64,000 nt of DNA from Phorcus lineatus. Its lineage: Eukaryota > Mollusca > Gastropoda > Trochida > Trochidae. The notes under the pieces were generated by a model that was given only the letters and a program-made list of their open reading frames with translations, did no database searches and was not told the DNA's origin. The translations under genes were made by a program, and so were the position numbers. Positions within the stretch are counted from its first letter, which is position 1. Every line of letters begins with the position of its first letter. Below are positions 1 through 64,000 of this stretch, piece after piece. Where the stretch lies: NCBI GenBank assembly GCA_921293015.1, contig OV121091.1, positions 24,288,839 to 24,352,838 of the forward strand, given 5' to 3'.

Positions 1-1690
1 TTACACCAACAAATTGTTCAAAACAACTTTTGTGTCACATGAGCCATGGTTTTAAACATCACTGCTATGGTTAAAGCACAAATTCTTATGGACTAAAAGT
101 AGCTATCAAGGGACAAATCGCCAAGTACATTTCAACCAGTATGACTAATTCCGCTCTTGAGAGTCTTGTATTGTATGTTAAATGAGGCTATTCCTCTTAG
201 ATCGACAGCATACGTGGCCTAGGACAATGGATTGTAAAATGATTGCGCTCAAATTACACACAATGGATGCCAGAGGCTGTACAAGAGTCCAGAATATCAA
301 AGCAAGAGCTAAAACAAATAAGTCACATAGGAATCTATGCGATGTTTGCTATTAATATAATTTTAACGTAAGTGGTGGCTGAGACTGTTTGTAATCACTT
401 AGGTAGTTTCCCAACGGACAAGTGTTTGCTTTGAAAAATTAGGTGTTGGATCCCTGTCATCAATTCGAGCCATTAGATCGTTTTCATTGTTTGATAACGG
501 TTTGGGATATAAAAGGCTATGACAGTAGCTCATACTGAAATATAAAACGAATGGCGTTGTTGTATTTGGAATCAACAAAAGTAATTTCAGGATTGATAGA
601 TATGTGAAAACACAAAAGCAGTGTTTGCTATCAGTTACACAGGGTTATGTAGTTAGGGTAATATAAATGATTTAGGGTTTACTTTGGAAACTGGATGTGC
701 TATCAGGGCTTCAAAGCTTTTTATACATATATCAGATCCGAATGATAAAAATAGCACTGACACGGAATTCGATTCTGTAATTGATTATATAAACATTTTA
801 TGTTGTAAAAAAACAATCAAGCATTATTATGAGGATCATCATTTTACCTTTATTTCATACTTGCGAGTTTGAGAGCTTGTGAATTTGAATGTACCTTTGA
901 CAACGTTCATTTTCCATTGAAAACACACAAAACAACATTCAATTCTTATAAGTTGGCACCATACTAAGAAATTGACAGCGGAGTAATAAAAATTTTGTTT
1001 TAACCTCTGAACAAATAACATTATGCATCGCGAAAAATTTCCATTAAATAAGTAACCCGCACGTTTATTTCGTGAAATTCATGATATTACGGAATAGCAG
1101 CGCTAAAACATAATGACTGAAGCGTACAAAATATGTAATCAACAGTGTTTAAGTAAGGTTGTTGTGATTACAATGACTGTGCAATCGTCCTACCCTCATC
1201 AAGTATGGATATTTAATGAATGTTTAGTCGGGTTTGATACGTTTGTTTCGCTATATTGATTGTAATGTGAACTTTATCGTGCGACTGTCTAAATGCATCT
1301 CGTTTTGTTCGCTTCAGTTCAAAAGCCAAAAACACCTGAAGCGATGCGTATTTAATAATCGTAGAAAATCTTGAATTTAGCATATATTCAAACTCTTATT
1401 TTCATTTTATTGCATAAAGAAAGACGAATATGGTAAGTCAGAATATATATATAAATTCTTTGCTAGATTCGATGTGGGAACCGAGAAATTAGTTCCACGG
1501 AACGTTCACACGACCAATATCAGCTAGAAAAGATTCACAAAAGTATGAACGATTTTCTTGAGAGTTCATCGAAAATTAACCTCTGAAATTTAGCTAACAT
1601 GACCGTGCTTTCAGTCAATCAAAGTTCAGGATTATGTGTAAACTTCAAAGTGCGAAATTATTCAATGATAAACGTTCAGATTCTGACCTC

Positions 1691-1732
1691 ATGACGTCGA
1701 ACGCAGACGTCACAATTGCTGACATGACGTCA
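1691..1732. promoter_or_regulatory. Cluster of three CRE-like (TGACGTC) sites
   Basis: Three CREB/ATF-type cores lie within 42 bp: TGACGTC at 1692-1698, GACGTCA at 1706-1712 and the full palindrome TGACGTCA at 1725-1732. No promoter, CpG-rich exon or transcript is recognisable beside them, so a regulatory role is only an inference. Chance is possible, but three matches this close are unusual in AT-rich sequence. Confidence 0.3.
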
Positions 1733-2151
1733 TAGTGTTACTCCGACAACGTATTTTTCATGTGGTGTCTTGAATTGACAACAAGCCAAGTCGTAGGAAA
1801 CAAACCCCGAAATGGTGACTTAGCACTTGTCAAGTCAGAGACAAATATTCGGTGTACACATTCAGGTATCAATCAAACAACGAAGAGTAGAACACCGGGC
1901 GTCATATAACCTTATGTTCAGTTAAAAGCTTTGACAGGCATGATAGATTGTTAGAGACGCATTACTTTCCCAATCTCAAGATGTCCAGGTTACATAGACA
2001 AATGCTAGATAAGAAGCTTTACCAATTAAAATAACATGTAATCCGTGTAGGAAACCTTATACAATGATACCACTTTCGTCCTCGTTCCAAGTCACAGCAG
2101 TATAACACAAATGTGAACGTTATCAATTTTAAGGATTAATCTTATATATTG

Positions 2152-2212
2152 TAATATAAATGAATAAATATAAATAAAATTATAAATAAAATTATAAATA
2201 AATAAAATTAAA
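2152..2212. repeat. AT-rich simple repeat (ATAAAT/ATAAAATT units)
   Basis: Degenerate tandem run built from units such as ATAAATAAAATT. Low-complexity sequence with no coding content. Confidence 0.8.
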
Positions 2213-2567
2213 GATACAGAAAAAAATATCATGTTTAATGTAACTCAACGAATATACTGTTTTAAGCTTTACATTATCTTTATTATATCAACGGTTTTCA
2301 TCAACATCACGTTACTAAGCCATATTTCAACTAATTCGATGTTTAATGTTCTACAGTAACCGGCAAAAATTAAAGCCCTTTTTGAGAAGAGTGTTTTTTT
2401 AAAGTTCGATATTCATTTCGAGAAGCTTTTTTTTCAAGGTGTTTTACAGCTTGTTTCGTCATTGTCGTGTTCTTGTCGTTTATAAAACCGACCTTCAATA
2501 AGACAAGAGTTGTTTTAGAGGAATTACGATACTTTGTTCTATGTAAAATGTAACATGTTCTAAGCTT

Positions 2568-3002
2568 CTAAATACGGATTTTATTCATAGGATAAAATAA
2601 AGGTTTTTGAATAATTACAAATGTTTCCGTTAAATTTTCTTTAATAAATAAATCTTCTTTAAGTGGATGTACTATAGTTATCAACTCTTGCATTTCGTTC
2701 TTGAAAAAAGTCGAACTAGTGGAATAGTGATCTGATGACTCTTTGGCCAATGTTATTTTTAATTGTAGATTTCCCGACGGACGAACTGGCGCCATAGGCA
2801 GTTAGATACCATAAGCCCCCATTAAACATGGTAGTTGTGCCCTAAGAAGGCTTCTAAAGACTTCATAGCGCTGTTCTGATGGCGTTACACGAGAGGCGTT
2901 AAAATTATCAGCACTCAGTAGAATAACGATAAAGGTTATCGCCATGGTAGCCAGATGGAGGGTTAATACCATTGACCGGACAGAATATCTGACTTTAATC
3001 AT
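2568..3002 (-). pseudogene. Two consecutive exon-like minus-strand frames, weakly like the N-terminus of a Cys-loop receptor
   Basis: Two adjacent minus-strand frames (3002-2802 and 2795-2568) are separated by one stop codon. The first contains a hydrophobic segment that could be a signal peptide (residues about 11-32), then a polar stretch with SEQRYEVFRSLL. The second opens with MAPVRPSGNLQLKITLAKES. In nicotinic-type Cys-loop receptors a helix of the kind LLxxYNxxVRPV follows the signal peptide, and the order here is reminiscent of that. The later receptor landmarks (the Trp/Asp block, the Cys loop and four membrane helices) are absent. It could be a decayed fragment, an isolated exon or chance. 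A GTATCT donor-like site follows the codons for GAYG. Confidence 0.2.
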
Positions 3003-5494
3003 ATAATTAAACAGAGGATGTCATTCTCGATCAAAAAAGAATAAAAAGGTTTATTGATGGCTCAACCATTCTATAGATATGAGTTGCAAATACCGCCATA
3101 TGATAACCTCAGTGTAGTCATACGAGTTCATATATGTTAACATATAACCGTGTATTTTCAATCATTTAAAATTCCCTTTCTGTAAATATGACCGTCAACT
3201 AATCGACATCTGTCTTGATCGAAAGAACTAACATGCAACAACCTCAAACTCGTTATCAGTATTTAGACTTTTGTTAAACATTTTGGAGCTGAAACAATAA
3301 CAAAAATGGTCTTTATCAACTTGATTTATTTGTGTCTCCTAAATAACAAGTACGAAATAGAAATAATATAACTGGTTTCCAGGAATAATGCATGTTTGGC
3401 TCACACTGTCATCACAGTGAATTCACAGTGTAAATCGAAAAAGGAGATAAAAAACTACACATATTTTCCTTATGTAGCATGATAAATATCTCTGGATAAA
3501 ATGACCTATGTTTTCATGAAGGCTAAACTCTATAAGAAACCATTTTCGCTAAACACCAATCGCAACTAGAGTAAACGATAGTAACTTTAGAAATTCACGA
3601 ACAATGCCAGTAGCCAGAGAATCCCATGGCTACAGCCACTTAGGACATTTGCAATCGTGGTTTATGCTTGTGTTACCTAAGAGACCTCCTTACATGTCTC
3701 ATTCCAGGAGCTAAAATACTGATCAAGGATAAGGACGCTGTCTCATCAAGAGCCAAACAGGCAGTAAGCTGATATGCAGGTGACGTGATGCTTTAGTAAA
3801 CACTGGCCTGCACAGGATATTGGTGGCGTTAACGTGTTCGATCGCTCTAACAGCTGTACAAGTAGTTAGGAACTTCGGTACATCAGACAAGCAGAGTTCA
3901 CGTGCAGCATATGGTGTTTGCTAGTAGCATATGATCTGGACTGCAACGACCATCCAACAATCCATTGTAGCGGTGAACAGAACAATTTCGAGTTCAAAGA
4001 TAATGCAGGAAACAGTCAACCATTCGGGTCTAAATTTCATTTTAGTGATCATCATTTTTAGTGTGGTTCATGGTACGCTGTATGTACTTTCAACCGAAAT
4101 ATTCAAGAAGATTAGCAGAATATAGCATAAATGTACTTGTAATACAATTATGTTTGTTTTATGGATACAATATGGTGTCCAGCAGATTTGTTGCTAAGAA
4201 CTGAAGGACCTTGTTTGTTTTAACAGTTAAAACAAGGATTATCTTTGGTTTATACTAACGTGTTGATAGCATATAGACACAGAAATAGATAACAATGTTT
4301 CACTTTGTAACATATAGCATTTCACCATCAGTGGTTATGATTCGTTTCCTTTAACTGATACACGAAGTTTGCCCTTAAACTGATGTCTGGAAATGTCATT
4401 CTGTATATGGTGTAACATCTCTCTAAACACTCTGGCGTCGCATGCATAATGGTAATCTATCATAGAAATTGATCAGATCTCGTAGCCCAGGTTTATCATA
4501 CATCAGAGCACTACTATGCATTAGAATGGAGCAGCGAATGGTGATGAAAGAATTAAGTAATCAGTGACGCGGGGGGAAACGTATTTGTGTAAACATGTCA
4601 TTAGCGGTGGAAAAAAATCTGCTTTCACGTTTTTGAATTTCTGTTTGCGAGGACAGAAAAAGAGGTTGCTAACATGGAGTCCAATTTGAAGCAGTCAATA
4701 CTTCTGCCAATGCCGATCAATTAAAGAGATCTTTAGGCCCCATCGCAATCATTCCATCTCTAAGCGTTATAAAAATTTACACCACGCAAAAGTCATTTCT
4801 GTAATTTCAAATTTAGGAAAAAGTAAATATTCAAATCGTTCAATAGCTTGCTGACAGAGTTTCGCCCGGAGACCAATAGGATAGCATAACCTTTCCTCTG
4901 ATTATCATCTTTGTTAATGGGTGCCTGATCCATTTGCAAACAAAATGGTATGCAGTACAAGTCCTGTGTGCACGTTATATTTATTGGGTTTTCATTGAAC
5001 AGACAGACGCCTGTTCGGATCCAGCGCAGACAGACATTTATACAAGGACGGGCTGTGGACTTTCGGTCAATCCTTTTTATATTACTAGCACTGTTCTCAA
5101 ACAGATTCACATTCTCAATAAAGATATCCTTCAATTATGGCACGGCGGATGCATAGAACAATGTGGGTCATCATTAATCGATTATACACGTAGCTGTCTG
5201 AAGTTTTTATGATATGGTCAACGTGAAATGCTTTTTTTTCATTACCTATCTTTCTAGGCCATCGCGCTCTAGCTCTGAATTAGTAATATCCATTGTTTCA
5301 GAATTATCGCAAGCATCGCCTACCCAAGCAGGGTTTTTTCACTTGTTCCACTTAAAATGAAATTTCTAAACTGTATCTGTACAGTTGACCTTTTTTAACT
5401 GTCATACTAAGTAATAATGGTTATTGCTAATGTAAAAAGTAACAAGTGTATAAGTGAGCACAGTTTAGTCATCCTCGCTTCCCCTGTGGTATAA
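3003..5494. other. Non-coding stretch, no firm gene
   Basis: No recognised gene apart from the weak membrane-segment frame at 3931-4125. Overlapping frames on opposite strands at 4793-5134 (minus, 113 codons) and 4934-5212 (plus, 92 codons) cannot both be real. Neither shows a domain, repeat or signal that I recognise, though both contain several cysteines. Confidence 0.5.
3931..4125 (+). pseudogene. Short frame with one membrane segment, faintly GPCR-like
   Basis: A 64-codon ATG frame preceded by an in-frame TAG. The segment WTATTIQQSIVAVNR resembles the end of the third helix of some rhodopsin-class receptors, where an (D/N)R(Y) follows a hydrophobic run; here the third position is Thr. 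A second hydrophobic segment, roughly residues 34-53, follows. Flanking frames are closed and I see no other helices. If it ever was a receptor exon it is decayed. A chance frame is at least as likely. Confidence 0.15.
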
Positions 5495-5810
5495 AAAAAC
5501 CCGAGAGGGTTAGGGGTTCAACGCCGCTTTATAGAGTATTTCACGTATATAACAGCTGCTAGTTTTATTTGCAGGGAGAAAACCTGCAACACTATTGTGG
5601 CTATGCATTGCAGTGAAATTTTAAAGCTTAAGGAGGAACTAGCGAACCATGGGTGGTACTGCGCTGACATTCGGTATAGCATTGCACCCAAACCTTACTG
5701 TGTGTAAAACAATTCTCTCCTGCAGACAAAGTTGCCGAGCTACTGGCGGGATTTGAACCTCAAACCTCTTGATCCGAAGCCAAACGAGCTAACCACTGCG
5801 CTCCTTTATC
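5495..5810 (-). mobile_element. tRNA-derived SINE (minus strand)
   Basis: Read on the minus strand, the head at about 5805-5741 has an A-box-like AGCGCAGTGGTT (5802-5791) and a consensus B box GGTTCAAATCC (5759-5749), the two internal RNA polymerase III promoter elements of tRNA genes. The head is followed by about 240 bp of unrelated body ending in an AAGCGGCGTTGAACCCCTAACC stretch near 5530-5510. A tRNA head fused to a non-tRNA body is the SINE architecture. The GCGGCGTT tail is a motif I associate with molluscan SINEs, from memory and not from a search. The 3' boundary is approximate, no clear poly-A or target duplication is visible, and the copy has probably decayed. Confidence 0.7.
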
Positions 5811-6777
5811 CCCAAACGAAGAAATACTTCTCATATATATTCTGATTAAGTAGAAACCGCACAAACATTATTGTCCAACCTTCAAAACACTTCAGGGATT
5901 TAGACTGACATGTGTATTAAAAAATGTTTCAAGTACGGTAAAGCTTTTCTTTGGTTTCCGTCTTATTTGTTATGTTATCTTTGAATAAAGCATCGTGACA
6001 TTTGAACTACAAACTACCGGAAACGACATTTTTAATTCCAAATTACAAACAGAAATACACCGTTTATCGATGGACATATAGTTTCAACGTTTAGTGTCAA
6101 TAATTCAAGATAGGAATTACGCATTTTGACTCACCAACTTAACGGTAACACTTCGTAACATCTCATTTTGCTCCCAGCCATTTTCCAATTATTTTCAGAG
6201 CATTATGTTCCTAAACGTGAAAAACTGTTTTTCTGAAGTCAAAATAACATGTTATTCACCATAGTTACAATCCTGAGGGCAAATGCAAAATATCTTTAAA
6301 CTTCATCGAAACAATTTCTATTCGTTCTAATTGTGTAACTATGTCTTTCGCGACAGTTTCAAATAAAATCCCTGCAATATTGAACAACAATATATCAGCA
6401 GAAGATGATGAAACACTTATTTACGAATAATGACAATGGTTTGGAGACGCTAAATGATGGCGATATAAAACTAATTTTCGAAATCGTATTGGTATACATT
6501 GTAAGCTCTCCTTATGCCAACTGATCAGTTATAACAGAAAATAACGTGTTACATTGTGTTTGCAACACCATTCCAGCTTCACATCCTCGGCCATCCAGGG
6601 CTTAACGTTCCTTTAATCTTCACAAACATCCCTTGGATTTTTCCTCAGGAAAATTTGTACTCAAAGTAATGCTTTCATGATACAATTACCCAGTGAAACG
6701 GCTTGATACGAGACGATGGAAACAAACATTTCTAAGGCCAATAACAGTTATTTCAGCGCATGCTCAGTAACTTGAAA
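5811..6777. other. Non-coding stretch, nothing recognised
   Basis: AT-rich sequence without an open frame of note, repeat or RNA gene that I can identify. Confidence 0.55.
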
Positions 6778-7014
6778 TTAAAATTGGAAAGGAAACATTC
6801 CCTCCTGATTGGCTATAAACACGAAAGTGTTAGCTGAGAACTGGACTTGAAAAGTCCTAATGGTGAAGTAGTGAAGAGCATTGGAAATGTCAGCACTGAG
6901 TAACAGAGGATCGGTGGCAAATGTACGAACGTAATGATCTGGATAACTGAAGATGGCCAAAGAACCATTGGACAGCTGAGTACTGAGAGCTTTCTGACCA
7001 GATAATGTTATCCC
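6778..7014 (-). other. Exon-like open frame of unknown product
   Basis: The minus-strand frame is open from just after a TAA at 7017-7015 to a TAA at 6780-6778, about 78 codons without ATG until late. Codon composition looks more coding-like than its surroundings, with mixed third positions and few AT-only codons. The product would have no cysteine, and its C-terminal part is rich in Phe (for example GMFPFQF at the end). I recognise no family. It could be an internal or terminal exon of a minus-strand gene, a fossil exon or chance. No neighbouring exon is obvious. Confidence 0.2.
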
Positions 7015-9129
7015 TTAACTTTATATGTATCAGCCGAAGGCTTTAAGTCGTCACTGTCTAGATGGATTTATTGCTGGACGTTAGTTCGCTTGAAGGTCTA
7101 CTTTAATTGTTTTGAAGTACATTACAAGGGGAAAAAACATGTTGCAAATTCATGTGTAAAGAGGTTCCCCTCGTGAATTTGAAACCCTCGTTTCCTAGAA
7201 GAACCCCAAATCATAATGTGAAAAGAACTATTATTGCTTTACATAACTGAACAACAAGTTTTCTGTGAAGAAATGGATTGTTTGCTTCAACTAATGATTA
7301 TGATATTCAATTTCATACCAATCATTACTGAGATCCCTTGGCTTCTCTAATTTCCCGATGGATTAAAGCGTCCGGTTTGAAATATAAAATTGCATCATGA
7401 ATATAATGCATTGTATAATGAATCAATCGTTTGATCAATTTCTATGATAAAGGAAACAGGATGTTAAGGATGGCCATGCCTTTATCAGGTGAAACCATGC
7501 AATGTGTTGAGAGTTCTGGATTGTTGCCGAGCAATATCAATAAACCCATTACAGATTCTAAGTGAATATGCCATCCTCAAAATACACAGCCAACATCGAA
7601 TACGTAAAAGAATCGTAATCATGCTTAGTATACTCATACATGAAATTGCAAATCAACATTAAATCAATTCTCTTAATGATAGTGCGGGATATAACTGCAA
7701 TGGTTTCTTGAAGAAAATAAATAAATACCACTGAAACGAATGAAATGATGCCATTTGACATACAATCTATCTTATGGATGAATGATGAATTATAATACAA
7801 ACGTTCAAAGTTAAGCTACTGGAATCTATTTTATCTACCTCAAAAGGTATTCACAGAAAAATGACCATGTGAGGTTTTCGTATTATACGTCAAATGTTAT
7901 TCTAGGTCTACGAGAAATGGGTTTAAAACTTAGAAGTTTTACCCTCTGTAGAAAATAAGAATTGCCTTTGGACGACACTGGTTCGAGCATTGTCCTACCA
8001 ACAGTTAACCCATGAAATTTACAGCAGATCTAGACGTGTATATTGCTTGGTGAAAGGAAACCAAGATGGGATAATGTATAAATATGAACATATTTCGTAC
8101 ATTCAACAAATATTCTACTAATAATGATTATTTTATAATACCATGAATTCATTGTGAATAAATCGTTTGCGAGTAACATACATGTAGTAATACATCAATT
8201 ACCATGGAGTAAAAAGATGACACCCTCCTACAAGTTTTCCTGGCCAAGAAATTATCAAAATTTGAAAAAAATCTGTAATCATTTCTTTTCAGTTAAAATT
8301 GTCTTTGCATATGAGTTGCCCCTCAACAGTCAACTTCATCCTGAAATCTGCCTAAACTACTTTGAGTGTCGTAACCCGAGAGAGACGGTAACAAACTAAT
8401 CGTTGCCGTCCATTCTAATACCTAGACGCCAAGATTTGACAGACCAATTTTTCAACATCAACGTAACAAATATTAGAATGATATCAATTGAATGTGTGAG
8501 AAAGCCATCCATTACTAGCTCACTTCTATGCACTTAGTAGCTACGTGAAGCACTGATGCGTTCGCGATTGATTCGAGGGTGTATATTTCACATAAGGATC
8601 TACTCGTCGCGTTTTACGGGCTCGCACTTATCTCGGATTGCTTGAGGCATATCTGAATATATCTCATAATTCTATGGAATATTCTGCTCTCTTGTTTCGG
8701 GTAGCACTACTAGAGATGACAAACAAATCTAAACAATGAGAATCAATGCATGTCAACGCCGATATAACCTACCAGTCAAACAAAAGAGTAGTCTTAGAAC
8801 TTTGGTATAAAAAAGTAAATCGCGCATCAAATAGTATATATCAGAAGAACAAAACAGAGCGGAATCGAAAATCGAAAATGTACATCAGCACATTTAAAAG
8901 AGAAAAACAGGATACGAAAAGAGAAAATCCATGTTGAAAAGAAGATGTTAAGTAATTAAATTCTTTAAAAAGGATCTAATCTTACACGAACATACTTTTT
9001 GAACGCAACATTAGGTAAGATTATCTTTTTACTGATGAAAAGACTGGCACCACTTTTGCAATTATCTCGATTCAGTGCTTTCAATGCTTTAAGCCCTTAC
9101 CTGCCACTATGTAGAGTCCCCGGTGCGCT
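7015..9129. other. Non-coding stretch, nothing recognised
   Basis: Contains isolated frames of 63-81 codons (7558-7800 minus, 8154-8399 plus, 8746-8937 plus) with biased, Lys/Asn/Ile/Tyr-rich composition typical of chance frames in AT-rich DNA. No domain, repeat or RNA gene seen. Confidence 0.5.
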
Positions 9130-9339
9130 TTAATATCCTACTCTCTCTCTTCTCATCCTTTCACATCGTTGCGCTACTGCAAGCAGCGCCGAGCTTGAGC
9201 TGGACTTAACACAATCGAACACCGGTTTCATCGTTCGCTCTTCTACTGCAGGCGACTCATCCAGCCGACGATTGGACGCGGATAGACGAATAACAGTTTC
9301 GCAGCATACCTGATAATGCGTATCAGATCGGCCATCCAT
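9130..9339 (-). other. Locally GC-richer minus-strand frame, possible first exon
   Basis: A 69-codon frame starting at an ATG (9339-9337) with A at -3 and G at +4, a good animal initiation context. The block from about 9120 to 9480 is visibly richer in G and C than its surroundings. After ten codons (MDGRSDTHYQ) comes CAG followed by GTATGC, a usable splice donor, so the true coding part could be only those ten residues. The rest of the frame is Ser- and Arg-rich with no motif I recognise. This could be the 5' exon of a gene running left on the minus strand, or chance. Confidence 0.2.
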
Positions 9340-12300
9340 ATTGTTCTCACATGAGCTGATGACGGAACCAAATATCGAGCAGAATGACAGGTCTAGCTCT
9401 TGTATGAGGTGGGGAGATACAATCAGACTGGACGTTACATAGGCAAACCTGGGGTCGGTGGGAGTGCTTGACGGACACAGATGTTGCTAAACGATATCAT
9501 TCTATAAACCTTGCTTTGGTAATACCTTGTTCCTGTCTATCAATTGAAAACACTGGTTTACGTACAACCTTTCATCACGAAATATCCCCGCAGGGTGTCT
9601 CTTTGATGCGAACGTTATGTTTCAATATGTATATGTTTATCACCTGACGTTACATTTGTTTCCGACGGCCTGTCATTCCAGCTATATAACAAACACGCTT
9701 TTATTTACACATACATATAAATACTCATCAACTGATATTATTGCTTTCTGTATCCTAGGATTTATTATTTTCTGTTTGTTGTTTATCGAGAAAGTGACAT
9801 TGAGGTTGTTGGGATTACGAGTAAAAATGTACAACGTAGTCAATGCTGTCTTTTTATCAAGAAGTGTCAACTGTTGAGAAAATCCCAATTGTCGCCTCAT
9901 TGTTTGAGATAGTTAAATGAAAAAAACCTCATGATTTATTTATCAAAAACTGGGCATTATAGCTTGGCATTGATGGATAGGTTACATAACTAATGTGGTT
10001 GTAATTTGATGTGTAATTTCATCTGCCAGACATTATAAAAGTCACTTGTCGTTGAAAACAAACAAATGACTTTTTAAAATTTTTGGATGCAAATGAATGA
10101 TAAGTGAGTTTGATTTTAAGTGAAATCAGTCTATTCGATATCTCAAAGTCACTTTATTTCACCTTTACTTGTTTACTAAATAATACTCTTCAAATACTAT
10201 ATATCTGAATACTAAGCTGTTTGAGTGGCATTCGAGAAGTTGCCAGTATAAGGAAGACAAGCTTGAAAACGGTATAAGAATCTATACCGAAACGTCTCTA
10301 TCCAATTCATAAACCCCTGGTTCTGTTTAAGCAGACTAACGGTATTTCAAGATGTTCGGTGTGGAATAAGTTATCAAGATTGTTGTTTTTTACAAAACAT
10401 AATCAATTCAATGTCCTTGACAAAAACATATTAATCTTCAACGTAAACGACGTTACCATTAAAATAGTTAATTTGATAAATGGCCCGACTTGCTTTGCTG
10501 ATATACCGATAGGAAGGCACACTCCATTGGAAAAAAAATATTATTTATTATTTATTTCCACAAACTGATATATATTGTATATAAAATCACACGAACAAAA
10601 AACGTAAGTGAATTATCATGTTTCGCAAAGGTAATGATGAAAGTCATTACATATATACAATTAAAGGTCTGAAAGGACAGACGATATCATCAGTTTTGTC
10701 TTAATTAAGGCATACAATACAGAGATATGGTCACTTGCCAACATGACAGTCATTATATTTGATATCATTTTTACAATTGACTGTATTTCCTCATACAAGG
10801 TCAGTTATAGTTATATTTCCTTTACATGTGTAATGTGACTTGAATTATTTCAATGGTTGTTATTGAATCAAGGAAACTATTCACTGCAAGAATTAATAAA
10901 ATATTGATGTTTAGTAAATCATAATATTATGACTTGCGTCAAGGATTTCGTACAACTGATCACGTGATTATTCTTCATACCTTTCAATGGGGTACATTAT
11001 ACGCGTTATTTGTTGATTTCTCTAAAGCATTTGCAATTGTTTGAACTGAACCGCCTGCTGATAGTTTCTGGACTAATGTGACGGTTACGTGTTGTAACTG
11101 TGACCAGTGTAGTTGACTTGCACTCGAGAAATGATTCTTATTGATGTCGACGTGTACATGCCACTTTTATTGCGTAATGGTGACCCTTGGTCGACCGCTT
11201 CGAGGAAGGTCTGTGTTTCATTATCACGCTAATGGTAATCTCATTTACAAATTTAATTGACCGATGTCTTTGAGTAAATAACAAGCTTCAATTCAAATTC
11301 AACTTTGAAACATTGTTAAATTGAAAATTGAATTGAAAATTGAAAATTGGGGATAACAATTTTCTAATATTCATTTGTAATAATTGTAAAATATGAAAAA
11401 GTCAACATCAAATAATGATTTTAAAAAATCGAATGACGAATTACTTATTTACTTAAATATGTAATTAATGTACCTTAAAATAGCCGATGTCCAGTGCTAC
11501 TATATTTTATTGTTCATGTTTTAATGTACTATTAAATAAACACCGTAATTAAGAAGATTTTCATTTAACCTTTTGCAGCCAAAGACCCATGCTGACAATT
11601 TTTACGCATGGTCATTTCTATTAACATTTCAAATGAGCCATTCTTCTAATTATGCTGTCAAGTTTAACAATGCACATGGTGAGTAACGATTTCATTAACA
11701 CGTATATACGTTAGTAATTAAGCAGTGGAAATGATGAATAACAAGGTCTAAAGTAGTAGTATTTATTCCACGTTCAAAGCATAAATCACTGGAATGGACC
11801 TTTTGGAAAGGTCGTAACATATAAGTACTAACAAAATCCTAACTTGACCAAAGAAATAACGCCCGAGAACACTTATATTATTGACAAGAGCATTATCAGC
11901 TACAAAGGGTGTAATATACGTAGTTAGCCTAAGGTAGAAAGCTATTCAATTGCAGCGGTTTTATTGTTCTCTTTTTACTATCAGTATTTTTCTAACTTCT
12001 GGAACTCGGTTTTGTTATTTCCATTATCATGACCCCTATTTTGTTTGACCTATTATAATAGATTATAAACGTCCAAATCAGGAATAAATATTAAAAAACT
12101 CTTGGAAAAATTATTTAAGTAGGTATATTAGTGTTCACTAGAATGCTTAGTGGACGTTGATGCACACAAACACTCAATCTTAAACTACACCCACATTTTA
12201 AAGTCTTTTTTCTGGTATCCCTTTATATCTAAAAAAACCCAGCTTCTTTGCGAAACACTAACGTGGGAGACACTATCATTTTAAGAAGTCAATATCTTTA

Positions 12301-15300
12301 TTTATTTGATTATTTCACTTTCTCTGATATGATTAAAAAGGTTCACACGAACTACTGTATGGTCTCACAAGTGTCAATCCTTCCAATTATATAAACAATG
12401 CAAGCGTGAATACATGGACACATAAATTTTGTAACACTTAAATTGGTCCACATGTTTCATTTTTGATTGTGACTTTAAACCATACTATACTTCTATGAAT
12501 TTGTTTTGACTATATATGACTGGAATAACTGCAAATTAAGCCTACAATCATGCAAGAGGTCCGAAGGGATGTCAGTTTGATTCTAGTCTTTACAGATATG
12601 ATATGTACATTATTATTACATAGGGGGTCCCTCAAGAGCACATTAACTAAGTATGTGAAGGTGTGTTAAGTAATGTGCTGTGACTTAACTGATGAGTCCT
12701 TCAGAAAACATTTCGAACATTGGACAAAAAGGACATAGTTAGGTTGTTTTCTTACAGGATAATCCTTGTATTTTTCGAATTTATCTATCAATGGAGATTG
12801 ATTATTAAACATGGGATTGATATTGTATTAAATGAAAAAGAAATTTGAAAATCAAAAGAATAGATGCTGAAGAAGATCGGTTCATTTAAAACAGCTTTGC
12901 ACAAAATACAAACCATTGTTTCAACTGTTATCTTTAGTTTAAAATTGTCCTTAGTTATTCTATAATGTTTCTTATATAAGTATTCTTATAATAGATAAGT
13001 TTCGATTATTCTTGTCCGTATATCTTATGAATGTAGATAGGAACATCACGACATCATTCAAACTAGGATGTACTTGAATACTAATACCAAGTTGTTTTTA
13101 TTGTGAACTCTTCAAATAAATGTTTTAAAGTACGATAGATCAACCCATAGGTCCTTTCATAACTTATCTACATGTCTCGACAATGTGAGTACCTGTATAA
13201 ATTACTTTGATTTAACAGTGACGGTTGTGTCACGCGTCTAAGGGTCGTCTGAAAAAGAGTTTACGATGTATTATTTACAATACAATATTCAACTCATTTT
13301 AACATTTTATTCCCAAAGTTTAATATATTCAAAAAGATATCTGCAACATATGTTGAATAGTCTTAATATTTAAAATGGGGATGTTGGGGATGAAATACAT
13401 CACGGTTTGATCGTCAACGACAGCAGAAGTTTGTTAGTGAAGAGTGAATATGGGAAACTTCATATAACATTTCTTGCATTTCATTATACATTTCTCATAT
13501 ATACATGCCCATTATGTTACCCATTTCATCTACTTATTTATGAATATCTTTCTACTGTTTAAGACCTAGGGAATCATACTGGCAAGGCACATTTCAACTT
13601 GAAGAAAAAAGCAACACTGTCATGACCTTCTAGCGCTGCAAACAGCAGGATTTGGTCATGGTAGTACAGGAAGTAGCATTTGGAATAACGTGCCGAGATT
13701 TTACGTGTTATTAATTCATGAAATAATCACAAAATATATTTCCGCTGATAAAGGAAGGAGTTTCAGTGGCAAGGGAATAAAAATGAGACACTGATAAATC
13801 AGATTGTAGCAACATTACATGAATGAGGACATTGGCACAAATAAGAGTTCAACACTATATTACCTTTACTTAAATAAACAATATTTACAAACATCACTAT
13901 AACATTAGTGAGCTCTGATTGTATGTCCATTAGTTAATGTAAGCAGTTTTAACCAGGTATCACAATCATTACATGTAACTATTTAGCCTAAGTGACTGGT
14001 ATCTAGTTGGAAAGTTGTATGCATCTGGACCTAGGCTTATGCCTGTCATATCATCTTTCAAATCATACAAATAAAACAAAGCCGCTATTCATGCTACTTA
14101 TAATGAGACGTATTTCCTAGAAACATATCGATATTGTATCGAATGGATTCAATATCAATACAATAATAGGGAATATAAACATCAACATACATTCGAACGG
14201 TCTGATCTGTAAGAAGATTGAAATGCACTTTTTTCCTTGTTTCAAACTATACTGTCATTCGACTTTGTAAATGGTTCATAAAAATGCTACAAAACAAATG
14301 AAACGACTGAACGTTGAATTAACATGAAACCCCTTTAAGGATGAGTTTTTCAATCCGGTTATTACAAACAATAGTAAACCATGTGTCCTAAGCTTTAACT
14401 TCAATGCCCTCTCTAGTTAGGTGTCTTTGTTCTTTTTAGCCTATTAAAGCTGTTTAGCGTGGCACAATCGACTGCCATGTGTTGATGCCGTTGACATTCA
14501 TGAACTCATTAAGAGCCAGAAGTCCTAGGGGTCAAGACTCGTGACAAGTGTTAAAATAAGACGGCAGTATACCTTGACCATTCTTTGTCGTGAAGAACTA
14601 GAACTGAACTTGAGATGGAACACTTCCTTTCACATAAATCAAAATCTTCCTTCACACCATCTTGTATTACGTCAAGTGTTTGTTTAGTTAAACCCCGGTT
14701 TGGAACGATTTTGAACTTCAAAATTAAGCGTAACTTAACGTACTGTCAGGTTTGGAATAATCACTTCATGGTTGATACATACACCAGAAGCAAACTTTAT
14801 TTCGACAGAATGAGACAAAAATTAGATTTAGCAATAAAACCACAGTAATTTTAAGGTAAAAATATTTAATTTGGTGTTTAAAGGCATTATCCCAGTGTAT
14901 TGGATTGATACGTTTTTAATGACAAGGTTGTGCAATACATAACCATTTGCAGATCTCAGAAGTAAGATACAGATCTCAAGTTAAAATTAATTCTTAAGGA
15001 TATATTGTTTTAGCTTTTCTTCGAATTTAATGCTTGTGGGAAAGAAACACAAAACGCTTAAAAGCTAAAGATATGACATGGTGAAGGACATTCTGTATAG
15101 ACATGAATTCTATCTGATTGTGGCTTAAAAGCTTTAATTGAATAATTTCCCTTGATTTTCTTTTGTCATAGTTACCCAACATAACGTTTTGAAGTGACAT
15201 TTTTTCAAAGTATGAGCTGTATCCCAAGCACATCTCTCTATGTTTGCTCCCAGTTGACAGGATTGGCCCCTTATTGGCTGCTCATGGACTCTAAATCTGG

Positions 15301-16591
15301 ATCTGAGTGTATATCTTATTTTTCAAATGTAATCATCGTGATGGTGATGCCAATATCAAATTTACCAGTACATGGTATAAACTGCTTATATACATTCTTT
15401 TCCTTCTAACTAGTGCTGGCAATTAACACAATTCAGTTTGTTGCACTTATTGACTGATTTATCATCCTGGCAAGACTGATCAAATTTAGCTCTGATTGAT
15501 ATTTGGTAATATCTAATGATTTATATATGTGTGTACTAGCAGGGTATTTGTGTTCGTGCCAGAACAATTATATAATTAATTATAATTTGCTCATAAGAAA
15601 ACACATGGTTTACAATTTCCATGTCAGTTAACCAAGATCAAAATATTGTAGTAGTCGTTAACCTAACGTTGAAAACGACACTTTTTATGCATAACACTGT
15701 TAATGAAGCTTTTATGACTTTCTTACCAGCTGGAACACCTGTTTTCACTAGAACATTGGATTGCCAGAGTCACCTTCAAAGTATTATCGGTAATGAACAC
15801 ATGTACTTGAGACATCTGTTTGTCATTATCTATTATTTATGAAGATAATAAAAGGCATCTTACGTATCATCTTTTCAATGTGTAACAGATGTTGTCTGAC
15901 CTTTCCGTTGTCAGTCGTTTTTTAACAAAGGGAACTATAACCTTGATAATAATCACTGACATATTGGTTTAGTAAAACAATTTATATAAAAGAGTCACCT
16001 ACAGAAAAAGAAATTTATAACGTCGTGCATATATGTAAAATCTGTAAGGTTCTCCTTGTTGATCTTCAAAACAACATCTCTTAAGTACGCACATGATTGT
16101 GTACATAGTACCGCCTTGGCTGTACCGAAGCACATAATGTCAACCAATTCGAGTAATTGATGTTGCTTTGGGAGTTAACGAACTATGCTCTTAATCAAAT
16201 ATATATATTTCAATACTACTACTCAAATTACCAATACACCAGGTGATGCAAGCATCAAGTTTCTGGAATGTATTTTTAATTCAACTACAACTACTGTTTG
16301 AAATTACTCGAAAAGCAGGGCAACATTGATGTAGTTTTAAAAAAAGGACAATCAATGCAGAACATACTACGTGCCACTGGTAGACCTTCCAAACCAGTCA
16401 CTCAGATTACAAGATCAGAAAGACTTTAGAAGCAATGAATATTTTGAAATTTAACCCCGCCTTGAACAGAGATTATTACATAAGGTCGATAAAAAGATTT
16501 TCTTCCGTCCCGGTTTATGGGTCAACATTTTGTTAATCAAGTTCTACTTCAGTGATTATGCATCTGACAATGTAGATCCTCCTCGTGTTAA

Positions 16592-16594
<3 letters not shown>
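9340..16594. other. Long non-coding stretch, nothing recognised
   Basis: More than 7 kb with no gene I can support. Frames at 9617-9877 (plus) and 9682-9900 (minus) are mirror-strand overlaps. Those at 10359, 14615, 15027, 15194 and 15621 are 68-77 codons, without motifs. A locally repetitive AAATTGAAAATTGAA tract lies at 11310-11347. Intron or intergenic DNA. Confidence 0.55.

Positions 16595-16622
<28 letters not shown>
16595..16622. repeat. (GACA)n microsatellite at the 3' end of a LINE
   Basis: About seven GACA units. On the minus strand it reads (CTGT)n and directly follows the 3' untranslated region of the LINE fragment next to it, as if it were the element's tail or had grown from it. 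Confidence 0.85.
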
Positions 16623-17204
16623 TAAAAGTCTCACCTTGTACAACAACATATATACAGTACAATAAAAGAAATATCCGAGCCGCCCATTAAGGGTTATGGG
16701 AGACTATATAAATCTAAAATATAAATGTACAAATGTAAACCTAAAAAATGTAAAGAATAAATATATTTAAATATATGCTATCAGTAAGATATATGGTAAA
16801 ATCAAGCACTGTGATATAAAACATCCTTCCATTTTTTTCAATATAAACTTGCAGGTTTTGGCCGCTAAAAACTGTACATCTTGGTTAGACATAACATAAG
16901 AAGAAAACTGATCAATATCACATTAAACATTAAAATTATCACAGATCTCAGCACATTTAGTTAGAAGACTTACACTAATATTTTTGTTTAAAGGACAATG
17001 GAATAAAACATGGAACTCATTCTCGACACATTCATGACAGTTAAAACTTACACGTTCATTCACAGTCCAATTAGTGTATCGACCTGCTTCAACACGAAGC
17101 GGGACAACTCCACAACGGAATAGAGCAAGAGCACGGCGAGGACCGGGGTAGAGGGCGTTGCAGGTATACTGTTCAACTTCGTAAGAAGATTTGATGTGCC
17201 GTTA
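16623..17204 (-). pseudogene. LINE (non-LTR retrotransposon) 3' end: C-terminal part of ORF2 plus 3' UTR, broken
   Basis: On the minus strand a frame is open from 17201 to a TAA at 16925-16923 (92 codons, no ATG) and continues in the same frame to a TAA at 16769-16767. The peptide carries EVEQYTCNALYP, RRALALFRCGVVPLRVEAGRY, NCHEC and then FHCPLN. This order of an R/G-rich block followed by a C-x2-C ... H-x4-C cluster is the pattern seen downstream of reverse transcriptase in many invertebrate LINEs. It is followed by a 3' untranslated stretch with TCTCCCATAACCCTTAATGG and the CTGT tail. Breaks: an in-frame TAA at 17204-17202, the internal TAA at 16923, and loss of all upstream reverse transcriptase. 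It is a 5'-truncated dead copy; the clade cannot be assigned from this piece. Confidence 0.8.
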
Positions 17205-19149
17205 GAGTCGAAGCTTGTTTTTTTCAGTTCCATGTTTAATCTCCTCGCGGTTTACTGACGTACTCCACTCCTCTTCTGATGACAGTATATATACTCGTTA
17301 CGCATTTTATAGATCACATTGGTATGAAACCGGTTGGTTATCAACTGATATGCAAAGGTTCATCTGCAGTCTTTCATTTTGAAGATTTAAAGACTTATAT
17401 CATCATATATATATATTGAGGATCAATATGTATATAAAGGGATTATTATGGTATAACTATTTGCATAATTCAAACTGCCTATACACTTACGGAGTTAAAA
17501 CTTTCATATCATGAATTTATCCCATCAGTAAAAATGTGAATGCCCAACATGTTGATATAAAGTCAAGGTCAGAAAGCACTACAGGGACGTCGAACTTACA
17601 TTTAATGTTTTTTAAAATATGTGTTTAAAAGTGAAAAAATCAGGCGAACAGTTTTTAATACAGTCTTGATCTAAGGCCTCATTCTTAAAGTCTAAACTTC
17701 AAAGGGGAATAGCACATTTCTTAGATGAATAACATGATCAAACGAAAACCAAAAGACGTGTCTCCAATTCAAGACGATGTCATTTATTCTTTATAAAAAA
17801 AGAACGTACCATGATCTATTAGGTTATGTGAATCTCCCCTTTCACTGTTTCGAAAGTTCAAGTTTCTACCAAAAGTATCACCAATGTGTATACTCTTTGT
17901 GAGCTTCACATAACCCATCGACGGAGCAGTTTGGTTGGATTAAAAAAAAGGCCGGGTAAACAGAGTAATATTTCTAATGTAACGTCCTCGGATGGAATTC
18001 GTATAGAATTTTAAAGAATAAAACCCTATTACAGCGGAAAGGAGAAAGGGTGTAAACCTTGAACAGAGCTATGCTTAGGGCACTTGAGCATGTTTCATTA
18101 GGTAAGTAAAGGGATCTCACGTACTTGTAAAGTAGATTATTCCTTACTAATCGTAAGATAATCTTTGTTTAGCAGTATAAGAATCCCTCATACCAGCGTA
18201 CCAAGTTTGGATAAACTATCAAGTTCGGATAAGTTACGCGAATCAATTTTTCTTATTCGAATGATCGGTGTTCACAGTAGAGTTTTCGCTTGAAACGTGA
18301 AACCTTGTTCCAAAACTAAAGATAATGGTATGAAATAATGGGATGTTTAAGCCTCCTTGACCTTTAAGGAGAATACTTTATATAAACCAATATTGAAAAG
18401 GGAACATTTGAATTAAAAGCATGTTCCTTAAAACGTGCGCCAGTGCCTTTAAAAAGAAAATATAAAACATAAAGGTTGTACAGGTCTTGACAGACTTTAA
18501 AAACGTCCAGTATAGCTTAAAATATGAAAAGGATTAAATAAATTCCACTGCCAATTGTTCTAATGTATTTTGTAACCTGAAAATAAATTATGAATTTAAT
18601 TATTTATTATAAAAAAACTTAATCCTTTGTTGAAGTGTAAACGTAAAAGTAGACACAGACAGCATACTATTCAGCAGCCACAATTAGGTTATTAATCTAT
18701 GAAAAACACTGCGTTACTCGCAATGTAATGAACGCAGAGTACAGAATAAAACTGGAGAGTTGAATCAGATAGACATTCATTACGTGACATGAAACAAACT
18801 GATGTCTTTTAGTTCTGAAATGGTAAGGGTTTAACCGAAAATCTTACAACTCTACGGAAACAAGAACGAAAGGGCAAATTAATAGTTGATATCCGTAGAA
18901 TCTAGCATTTTATGGACCTATAAAAGTGTATTGGCCCCTGCCTCCTGATTGTTATGCTGATGGACGGGGTGTCCAGAGAAAAAGTTTAAATACAGTTGGT
19001 AGTAAAACTATAAGAAACAATTTGTTGTATTTTTTGTTGTGCATGCATTATTGTAATTTGGAGTATCACACGTGAACTGGTTCACAGGTCATCTGAGTTG
19101 CAATGATGAAAACACCACAACGAGATTCAATATATACATAGTATAAAAA
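17205..19149. other. Non-coding stretch, nothing recognised
   Basis: The first 60 bases may still belong to the LINE fragment. Beyond that I see no open frame of note. The final bases before 19150 may contain the 5' terminal region of the Tc1-like element, but I could not match a terminal inverted repeat. Confidence 0.5.
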
Positions 19150-20160
19150 GTGTTTCACCACCCAAATAAACGTTTAGTTATTAAGATAAGTCGTTTAGCC
19201 AGGAAACATGCACTAACCAATGGCGTAAAGAATCGCACCCTCATCGCCTCCCTGAGAGAGGATATATCATTGCTAATTAAGGAATGTAAGAAGGTATTTT
19301 TTCGCTTCCAGTACAACCTTAAAACTTCAATGGCTTCTACAACGTCTGTTCAGTCACCAAACTGTGAGAAATTGACTCAAGGCCGCCTAAAGCGATTGAA
19401 GTCCAGAAGAGTAATCAAGCAACCGAAACTCAATAAAAACCACAAGCAGTTGCGTCTGACATGTTGTAGAGAAAAACTTGGGAAGAATTTAAGATCATGG
19501 AAGAAGGTTCACTGGTCAGACGGAGGCAAGTTCCTCCTGCACTCTGTGGGAGCAGGGTCAGGGTTTGGTGGCGTCCAGGAACATCGTATGCACCACGAAA
19601 CATCATGACATCATGCCGACAGTTCCTTAGGCGGGAAATTTTAAATGTTATGGGGGTGATTCTAGTTTGACTGTGAACTTGATTTTGTGATCATATGGGG
19701 TAACTTGAGATGAGATCGCTAAATCCGGGAAGTCCTTGAACCTGTTGTCGTGCCCTATTTCAACAACCGTGCACTTGTAACACGACCTGTATTCATGGAC
19801 GGTAATTCTAGACGGGATCGTTCACGAGCTGTGAGGCAGGTATTCCAGAACAATGCCCTGACACACCTCCCATGGCCTGCAATGAGTCCTGATCTTAATC
19901 CGCTTGAACATATTTGAGACATTTTGGGCCGACTGGTACAACACAGGGATCCTCCTCCTCAGAACTTTCACGAAATGGAAGCGGCATTACCCGAGGAGGG
20001 GCAGCGATTGCCACAAGAACGATTTCGACGTCTGGTGAGGGGTATCAGGCGAATACTTCAAGCTGTCATTCAAGTGCATGGTGGAAGTTCATTAAGTTTC
20101 ATGGGAATGCTACTCATTCTGGTGGATGTAACGCATTTTAAAAGATTTGGTACAACTGTC
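19150..20160 (+). pseudogene. Tc1-like DNA transposase, inactivated
   Basis: A DDE transposase of the Tc1 group spread over three frames. From 19150 a 152-codon open stretch (opening at GTG, not a true start) has a helix-turn-helix-like part (SRLARKHALTNGVKNRT), then RRVIKQPKLNKNHKQLRL and LRSWKKVHWSDGGKFLLHSV, matching the block that carries the first catalytic Asp; the usual Glu after it is Gly. A frameshift near 19.6 kb leads to EPVVVPYF and FMDGNSRRDRSRAV (19735-19840), where the catalytic Asp of the usual DDN or DN is Gly. Then come WPAMSPDLNPLEHI (catalytic Glu kept), a TGA where Trp is expected, and a C-terminal tail ending near 20100. Several stops and the lost catalytic Asp make it a fossil. 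No terminal inverted repeats were found with confidence. Confidence 0.9.
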
Positions 20161-20208
20161 ATAAAGTTACACTTTTGCTTTGTTTACATGAAGATTTGAA
20201 ATGGTTTA

Positions 20209-20230
20209 AGATCATAAAAGTTTATGATCT
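20209..20230. repeat. Perfect 10-bp inverted repeat with 2-bp loop
   Basis: AGATCATAAA at 20209-20218 and its exact reverse complement at 20221-20230. It lies just downstream of the Tc1-like coding remnant and could be part of that element's 3' terminal region. Confidence 0.6.
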
Positions 20231-23200
20231 AACCTGAAACTTTCAAACTCGAAACAATTACGTTGCTCAGGTGCCCAAAAATATTTCAAATTAAATTAGC
20301 ATTTGAAAAAGCATTGATATATATAAAATTCTGATGTCTGCCTAACTTCAAATTTCTTTATAAAGTCTTGTATTCTGGAAATTGTTTAGCAAAATATTTG
20401 ATACACGCAAAAAGTTAGTAACAGACTCGTTTGATTTGAAATATTACTTATTACTTATATGCATGTCTTTTTGTGACATAATAATTCAGTTAACCATTAT
20501 AATTGCACTTTAATTTGTCTACTTAATATAATTTTTGAAAGCGATGTTTCTGATGTGCTGAAAGTCATCTAAAATAGTTCTTTATGTAATACTGGTTACA
20601 AAACTCTTCTAAAACGTTTCTTCTATACCTATGTTTTGTTCCTTTGTTGCTGGTGTGTACACAGTTTTTTTTACTTTCAATTGATTATTAGACATACAAA
20701 GTCTTTTTTAACGTCTGTATCATATCAAGTATGTTTCTATGCTCGACAGCTGCATATCTTTGCCTTTGTCTGTTATATATGAACATAATATGTAACATAA
20801 TATCATGTTGCTGTTTCAATATGTCAGATGTTTTGTTTGACCTTTTGATTTAGTTAATCGTCTTTTGTAGTAATGGAGGGGAAAAGAACGGTTTGTGCGA
20901 AAGTACGAATTATCTGACTCGACATTCTGATAGTTGTATATTGCTTTTTTTGCCAAAGATAATTTCGATTTGGTAAAAATGGAAAAAAAGGGCTAGTTTC
21001 CAAAACCTATGCAAAGAACTCTACTGCAAATTGTACATAATCATCCATTATTTCTCATAGCTCTCATTGCTTAAAGATGCGCGGCTCTAAATAGTTTCTT
21101 CAGTCATTAAAATGTTATCATTTCATAAAACGTATTATTTGATATGATCTTGCACAATAGGTGCAACGATTTGCGTCGATCATTTGCACCTCACATACAC
21201 TGAGGAATTCAATTTCATAACAATGTGCATATGTTTCTGATATAACAATGTGTTTCCTTTGGCCAAGTAAGTGTGTTAAAAATACGGCAAAAATACCCCT
21301 GGGCAATGAACCAAACATCCTTGATGAACCAGTGTATGCATGTACATATATGTTTACACTGGGGTATGAAGGATGTTAACCCAGATATAAAACTTCAATT
21401 CTGTTGCATTGATGGATTACATCCCTTTCGATCCTTCTGTTTGTTTATTCTAGCCATTTTTGCTTAAAGGTTTGATCAAGAATTAAGCAAAGAATTGAAA
21501 TAATAATAAAGACGCAAATCTCAAGAAAGTTTCAGCCACACAGCTCCTATTTCTTCAATTGTTATTTGAGTCTGTAAATTTGATGTTTTTTATACTTGGT
21601 TTGATGTCTTAAAGAATGAAATATCATATGATCTATTTATATCTATCACATATGAAATAGATCTAGGTTTTCCTTCTCGTTCATCATTTGATGAAATATC
21701 ACTGATATTCGTTTTGTAGGCGGTCATTAAATCAACCGTGTTCACATTATCAGAATGAATGATATTCAAATTGGAAGCACAGTGACCTCCGACTTGAAGA
21801 ACTGTTAGAAATGTCTGTCCTTCAGAGCACGTATTCATGCTTCAAAGTTTCTCCAAGATTCCTAATGACAGACTAAACTATCAATTGATTGTTGTATCAA
21901 ACGTTCTTTCAATGAGGACACTGTCAGAACTAGTTTTTATAGATAGCCATGGGGCTAATATCACGAGAACACATTCATGGAGAGAAATAGTAAATTCGCC
22001 AAGACTGTGTAAACACTATTGAATAGCTTCACAATATGCCATGGACTTATTTTTTTCAAATACAGCTATACAGCCATACAAGATACTTTTGCACAGATGC
22101 ATAGATTATTAAAAGAATTATTGATTTTGGAAATGGCATATTACATATCAATGCTCATCAGGGTTGAAGGTAGAATTATCAATTTGTCAATTGTCAAATA
22201 CTCTTTAAAACAAGCGACAACTTCACGTCATGCGATGACATACTGTTTGTATGGAAAAAATGCTACTTCGATTATTGATCCGATGCTTTGAAGTAAAGGG
22301 TACTATCTGGTACTATACTAATCTATTAATGATTGGCTTGGACATTTATTGTATTACACTTGGCCTTTGTAAGAAATGAAAATTAAATATTTACAGTGAA
22401 ATAAGAAATCAATCAATTGTATTTTTCAGCAAAATGGTCCACTTGAACAGAAATGCATGCTTCTTTCGCATGACCAAAAATTAGGATTACATTCAAGATT
22501 TTATAGTTATATGCTTTATAAAGTTGATGTTATAATGTTATTTACGCTTCGAGAAGAGATTTCAATCCTAAAGCTTTAGTCCTAGGCCTCCTGTTCTGAC
22601 CCTGATTTAAAACATTATTTTTCAGTTTTGATTTTCGAACAAAAACATTTTTATTTTAATGAATGACCTCATGAAATCTACATCAGCAAAATATTTCCTG
22701 AAGCCGAACAGTTATACTTTATGCAATAAACAGTTTCACTCTGTGCGAACGCGATGGTGCAATTAATGCAATTTTTAACTTGTCTATTATCTTTAGTTAT
22801 TATTCTGACTCCTTGATTGAATCCAACTCTTCCATATGAACCAGCAGAACTTTAATGGTCACGACTTGAGTAACTACTGTATTTCCGTTATAATAATTCA
22901 ATGATGGGATGCCACTTCACTTACTTTACTCCTTATTTTACTCTGAATAAGCTTGTTTTGCATATGATGATTTGTGGGAGCTTATCACTGTCCATATTTA
23001 GTTGATAGAAAAACCTCGAAGTCAACACATTGATCAACTCAAAGACGCTTCTTCTTTCTCCCTATGATGAAAGACATGAAAGCTGAGATAATGATGGAGA
23101 GATATTTCTTTTGATGTCATTCTGAACTTCTGGTTTTCTAATAGTAATGACATTTACATGACATCTTACAATTGAAACATCAGCTTTGAACAAGGAGAAT

Positions 23201-25629
23201 ACATAGATGTTGATGAAATTGTCTTATGAATTTGAATAGTTTGATCTACAAGTGTATATGATTACGAAATAATGGATTGGTGGAAAGGTTTGACATGATG
23301 GTTAAAAATAACCTGTTTTTTTTTTACATTTTGTCCAGCATTCTGTAAGTACAGACACAAACTGTACAGGTAAACAACTTTATTAACATTGCTTAAAGTG
23401 TTGTTACAATTGAAAATTTAGAAACATGACAAAATTGAATTATATTCACTGCGAAAATTACATTATTAGATACTGACAAAAGCACTCACATGGGGATTAC
23501 TAGTGTCAATTAAAACATGATTGGCTAAAGTGCATAATCACCTTCATCTCTATTTATATATATTCAAATATTTACCTTGACGCAGCTTTTGCAAAGGAAT
23601 TTTTATATTTATGAACCTGCACTTAAATGTTAAATATACTCATTCAAAGAGCAATTGCAAACCTTTTTCAATACAGAAATTATTTTACCTGCATTTTAGT
23701 AATGATGATCGTTAATTTGCAGAAATAACTTATGGTTGTTTTGCACGGCTAACTGCATCTGTGATCGTGATTTTGCCATTCGAGCTCGTACAACTTCCTT
23801 TATTCATTTTCATAAGTAAACAACACTTTCGTTTCCTTTTCAAAATGTTTATAGACAAATATCAATTCACTTTGAATTTTGTAACTTATAGAGATCGACG
23901 ACGAAAGATATTCTCAAGGGAAAATGAACACTTTATCAATAATCGGAGACATTTTTCATTGTTTTCCTACATTAACTTGTTCTGTAAAAACATATAATTA
24001 GAGCACCTGTTTGTTTAGCTCATGAAGTTTGAACAATATGTTACATTAGGTAGAACATTTACAAGTTGTTCGCGACGTTGAGCGAAAGCAATTGCAAATT
24101 AAAAAATAACAACATTTAAAGGTGTTTATAAGTAGCATTAAAAGGGTCTACACATTAGATTTCAGCTTTTTCCGCCCAAAAGGCTACAGAGTCAAATGAT
24201 TTCATCTCTCTCTGTTTTAGAGACAAAGTCATAATAGGTCTTTTGGTCATTAGAGGCTGAAATGAAATGGCAAGTGAAAGTGTCAGTTGTTAGCCCATTT
24301 GTCTACCCGTCCTTTTATTTTGTTGAAACACCAAACGTAGTTTATAATGAATTCATTATGTAAAAATAGTCATCCAAGTGTCTAAATGCTTTGACACGCC
24401 ACAGAAAACCCACCCAAATCTTGAACTTCTGTAGATGCCAAAGAAACAGTGCAGGTAATGATTTGGAGATAACTTGAATAATTTGTATGCAATATTTCAT
24501 TTTATGGACTTTACAATTCGGTCTCGGCACTGAAAGCTAAATAAACTGAAGAGAGACATATATAAAGTGATTTAACTTATTGCTGTTTGAAGTATAATAT
24601 TGTAGATTTTGGTTGTACAGATATTGTTACCATATCTGTTTTTGTTCTTTGATCATTTACATGTAATCAAGAACTTATCTACAAGCGGAATTATATTGGA
24701 CATTCGACAAAGTGCGATAGAGAATTTTTTTTAATGCATTGATCTGTTTTGCGAACAGTGCCAATGTGAATATATATATATATGATATGTGTAGACATCT
24801 TTCCTTGCTACATATAATAAATTTTAAGAATTGAAACACACAATTTACTTTTGAGAAAGAATACACTAGTCTTGCTTGTGTTACAGCGATTGAAAATGAT
24901 TACAGGATATCTAACAAGCTTCTCATTTAATATTAATGTCCCGAGTGAAAACCCCTTTACGAAGTACCACGTGAGAAATAAATGGGTACTTCTGACCTAT
25001 TCTAATGCTATATTTTCGTCTTCATAAAAAAGGAGATGGCATTCATGATTGACACATTATTAAAAAACGCATCACATCACAGTTTTATCATTTGCACAGA
25101 CGGAATATTTGTATTTGTTCTCGACCAAAACGATAGAAATGTGGTGGGATTTTCAACAATGGTGACATGTTCAAATAAAAAATACAATACGATAAGTTTG
25201 AACCTAGGTATTTACTCAATTGAATCGTTGTACGTTATCGTCTGTAGTATGTGTGTGTTCTTCGAGAATCTCCTCCAGACCTGAATGTGCAACAAGAACA
25301 ATAAGGAATTCAATTCTAACTTTTCCTCTCAAAACGCAAATTTTATTAGTCTGAGTGCTGAGGACAAAGCTTTGTATACGTGTACATATTATACATATCG
25401 CCCTCGTTCGCTGACTGACACCCACACAATCGCGGTCAATTACCTTCGTGTTTGGCTACATGCAGATTAAATTACTCTTGTAACCAAATTATCCAGATAC
25501 AATGTCAACAATGTCACGATTAACATACTTCGTTTGTGTTACAGAGGACAATTCTCTCTCGAATGATGCTATTATAAGTTTAAGACTCAGTATATTACCG
25601 AACCCCAACAATTTTGAATGAATATGAAT
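20231..25629. other. Long non-coding stretch, no gene recognised
   Basis: No domain-bearing frame. Frames at 21118-22291 and 23761-25425 are 61-90 codons, often paired on opposite strands, with chance-like composition. A (TA)n run lies at 24769-24783. Bases 25380-25520 resemble 35575-35700 (listed separately). Confidence 0.55.
25380..25520 (+). repeat. Dispersed repeat, copy 1 of 2 (partner at 35.6 kb)
   Basis: Shares with 35575-35700, in the same orientation, the ordered landmarks CCTCGTTCGCTGA, TGGCTACATG/TGACTACATG, ATTACTCTTGTAAC/GTTACTCTTGTAAC and a CAATGTCAC/CCACTGTGAC stretch. Diverged; non-coding. Confidence 0.55.
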
Positions 25630-25631
25630 AT

Positions 25632-25756
25632 AAAGTAAACCCTGGTTATAATTCCAAACTGGATAGAATGCCATGTTTTTGGCAGAACGGATTTCCTGCA
25701 CTTATATTTCACTGGTTATAATGCCAAACTGGTTATACTGCCATCTGCAAACTCTT
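25632..25756. repeat. Paired CTGGTTATAATKCCAAACTGG motifs next to the retrotransposon
   Basis: CTGGTTATAATTCCAAACTG at 25642 recurs as CTGGTTATAATGCCAAACTG at about 25712, 70 bp on, each followed by a related GATAGAATGCCAT/TTATACTGCCAT stretch. Repeated half-sites of this style occur in the subterminal regions of some pogo/Tigger-type DNA transposons, but I see no transposase or second end, so the family is unassigned. Confidence 0.4.
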
Positions 25757-25773
25757 TATGGAACAAAAGTCAG

Positions 25774-26231
25774 TTAAGTGAAATTCTGAGAAATCATCAA
25801 ATCAATAACAAACTAGGTCAAATGGCATTATTGGGCGTAGCTTTATTACCAGATTACAGAGGCGGAAATGAGACAAGCATTGAACGCCGACCTTAAAGGT
25901 AATGGCAGTTCACGTCTCTTATGACAGGGTTTTGCACATATCATTAGAGAATTACAATGATTGAGGCAACCAAGGGGTACTGCACCTAGTGATGCCCCAA
26001 ATCAAATGAAGGAAAACAACAAAAGCAATTGTGACAACCAAGGGTACTGCACATTGTGATGTCACAAATCATTCATGTCCTTAGCCTACTCACAGTTCAT
26101 TTCACCTCAGCGGGTTTGGTCACACCGAGATGTCACTGCAAAACGGCGGCCGGGCATGAAAAGCAGACCCCGAGGGTCGGAAACAGCAATTATTTATGGA
26201 ACATTTTATGTGCTTGCCTCGAAATCCGCCA
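25774..26231 (-). repeat. Terminal direct repeat B2 of the Ngaro-like element
   Basis: A 458-bp copy matching 26690-27147 base for base as far as I can read, at a constant offset of 916. It forms the outer 3' end of the element. It begins TTAAGTGAAATTC and ends GAAATCCGCCA on the plus strand, after which the two copies diverge at once. Confidence 0.9.
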
Positions 26232-26689
26232 TCCGAATCGAAAGCTGCACCTTCCTGAGAGTACAACATCTGGCATCAATGGATGCTGAAATAATAAAAT
26301 GAACACAGAGCAGAATTGTGCAACATCACATGATTAAACAGTCATTATATACAGATGAATGAATTGAAAAATATCATATACTGGTATTATTTACAGAAAC
26401 ATGAAGCTTACTGTGAATATACTCTATATTCAAAATTATAAAATAACTTGGGTGGGAGAGGAGGGGATAAAACAAAACACGTCTGCTCTCTCTGTTAACC
26501 AGCTTCGAAAGAGGCCGGCAATAACTTTATGACAATCACGTGACTAGTTTATAACTTTTCATTGGATAGCCCCCGTTAATGCTGCAAAGTGCACAGCTTA
26601 CGGTCAAAGGGAGGCAACTCTTGTCACGTAACCCCCTTTACTCCTTCACTTAAATGAATTTATTAAATACAAGATATGAATAAATTTTC
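26232..26689 (-). repeat. Spacer unit A2 between the two B repeats
   Basis: The 458 bp between B2 and B1, happening to be the same length as B. In Ngaro-type architecture this should be the second copy of a repeat whose first copy (A1) starts the element; that first copy is not visible in this window. On the minus strand an AATAAA lies about 30 nt into A2 (26663-26658), a possible polyadenylation signal for the element's transcript. Confidence 0.65.
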
Positions 26690-26698
26690 TTAAGTGAA
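26645..26698. repeat. Inverted repeat spanning the A2/B1 junction
   Basis: TTCACTTAA (26645-26653) and its exact reverse complement TTAAGTGAA (26690-26698) flank about 36 bp that itself pairs partly (TGAATTTATT against AATAAATTTT). The right arm is exactly the first nine bases of repeat B1. A stem at the junction could mark the site used by the recombinase or the circular junction, which is inference. Confidence 0.55.
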
Positions 26699-27147
26699 AT
26701 TCTGAGAAATCATCAAATCAATAACAAACTAGGTCAAATGGCATTATTGGGCGTAGCTTTATTACCAGATTACAGAGGCGGAAATGAGACAAGCATTGAA
26801 CGCCGACCTTAAAGGTAATGGCAGTTCACGTCTCTTATGACAGGGTTTTGCACATATCATTAGAGAATTACAATGATTGAGGCAACCAAGGGGTACTGCA
26901 CCTAGTGATGCCCCAAATCAAATGAAGGAAAACAACAAAAGCAATTGTGACAACCAAGGGTACTGCACATTGTGATGTCACAAATCATTCATGTCCTTAG
27001 CCTACTCACAGTTCATTTCACCTCAGCGGGTTTGGTCACACCGAGATGTCACTGCAAAACGGCGGCCGGGCATGAAAAGCAGACCCCGAGGGTCGGAAAC
27101 AGCAATTATTTATGGAACATTTTATGTGCTTGCCTCGAAATCCGCCA
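26690..27147 (-). repeat. Direct repeat B1 of the Ngaro-like element
   Basis: The inner 458-bp copy, lying 39 bp downstream of the hydrolase stop codon in element orientation. It reads identical to 25774-26231. It is not an LTR: both copies lie on the same side of the coding region. Confidence 0.9.
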
Positions 27148-27186
27148 CCGAACTTGGTATATAGCAAGTTCCGCCAACTAATACAA

Positions 27187-27765
27187 TTAATTCTGGAATG
27201 TGCAAACACCCTTTGTAAGAAATGCCTCCAAACCTCCTTGAAGACCATTCAGAAATATGTCATTTCCTATTGGGGAGAGATGAACACCATCGTCCCGAAA
27301 AAGGTTGGGATCCTCAACCGTTATCTCCCCATGCTTGATATGGCAGCCGCCGCTATCCCTCATTCCTTTACTTCCAAACCTATTGAACCGCCGTCGCTTA
27401 CGCTCCATGGCTATGTCGTCAATGGCCCCCCACCATGTTCTTCGCTGTAGAATGTCCGACCATATCAACTTTGTTTTGCTTGGCAATAAACCTCTAAGCC
27501 TCTGTATGTCTTCTTGCACGGTGCCTAACAACTTCTCCATTGGCATTCTGACTAAATCATTTGAGCCGAGATGGACCAAGAGAATATCGGGCGGCTGGTA
27601 ACTCCGTAACTGTTGAGCCACTATGGGAATGAGGTTGTCCCATTGCATGCCTCGTCGACCGTGCCACCTGATATTAACTCCATGTTTTTCTAGCCCCAAG
27701 TTCATACCTAATGGTCTTGTCACTGCTCGTCTATGGGCCCAGTATATAAGGGATGAACCCATCAT
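27187..27765 (-). CDS. SGNH/GDSL-type hydrolase domain of the retrotransposon
   Basis: 192 codons from ATG. Block I is GSSLIYW (residues 3-9, Ser5 the likely nucleophile), block II a Gly near residues 36-39 (WHGRRGM), block III LGSND (66-70, Asn69 for the oxyanion hole), and block V DGVHLS (159-164, Asp159-x2-His162). These are the catalytic blocks of SGNH esterases/lipases in the correct order at normal domain length. The first strand seems to begin before the ATG: PEIW is encoded in frame directly upstream, and before it lies TTTTTCCAG, a good splice acceptor, with an in-frame TAA at 27786-27784. The real protein may therefore gain an upstream exon. It follows the recombinase stop by 168 nt. 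In related elements the substrate of this enzyme is unknown to me; deacylation of a lipid or sugar ester is only a guess from the fold. Confidence 0.85.
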   Translation of the reverse strand: MMGSSLIYWAHRRAVTRPLGMNLGLEKHGVNIRWHGRRGMQWDNLIPIVAQQLRSYQPPDILLVHLGSNDLVRMPMEKLLGTVQEDIQRLRGLLPSKTKLIWSDILQRRTWWGAIDDIAMERKRRRFNRFGSKGMRDSGGCHIKHGEITVEDPNLFRDDGVHLSPIGNDIFLNGLQGGLEAFLTKGVCTFQN

Positions 27766-27933
27766 CCATATCTCTGGAAAAACTTAATACAGATTAGATG
27801 GGCTGAATTACACAACATTTTTAACATCAACCTTATCATGTAATAAAGTGTGTTTAAAATTATTACCAAAAGGTGATTTTATACAGAAATCTTACAAGTA
27901 ATAAACCCATAATGATAGGCTGGATATGGATGA

Positions 27934-28836
27934 TTACACCGATAGCCTTATGTACCGGGTGTAAGCCAGGGATCTCCATCGTCCCCACTTACAAATGTCA
28001 TCGTGGGAAACTCCTTTGGACGCGGCGTATGTTGCTGCACCTATTCTGAATGAATGTGATTTGAACCGTGATGCGGGCAAGTTTAAGAATATAACTGCTC
28101 GGCTCAATACTGTTGTAAATTGGTATCTTGTGACAGCCTTGCCATTCAAGTGGACAAAAAGATTAGGAAGAGCGGCTGGCCGCAATAAGAGATATTTTCT
28201 CATTGATACCACAGGACAAATACTTTGATCAGACTGGGTAGGCAGGATTATTGTAGTAGAGTGGCCATATTGGTCAGTTTTTGAACGTCGTATGGTTAGC
28301 TGTATGCTGGAGTTGAACATTTTAATATCCTCAAATTGCAATGCACGGTCCGCATTTGCCTCTGTAACCTGGATTATTTCTCCAATCCGCAGGAATCCAA
28401 AAAATGCAATCATGGATATAGCTGTAAACAAGTTTGCTTCAAACTGTGACCTACAAATGTGATGAAAGGCTCTTGGTAGTTGTTTTAGGATATCTATGGT
28501 AATGGGTAACCGTGAATCCATTGATGGGAAAATGCGCCTGTAACCTTTAACACACTTCCTTATCAAATAGCTGTCGGTTGGGTCCTTCCATCCATTGATG
28601 AGGTGGTATCTGCTTAATGCTGAAAGATGCAGGGTGACAGTTGAGTGAGATATGTTCCGGAACGACAAATTGGCAATATAGCATAACACATCGTCTGTTG
28701 ATGCTGGTCCTTTACCACCAATCTTCTTAATTTGACAAAACTGGAAAAATGCCTTGATTGCAGAGCTGTAAGCCTTCATAGAACTTGTTGCAAGTGAATT
28801 GTCGATGAGCCGGTGAGATTCCTCTCTCAACTCCAT
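27934..28836 (-). CDS. Tyrosine recombinase (phage-integrase type) of the retrotransposon
   Basis: 300 codons from the first ATG (28836-28834). It has an N-terminal SAM-like helical core-binding part (residues about 1-95), then the catalytic domain with Arg150 (FFGFLRIGEI), Lys186 (RRSKTDQ), His261-x2-Arg264 (SHSFRIGA), Trp287 (WGRW) and Tyr295 (YTRYIR): the full R-K-H-R-H/W-Y set. Tyrosine recombinases cut and rejoin DNA through a covalent 3'-phosphotyrosine. In DIRS-order elements this enzyme integrates the circular DNA copy, replacing the DDE integrase of LTR elements. The start overlaps the end of the reverse transcriptase frame by ten nt (ATGGAGTTGA), which suggests coupled translation. 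The frame reads open upstream to a TTG at 28854, but the ATG is preferred. No breaks seen. Confidence 0.92.
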   Translation of the reverse strand: MELREESHRLIDNSLATSSMKAYSSAIKAFFQFCQIKKIGGKGPASTDDVLCYIANLSFRNISHSTVTLHLSALSRYHLINGWKDPTDSYLIRKCVKGYRRIFPSMDSRLPITIDILKQLPRAFHHICRSQFEANLFTAISMIAFFGFLRIGEIIQVTEANADRALQFEDIKMFNSSIQLTIRRSKTDQYGHSTTIILPTQSDQSICPVVSMRKYLLLRPAALPNLFVHLNGKAVTRYQFTTVLSRAVIFLNLPASRFKSHSFRIGAATYAASKGVSHDDICKWGRWRSLAYTRYIRLSV

Positions 28837-30452
28837 AAGTGACTTGGGACGCAATCCGGGAATAGGTTGGCTGCAGGAGCCAGCAGACGAAATTTGTTGA
28901 TCTGTTGACGAGAAAGCGAGTCAGCAATAGTATTCTTTTCACCTGGGATATATTCACCTTTAACAGTGAGATTAATTTGTAGACATTTCAAAACAAATTT
29001 TCTGAGAAAGTGCATGACATAATTACATTTTGAAGACTGTTTGTTCAAAATTGCAACCACTGCAGTGTTGTCAGATTTGATTATTATCTTTTTACCTGTA
29101 AGATAGTTATCCCATATGTTTACTGCAACAAAAATTGGGAAGAATTCCAGAAGAGTAATATTCCGTGTCAACTTGTACTCATGCCATGACAAAGGCCAGC
29201 TCCCATAAGCCCATCTCTGGTCAAAGTACAACCCAAATCCTTTGCCCATGCCCCCTGCACTATCTGTATACAACTGTAGTGTTGTATTCATTGTCCAAAA
29301 TCTATCTTGAAAAATTGAAATGCCATTGTGATTTTGTAAAAAGGAGTGCCATACTACAAGATCTTCTTTAAGTGATTTTGTCACTCTGATTTTATGATGA
29401 GGTTTACTAACGCTCCATACAGCATTAATTGTTCTTCGAAGAAAAGCCCGACCAATTGGGATTGCGCGCAAGAAAAATGTTAACAATCCAACTAGACTTT
29501 CTAACTGTTTCCTTGTTACTTTCTTTCTGTGAAGAATACTGTCAAGTTTGCATTTGGCATCCTGGATTTTTTGTACTGGAATCTGTATTTGCTGTTTGAT
29601 GGAATCAATTTTGAATCCCAAAAATTCAATAGAGGTTGAAGGGTAAATAGTTTTATCTTCAGCGATTGGAACACCTAGTTCAGTGCAAAGTTGAAGAAAA
29701 GCTTGTAACACCTTTTCACATTCTTGCTTGTCAGATGCATGTCCTCCAAAGAAGAAATCATCCAGATAATGTATGACATCACCTTGACAATAACTGTGTG
29801 ATAAATGTGATTTTAGATCCCACTGTAGAAACTTTGCAAACTTTTCAAAGATTGAACAGCTAATACTGCATCCCATTGGTAAAACTTTATCAACATAATA
29901 TTTGTTTTTGAATTTTATTCCTAGCAACTTGAAATTTTCTGGAGATAAAATGCATATTCTAAAGGCATTTTTAATGTCTGCTTTGGCCATGTAGCTGCCA
30001 GGTCCAAGTTCCTGGATCATAGATATAGCATCATCTATTGTTGAATATTGCACTGAACAGAGTTCAGGGTCAATGAAGTCATTGATTGATTCGCCCTCAG
30101 GATGAGATAAATGGTGAATTAGCCTGTACTCCCCTCTGGCTTTCTTTGGAATGATACCAATAGGTGAAACTACAAAATCTTTGAAAGGTGGTGAGTCAAA
30201 TGGCCCTGCCATTCTCCCCAGACTTATCTCTTTCTCCAATTTGGTTTGAATAATTTGTTCAAATTTGGGATCTCTGGCTGATAATAAATTTTTGGATTCT
30301 CTAGCACCATGTGTGCCTTGATATTGTAAACTGAAACCATGTGTAAAACCATCTGCAAGAAGTTGTGCATCCTCACGCTCAGGGTAGTTTTTCAGTTCAA
30401 ACAAAAGCTTATTGACTTTTATTGGTGTGGGAGCTGTTACTTTGCAGAACAT
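28827..30452 (-). CDS. Reverse transcriptase / RNase H polyprotein of the retrotransposon
   Basis: 541 codons from ATG. Residues 1-90 are the conserved lead-in of this group (VNKLLFELKNYPE, GFTHGFSL, MAGPFDSPPF). Reverse transcriptase covers about 90-285: SPIGIIPKK, the first Asp at 159 (AKADIKNAF), LPMGCSISCSIFEKF (191-205), and the active-site YLDD at 229-232. RNase H runs from about 392 to 515 with Asp397 (LYTDSAGG), Glu436 (LLEFFP), Asp461 (KSDNTA) and Asp511 (IADSLSR), so all four metal-binding acids are present. It converts the element's RNA to DNA. The frame ends 28829-28827, overlapping the recombinase start. No gag or protease precedes it. A pyrimidine run just before the ATG (CCTTTTTTGTCCT) and an AG soon after could mean that the true 5' part was spliced on, which is unproven. 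Intact; probably functional if expressed. Confidence 0.93.
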   Translation of the reverse strand: MFCKVTAPTPIKVNKLLFELKNYPEREDAQLLADGFTHGFSLQYQGTHGARESKNLLSARDPKFEQIIQTKLEKEISLGRMAGPFDSPPFKDFVVSPIGIIPKKARGEYRLIHHLSHPEGESINDFIDPELCSVQYSTIDDAISMIQELGPGSYMAKADIKNAFRICILSPENFKLLGIKFKNKYYVDKVLPMGCSISCSIFEKFAKFLQWDLKSHLSHSYCQGDVIHYLDDFFFGGHASDKQECEKVLQAFLQLCTELGVPIAEDKTIYPSTSIEFLGFKIDSIKQQIQIPVQKIQDAKCKLDSILHRKKVTRKQLESLVGLLTFFLRAIPIGRAFLRRTINAVWSVSKPHHKIRVTKSLKEDLVVWHSFLQNHNGISIFQDRFWTMNTTLQLYTDSAGGMGKGFGLYFDQRWAYGSWPLSWHEYKLTRNITLLEFFPIFVAVNIWDNYLTGKKIIIKSDNTAVVAILNKQSSKCNYVMHFLRKFVLKCLQINLTVKGEYIPGEKNTIADSLSRQQINKFRLLAPAANLFPDCVPSHLWS

Positions 30453-31874
30453 AGGACAAAAAAGGAATTTATAATGCTATATTTTCCCTTCACGTGTATA
30501 TAAGTCACTAATAATTTTTTAAATCCACTATTGCTTTCATTACATATCTGTTGAGGTATACACACGTTTAACTTGTTTAATGTTGTTGGTTTCAACCACT
30601 AGTTCTTCAGTACGATAACATTTATATCCAGATCATTGGTCAAAGTTGTCACCATCGTATCTTTATACTCTTATTGTCATAAATCTATTGAATAATAAAA
30701 ATGTTACATATGCAGACATTAGTAATACCGTATCTGCATTATTCAGTTATATTCACTGAACAAACAATATAACATATATATGTAGATTATGTAGCTCTTA
30801 TATATCCAACGTTTTCTAAAACAAGGAATCATTCAAAGTTAAACTTTAAAAAAATTGTAGTTACAGGGGGTCAACAATTCTTTTATAGACTTTTTTTTAC
30901 ATGTTTTAACCTCGTTGTTGTTTTTTGTACAATTGGTGAGTAGCCTTAAGACCTTAACAATCACTGTAAGACTAAACATTGTGTACCCATTACGACGTTG
31001 TCATCGGATATGATATTAGCTATCTTCGCAGCCACTTGTGGAAATATGGGATCTAACCCATAACGAGATGAGGGATAAGTGTTATCAGACTGCAAACACA
31101 AACTGTTCTGTTTATCATATGCTTCTGTTGTCGTAAATTGGAGATATTCAAGGATGGGGCTTCATGCGACGCCATAACATTTTTGAAAGGACACCTTCAT
31201 TGTTGAAGTGACGTTATACCATTGTACACATGACGTCATCCCCTCTGTTATATCGTTACTGTAATGAGGAAGTGGTCAAAATGCAATGGTGAAAACATCA
31301 TCGCTTATAACGATAAATATCTTTATTCCTAGTACCTTTGAATATCTGTATTATAAAAGATAACTGAGTGGATACAATAATTTGTAAGTATTAACATGCA
31401 TGAAGAAGTTTTAAATCTTTGCTCAGCATTCTTGTGCATTGTTTTTTTTTTCTAAATGTATTGTTAATATGTTACTTTTTCTAATGTTCATAACCCTGCG
31501 TCTTGATAATGATTGAGATTTGTTTAGGTTAAATTGAATTTCCATTTGCATGATAAGAAGACATGATGTCGTTTCATGTGTTTTCAAGTTTTGTTAATCT
31601 TAAAACCAATACATTTTCCTTAAAATGAGAGATCGCAAGACGTTGGTGCAAGGCTGATGGTTAATTGCTAAAATAATTCATTGTTAACTATTGAGGCATT
31701 TGATCTCCGCCCGCGTATGCTGTTATAGAAATGCTAATACCTGGTCTGGTCTCATTACAAATGACAAGCTGCTAGTTTTATGCGTTACTTATGAATGTCT
31801 TCACTACAGTGTATTCTTCACTACTATTATATAAAATAGATTACTTTGATTACTAATTCTTTGCATATACAAAC

Positions 31875-31945
31875 TTCTGTAGATTGATATTGAGGAGTCA
31901 ATATCCTTCTTTTATCAACAACACTGTCTATCCAATTAGTGTATT
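31875..31945 (+). repeat. Dispersed repeat, copy 1 of 3 (TCAATATCCTTCT family)
   Basis: Core AGTCAATATCCTTCTTTTAT followed by CAACAACACTGTCT. Related cores lie at 42262-42332 and 49040-49115 in the same orientation. Short, diverged and non-coding. Confidence 0.55.
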
Positions 31946-32364
31946 ATTGATATTAAAGAACCTCGTGGTCTCGGAAAGAATTCGTTCTCAGTGATTAGGC
32001 TTGATGATCCAAAGGAAATAGTTTATACCATTTCCTACGTCTAAATAAAAGATAATATCAGTCCTAAAAATAAAACCTCATGATTTTTAAGAATAAAGAC
32101 CAATTCAAAATCATCAGCATTTCATTTATAAGGATACCTTAGCTTCAATGCAGTGATACTCAATCCAACAATAAAACATGCAACAGCAAACAAGCGGCAA
32201 ATAGCATAAAATACAAAATCAAAGACATGAAAACTCGTTTAGCTCTTAACAACTTTTGTAATTTGCACTTGTGCTCGACACAACCACTCACAATTTGCTA
32301 AAATGACGACTCTTTAAAAATTTAAATTTGAAAATTGAAATTCGTTAACACTTATCAAATACCC

Positions 32365-32480
32365 CTCATAAGTGTATGTTTTTTTGGTTGTCTTGTTAGC
32401 TGCTGTTTGTCCACTCATACATATATGTAATCACTGCGTTTAACAACCATTGTCAGTCAGTTAAAGTGTAAACAGGATAA
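32365..32480 (+). repeat. Third, short copy of the 38.7/43.4-kb repeat
   Basis: TTGTCTTGTTAGCTGCTGTT, TCCACTCATACATATAT, then AACAACCATTGTCAGTCAGT match in order the blocks TTGTCTCGTTGGCTGCGACC, TCCACTCATACAGATAT and AACGATTGTCAGTCGGT at 38787-38880. Confidence 0.65.
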
Positions 32481-33299
32481 TATTAAGTTATTGTCAGTTC
32501 AAATATTTGAAATTTCAATTTGTCTATTTTGATTTTAACCCTATCAAATCAGTATATTTATTGCTCTAGGTGAAACATTAATTTGTATTGAAATGACGTT
32601 GCGAAAAAATAAAGAAATTGATGTCCATAATGTGCTTGTCCTTATTTTGATTAATATAGTGTACTAATAGCAACCTAAATTACTATTATGTGTCCATACA
32701 TACAGTGATTGCGGTTGACAATATTTTCTGTTGAAACAAAAACCAGTTACTGAATAATCCTTTCTCTCAAACTGAAGCCACAATGTCAAAAAGGTTTGTG
32801 ATTATCCCTATTGCATTGATGAACATGTTATAGATTGTTCGGCTTTGAAAGAGAAATTTCTTTTGACGAGTTTTGATATTGTCAATAAGCGTCCTAATCA
32901 CTGTATTGGAAATAATTCAACATTTGTTCAAACTAAGGTGTATTGACATAGATAACCCTCTGGAGTATTACGATATTAGGTTTGTTTCGAAGATAGACTT
33001 CTATCGTAGGATTAAAGAATGTGTGGATTTAGATTTTGTTACTTGTGTCAGTGTTAGACAATGCCTCAGTCACAAATTTACTGCTCAGTGCGATATATAA
33101 ATGTACCTACATGTAGCTCTTAAAGTCCTTCTCACACTTCTGTATATCTTCACCCCTGAGTTACGTTAGCCCTTTCTCTCATAAGTGATCGTTGGTGGCC
33201 CAAGCCACTCATTGGCATCTTATCTCAGGATCGCCTTTCTTTTTGTATCGTACTGTATTCTGATAAAGAACTGATATTTTCTTTGAATATTGCCAACCA

Positions 33300-33490
33300 T
33301 GTCCTTTTGAAATGAGATAACATGTAGTGCAATTGTTTGCATCAAAGAATATCTGACATGGATTTGTTTCTTTTTACTTTTGGATTCTATTATATGGAAC
33401 AAAAAATTTGTCATAATGTTACTTATGCTCTATTGTATCCATGTCAATGTTTTATTATCTGATAGATAATTCACATGTAGCCAATTTACT
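33300..33490 (+). repeat. Local direct duplication, left copy
   Basis: About 190 bp matching 33847-34035 in the same orientation at an offset of about 546, with scattered substitutions and small indels. Landmarks: CCTTTTGAAATGAGATAACA, GTTTGCATCAAAGAATATCT, GTCATAATGTTACT and GTATCCATGTCAA. No coding content. Confidence 0.85.
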
Positions 33491-33846
33491 TTTTTTTGTA
33501 TTTTTTTATTCAGTTCATAAATCATTGTTATCATGTCTTTACATACATTCAAATAAACTTTAATCTGTCATCATTTCTACATGGAATATTACTACTTGTT
33601 ATTTCTAATGTACACATAGACTGGTAATTCAGATCATTGTCATTCATATTATTTATAGTCTATAATAATATAAAAATTGATAATACCTAAGCAAATCTTT
33701 AACCAATAGTCTCCATCTTTAACAAATATAAAGTATTTGTTGTTTTTTGTTGCAATATATTTCTCTATTTTTATTATTTCTTTAAGAGTTTTGTAAAAAT
33801 ATTGAAATGTAGGAATTTTCCCTCTTATGCTCATGTTATGTATGTA
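33491..33846. other. AT-rich spacer between the two duplicated blocks
   Basis: Very AT-rich. The 61-codon minus frame at 33649-33834 is Lys/Ile/Tyr-rich and looks like chance. Confidence 0.6.
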
Positions 33847-34035
33847 TCCTTTTGAAATGAGATAACATCTAGTGCAAATGTTTGCATCAAAGAATATCTG
33901 ACATGAAATTGTTTCTTTTTACTTTTGGACCCTTATATCGAACAAAGAAGTTGTCATAATGTTACTAATGCTCTAGTGTATCCATGTCAACATGTTTTAT
34001 TATCTGATGTATAATTCACATTTGGCCAATTTACT
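33847..34035 (+). repeat. Local direct duplication, right copy
   Basis: Partner of 33300-33490. The two copies differ at roughly one base in ten by eye, so the duplication is not recent. Confidence 0.85.
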
Positions 34036-37000
34036 TAATAAAGTCTCTCTTTTGATAACTTCAACATTGCGTTTAAGTGTGATAAACATCCTAGCGCTTA
34101 ATGTCATTATAACATTCATGCATATAAAGTTTTCCGTCTGTCAACATTTTTCAATCTTTATGTCGACTCATAAATGGGCAGATTATGCAATAAAAACGAT
34201 AACGAATGCCTTAACTGAATTAGTCTTTAAAAGCAATGTAATACAGTTATGGATTTTCTAATTGTCAAAACGTTTGAAGTTTAATAAAGGTTTATGCAAA
34301 ATACAACAATGGCTCCTTGTCTCTTCACTACGCACGATATCATCATTTTGTGAAACTTTTTGTTGCTGTGTTCGAAAGGTATTTCATCAGTTATATCATA
34401 TAGTCTTGTGCATGTGTATGTTGTGGTTCATGAAAGCAACTTCTTAAATTTTTACCTTTTTTCTACAAAGTGTATTGATGAAAGTACTTTTTAAAAACGT
34501 TTCACATTGAGAACGTCATATAGACGATTCAATTTTGAATGTAGAAACTATCCCAATATCATTTAATCCAAAATCATGTTTGTGGTGGGCTGGTTGATAC
34601 TGTGTACCTCGAGTTCTTGAGAGAGTCGGTTAGGTACCCAAAAAATAGCCAATATTTGAGGCAGAAGTCAGTCAGTGTATACCATTTTGAAAAATATTTT
34701 ACAGATGAGAAACAATATAATTGAAAAATGAAAAAAGATTGACACATACCTGATATGACATGTTTCAAATAATCTGTTTTAAACGTTTATCACAGAATAT
34801 GTAATCAATCTTACAATGTCATTACAATGTGTAAAAGTAGCAATGCAGAACAAAATAAATAGTAACGGCGATACTATAATGTTGAATATTTTTATCACCT
34901 TGTAATAACTTTCTAAGCATGTTGGGTATCTGATAAAGCTTTCTTTCGGAGTCAGATTTTTATTGGTCAGTAGATCTTCATAGAGAGGATACTTTATCGC
35001 TTTTTATTAATGCTTCCGCAATAATAAAATAAAATTTGCATATGTGTATCAAGTGAATATGTGTCTTTCCATGAATATGGCGATTTGTCTCCAAACCATA
35101 AGTATAAATTGAGCATCCAACTATGTCTTCCGATTTGACAAAATATCAACACGAGGGAGACAGAGGATATTTTACTTTTATCAACGAGTGTTGATATATT
35201 TAATATCACCTAAAATCATTTTACATTACGTTTCCATGAAAATGTACATTCATGATAACTGCATTACCATTTGACTCCCAATAGCATATCAGTGTGACAT
35301 CATCATAATTGTGACGTTATACCATTGTGATGTCATGACTAGAAACAAGTGTGATGTCAGCTGATATTTGAAGAAAGCAAGACATTGTTCAAATCTATTC
35401 TCAAAACAATAGTTTCTAGGAAAAATCGCTTGATCTCAAACAAGCAACATTTCCGGTAGAACATAGTTTTCGATGACAAAAAGAGTTTCTTTGTTCTCAT
35501 ATATTTTGAGTGATGACTCAAAACGCTAAGGTGGCACACTCTAGTGGACAAAGTGGACACAAAGCTTGAATTGTTTAATTATGTTATACATCCTCGTTCG
35601 CTGATTGATCAGTTACCTCAGTTTTTGACTACATGTTGATTCAGTTACTCTTGTAACAAGATCAAGATTCAATCTCACCACTGTGACAAATTACCGTAAT
35701 CATATCCTTGTATGTACATTATCAAAACACACAGGATGAAACATTCTAAATAGTCCGCCACTTTCTTTACTTTAACATCCTTGTAAAGTCATGTTTTCCG
35801 TAACCTTTGTAAGGCAAGAGGTTATCAACTAACGTAGAATTACCTAATGTGCATATCTTGTTAAAATAAATCATCAAAACTGTCCGATTGAAATATTAGA
35901 AAGTGTGTATAAACTGTGTATCTGAAGTTAACTGTTAACCCGAACCGATAAGAATAAAATATGTTATCTAATTTCAATCAGAATGTACAGAAGAGCTGTA
36001 CGAAAACAGAGGTTTAAACGTATAACCTGCCTGACGTTCGGACAGTTTTGACCAAATGTTTTCGGAGGAATTCGAGGTTGGATATGTTCATCAAAATCAT
36101 CATTATTATCTCCAAATACACAATACACATTATTAAAATTTGTACAAGCAATAATCTAAATAGTACTAATAAACATCATGCTACTCGATGATAAATTCTC
36201 TTCAAATGCCACATGTGTCATTATAATTTAATGACATCATAATCAAGTATTCGTGTAACATGACTGTTCGCACGATACTTGATGTTATCTATTTTGTCAT
36301 ACATGAAAGCTGCGTGTTTCGTGGTGCTTCCAAGCCTTGTGTGAATATTTAATACAGTAATAAATATAAAAGCTGATACGGTCATTTGAACATATCATCG
36401 AAATCTGAGTACTTACCCTATCAATGCTGTTCAATTACACTTTAGTAAATTGAAATACGCCTCAGTGTCATATAATTTACTATAACACCAGAGTGAGAAT
36501 ATCTGCAGTGTAGTATTGAACTGAATGATATATTCCGTTTGAGTCATGTATACCAAAGACTACCATTGGTATCCTTCGATCAAGAAACTCTTGACTGACT
36601 CATCGGTTCAGTAACACAGAGGTTTAAGTTCGCGATTTTGATTGAAAGCAGGTCCACTGATTCACAGTGAGCTATCAAACTTATCCAAAAACAGACAGAA
36701 TGACGCATTTGGGTTGAAAATGTTTGATAGGTTATATAACCAATATTCATATAGATTGGGGTGTGAATTTTCCTTCATTGCGTGTAAACGGCAGTTGATC
36801 GTTTTCAATTTCAAACTGTTGTCATATGTGTGGTGTTTAAAGATGAAAATTTGAAACATTTAAATTCATATCATCAGAAATTGTATTTTAGCACGTATCA
36901 ATGCCAAATCGACAATCATAAAAATCATGGTCTATCTCTTTAATCCAATGTTTGATTCCACTTGTGACAGAATGTCGATGAACTTTAAACTGAATCCCAA

Positions 37001-38579
37001 TTTTCTTTTAGATTGTACTCTTCTGACCGATTATGATTTACTTCAACCCATCAATCTTCAGGAAATTATGTATGATAATAAATGTTATTTCAACATTGAA
37101 ACAGTCATGTAAGATATTTACTTTCACCAAAATATTGTTGTTTTGTTAAAGTTAGCGGTGCAAAAGGCACTGAAATCATAGATCAATAGAGTAAATATGG
37201 TGTAATATTCAGTTTTACATTAGGGATTTGGACATACGAACAAAGTGGTATAAACAATATGCTTCAAATGCTTATTGAACAGGGTGAGGAACTGAACATG
37301 ATCAAAATTCTCGGTGAAATTAAAGCAAATAATAAACGGAATAAAAATTAAAGCGTCACAAAACCTAATATCTAGTGAGGTATTCATTCAAATCACTTTC
37401 TTCTTGAATAATACTTTTTTTGATTATTGTAAAAACTTTATCGTATTTTAATCATTTATTGCCGTATCTCTATGTCATGCAATGATGACAGTAAAATGGA
37501 TCCAAGCACTCGCATTATTCAGAATCTGAATATCTATATGATGAGCTGATAATCGAATTGATATCAGCCTGTTGTCAAGAAAACAGATGCAAAGTGTGAC
37601 TAGCTGTATTAATTGAGGTTAGTTCAAATCGAAGACCAAATAGCCAAGAGCTACATTTTGAAGACATTCAGTTGAAAGGCCTAAGTGCCAGATGCCCTTA
37701 CAAGTAAGATGTTGAAGACAATAGAAGGTTCCTATCAGCTCAGGTGAACTTTTAACTGGGAATCGTTAATGGGTAGAGTAAATACTGAGAAATCATTTAA
37801 TTGAAATCAAATAATCAATAATACAAGAAACATCCAATAACAAGAGAACTCGCCAAGTTCTTTACACCTTTTGTATTGTGCATTATAAACTGTATGCTTG
37901 ATGTAACTGTTGGCAATGGCATGGCAACTTAGTATCTAATCATGAGCAGGGTCCATGTCTCTTGAAAAAACATCCCTGATCAATTAAAATATTACTATAA
38001 GGATATGCTTGCATTCAGTTCCGATGGAATACTTTTATTTTTAAAAAAACGACACGACTACTGCAACTCTCCTTCCAGTCTGGGACGTGTGCAAAATTTC
38101 AAATGGATAAGTTGGACGGTTCTTCATCGTTTTGTCGGGCAAATTTAAAGTTAGGAAATGATTAGAACAAAGAAACGTTATATTAAAATTTCAAAATTCC
38201 AAGTCATTTGTAATTCAGCACTGCATCTTTCGTAGTAAAATCTAATAAAATTAAACAGATATTGATTAAGAGAATGACGCAGTACAAAAAAACCAAACTT
38301 GTTAAATCTTGAAATGTCCACAAAATAACTTAAATGATTTAACACTTCTGCTAACAAGAAAGACCGATTAGGAATAAGTTCAACAAAATGAAAATTGCCA
38401 TCGTTAATAACTCACGATTCTGCTTAGAATTTGGCATTGCGGCTGTTTTAGTAAGGTAAAAATATGCACGATTTGAAAAAAATCGGATGAATTAATTGCT
38501 TTTCTGCAATCGTTCGGACAAATTTTGATCTACTGATCTACTGGTAATCCGTTGTTCAGGTATAAACAAATTTGGAATA
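34036..38579. other. Long non-coding stretch, no gene recognised
   Basis: Frames of 61-89 codons at 33992, 34262, 34574, 34994, 35357, 36642, 36662 and 36927 show no motif, several on opposing strands. One dispersed-repeat fragment (35575-35700) is listed separately. Otherwise AT-rich unique-looking sequence. Confidence 0.55.
35575..35700 (+). repeat. Dispersed repeat, copy 2 of 2 (partner at 25.4 kb)
   Basis: Same ordered landmarks as 25380-25520 with about 20-30 per cent divergence by eye. Confidence 0.55.
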
Positions 38580-40640
38580 CGATTCTGCGATCGATTAAAG
38601 CTGATAGTTTCAGTTTTTTTGCTGTAGTTCAAAGTTTTTCGAATTTAGGGCATTTTATTTTCATTGTATGAGTTTACAATGCCTTATATGGTGCCGTCAC
38701 TAAGCTGCCACCTCTGACACTAGTTATCCATGTAATGGCTGCCTGTTAGTGTCTCCCTGACAGATAGTCTTTAATAAATGATTTGTGTTGTCTCGTTGGC
38801 TGCGACCCGTCCACTCATACAGATATCCAATTGCTACCTTGTCTGCGGTTAGTAACGATTGTCAGTCGGTCATAGGGAGATACAACCGATTTAATTTTTA
38901 CTTCAATCTAAACATGTCAATAATTACGTATAAACCCTGCCTTTAAACTTCTGTCTTGAAGAACCGATATCAGAGTCTTTAATTCAAGTCAACACATTCG
39001 AATGCATTTGTCTTTATGACTGTGATATATTAATTAAGATAAAGTTTCTAAAATCACTTACCTGATGTTTATTTATTACTTTGTTTTTTTCGTGCCCATG
39101 AAAGCATTTGCCATTATTTCTTCTGGACATTATCTTTGTGAAACGTTACTGTAAATCATCAACTGATAAAATATCACAATCAGCGAATTAACGATTGATA
39201 CAAACCAGTAAGTTATAGTCAAGATGCCCCTAACAGTAATTATGGGAATGTTTCAATAAACACGTACAAATTAGACTGTTTTCATTTTGTTATTACTTGA
39301 AATATTGATATAACATCCTTGGATTTATAAAGCTTATTTCGAACACGTTTCAAAACTTAATTGTTCCACTTACAGCAGAATATGTTTTCTTCATTTAATC
39401 CACAATTAATATAATTACACCACCAGTTCGAAATGCGTCCTTAATGTTACTAATGCAATTGCTATAACTCTGGTCACCGACTCTGAGCAATTACTTCCTG
39501 TTTAAAATAAGGAGTTCACTCAGTTCACAGTGGATAGTCAGTCCACAGAGAAATGCCATTTGAAATCTGAACATCATTGAAAGACCATTACCACACTGAC
39601 GTCACGTGGAGTTTAAAAACAATTTTGCATGATTTTGGACCTGGATGGTCAGCTCATTTTTATGCATCAATGATTAACATCAATGTCATGTAAAACAAAG
39701 CGAAACCTTCCTTAAATAAATATTTTCCCAAGCATTGTTTAGCAACAACTGACAGCTTGTACATAGTATGTATTTGAGCATTAATTGTTGTTTCTTGAGT
39801 TTTGAAATGACAAACTATTAGGCAGTGTCAACTCGTTGTTCATGATGCACACGCGCACATGTAAGGTAGACATAACATGGAGAATTGCAAGATGCAATGA
39901 GAAACATTAGTTAAGTATAAGCTTTTCTTTTTCAAACCTATTTCCTGTCAGATTCAAAATACACTAAATGCTTCAAAAGTTCTTTCAAAAGCGAATACAA
40001 ACATTTGTAATATAATTTATGAAGGCACTGTCCATAATTTAACCTTTAAGAATACCGATTTCTCCATAGATTCTACCATTTATATGACAATGTGGGCAAA
40101 AGATGTCAATTGTCGCCCACAATTGAAGCAAACCTAAGAGAAAAACAACATATTTATATAAATCGAGTGCCTCGTTTAACCTTAAAATAGGAAATATAAG
40201 AAAAATAGAAGCTAAGAGAGTGTATTGGGTTTTGTAGAAACCAGAGAGGTTTTGTTTGACAGGATCAATATCTCTACAGGATAAGAAAGCAATTTATTAC
40301 AAATATCCGTCTCGATAAAACATATTAGCAAATGAATTATTATGTAAGGTCTGAAACAATAGTAGCATGGATCTGCATAACAGAACGATCCAGAGGGAGA
40401 TGGCAAGAAATTATTATGTGATTTAACTGGATTGAATTGATAATTATATATTGTCTCATAACTATAGGGGACAAAACTTGAATTCGACCTTGCTCTATAT
40501 AAAGTCAAATCGATCGTTGTGTGATTTTAATTTTTTTTTATTAGGACATAGCTTGAATTCAATAAATGGGAGTTATTCCCGAGAACTTTGTGAGGGAAAA
40601 GATTCAAGTATACTTAGTAATGGATCATCCTGACCTTACT
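38580..40640 (+). repeat. Segmental duplication of about 2 kb, left copy
   Basis: Matches 43240-45150 in the same order and orientation at an offset near 4.6 kb, with many substitutions and indels. Landmarks: TGCTGTAGTTCAAAGT (38620), TCCACTCATACAGATATC (38810), GAGTTCACTCAGTTCACAG (39512), GATAGTCAGTC and CAGAGAAATG (39533-39555), AGAAGCTAAGAGAGTGTATT (40207), GATCAATATCTCTACAGGAT (40262), AAAGTCAAATCGA (40500). Blocks inside are lost or gained between copies. No frame is conserved in both, so the tract is probably a non-coding repeat or a decayed mobile element. Confidence 0.85.
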
Positions 40641-43239
40641 GCAAGAACTAAATATCTTTTGGATGTTTTTTCATGTGACAATAATGATTTAATTCATCCT
40701 GACATATACTGATTAACCAAGAGACAGGGTTGAAATCCCCGGGTCCAATAAATATCAGTACTTGAATACCTTAGGTAATAATTAAGGCGTCTTGGTATCG
40801 ACATATTAAATGACAAATTATTTGCAGTTGGTCATTGATGGTTTACCTGTTTTATGTTTAATTGGTTGTCGTTGCTACATGCTAACTTCGACAAAGTTAT
40901 TTCTCAACGTAACAGTTCTTGAAGTTAAAGATGTTGAATAATTCAGCATTTTTTTACGTTCGTGCCTGGGTTGAATTCAACAGATGATTGTAGGCCTAAT
41001 AATGAAATAATGTATAATTATTTATAATAGACAGTTAGACAACAAACTACCTTCATAAACCACTTTAGATGATCAAACATTTTATGACTAGATACAATTG
41101 TAAAAAGCCGACAGTACTTTTAAAGAAGCACAGAAGAAAATAAGAAAACTAAACTATTTTGAACTGTATTAGTCTGCACACTTTGCTAGATAGTATAAAA
41201 GACCATGTTGAAGAAAGTAAGAAGTAGAAGAACAAGGACATAAGAAATATGCTGATCAGAGTACAAGTGTATCCAATTTTTCGAGATTATCATTGAAATT
41301 CCTATTAAAGGAAATAAAGAGAAGTTATTAAGAACACAAGTCGGTTAACTATCTTGAAGCCAGAAGAATAATTTAAATTCCTGTTTGATTAAGTACTAGA
41401 TTATGGTAACTTCCCAGCAGTTTAGGATGCATGTATTATATGTAAATTTTATCTATGAATTGAGTTGGGGTTATTCTTAAATATATTCCCTTTATCTTTT
41501 CATCTACTAGATCAACATTGTTGTCTAAATGAACGATTCTATTCGTGATCACATTTAGTTTTACCATTTCAATGGAATCACACATATAATTTTCTTTAGG
41601 CAATAACTCAAAAACAAAAAAGCACACGGAAATTTGCTAAATTGAGCAATTTCATATGTAGTGGTGCGTTTCTGGGACTTCAACTCATTTATAATTCATT
41701 TTTACCCATGTCCATGGAAACATTACTTAGAATAAGGTAAACTTTTAGTTTTTGAACCAAAACTAAAAATACATAGCTCATTAAAACTTGCTATGTAGAA
41801 CAATCGTCATGTATAGTGGTGCCTTATGAGTTTTTGACTTCTTCAGAATTATATTTAAAGCTGTTTCCTGTGTTAAACCTTATAAAAGATATTTTTTATT
41901 AACTAATTTCTACATTTTGGTAAATTTTGAGCTTAAATGATTAAAATCCAGACCCCTGAACATTTTGAATAAAGTAACGCTAGAACTCTGAGAATAGAAG
42001 TACATTAATCTTATCTATGAAATTGTTAATACTTCTGTACAAAACATGTGTCTATCATAGCCATTCAAAGTCGTCTTTCGCTGGTAGCAGTATTTGATTT
42101 TGACTGTCAAAAATGTATTGCCGTTTCTTTTTTCTCTCAGTTTATTGAGTTTATTAAATAATACAGCTTCATAACTATTGTTAAATATATTTCACATTTT
42201 TGCCACTTGGTGGGGATATAGCCCACTCTATCTGTTTGTGTTCTTGTTTTGTATTTGTAATTCTTTTGTAGATTGTAGATTGACTTTGACGAGTCAATGC
42301 CCTTCTTTATCAATAACACTGTCGACTACTGAAATATTGAGAAAATCAATTAAACATATAAACATATTGAAATGGGTTCATACAAATAATACCACAATGG
42401 TTATCCCTGATGAGTTATTTCATCACTGAAAATTTATTTGTAACATTAAACGTCTGGGAGAAACTTTATGTCTGTACGGCAGATATAATATTCTCCAACC
42501 GTAATGACAAGTTTACCAAATTTCTTTAAATCAAAACGCTCCTATACCAAACTACATGAATCCAAATATACTTTATAATAAACCAAACCATGCCTAACAT
42601 ACAAGAGGCACATATCACTATATACACATATAAATAACATCTCCTTCAGCTCACAAACCTTTGTATACTGTTTTAAAAATGGTACGATTTCTCTGTATGC
42701 AATAGCAATTGCACTTATAGCTTATTGTTTGCTTGACTGTTGTATAATCGAAAAAATCTCTGACCACTTTAACTATTACTTTGAGGAGATAAACGATTAC
42801 TTTTAATTGCAAGCAACGACATCTACTGCGCTTCTCCCTAAGTGTAGGGCTAGTATGTAAAAATTTCAAAAGATAAAAAGATAAAAATTCTTCAGGATAT
42901 GGTTAAATAAAATTCGCATCAGGAAATAGGAAAGACTGAAAATTGAGGAATATATTTGAGAAATATCTAATTCCGCTTTAAATTTTGTTAATAGTTTTTA
43001 CTTGAACTTTTTATTAATAAGATAAATAATGTTTATGCAATAGGTCAAGAAAAAAATTGATCTCAGAAAATTACTGAAATCGCTTGAATTTGGAAAATCA
43101 GTTATCTAAATCTTGTAAAAGGCATGAGCGAAATTGGACAAGAATTGGATGTTTAGTTTGAAATGAGTCTGACAAGAATATCTTTGGATAAATCCTTTGA
43201 TCAAGTGTATAAATATCTGAAAAACGTTTCTGCAATAGA
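40641..43239. other. Spacer between the two segmental copies, no gene
   Basis: No domain-bearing frame. Frames at 41436 (minus), 42137 (minus), 42178 (plus) and 42651 (minus) are 60-83 codons without motifs. It contains copy 2 of the TCAATGTCCTTCT dispersed repeat at about 42262. Confidence 0.55.
42262..42332 (+). repeat. Dispersed repeat, copy 2 of 3 (TCAATGTCCTTCT family)
   Basis: Core GAGTCAATGCCCTTCTTTAT then CAATAACACTGTC; partners at 31875 and 49040. Confidence 0.55.
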
Positions 43240-45150
43240 TTTGAGACTGATTGTTTCAGCTATTATGCTGTAGTTCAAAGTCTTTTTCGAAGTTTTGGCA
43301 TTTCAATTTCATTTTATGAGTGTGCAATGATTTATTTAGGGCTGTCCCTCGGCTGTCACCTCTGACACGAGTTATCCATTTAACGACTTCCTGGTAGTGT
43401 ATTCCAGACAAATATTTTTTAATTGATGATTTTTGTTGTCTCGTTAGCTGCGGCTCGTCCACTCATACAGATATCTATGTCTGTATTTAGTAACAATTGT
43501 CAATTAGTGACAAGGGAAGACAACGCATTTTAGATTTTACTTAGATATAGATAAAGACATGTCAATGATTGCGTATAAACCATTCCGACTGGAAAAAAAT
43601 ATTAGTTTCAAATACTAGTCACTTTAAGAAATTTGTGTAAATTCAGAATTTGAGCTGAATATTTTACCTTCAATTAATCCACACCTTATATAACTACAAA
43701 CTCCAAAAAACCCCCGAAATATCTGAAAATGCTATGAACATGGAAATTTAGTTTTCAGTTGAATGAATACTTAGTGGAAGGTCTGTATGTACTGTTATCA
43801 GACAGTTTTGTTATCAAACAAATGTAAAAATTCATTATTGTTAGTTATTTCTGTAATCTTTTGTACTGAATATCTATTGATTGATGACTGAAACATTGAG
43901 TGTATCTCTTTAAAACATATCTTGCAACTCTTCCAACTGAAGCTATGCTTCCACATCATAGTAGACCATACATCGTGTAAAGAAAGTGGAACTGCCGCCA
44001 CCAATCAGTTCTTTCTCGTTGATAAGATTTTTTTCTGTACCTGGTAGCAGCTAAATAAGAACTCTTTTACTTGTATTGGACATTGAAATTCGTCCTTTTA
44101 GTGTCTAACGCAATTGTTATAACTCTAGTCAAAGGCTGAGAGAAATGTACTTCCTGTTCTAAAACGGAGTTCACTCAGTTCACAGCGGATAGTCAGTCAA
44201 CAGAGAAATGTCACTTGCAATTTGATCCTCACTGCAAGACAGTTAGCACAATGACCTCACAGGGAGATTAAACGCAGTGTTCCACGAGTTTGAAACTGGA
44301 TGTCAGCGTGTTTTGCCAAACAAGACGGGGAAAATAAAGCAAAATCATCATTAAACAAGATCTTCCACCAAACAACATATCCCATATATAAATAAATTGA
44401 CAACATTTATGTATTTGAGATTAAAATGTTTTTCTAGTTTTGTGAAATGTTCATGTTGTAAGGTAGACATAATATGAAATTAAAGAGTTGCAACGTGAAA
44501 CAAAATTTAAGTGTAGGTAATTCTTCTCAGTTCAAATTTTATTGTAATCAGTTTCAAAATACACTGAATGTTTCAAAAGTTCTTTTAAAATTGAATACAA
44601 ACTTTTATAATAATTTTTATGAAATAAGTTGCCCATAATAACGGCAAGATTTGTTAAGAACACTGACTTCTCCAAAAAATAATTTTTATGTCAGTGTGAG
44701 CAAAATCATTCAAGTTTCGCTTTCAACTGAAGCAAATGTCTGGGAAACAGAACATGTATAAAACGAGTGTCTTCTTTACCCCAAACTAGGAAATAAAGGA
44801 TAAATAGAAGCTAAGAGAGTGTATTGGGTGTTGAAGAGACCAGAGAGGCTTGGTAAGATCAATATCTCTACAGGATCAGAAAGCAATATATTACAGAAAT
44901 ATACCAAAGAAAACATACTGTTAAAGTCATGTGTGTAGTTAACTAAAAAAAAATGAACTAGGCTTTGCTCTCTTTAAAGTCAAATCGACATTTGTGTTAA
45001 TTGACTAAGTTTAAGTGCCAAATGGACTTGAAATTGAATGGTATTTATATTTGATATCATTGTCTTTCTGGAATCATTTAAAAGGACAAGGTTGGAGATT
45101 TTTAATTTTTTAAAAGAGATTTATTCCCAAAATCTGTGTGAGAGAAATAT
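43240..45150 (+). repeat. Segmental duplication of about 2 kb, right copy
   Basis: Partner of 38580-40640. Landmarks: TGCTGTAGTTCAAAGT (43269), TCCACTCATACAGATATC (43458), GAGTTCACTCAGTTCACAG (44166), CAGAGAAATG (44201), AGAAGCTAAGAGAGTGTATT (44806), GATCAATATCTCTACAGGAT (44858), AAAGTCAAATCGA (44977). Confidence 0.85.
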
Positions 45151-46095
45151 ATAAAGTAAATCAAGTTTTGGAGTGCCAGTCCTTATAAATAAAAACATAA
45201 ATTATAATAAGTGAAGGTTACTTATCAAGATTGTATCAGGGTATTTAAAACTAGGGGTTGTAGATACTGGCCTTCGGTTACAGAACAAGTTAAATACAAT
45301 AGAGTGATTTACAGATTAGGAAAATCACAGATTACAATGTCTCTAACATTAGGATATTGGAGGCATTATGGAAAGGTAAACACACTGAGGTTGTGGCATC
45401 TATGAGGTATCATGGAAAGGGTTTCACTTGAACTTCTGCACTTTCATGGACCAAGGTGCTTTCTCATGGAATTAAAAGCTCATCCTTTCTTTATTCTTTT
45501 CACGGAATGTTTGAGGTTTGGATGAGCGGGCTCTCTTTAAGTTGGTTGATTCAATTCGTATGCCCATTTGAGTTATGGATATGAAGTCTGAGGAACGTCT
45601 CATAATATACTATTGAAGGTCTCAATAGTAAACTGTGTAGACAGCGTCTCAGTGTTGGTTGGTAATATCACGTTAGGAGAATGTGGTAGGCTTTCAATAC
45701 ATTATGTCTAAATTGACAAAGACTTCCATTTCTGGTTTATGTTGAATTCAATAAATTATTCAGATAGGTTGTTGTTGAATCGGCTCTTAATGTCTGTTTC
45801 GACCGTTACGATGATTAGATACGACATATAGTGAGCTTGACAAAAAAAAAGAACTCTAATCAAATGCATATATTTTTAGATGTAGTCTTCCTGTAATGTG
45901 ATACACTTTAATCATTGGTACCAATTCTTTATTCCACTTGTGGTTGAGTAGAAATTAATGCTCGACGGCACTAGTTTACTGACCTCATATTTAACCAAAT
46001 ATACCTTCAGGAACTACATTTCTTCAAGGCATAAGACTTAGTACTTGAAGTAAACTGTTTAACCCCTTTGCTGGCAAGCCTCTATGAGAACACTC
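45151..46095. other. Non-coding stretch, nothing recognised
   Basis: One 64-codon plus frame (45211-45405) without a motif. No repeats identified. Confidence 0.5.
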
Positions 46096-46308
46096 TCAGA
46101 ATTCTAGTATACTAAGATAATCACCTTTCCTGCTAATGGACCAGTCCTTGTCATCTTTGGGGTCGGTTGATGTTATTTGATTCCACTGATGCGACTCATC
46201 CCTAGTCTTTGGCTTAAAGTGGCGGACTAAAAGTTCATCTATTGTTATAATTCGTTTTAGGAAACTGTCCAGGTCGCATTCAAATAACGCTAGATTCTCT
46301 TTTGACAA
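46096..46308 (-). pseudogene. mariner transposase fragment (irritans-like)
   Basis: A 70-codon minus-strand frame aligning by eye to the start of the catalytic domain of mariner (DD34D) transposases: LSKENLALFECDLDSFL, then KRIITIDELLVRHFKPKT and ESHQWN. It corresponds to the family pattern FL-x-RF(I/V)T-x-DE-x-W-x-HH-x-P-x-T-x-x-S-x-QW. The catalytic Asp of TIDE is present; the usual Trp after DE is Leu. The later catalytic aspartates, the helix-turn-helix region and any terminal repeats are not found nearby, so this is an isolated relic of under a quarter of the gene. It opens at a non-ATG codon and ends at a TAG-type break near 46096. Not functional. Confidence 0.8.
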
Positions 46309-46561
46309 AAAAAAGTTATTAAGTCTACCGATTTGACTGACAAATAATTGTTTCTCTGTATTGAAACGTTGCTTCTGATGACCATAACCACATACAAATA
46401 CGAAGATGTCAACTCATCATGCAAGCATAGCCTTCAAAAATATGTACATAACTTCTCTGTCTGTTTACTCATTGTCACATTACCCTTTTTTGGAAATATT
46501 TTTACTTGTCATGATGGACAAATATTCAACAAAAATTTCCATTTCATAAGAAACCCATCAT

Positions 46562-46633
46562 ATTGAGGACATCCTGCTAAATCAGCGTATTTGAATCCGC
46601 TCTGATACGCTAATATAACAGGATGATTGAGGA
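46562..46633. mobile_element. 56-bp minimal inverted-repeat element with 8-bp target duplication
   Basis: Element 46570-46625, flanked by perfect copies of ATTGAGGA (46562-46569 and 46626-46633). Its ends are inverse complements: CATCCTGCTAAATCAGCGTA at the left and, at the right, a stretch whose complement reads CATCCTGTTATATTAGCGTA. A GAATCCGCT lies in the middle. The same ends and the same GAATCCGCT occur in the 335-bp element at 63437-63771. It has no coding capacity and must be moved by a transposase encoded elsewhere. An 8-bp duplication fits hAT (and P) superfamily transposition; the family is not proven. Confidence 0.85.
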
Positions 46634-47273
46634 GCAACAAACAAATAAACGTTACATCAAAACGAAAGTTTGTGATACGTTGTTGTCAGGTTCAGAATTG
46701 TATTGAGAATTACGGTTTTGTGAAACTGCATCTGACAAATTGATGACATCTCAGGTTGAATTTATTTATGAAATCATTGTACATTAAATGTTTGGAGTGG
46801 ATTATTTTTTTACTTTGTTAACAAATGTGTACAATTATACATACATGTAGGCGTCCACACAAGCAAGCCGTATCTGTTACCTACATAGTAAAAGTAACAC
46901 AGTATAGTCAGTTAAATTGAACATTTACTGTGTGATTCAAGCAGATTTCCGTCTTCGAAATGAGTAAATTTCACTTTTTGCAGTCAGAGGCGTGGTAATG
47001 CCCTTTCGTAAATATTACATTCGTGTATGAAGAGTTGTGATTGTGTTCAAATATTTCAATCTTTTATGTCAACTAAGTATTGGAGTATATTTTATTGAAA
47101 CATAATTCTTGTGCACATTTCTTTTTTCACATAAATGTCACTGAATATGATTATTACACAATACACTTGAAATATTTTACTTGAGCATATTATTTTTTGG
47201 TTACGGTTTTATAGAAGATAGAGTGCATTCAGTAAAAACGTTAGGGATTATCAAGCCAATGTTTTTGATTGTA

Positions 47274-47297
47274 GAAATGAAATGAAATGAAATGAAA
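47274..47297. repeat. (GAAAT)n microsatellite
   Basis: About five GAAAT units in tandem. Confidence 0.85.
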
Positions 47298-49039
47298 AGC
47301 AGGTTATATTCAACTTCAATTGTTTTGGAATGGAATCTTCAAACGGGCATGAAATCATTCTATGATTTCAAAAACGGTTGGATTTATTAAAGGCACAATG
47401 TGAGGAAAGAAAATGGTGAAATGCATTTGCCGTAATGCAGGGCACGTTTTTGTTACGTTAGACTGGGTGTGCAGCATCAGCCATTTAACTTCTGTTTCCA
47501 ACACGATAACAATTATGAGATTACCTTCAGTGATGTGTTAAAATTGATAAGAATCAATTGTGACAGAGTAACAGTCATCTCCTCATTGATTCCCGATTAT
47601 ACCTTCAAACCTGACACTTCCTGTCTACGAAAGGGTAAATGGATCTCTTTCAAACTATGTGTTTTCACTGTCCTACAAACAGATCCCAGTGTAAAGTTTA
47701 ACAGATGGGAAGACAACTGCACCAGACGGAATATTTAAACCTAAAAGCTATGAGCTATTTACACTCATCATAAGTAAATAATATCCATATAAATTTATGA
47801 AGTTGTCATTATTTTCTACAAATATTATGTGCGGGAACGTTGCTATGGAGTTTATGTTTCAATCACAATATAAAATTACTCGTTGTGCGAAAGGAGTTTA
47901 TCATTTAATTTCCATGCACACCAAATGCATTAAGGAATTAAACCAGCATAAGAAATAGCACTGTTTTAATTTGCAACAGACGTTATTAATTAGCATTTTT
48001 ACCAATGAAAACATTAATGTTACCATTAGTGTCTACTGTACGTAAACTATTAAGATACCAGAAGAGGCGTGTTATATCGTTTTGGTTTTCTTCATAAATG
48101 ATTACAAAGATATAATTTAGGTATGAAACTCTAGTTAAAAGATGATGATTGCCATTAAAAAAACTAACAAAACCAATAATATTGGTTTAAGACGGTTTGT
48201 GTTGGATAAGGTATTTTTTTCTGAGAGACTTTACACATACGTTAACTATGCATGCTCTCTAAATCTTAGATCAGATTCCATCATTACCTGTGTTAACGTA
48301 ACTGACCAGGTTGATTAAGCAACGGAATGTATTCTAATCAATAATTTGTTGTAATGCATTCTAAAATAATGACAAATATATTAAGATGTTTGCTTCAATC
48401 AAGCTGGCGAGCATTAAATTAGCCTGATGAGCTTATGTAGCCATTACCTGTATTTTTAAATATTATATCCATATGATTTGAATAATAATATGCATGTTTT
48501 GTTTGCGACTATTCTGCAATTATTTTCATTCCTCATGACTACTTTTTAAAAATATCATATCCACATAATTGTAAATAATAATACTCATGTTTGATCAAAT
48601 ACAATGAACCATTGATTATGGACAGTTGCTTCACATTTCGAAATGTTTTATATTGCATAAAATACTTGTGTAATATAGCTTACACTATTATTTATGAGGT
48701 AGACTGACTGCTTCCTGTGCGCAGACCGATACACTTGTTTCAACTTGAATTTCTTATACACCCGGCGCTCGTGGGTCACATATCCCTCTCGCTCAAACGA
48801 ATCAAGCATAGCCATTGAAATTAGGATCGTCCATTAATATACACAACAAAATTTGCGTTGGCATCTCGGCGTTGTCTGATTTGTCTCGTTTACAATGCTT
48901 CATCAGATTTCATTAAAGATTATTGGCTGCATTTTGATGTTTTCACAGCGGCATGTTCTTAAACACCATTGTCTGAAATAGAGTCTTCACATACGAGAAA
49001 AGCCCGTTTTAGTACAAACTTATTGATCTCAGATCCTGC

Positions 49040-49115
49040 CTCTCTTGTATTTACGTTGAAAAGTCAATGTCCTTCTATTATCAACACAACTGTCTCATCC
49101 GTGATTGTCTTATTG
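49040..49115 (+). repeat. Dispersed repeat, copy 3 of 3 (TCAATGTCCTTCT family)
   Basis: Core AAGTCAATGTCCTTCTATTAT then CAACACAACTGTCT; partners at 31875 and 42262. Confidence 0.55.
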
Positions 49116-49682
49116 ACTAGGTTGAGAATGTTCTTACTTCGAAATGTTCAAAGGTAATTGTTATAACAGATTAGTCTTTACGAGTTATTACAGAAATGGA
49201 GATGTTTCAATAATTTTGGATTATTATGTTGCAAATCCTTCATTTAACATATAAGACGTTGTTTACAATTATCGACCAATTATTGGACAATCATCCTTTT
49301 ACCATCAGCGTATTCGTATCTATAGCGCCAATGGCCAAGTTGAACTTGCAGCTGGAATAATGGTAAACACATTATTGGTTATGTCTAAATGTTATGTTAC
49401 AGGACAAACTTCATTTATCCCTGCTGATTTGTAATAATGAATTTTGTGTAGTCAATATCCCGATTCGTTTATCTACTTTTTCTATTTCTCCTGACGCAAA
49501 TATATATTTTATAAAGCCAAGTTCTCTTTAAGGTATTGATAGTATTTACTCAACTCTATAGCTTCAGACTATTTGTTCGTTAAGTTTTATCGGCTTTTCA
49601 AAGTCGTCGTACCAACTGTGTGTATCATGGAAACGATTTTTGAAAGGCATTTATTTTTCATGTATTGATTCTTTTCTTGTTA

Positions 49683-49751
49683 CTCTTCTTCCTACAACTC
49701 TTGTCTTGATTGAAACATATTTATTCTCTTCTTCCTACAACTCTTGTCTTG
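49683..49751 (+). repeat. Perfect 26-bp direct repeat, 43 bp apart
   Basis: The 26 bases at 49683-49708 (starting CTCTTCTTCCTACAACTC) recur exactly at 49726-49751, a small recent tandem duplication with a 17-bp spacer. Confidence 0.85.
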
Positions 49752-50360
49752 TCCAGTACCTGTCATCCTTTTATACAGCGAAATGTTGCATATAGTAAAT
49801 GCCAAGGAGGGGGTATCTTATATGTTTCCAATTAGATTCATAATGAATAAAGAATTTTTAAAGCACTGTAGAAAATATATTATTTCCACTTATCGCATTC
49901 GCAACAATTTTACATTCAGGGTCAATCGTCAGACCAGTGGAAAGAAATTTGACAGTCAGATAAACATATTTCAAAGTTTGAAAGACATTTGGAACTAACA
50001 TACCAAAATCTTAAGAGATGTGTAACAGAAATTTAAGATATTATTCACACATTGTCAATGTTGGAACCTTTGCGAATAAACATCTTTTAACTGAGGCACA
50101 TGTTTTCAGTTGAACAATATGAAGTGTAAAATTTACGAATTTCATAATGTATATTCTTTTATCTGTAAGATAGTAATGCTGACCGTGATTCTACATGGCA
50201 CCCAAAGGAAATGAAAAGTCATGTTGAACATTATACCCCAATGCCACCTTTGGTGTTGAAAATGTTACATTGTTATATTCGTATGGAGTTAACGTTCCAC
50301 AAATTTTCAATGGATATATTCAGTTATTACATTCAGATATTAGTGTTTCCCCCTAGTCAA

Positions 50361-50444
50361 CGCCCTGCCCTTTTGAACATGCGCCCTGTCCTTTTTGTGT
50401 CCCACCCTGCTCCTTTTCCTAAACACCCTGCCTTGTTGCTAGCC
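50361..50444 (+). repeat. 21-bp minisatellite, four units
   Basis: Four degenerate 21-bp units beginning CGCCCTG, CGCCCTG, CACCCTG and CACCCTG. The tract is GC-richer than its surroundings. As 21 is a multiple of three, it gives a 7-residue repeat (RPALLNM, RPVLFVS, HPAPFPK, HPALLLA) inside a 107-codon frame at 50211-50534, but that frame has no other sign of being a gene. Confidence 0.8.
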
Positions 50445-51099
50445 CAAATCTTCGTGTTGCCCTATTGCAGAATTACATGTACAATGAAATTATTACAATG
50501 TCGCAATTGTATCTTACATAAGATACTCATGTAGGAAGAGATCATTATTGCTAAGATATAAGGAACTACAAGCAAAAGAAACAAAAGAAGAGAATGATTA
50601 AACTAGTTATCCTTTGTTTCACTGGGACACAGCTGCAGACCACATGTCTAGCTATATACTGGAACAATAGGCAGATTACTGGCGGACACAGCCGAATGAT
50701 CTCATTAGATGTAATGAGTGAGATGTATGCGCACATGTTTGAAATACGTAGCTCATTTAAAATTGATTCAAATAAATGTGTTTTCTAAATGCGGATTACT
50801 TCCCCAAAAGCTGATACTTAACCATTTCAATAGCTCTTACTGTATTTTCGTACCTCATCTGTCTTGCAATAAGGAATTGCTTAGTTTTCTCAAACTATGA
50901 AAAGGTGTTATGGCATCCTCTGTGATGGAGAATGCATTCTCCATCTAAATCCATATACCACTTCAACATACTTGAGATTGTCACTGTCATTTTTATCTTT
51001 TTTATCATATGGCGGCTGGTCAAAGTGCAATGTATTTTAAAAAATAATCCACTTAAAATAAAACAGAGTGACGTCATCACCCTGGAGTAACTTATAAAG
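50445..51099. other. Non-coding stretch with a perfect palindrome
   Basis: No gene recognised; the 60-64-codon frames overlap on both strands. It contains the palindrome at 50924 and a GTGACGTCATC site at about 51068. Confidence 0.5.
50924..50945. repeat. Perfect 22-bp palindrome
   Basis: GATGGAGAATG followed immediately by its exact reverse complement CATTCTCCATC, with no spacer. It could be a dimeric protein-binding site, a small inverted duplication or chance. Confidence 0.75.
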
Positions 51100-51450
51100 A
51101 ATTGTTATGTTATATGTTGCTAAAATTGCAAAGGGATTTTATACATCCATATCAAAAGCGATATTTCAAAGAGTTTGTTTTTCGTCAATTACACAGGACT
51201 TCGGACATAAAAACAAAAACCTTTATCAGATGTTTTAACTAGGAAAGGGTATTACAACATATTTTTTATCTAGAAAGCACTATGTTTATGTTTAATGTTG
51301 TTTACATGTCAGAATGACACAAAAGTACATTTACATTACTTCCCGTATTGCCTTAAACGAAAGCGTCACTTTTACTAAGTGTGTTTTACAGAATTCACTA
51401 TTATAGAATGTTGCGAGTTTAATGAATTGATCACTGCTTAATGGCTTGTT
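51100..51450 (+). repeat. Duplicated block 1, left copy (partner 54385-54700)
   Basis: Shared landmarks in order: TTATATGTTGCT, ACATCCATATCAAAAGCG, ATCTAGAAAGCA/ATCTGGAAAGCA, TATGTTTATGTTT, CATGTCAGAATGACACA/CATGTCAGGATGACACA, GAAAGCGTCACT, AGTGTGTTTTACA. Diverged, non-coding. Confidence 0.75.
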
Positions 51451-51799
51451 TAGGCTTTCAATAATGGTTGATATTGTAGTTAAGTACAAAATATTCCAAA
51501 TTTGTTCGATTAAATAAACATGATTGTGAGTTTTTAAAATTCATCATAAACCCAACCCCATCCCCCACATCGCTACACCTTGAACCTTGGCAAATCGTGA
51601 ACTAAGAAAAGATACCAGTGATTTAAATTTCTTTCTTCCAATGGTGATCAATGGTGGCTGATGGATATTCTTGCTGAAGTTACAGAAATGTAAGTGACTG
51701 CAAGAATGTTCCTTGTCTGTCGGTCACTTGATGGTGAACTCTGTCTGGAATAAGCCATACTTACAGCCATATTACATGTGTTTCAGCTTTATAAACTAT

Positions 51800-52720
51800 A
51801 ATTAGACTAGACGCTCATTGTGTTCGATACACCTCAACATTAGGTGATGATAAGTTACCTTCTACTATTTCATCTTTCATGTAACTAATCCTCCCAATCC
51901 GATTTAACATACGGTTCGTTAAGCTTTAACTCAGTGCAAATATGTCAAATGTTCATAGAGGTAGTTCTTTAATTGATTTGACTTTAAGCACACTTGACTT
52001 ATGGCCTTTATATGTATTGTAAGCTTTAGCTTTGAAGCACATAGTTGAACTGAGAGGAGCGATTTGTTGTGGCATCTTTGTGATTAGCCCTGATGAGTAA
52101 CTACAACAAAACTTCAAGCAAATGCTTTAACATCTCAAGACGTCTGGGTCAATACTTACGTTAGTCCTTCAGATGAAATAACTTGTACTTTACAGTAAAT
52201 GTCGAATAGACAATAGTGTAATCACTTGACCATTTACTTTTTCCAACTAGATCTGCGACAGAAAACGTATATATATTTGAGATACGTTTCTATCAAACTT
52301 GAGATGGCTTCATACTGTTCAAAACTAATTAATGTTCCTCTTCATCCTGATGTAATTTCACACTGTTCAAAACTAATAAATGTTTCTGCCTACCTTGAGC
52401 ATTTTTCACACTGTTCAAAACTAATGTATGTTTCTGTTTATCTTGAGATTTTTTATTACTTTATTAATTTAATGTTTGTTTGTTTGTTTGTCTTGAGATT
52501 GTTTCATACTGTTCACAACTAATACATATTTCTGTTTATCTTGTGATTGTTTCATACTGTTTGGTGCTGACCTTTGCAATTTTTCATCTGATTTTCTTTT
52601 ATATCTTAATATATTATTAATATAATAATATTATTGCTTTTTACTTAATTTTACTTATCTTTGTAATGCTTTCACTGATTAATAATCGAAGAATTAACAC
52701 TGACAGTAGTTATCTAAACA
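51800..52720 (+). repeat. Duplicated block 2, left copy (partner 55865-56490)
   Basis: Shared landmarks: CCCAATCCGATTTAAC/CCTAATCCGATTTAAC, CAGTGCAAATATGTCAA/CGGTGCAAATTTGTCAA, CTGATGAGTAACT/TTGATGAGTAACT, AACTAGATCTGCGACA/AACTAGATCAGTGACA, then the 48-bp motif. The left copy contains an expanded 48-bp array; the right copy has about two units. Confidence 0.7.
52300..52575 (+). repeat. 48-bp minisatellite, about six units
   Basis: The motif ACTGTTCAAAACTAAT recurs at 52314, 52362 and 52410, then (ACTGTTCACAACTAAT) at 52508, and ACTGTTTGG at 52556. Spacing is 48 bp except for one degenerate interior unit that includes a (TTTG)4 run. Since 48 is divisible by three, the array keeps a plus frame open (52226-52522) with a 16-residue repeat such as SHCSKLINV. 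I consider the frame a by-product. Confidence 0.85.
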
Positions 52721-53309
52721 ATGAGTTTCTGGTCCATTGTCACTAACAAATACATGTATGTGTGTTTTACTCTGTTTATCACTGACTTATTTCGTTTGTC
52801 TGCTGCTAGTTATGTGTTTGCGATGTGAATATCAAATTGATTAAGTTATAATACCAGCTTATCTGAGTTAATCCGATACCCTAGAGCAACATAACAAGGT
52901 TGACTAAAGAGAGTGTTTATCCCCCTTAACACATGAAGTTAATAACCTAGGGGAGGGTGTAAGATTTATGAGAGATCACAAAGGCTTAACTTTGCATGAT
53001 AATATTGATCAATATCTCTACACGGGTCAACAAGCAATTATTTGGGATAACAGTCTCAATGACGTTACCTACCGGATACATTTATTAATTCATGCCTAGA
53101 TAATGACTGAAGTACGGATCGTTTAATATCAAAGCCTCAAAGACAGAAGTCGATTAAAGGATCAATTGGATTATGATAAATAATTGGATAAGCTAATGAA
53201 ACTCGCATGTTCTGATACTAGCCAAGGGCCGAGAAAACATAGTTGTCAGATGACTACCCACATAATAGCATTTAGAAGACGGGATGTTTGCACTTGGATT
53301 TCTGTTTAT
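52721..53309. other. Non-coding stretch, nothing recognised
   Basis: No frame of note. TGATCAATATCTCTACACGG near 53008 resembles a short block of the 40.26/44.86-kb repeat. Confidence 0.5.
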
Positions 53310-53560
53310 TCATCACAACTTGCGAGTAGTGTTGCTACTGTCAGACCGTTTTGGTGGTGAAGAAGGAGTTTAATTCTGTCAAGAAGACTCATGTTATAAG
53401 TACACAGCCCTATAAATTCTACTACTAAATGGCTTAAGCTTTTCGCATGATTGCTTTTGAAATAAAGTCGCTGATGCAAAACTGACTTCGATTGCATCAA
53501 ATTAGGCTTCTCCATTTGTAGTCCAGGAAGGATTTGACTACTAACAGATGATAATTTATT
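53310..53560 (+). repeat. Dispersed repeat, copy A (partners 53910-54030 and 57815-58760)
   Basis: Starts TCACAACTTGCGAGTAGTG (also at 57816) and carries GATTGCTTTTGAAATAAAGTCGCTGAT, which recurs diverged at 53985 and 58645, followed by a stretch ending TAACAGATGA that matches 58740. The 57.8-kb copy has about 0.7 kb inserted between the two halves. The open minus frame across it (53515-53306) has no motif. Confidence 0.6.
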
Positions 53561-53668
53561 TAATCACATTAAAACAAAGTTCGACGTGTTATATACATGA
53601 TGCCAAATCGAAATTGAAAATGAGTGGTACTTATTTCAAACTTAACGAGGGCTAATTTCCAAAACAGT

Positions 53669-54113
53669 CTGATTCCCATTCTCTCCCGACAGAGGTAGCT
53701 CCGTCATTAATTCCTAAACAACCTTTGTTCTAAAACAAGCACTTCCCGAGCTTCCGGCAGTTTCCCCAGGCAGCAAAATATTGCGACATCAACTACCCTG
53801 CAATATCCAACCAATGAAAACACCGGATGCACGGATAGCGTATTTGTCGTCACACAGACATATACAAAGACGCTGTTGCTAAACAAAGCGAATGTGTTGT
53901 GTAAAGAAGACTAAATGTGCAAAGTGCATATTCGAATAAAGTTTAGCTTTCCGAAAGCATACGGAAAGGTCTAAGACGTTTTGAATGATTACTTTTGAAA
54001 CGGCGTCGCTGATCAGATTTCTACATCTTAGACCGTGAAACGCATGAAATAGCACAAAGGTTGTATAGGAATATATGACGGAGCTACCTGTGTTGGGAGA
54101 GAATGACTGATTC
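53669..54113. mobile_element. Non-autonomous TIR element (431 bp) with 7-bp flanking repeat
   Basis: Element 53676-54106. Its ends are inverted: left CATTCTCTCCCGACAGAGGT then AGCTCCGTCAT and AACAACCTTTGT; the right end read on the other strand gives CATTCTCTCCCAACACAGGT, AGCTCCGTCAT and ACAACCTTTGT, about 65 bp of imperfect terminal repeat. It is flanked by CTGATTC on both sides (53669-53675, 54107-54113), a 7-bp duplication, or 8 bp with one mismatch. The interior has no transposase. An internal part (53910-54030) resembles the neighbouring dispersed repeat. Confidence 0.75.
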
Positions 54114-54384
54114 AATGACACTTAATTTTTTAGTGTTCCGTTTATGGCATTACACTACTGACTATTTCCAAATATTACTGCTATTTGAGGATTAACTACA
54201 GTGATTAGTTGAACGTTATCTGATTAACATGACACACGTGACAGAGTAACATTCATCTGTACACTTAATGTAGATTAGCGCCCAAAGCTGACACTTAAAC
54301 ACGTCAACTGGATTTTCCTCATCTAATCCGTCTTTGCACTTGTGAACACAGGTCAAAGCATATGACAAAAAGTGCTGTCGTTTT

Positions 54385-54700
54385 GTTATATGTTGCTTAC
54401 ACTGCACAAAAGATCTAAAACATCCATATCAAAAGCGTTTATGTAAGAAGCATCTGAATCTATCTGGAAAGCATTTTATGTTTATGTTTTAGGTTGCAAT
54501 TTGCTTGCATGTCAGGATGACACATAAGTCAATCACAAACAAACACATCACTACCCGAAACGCCTTAAAGGAAAGCGTCACTATTAGTTAGTGTGTTTTA
54601 CATCATTCAAGTCTGTTGCAAATATCAATATTTAATTACGCCAATTAAATGAATTACTTACATGTTTCTGTAGGGTTTCATTAATAATAGAGCATTAGTA
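54385..54700 (+). repeat. Duplicated block 1, right copy
   Basis: Partner of 51100-51450. About 1.1 kb of unrelated sequence separates it from block 2's right copy; the corresponding gap on the left is about 0.4 kb. Confidence 0.75.
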
Positions 54701-55762
54701 CAACGTTGCTCGAATATACAAACATGCATGGCGGTGATCTTAAACTCGCTCGATGCTTTTTAATTTAGCGCTGTACACGGTATAAGATCTTCAGACAAAA
54801 AGTGTGTCAATGCAAACCTTGTTCCAATTTTTCGTTTTGGCTGTCGGTTGACGCAATTTGGTTGCCTAATAAGAAATAAAACCTTACTCTGAAATAACTC
54901 TAGTTCAACAAAATATTTTAACGATTTTTAAAACAATTCTAACAAAACGAGCTACATGTATAGTAAACACATCGGCATAAGACATAAGCCGAGATTATTC
55001 AAAGTGCCAAAAGCTTAAATTTATGGTTTTAAACTTGTCATTCTAAATTCTAATGCGTTTTGGATAAAAATGCAAAAAAGTATGAATTATTTAACCTAGA
55101 TAGTGGCTCAGAAGCCGAACAACTACTGGTAATCGATGATAATCATCTCCAATGAGGAAAAAAACCAACAAAACCAACAAAAGCCACCCCATGAAAGCGT
55201 GAGTAACCTCTGAAAATTTACAAAAACGGTCTTTTAACATCATCCATGGAAGAATCACCATAGTTCTTGAATTCCAATTGGCTTAACGTCTTCAAAATGC
55301 AAACAGGATGACGATATATTGACAAGATGAAAACAGAAAAAATAGTAGTTTCGTATTTTTTGCGTAAAGACTGATATCCTATTACAGGCAAAGCACATCC
55401 TCCCTTTATGAACAAGACTCGATTGAAGTCTTAAGAGAATACTGAAACAGTCCTATGGTGTCCATATAAAACGGTTTTTTAATGTGATGTCACTCGACTT
55501 GGGCAAATTCGGTTCTTACGTTAATGTTATTGTAATTACAAGATAAAAGATTTATTTTAAAAAGTATCAAAATTAGAGTCTGAAATTCCTTATTTATCCC
55601 AAACTGACTTTTTGAATTTCTAAATTCCTTATTCAACCCCCACAGATTTTCTGAATTTCTAACTTCAAACGTTTTATCTAAAAATAAGAAGCTAGGTGAG
55701 ATACTTTCTGTGTGCGATACATCCGAAGATAAGGTACAGGAGGCCGTTGCAGAAAACAACTT
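54701..55762. other. Sequence between duplicated blocks, no gene
   Basis: The minus frames at 55218-55415 and 55490-55798 have no recognisable domain; the latter includes an imperfect internal repeat around NKEFRNSKSQFGINKEFQT, from two CTAAATTCCTTATT/CTGAAATTCCTTATT stretches near 55580-55640. Confidence 0.5.
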
Positions 55763-55846
55763 GACACTAAGGTTGACCTTAGTTCCATCATTTAACATTG
55801 CACTAAGGCTACCTTAGTGACTTAAGGTCCCCTTAGTGCTTTGTCC
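55763..55846. repeat. Nested CACTAAGG/CCTTAGTG quasi-palindrome
   Basis: Two hairpins in a row: ACTAAGGTTGACCTTAGT at 55765-55782, then GCACTAAGG at 55800 pairing with CCTTAGTGC near 55831-55839, with further TTAGTGACTTAAGG inside. It could be the end of an inverted-repeat element or a hairpin-forming repeat. Confidence 0.6.
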
Positions 55847-55864
55847 AAAGGGACGCTGGTCTGC

Positions 55865-56490
55865 TAGATTGTGTTACATCTGTTAAAAGAATAATCTTCC
55901 TAATCCGATTTAACGGTTCTTATCCTCGGTGCAAATTTGTCAACTATTCTTTTCTTTACTTGACTTAAAGAATCCTTGAGCTTCTTTTATGAAAGTCGTT
56001 GCCTTTCAAACTTTGGTTTGCTAGCACGTCCTTGACCTTGAGGGGCGTTTTTTTCATGGCATCACAGTAATAACTCTTGATGAGTAACTTCAGCAAAGAA
56101 AATACTTAAGAATGATAAAGAATATTTGTGTTAGTCTAGTGTCAGTTAGTTTAGATGATACTAGTATATGTTGCAGTTGACCGTTAATGATGGCTTGACA
56201 ATCAGCTGATCAGTTTTTTCCCAAACTAGATCAGTGACAAAACGGACAGATCACGGTTCTGTTTATCTTTAAAATGTTTCATACTGTTCAATGCTTATAT
56301 GTTTCTGTTTATCTTGTGATGGTTGCATACTGGTCACTAGACTTTGTTTTGCATTTTCAAAACTTTTATTTACATACCTGCCTTTTTATATATTTATATG
56401 CTATTACTTTCATTTTCATCTCTTTAATACTCTCACTAATTTGAAAGCGACATTTACTACATAAATCAACACTAACTTTTGTTATCCAAA
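55865..56490 (+). repeat. Duplicated block 2, right copy
   Basis: Partner of 51800-52720. It includes about two copies of the TTTCATACTGTTCA motif at 56276-56335 that is expanded to a 48-bp array in the left copy. Confidence 0.7.
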
Positions 56491-57180
56491 TAACGACTTA
56501 CATGTAGTTTTACATGACAAAGTGGATTATATTTGAAGCAAAAAATGTTTTATTGAGTTTGTTTGACTTAAACTTTGGAAATTCAAATTATTTATACGAT
56601 AACTAAATGGCCTTGTTTACAAGGTCATGTTTTCGGAAACAGATACCATCCACTGTTACCTTAGGCTGAATGTTCAGATACTCTTCACTTCATCTCCCTT
56701 TGGACTTTTCATAATCAAAATCTGTAGTGAAATTACTCGCCCTCAAATTGAAGAAGCCAATATTGCCAAATCTCGTTCTCATTCGATTATTGTATCATAA
56801 GAATCAAGAGGGAGAACATAAAATCCTGTTGAAAATTTCGAGGGGTAATTTGGGAAGAGCATCGGAACATTATATATTCCCTAAGTGACCAAGGATATCT
56901 TCTTTCATAAAACGAACATATGTGTGAATGATGGTATGATGTTGAATAAATAAACAGTGAGATTAAACGTGGGAAGACCTGTTTGAAATTGGGATACAAA
57001 ACTTCCACAATGCCAGCCTTTAACTCATTTATGATTGCATACAGGTAACAACTTTAGTTACAAGCATGACAGAATTAGTGCGAAATAATTTTAACCTTTA
57101 TAAAGCATTGATTGATAAGACAAGTAATAATTCCCGCTTTGAGCCGTTTTTATTGAATTAAGATCCTCATGTAATGCGAT
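56491..57180. other. Non-coding stretch, nothing recognised
   Basis: A 73-codon minus frame (57008-56787) without motif. GAAGAGCATCGGAACATT at 56855 recurs at 60365, a short dispersed-repeat match. Confidence 0.5.
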
Positions 57181-57480
57181 GTATGTCCGTTCATCCGTCT
57201 GTCTGTGATTACATCGTTTTCGAAAGAGAACTCGAAAATAGTTATGCCTATGTTAGCAAACCTTGGTATGTTGACCAATCATCAAATGTAGTTGTGAGTT
57301 TTAGGTTTTTTAATATTTTATTTTCTATTGTTTGAATAGAAATGCAACCTAGAATTTCGTTCAGGGGCCAAACCCAAAAACTATAATGTCCAGATTAATG
57401 CAACTTGGTGTGCTGACTAATCATTACATGTTTCAGTACCTTTTGGAATTTCAACTTTCTAGAATTTTTCATTTTGTCGG
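57181..57480 (+). repeat. Dispersed repeat with GTCCGT start, copy 1 (partner 61532-61860)
   Basis: Begins with a GTCCGTTCATCCGTCTGTCTGTG run, then has two related halves about 130 bp apart, each with an AACTATAATG/AGTTATGCC element followed by AACTTGGTGTGCTGA/AACCTTGGTATGTTGA. The same layout occurs at 61532-61860. It looks like an internally duplicated non-coding repeat family. Confidence 0.6.
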
Positions 57481-57589
57481 TTTCCATGCACACGCAACTT
57501 ATGCATTCATATCCGGATGAAGAATTTAAAAAGTTAAGGCCTTGGTTCATGAGACTAAGTAGATAGAATAGTAAAATTGAACTCGTTCT

Positions 57590-57790
57590 ATCATGGGCTT
57601 TCTTCTCCCCATCGGTCTGACAGCAGCTCCAGTACTCGGATGTTCTGACACCAGCTTAGTGCAGACAAAACCTAGTTGATAGGGGACCAATCAAATCATC
57701 GTTTTAAAGAAGGATGGCAGAGATCAAGTTTAACGAAGTTTTCACGAGAGTTACTTGCCCCATGCTACTAACATCGAAGGCCTTTGCCGG
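57590..57790. repeat. Repeat fragment with direct and inverted matches to 60.0-60.15 kb
   Basis: TCGGTCTGACAGCAGCTCC with GTACTCGGATGTTCTGAC matches 60008-60045 directly, while AGTTACTTGCCCCATGCTACT (57750-57771) matches the opposite strand of AGTAGCTTGGGGCAAGTTA at 60089-60108. The two places hold rearranged pieces of one repeat. Confidence 0.5.
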
Positions 57791-57814
57791 ATGTGCGATT
57801 GGCTAGCTGAGATT

Positions 57815-58760
57815 ACGTCACAACTTGCGAATAGTGGGGTTTCTGTCAGGCCGTTGTTGAGAGGAAAACCCCTAATAGAACAATATCGATTTTAATCAGA
57901 CTGTGGGTTGAATTCAATAATCTGCTACCGTTAGTGTTTTCAACTAAACATATGAGCATTGAGGGTTTATTAAAGAATACAGCTTCATTAATAGAGTTCA
58001 TAATATTTCACAATGCAACTTGATTTGAGATTAAGCGACTTTGTGTGCTTGTTTATTTTCTTACTGACTACCTTGATGAACATTTTAAATAAATATTTTG
58101 AATGCATTGGGGTACTGCCTTCATTCAAGTCAACACAACATGTGTTATTCGAGCCTTTTAGATTGACAAAAACTTCATTTTAGTTACCTTACTTCCATAA
58201 ATGAAGTGAAAACAATATTGAACAATATATTTGGCTAGATTATTTTAAAATAAATGGACGATCACTGAGGTGGGAGACGCATGCGTTAAAGCAAGGACCA
58301 ACGGTGCAAAGTAGGCCAGGGTGCAACAGAGAGTAGTTTCATATGGTCATTATCTCCTCAGAGATGTCATTCAAGTCATATCTTCCCGTGTTAACCTCTG
58401 TTTGAAGTAGAGCACTTTTTGAGATTCGAGCGGATTACAATAGGGCAAAACATTGAACACAATTGATCGCTTGCGTTATTGAAAACACCTTTTGTATGGA
58501 AAGTTTGAGTGTTGTCTTCGAGTCTTATGGCATGCTTCGGTCTCTTACATAACCAAAATCTATCAAGACGATTAATGTGTTAAGTACACAGTCGAATACA
58601 TTCTACTTTCCCCGAAGCATACGAATATGACTGAGGCTTTTCGAATGATTGCTTTTGATACGGAGTCATTGATGCAAACCTAACTTTGATTGTATCAAAT
58701 CGGGCTTCTACGTTTCTTGCCTAGAAAGGATTCCACTTCTAACAGATGAAAAGTACGTCC
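57815..58760 (+). repeat. Dispersed repeat, copy B, split by about 0.7 kb
   Basis: 57815-57880 matches the start of copy A (53310), and 58580-58760 matches its end (CATTCTACTTTCC, GATTGCTTTTGATACGGAGTCATTGATGCAAACCTAACTTTGAT, ACAGATGA). The middle is unrelated and may be an insertion. Confidence 0.55.
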
Positions 58761-61531
58761 TGAACTACTTCCATGGGGAGAGTATGGATATGATTTATAA
58801 GCGGATTTTACATTTAACACGTCGTGATCATCTGTTCTATCAAAATGACTATGATTTTGTTTCAATTCTCATTTTGAAAGGATAGGCACTTTGCAGCCAT
58901 TCGAGAGAATAGATTTAGTTCTAACTATTTCTACAGGATTTGTTTTTTAGAAAGAGATCTTTGAAAGATAAAAAAATATCATTCCTTTTCTGCCATTGTT
59001 AAACAACCACTGAACAACCAAATTTCAACGTCAGGAAACTAACGTTGTTACCACGTCGAAAATTGGCTGATCGACGTCCTGACCTGACCTCAGCTGGTTT
59101 TTTTACAACTTGAAATAGAACGATGTTCATTCATTTTGTTAAAAGATTGCAACAACAAAAGCAAAATCATGTGACCGTGTACAAAAGATTTGTTAAAACA
59201 TAAATAGCACAAATATGTGAATCAGCTTCGTAAATCGACACACTGAACAACAGCTAGCCTTGTTTGAAGAATTGTCATTGTTCCTGCATTTACATTGGGA
59301 ACCTTTAGTCACAAAACAGAGGGTGAGAGATTTGGTAAGTCCTGAACAAAAACCAACATTTGTTTATCCTGTACATGAAGGTCTATATCTGCTTAGACCG
59401 ACGCCTACGCTGCCTCTAGGTGACTTCAGTTATTATCACACCAATTTCTTTATTGGGTCTGAATATTTTATTTGCTGATCTGACTGTGCACACCAGACTG
59501 TCTCACAGTGGAATGTACAATGATTTGTCATTCACGATCTCAAATGGTACCAACCTGACCCTTAAAACACAGGGAACCCGAGACTGTTTAGTAATAAAGG
59601 TGGTTCTAAATGTACTTGGTTAACGAAACCAGTCACACAAATGCTTTTTTACTTTCCAATTAGTGTTAATCATGACTTAAGTAGAAAAGCAGAAAGGACA
59701 CTGTTGACGACAAGATTGATTAAAACAAAGGATCATATGATTTTGTTAATTTGTTTTAGGGATTTTTAAAGACTACGGTGGATAAAGGTGATTTTTAAAA
59801 CGTAGTAGAATATATCTTGATAAACATTACTTAAATTACTGATGACAATATTAGTTCTCAATTTTGTCATAACATTCATGAGTGAAAAAAATGTTTTCAA
59901 AATATTTTGATTGGTTATTGCCCGTTTAAATGAAACTGTAATTAAAATCGACAGTATTCCGGAAATAGATTACAAAATATTAACCTACCTCGATACTCTC
60001 TCCATTCGGTCTGACAGCGACTCCGATAGTCGCATGTTCTGACGTAGGCTCAGCTATCAAATCGACTGCAAAAGCCTCTCGAGACAGTAGCTTGGGGCAA
60101 GTTATTCCTGTGAACCATTCCTTCTACCATCCTCGATAATCAAATAAGGATTCTGATATTGCTCCACTTGTATTCTGGATCCAAGGTAGGCTCAATGCGA
60201 TAATCATGTTTCCTTCCTTTGATGGCTTTTCGTCAAATCAGCTGTCTACCACGGGGTGTCAAATGGCTCGACGCAGCATTTTCATTGTGTTGTTCAAATC
60301 AAGTGCGGATAAATGTTTCAGTACAGGTTTTCCGGATGAAAAATCCTAGGGTGGTTGTAAAATGAAGAGCATCGGAACATTCAGCCCCAGGTAACAAAAG
60401 GTCTTCCCCGTCACTTGTCGCTGATATTTATAGACTGAACAACATAAGTTAGGGATATCATTAACAAATCATCTATTTTATCATTAACATTTCATCAGGT
60501 GGTCAATATAGAGATACGTCATTATCAATAATTTCCGAATTTTCATATATCCTTTATTATTATTGTACAGTATATACTCGTATTGATACTCTAATACTGT
60601 TGTTGCAAAATGTATGCATCAATTCAGGTAATTCCTTTAAATGATAAATGAATTTATAAAGAAACATCCCAATATATCCAAAATAACCAGTCAACCTAGT
60701 CATGTCTGTCGATTTCTTCAGACCTCTCCATCACTTCGGAGTAGTAATTCTAACATGACACGAAAACTAGAATGAAAATACTGCTTGCTGCTTGCTGGTT
60801 CCTCATATCAACTATTTCGCTAATGATTACTGCACCCGGTCAACTTACTGTTTACATAGACTTACATACAAAGGCAAAATGGATATCAATATCGAACATT
60901 TTAACCCGACATTCTGGAAACCTGTATTAATGAAAATTTAGAAGATAAATCCATTCTGCGGTGCATTTTTAAGTAAGTAAATACAACTTCAAACTGAACT
61001 CGCTTCACACCGTAAAAGCGGTTCGTCAAATGGTATTCTTCAATTTATTCAAAATGATATTCATCTACGTCACCCGCTGCTCTACAGCATTTATCTCCTA
61101 ATTAATTATTACATGGTTTTTTCCCAAGTGCCCTAACAGTTGGGAGACGGGACTGCTAAATGTTATTTACACTGAAAACAACCATGATCGGCTGTATGTT
61201 CACGGCAGATATGTGACTAGTCAAGGCACGTGACAGCAGGTGTGTAAAGCTTTCCATTGTGTGTTGTTGTTATGCATACATCAGGGAAATGTAGGTGTCT
61301 ATACAGGACTTTCCTCTCGTTCTATCAATTTGCAATGAATAGCTTGCCTGTCAGGTGCACATGTTCATTCAATCAATCAATGTAGGCCAAAGAATGCATT
61401 TTATTGATGGAAGCATCGACATGTAATATGATCTATACCTTACGAAATATATGTAGTCAACACGTAAGAAGGTGTTGTGATTTAAGAGACATTGGGATCA
61501 ATGCTTATTTATCATCTCCCGCCACAAATAA
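58761..61531. other. Non-coding stretch, no gene recognised
   Basis: Frames at 59260, 59420 and 61404 are 67-72 codons without motifs. Apart from the small repeats listed separately I see nothing. Confidence 0.5.
59015..59093. repeat. ACGTC-rich repeat-like tract
   Basis: Contains AACGTCAGGAAACTAACGTTG, ACCACGTCGAAAATTGGCTG and GACGTCCTGACC within 80 bp, a run of ACGTC/AACGT cores that looks like a repeat-family fragment. No second copy in the window. Confidence 0.35.
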
Positions 61532-61860
61532 TGTATTTCGTTCGTCCGTCCGTCTGTGCGGATATGCTAGTGGGGATTTGCTACATGTATGTGACACAGA
61601 TCTCAAAAACTATAAAGCCTAGCTTATTGAAACTTTTAATTCGGAAGAAACATCTTGTGTTCTAGTGCTATGTGAAGCTACATCTACTTACTACCATTAC
61701 GTTATGTTTTCATGGAAAAACATCATAAAAGTTTGTTACCAGAACACCATTTAAAGACCACAGGGCCTAGTTTATTGATACTTGGTATTTGAATCATCAT
61801 ATCAATGGTGTTGTTTAGGGCGTTCAGCTTCTTCCTACTTTAATTCTTCGATCAAGGCTC
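61532..61860 (+). repeat. Dispersed repeat with GTCCGT start, copy 2
   Basis: Starts TTCGTTCGTCCGTCCGTCTGTG, then AAAACTATAAAGCCTAGCTTATTGAAACTT and, about 140 bp on, AGACCACAGGGCCTAGTTTATTGATACTTGGT. Partner of 57181-57480. Confidence 0.6.
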
Positions 61861-63159
61861 ATTTTTGGACTTTTTCAAATTCTGCTTACTTTTGTTTGGC
61901 TTATGAATGCAATTACATCCCAGATGCTTTCCCCAGGCTTGATCTATAAAATAACAATATAACATAGCTCAAAGAAACCATAGAACAATGTAAATATGTA
62001 GATGTGCCTTTTGAGCCTTTCAAACGGTGTTTTTTGTCACAATTCTTTTACCACAACAGAACTTGAAAACCGTAATGATGAGCTGAAATGAAAGTAAGGA
62101 TGTGCAACAATATTGCCAATCTATTATTTTTTGGCTACTTATATTTTAGTAGCATGTTGCTTGATACTACACATGTAACACTCGCTTGTAAAGTTTATGT
62201 ATATATGCTATATTTTATTGCCACGTGTCGTAAAAGTGGTTTATAAAATCAGGTCAGTTCTTTATTTATGAAATAAAAGTTCAATATTCACAGACAGCAA
62301 AATGAGTTTCCTATTTTTAGGAAACGATTATAAAATGATAACTTTCCATCATGACTTATATGGGGTCCGATTGTAATCATTAATTGAGTCTTTCACTCCC
62401 AACTAACCGAACACTGTATCTACTCAACCGTTTTATGAGGTTAGGGCTATTTTACCTCCTTAGCCGATCGATGATTGATCGATGACCTGTGACCCTATTC
62501 GTCCACTAGGTTATATCCAGTTATATGGCTTTAGTTATATATCATTCGCAATCCGAAAGAATTCAAGCAAATTTTACCTTGGAAGCAAAATCTTTGATCA
62601 GTAAAATAACAGATTTTATACAGGAAGAAACGCTAATGATCTTTTCCTGTTAAGATTTCTACGATTTAGCAATAACTTACAGAAGAGATACTCGTTTTGA
62701 AGATCCTTGGATAACGAATACTTCTGACTGATTCATAAATGTCGATCACAAAAAGCTTCCTCTGTGACCAAATAAATTACAAAAACGCTGCATCAAATCG
62801 ACCATAGCTCCATCTGTTGGTCAACAAAATTCAAAGCTAAACATTTAAATTTTCTTTCGTTTAACAATCTCGGCAAGCCATATTCTGTTGCTTTCGTGTT
62901 TATGCTTTCAGGCCAATCCAAACAGCAAGTTGTGATGCTATTTTTTTAAAAAGATACGTTTAATGTACGTATCCTCTTTTAATTTGTATTTTTCCTTACA
63001 TGCTCGAATACTTGAATAATGTTCTTGTTTATTTTATATCAAACATATTCGAAGCGTATGCAAATAACTTCAACTTGCTTTAATGACTATCGAAGGGTTT
63101 TCCAAATCTACCCTAGAATATGCACATACTTGTGTTTTCAATATAGAAACCGACAGACT
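61861..63159. other. Non-coding stretch, nothing recognised
   Basis: No open frame of note and no repeat identified beyond a GATCGATGATTGATCGATG stutter at about 62467. Confidence 0.5.
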
Positions 63160-64000
63160 GATGATTGATATTTCAAAGCTTGTCTGTATATTTTGTATAC
63201 GTTACGACTAAAATGGTTCTGTAAATGTTCTAGTGGTGACAGGACAGGTGACCTGGCACGCCATGGCTACACATTCACGTTGTCCCTCGTTCGTTGCTTC
63301 AAAATGACAATAAAACCAATTGCAAGGGATGTATGGGGACGGTCATTATTGTAATGTAACATCATTCAGTTGTGTCGCGAGTTGCGGGAATGCAAGATGA
63401 CTTGACGTAGAATCTGGTCAAAGTACATGTCTGCATTCATCCTGCTTCATCAGCATAATTGTATCCGCTGATCGAGCTCTTTCCATATACCCTGATCACC
63501 TTCGAGCCAAATCCCTCGTACGACTGGCGCGGATTGATGTTCGTGGCTGTGCTCACCGGTTATTGTTTCAGCCAAGGAAATGTTATCTAAGGAGTTTGAC
63601 GATACTCTTTTGAACTTAATGGATTTTCCATCCGGGTTGTGCCGTTTTTGCTGGATGCGAGTCGTCTCATTGGCTGGTTAGATAACTTGCAATACGAGGC
63701 TGTTGGTTTTAAGGAGATCAGGGTATATGGAGCTCGATCAGCGGATTCAATTACGCTAATGTAGCAGGATGGTCTGCATAGAGATTTCCATCCACCACAA
63801 TTGGAGCTGGCTTTCCGTGACTGCCCATTCCGGAATCATGACTTTGACGTTCACCACGTCGTCGATACACCTGTGATCTTCCATCGTACAGCTGGAAACG
63901 GTTTTCATCCTGTAAGATAACCCTTCGGTAGTTCCGGGGCTGCAATTTCGAACGTTTCGAGCCCACTAGTGACGTTGACGACACGGCATGCCACGACAGG
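63160..64000 (-). pseudogene. Tc1-like transposase, interrupted by a small inverted-repeat element; continues past the window
   Basis: Minus strand. From the window edge to 63772 it has RRVILQDENRFQLY (first catalytic Asp kept), YRRRGER, then IVVDGNLYAD. The gene stops at the insertion at 63771-63437 and resumes with MYFDQILRQVILHS, NNDRPHTS (catalytic-Asp region altered from the usual DN order) and PWRARSPVLSPLEHL (catalytic Glu kept). It carries a TGA after HSRNSRHN, another stop before PWRAR, and a likely short deletion after GER (the GGGSVMVW block is missing). It differs in sequence from the copy at 19.2 kb and so represents another Tc1-like lineage. Terminal repeats were not found and the N-terminal half lies outside the window. 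Confidence 0.85.
63429..63779. mobile_element. 335-bp inverted-repeat element (MITE) with 8-bp target duplication, nested in the Tc1-like gene
   Basis: Element 63437-63771, flanked by perfect GTCTGCAT on the plus strand (63429-63436 and 63772-63779). Terminal inverted repeats are about 61-66 bp: left 63437-63502 (TCATCCTGCTTCATCAGCAT, ATCCGCTGATCGAGCTC, CATATACCCTGATC) and right 63711-63771, whose complement reads CATCCTGCTACATTAGCGTA, ATCCGCTGATCGAGCTC and CATATACCCTGATC. They differ by a 4-bp indel and a few substitutions. The 208-bp centre has no coding capacity. The 8-bp duplication fits hAT- or P-type transposition. It is a longer relative of the 56-bp element at 46570. Confidence 0.9.

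Follow-up and report, generated by a model that had tools for sequence, protein, structure and literature searches.

A probable recent, 5′-truncated copy of a Ngaro-like retrotransposon with an SGNH hydrolase frame

Introduction

Ngaro-like retrotransposons of Xenopus are described as having gag, reverse transcriptase/RNase H (RT/RH), tyrosine recombinase (YR) and SGNH hydrolase frames, with split direct repeats (SDRs) arranged as A1...B1-A2-B2 (PMC9210276). In the same account, all frames of these families overlap, and some copies are reported to have lost 5′ and/or 3′ SDRs (PMC9210276). The Ngaro elements of types 1 to 4 in Cafeteria burkhardae, as published, include several copies with 5′ deletions that cover ORF1 (PMC8547959). 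Hydrolases of this kind are also described in other retroelements: GDSL frames were independently captured by LTR and Penelope-like elements of bdelloids (PMC5408684), and the ZfL2-1 esterase is reported to bind anionic phospholipids (PMC3905857).

Within a window of 64 kb (the whole stretch of DNA that was analysed), we examined an element whose 3′ end lies at 25774 and whose RT/RH frame extends to 30476. Its minus strand carries, in order, RT/RH, YR and SGNH hydrolase frames followed by B1-A2-B2 repeats, as seen in the open-frame listing and a comparison of the repeats. The locus resembles the published Xenopus elements, which have the same order of RT/RH, YR and SGNH frames and SDRs whose partners are 100% identical in DIRS-53_XT. 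Unlike DIRS-53_XT, where A and B are given as 236 and 152 bp, the element has A2 and B repeats of 458 nt each, and unlike the Xenopus families as described, it is without A1 and gag, and its SGNH frame lies 150 nt from the YR frame instead of overlapping it. It shares with the Cafeteria burkhardae elements RT/RH and YR frames and a layout of the A1-[ORFs]-B1A2B2 type, but those have a protist host, and the term hydrolase does not occur in the main text of that report (PMC8547959). The ORF1 esterases of the ZfL2-1 type in L2/CR1 LINEs are likewise SGNH hydrolases borne by a retroelement, but as described they belong to non-LTR elements and occupy a gag-like position ahead of pol (PMC3905857).

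Results

The features of the element are as follows.

28827 to 30476, minus strand: RT/RH frame, 549 codons stop to stop; first ATG at 30452, stop at 28829-28827
27934 to 28920, minus strand: YR frame, 328 codons stop to stop; first ATG at 28836-28834
27772 to 27895, minus strand: candidate intron between the YR and SGNH frames, inferred only; GT at 27895, AG ending at 27774 or 27772
27187 to 27783, minus strand: SGNH hydrolase frame, 198 codons, with a Lipase_GDSL_2 match and motifs
26690 to 27147, minus strand: B1 repeat, 458 nt
26232 to 26689, minus strand: A2 repeat, 458 nt
25774 to 26231, minus strand: B2 repeat, 458 nt, same sequence as B1; 3′ end of the element
26645 to 26698, no strand assigned: 54-nt dyad across the B1/A2 junction, proposed YR core site

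When the 64-kb window was simulated 100 times under a first-order Markov model, the longest frame per run reached a median of 133 and a maximum of 227 codons. The RT and YR frames exceed the longest frame of every simulation. The SGNH frame is longer than the simulated median and shorter than the simulated maximum, and the case for it is therefore made by its motifs, its position and Pfam matches below the cut-off. Catalytic residues in all three frames were assigned from known motifs and not by alignment.

The RT/RH frame, whose first ATG had been taken as the end of the element in a preliminary description, matches Pfam RVT_1 above that family's own cut-off (E = 5.1e−15) and RT_RNaseH below its cut-off (E = 2e−4). 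We found the expected YLDD at 29768-29757 and the four RNase H acids in TDSAGG, LLEF, SDNTA and ADSLSR, the last of these motifs lying 26 codons before the end of the frame. No methyltransferase of the DIRS/PAT type, which would follow RT/RH, appeared among the Pfam matches of this frame (E up to 1). The YR frame carries the R-K-H-R-W-Y set claimed for it, with R in LRIGEI, K in RSKTD, H-x-x-R in HSFR, W in KWGRW and Y in YTRY. Its matches to Phage_integrase (E = 1.6e−5, 25.2 bits against a cut-off of 27.1) and Phage_int_SAM_4 (E = 1.3e−5) fall below the respective cut-offs, and it has weak matches to Xer and integron integrases. The first ATG of YR lies just upstream of the RT stop and overlaps the end of the RT frame.

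The hydrolase frame likewise contains the motifs ascribed to it (GSS, GSND and DDGVH), which supply the S, N and H of the SGNH blocks; the G of block II was placed in GMQW by eye. Lipase_GDSL_2 matches this frame below its curated cut-off (E = 7.1e−5), and NCBIfam gave no match at E = 0.1. A single-sequence structure model (mean pLDDT 34.3) was too poor for use of the fold. Searching PDB sequences with the hydrolase returned four chains at E values of at most 1; the two top-scoring ones were Mediator subunit 28, which we attribute to chance. Another was chain 4c1b (E = 0.76 by sequence), a retroelement ORF1 protein that we take to be the ZfL2-1 esterase.

All three frames are thus open and carry their motifs, but "intact", the word used for them in the preliminary description, is too strong for the hydrolase, because its first two in-frame ATGs (codons 7 and 8) stand immediately ahead of the GSS of block I at codon 9 and because 150 nt separate it from YR. 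Its start is doubtful: judged from the reading frame, it would need either a different start or an exon further upstream, or else it is N-terminally broken. Splice sites were scored with a rough, hand-written matrix, which lists 3,664 donors and 3,393 acceptors on the minus strand of the window. For the candidate intron, 178 of these donors and 196 of these acceptors score higher than its signals; this better pair is out of frame for the ATG at 27910, and only the second, weaker acceptor (831 of 3,393 score higher) is in frame with it. A fusion of YR and SGNH by splicing was rejected, since several donor/acceptor pairs read by hand included none that was compelling.

These observations bear on the possibility that this copy has an unexpressed hydrolase frame with a broken N-terminus, the element bearing a decaying SGNH gene. 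The lack of an ATG ahead of codon 7 when block I begins at codon 9, the 150 nt between the YR stop and the SGNH frame where all frames of the Xenopus families are described as overlapping, and splice signals that are only moderate, with the better pair out of frame, argue for such decay, whereas the remaining frame is open, catalytic motifs included, and the second acceptor offers an in-frame pairing. We consider decay a serious possibility, though less probable than not.

The B1-A2-B2 end had been described correctly. It comprises three blocks of 458 nt, with B1 and B2 identical over their whole length, which indicates either little time since insertion or recent conversion. A tandem duplication as the source of the equal lengths of A2 and B was rejected because A2 has no match to B; we take the equality as a coincidence. 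Within A2, an acceptor-like TTATTTCAG, with an exon start at 26285, is outscored by 52 of the 3,393 minus-strand acceptors, and behind TTATTTCAG an ATG at 26276 is followed by an open frame up to the end of A2. A TATAAA in A2 (26553) was dropped as evidence because that strand of the window holds TATAAA 61 times and AATAAA 88 times. Scanning the repeats with a bacterial promoter and terminator model, which is not meaningful for a eukaryote, gave 5 promoter-like (3.9 expected) and 5 terminator-like (1.2 expected) signals.

The dyad at the B1/A2 junction consists of 20-nt arms, complementary at 17 of 20 positions, around a 14-nt loop, with 9 nt in B1 and 45 nt in A2 (z = −3.45). With thresholds that were chosen after the dyad had been seen, comparable dyads arose in 0 of 60 element-length and 1 of 2,000 junction-length simulations. 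The same threshold revealed no second dyad inside the element; a comparable one lies outside it, at 46570-46625. The geometry of the junction dyad is odd in that the boundary between B and A falls inside one arm and not between the arms. We propose that this dyad may be a recombinase-binding core.

The copy is very probably 5′-truncated, with A1 and gag missing. A1 was not found in the 64-kb window, where A2 matches only itself, and no minus-strand frame of at least 80 codons, such as a gag-like ORF1, occurs from RT to 33500 (the longest has 69). With A1 absent, this copy shows only half of what defines SDRs; the B1-A2-B2 block favours split direct repeats over inverted repeats of the DIRS1 type. 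A search for inverted repeats (arms of at least 20 nt, exact seeds of 12) found a single palindrome, which lies outside the element at 32490-32519; a left inverted terminal repeat would be invisible here, as the 5′ end is missing. Upstream DNA contains, from 31878 on, stretches that match repeats elsewhere in the window.

Alternatively, the element could be whole, its A1 and gag lying outside the window, separated from RT by a very long intron or a nested insertion, or having been lost from view by an assembly error at the start of RT. The identity of B1 and B2 suggests a young copy whose 5′ end is nonetheless gone, and acceptor-like sites occur near the start of the RT frame, at 30439 and 30433. 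These sites are mediocre, however (640 and 780 of 3,393 score higher), there is no A1-like sequence in 33.5 kb upstream, and the upstream stretches match other repeats of the window; we regard a whole element as improbable. The preliminary description's view that the copy is well preserved overall did not hold, given the missing A1, the lack of an upstream frame and the SGNH ATGs that abut GSS.

Searches for relatives covered prokaryote and virus collections, where absence says little. In viral contigs, motif patterns gave no match for SGNH and 1 and 7 matches for RT and YR, none of them confirmed; tblastn of SGNH and RT against phages found nothing at E = 1. With two motif patterns, 17 IMG/VR stretches were obtained (15 and 2), with no relative among them (best tblastn E = 0.20 for RT, 3.4 for YR and 4.0 for SGNH), and a third pattern retrieved 0 stretches from prokaryote genome contigs and viral contigs. 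In the window itself, no Rfam family reached the gathering score, ARAGORN (bacterial code) found no tRNA, and none of the 10 frames searched, out of 88 with 70 or more codons, had a Pfam match at E = 0.1. Of six motif strings picked on the guess that the host is a mollusc, four did not occur, one variant was present once, within A2, and a short generic string 4 times, counts that say nothing firm about the host. From content alone, we judge the window to be eukaryotic.

Discussion

We conclude that the locus is very probably a genomic copy, recent and truncated at its 5′ end, of a Ngaro-like retrotransposon (DIRS order) that carries an SGNH hydrolase frame. The label Ngaro-like fits it best because RT/RH is followed by YR and then by SGNH, no methyltransferase was detected and the 3′ end is B1-A2-B2, in agreement with published elements. 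Of the Ngaro architecture proposed earlier, the frame order and the 3′ end stand, and A1 and a gag frame are absent from this copy; as we interpret the absence of A1 as truncation, the claim is limited to a fragment of a Ngaro-like element. The group was rightly called known, and the linkage of the hydrolase to it is not new, since the published Xenopus layout already places SGNH behind YR (PMC9210276).

The RT contains a P-M-G-C-x-x-S-C-x-x-F-E motif of a kind present in Ngaro RTs, which would speak against a PAT-like origin. It is very improbable that a PAT-like ancestor shed its methyltransferase and converged on the Ngaro layout. PAT-like elements have split direct repeats too, and Caenorhabditis briggsae is reported to harbour a lineage that converged in this way (PMC4157794), but SGNH behind YR is reported for Ngaro-like elements and none is described for PAT in the sources cited here.

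For the Ngaro-like element, we suggest a life cycle that draws on the published model. RNA of a full-length parent would begin inside A1 and terminate within the B2 region. The element's RT would copy this RNA, with the internal B1-A2 block serving as template for the ends that the RNA lacks, and a circle with one B-A junction would form. The YR would then insert the circle via strand exchange at that junction, where the 54-nt dyad would serve as the recombinase-binding core. If the ZfL2-1 esterase of LINEs is taken as a model, the hydrolase would most likely act apart from DNA movement, binding or cleaving a lipid or other ester at a membrane during the assembly or transport of the ribonucleoprotein. 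We tentatively raise a broader, rather unlikely scenario. In it, the YR of this lineage would use the dyad as its core site, which integration splits and which is restored solely in the circle and at the internal junction; the hydrolase, moreover, would be translated from a spliced transcript, in contrast to the Xenopus elements with their overlapping frames.

SGNH-bearing Ngaro-like elements have been described already, and the function of their hydrolase is unproven. A young copy in which the RT, YR and hydrolase frames are open offers testable reagents for the YR, and for the hydrolase once its N-terminus is settled. The junction dyad is a specific candidate substrate on which the recombinase could be assayed in vitro, and, if it is the core site, every integrated copy would retain one intact internal recombination site.

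Organization and identity of the element

The minus-strand element consists of three open frames followed by three split direct repeats, B1, A2 and B2.

Features of the element (window coordinates)
30476-28827, minus strand: reverse transcriptase (RT)/RNase H frame, 549 codons, first ATG at 30452
28920-27934, minus strand: tyrosine recombinase (YR) frame, 328 codons, first ATG at 28836-28834
27783-27187, minus strand: SGNH hydrolase frame, 198 codons, between YR and B1
27147-26690, minus strand: B1 repeat, 458 nt
26689-26232, minus strand: A2 repeat, 458 nt
26231-25774, minus strand: B2 repeat, 458 nt

The preliminary description was right that the element exists and read its essentials correctly, including its end coordinates (B2 ends at 25774, and the RT frame has its first ATG at 30452). 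When the window was simulated 100 times with a Markov model, the longest frame per simulation had a median of 133 and a maximum of 227 codons, and the RT and YR frames are far longer. The SGNH frame is not beyond chance on length alone, and we accept it because of its catalytic motifs, its Pfam matches and its location between YR and B1. The next-longest frames in the region, of 124 and 105 codons on the opposite strand over the SGNH frame, are within chance. The first ATG of YR lies just ahead of the RT stop codon (28829-28827) in a different frame, a layout that would be compatible with stop-restart translation.

The RT frame matches Pfam RVT_1 (E = 5.1e-15); RNase H matches fall under the cut-off, but the four catalytic acids are nonetheless there. 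The top NCBIfam match of the RT, a group II intron RT model (21.7 versus a 300-bit cut-off), would identify it only as an RT, and a PDB sequence search returned a single RT relative (7ksf, E = 3.4e-4). YR has weak matches to phage-integrase and Xer-type profiles, and no methyltransferase was detected among the profile matches. The hydrolase matches Lipase_GDSL_2 (E = 7.1e-5) and Lipase_GDSL (E = 7.7e-4), both under curated cut-offs. None of its four PDB chains at E ≤ 1 is convincing (the retroelement ORF1 protein 4c1b has E = 0.76), and its single-sequence fold has a mean pLDDT of 34.3, too low for use.

Missing 5′ end and probable age of the copy

Judged by its layout, the copy appears to be a fragment of a Ngaro-like element. 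Two defining features, the A1 repeat and gag (ORF1), are absent from it, and it is less complete than the preliminary description implies. A search of the window at E 0.01 returned no match to A2 other than itself, and even with as many as 3 mismatches tolerated, its initial 20 nt recur nowhere else in the window. Between RT and 33500 there is no minus-strand frame of at least 80 codons (longest, 69), and from 31878 on the upstream DNA contains stretches similar to repeats elsewhere in the window. Given these three observations, A1 and gag are missing from the copy, either genuinely lost or dropped during assembly. Xenopus copies range from well conserved to degenerate, mainly because the split direct repeats at the 5′ end, the 3′ end or both are partly or wholly gone (excerpts of PMC9210276), and Cafeteria Ngaro has 5′ deletions spanning ORF1 (excerpts of PMC8547959).

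If A1 were identical to A2, the element might have a spliced leader and a gag that begins within A1: a site resembling a good splice acceptor is present in A2 (52 of 3,393 acceptors score above it; exon start at 26285), beyond which ATG 26276 opens a frame through to the A2 end. TATAAA at 26553 in A2 and AATAAA at 26763 and 25847, one per B copy, are compatible with promoter and poly(A) signals and count for little, because these motifs occur 61 and 88 times on that strand of the window.

B1 and B2 are identical across 458 nt. Under the published model, in which repeat partners are nearly identical when inserted (excerpts of PMC6681497), this identity suggests a recent insertion, with gene conversion as the alternative.

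A2 and B are equal in length, at exactly 458 nt, yet dissimilar in sequence (25774-27147). Each B repeat contains an imperfect internal duplication of ~45 nt, 84% identical (25960-26071 and 26876-26987).

An inverted repeat at the B1/A2 junction

A 54-nt dyad (26645-26698) spans the B1/A2 junction. It was first spotted by eye, and the thresholds (20-nt arms, ≥17 complementary positions, loop ≤20) were set afterwards; at these thresholds, the 64 kb yielded three matches, this one and two overlapping ones at 46570-46625, and simulations yielded 0 of 60 at element length and 1 of 2,000 at junction length. As single-stranded DNA, the 81-nt stretch around the dyad folds more stably than 200 of 200 shuffles (z = −3.45). 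Because the published model has the circle closed at the B-A junction, we propose the dyad as a natural candidate recombinase site. However, the B/A boundary lies off-centre, 9 nt inside one arm, whereas a lox-like site would place such a boundary at its centre, and the comparable dyad at 46570-46625 (20-nt arms, 17 paired) is outside the element. The junction dyad would also be compatible with a function in transcription or in strand transfer. No word beginning with "palindrom" occurs in PMC9210276, PMC6681497, PMC4157794, PMC8547959 or PMC3783388.

Start of the hydrolase

The hydrolase had been described as intact. Its open frame and catalytic motifs bear this out, but its N-terminus is doubtful: the earliest ATGs, at codons 7 and 8, lie directly before catalytic block I (GSS, from codon 9), and a protein started there would lack the greater part of the SGNH fold's first strand. 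The frame lies 150 nt from the YR stop, whereas in both Xenopus families, as far as the source excerpts go, all frames overlap. Scored with a rough hand-written matrix, a fair donor at 27895 (178 of 3,664 same-strand donors score above) and a fair acceptor with exon start 27773 (196 of 3,393 above) combine out of frame relative to ATG 27910; an acceptor 2 nt further is in frame but weaker (831 of 3,393 above). Because chance alone would put a third of such pairings in frame, a spliced N-terminus is tentative.

Other features of the window

A 153-codon frame in a GC-richer patch (19147-19608, plus strand) and a 92-codon frame with a Cys/His pattern (16923-17201, minus strand) have no Pfam match; they resemble, the former by its motifs, a decayed Tc1/mariner transposase and a LINE C-terminal segment, respectively. 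Diverged direct-repeat pairs (38635-40255 and 43283-44854; 75-85% identical, ~4.6 kb spacing) suggest an old duplication or a dispersed repeat.

Relation to known elements

In the excerpted literature, Ngaro elements are reported from most animal phyla examined (PMC4157794) and from bivalves and two gastropods (PMC10294476), and amphibian Ngaro-like elements carry an SGNH frame of unproven function after YR (PMC9210276). The latter was the only full-text paper found to combine Ngaro and SGNH in a search that left most subscription journals outside. GDSL frames of bdelloid LTR and Penelope-like elements were captured independently of LINE ones (excerpts of PMC5408684). For a possible role of the hydrolase, the best parallel is the ZfL2-1 esterase, a protein reported to bind liposomes as well as anionic phospholipids (excerpts of PMC3905857). 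As the preliminary description recognized, the group is already known, and the Phorcus lineatus copy is a further example of a kind in which SGNH after YR has been reported before.
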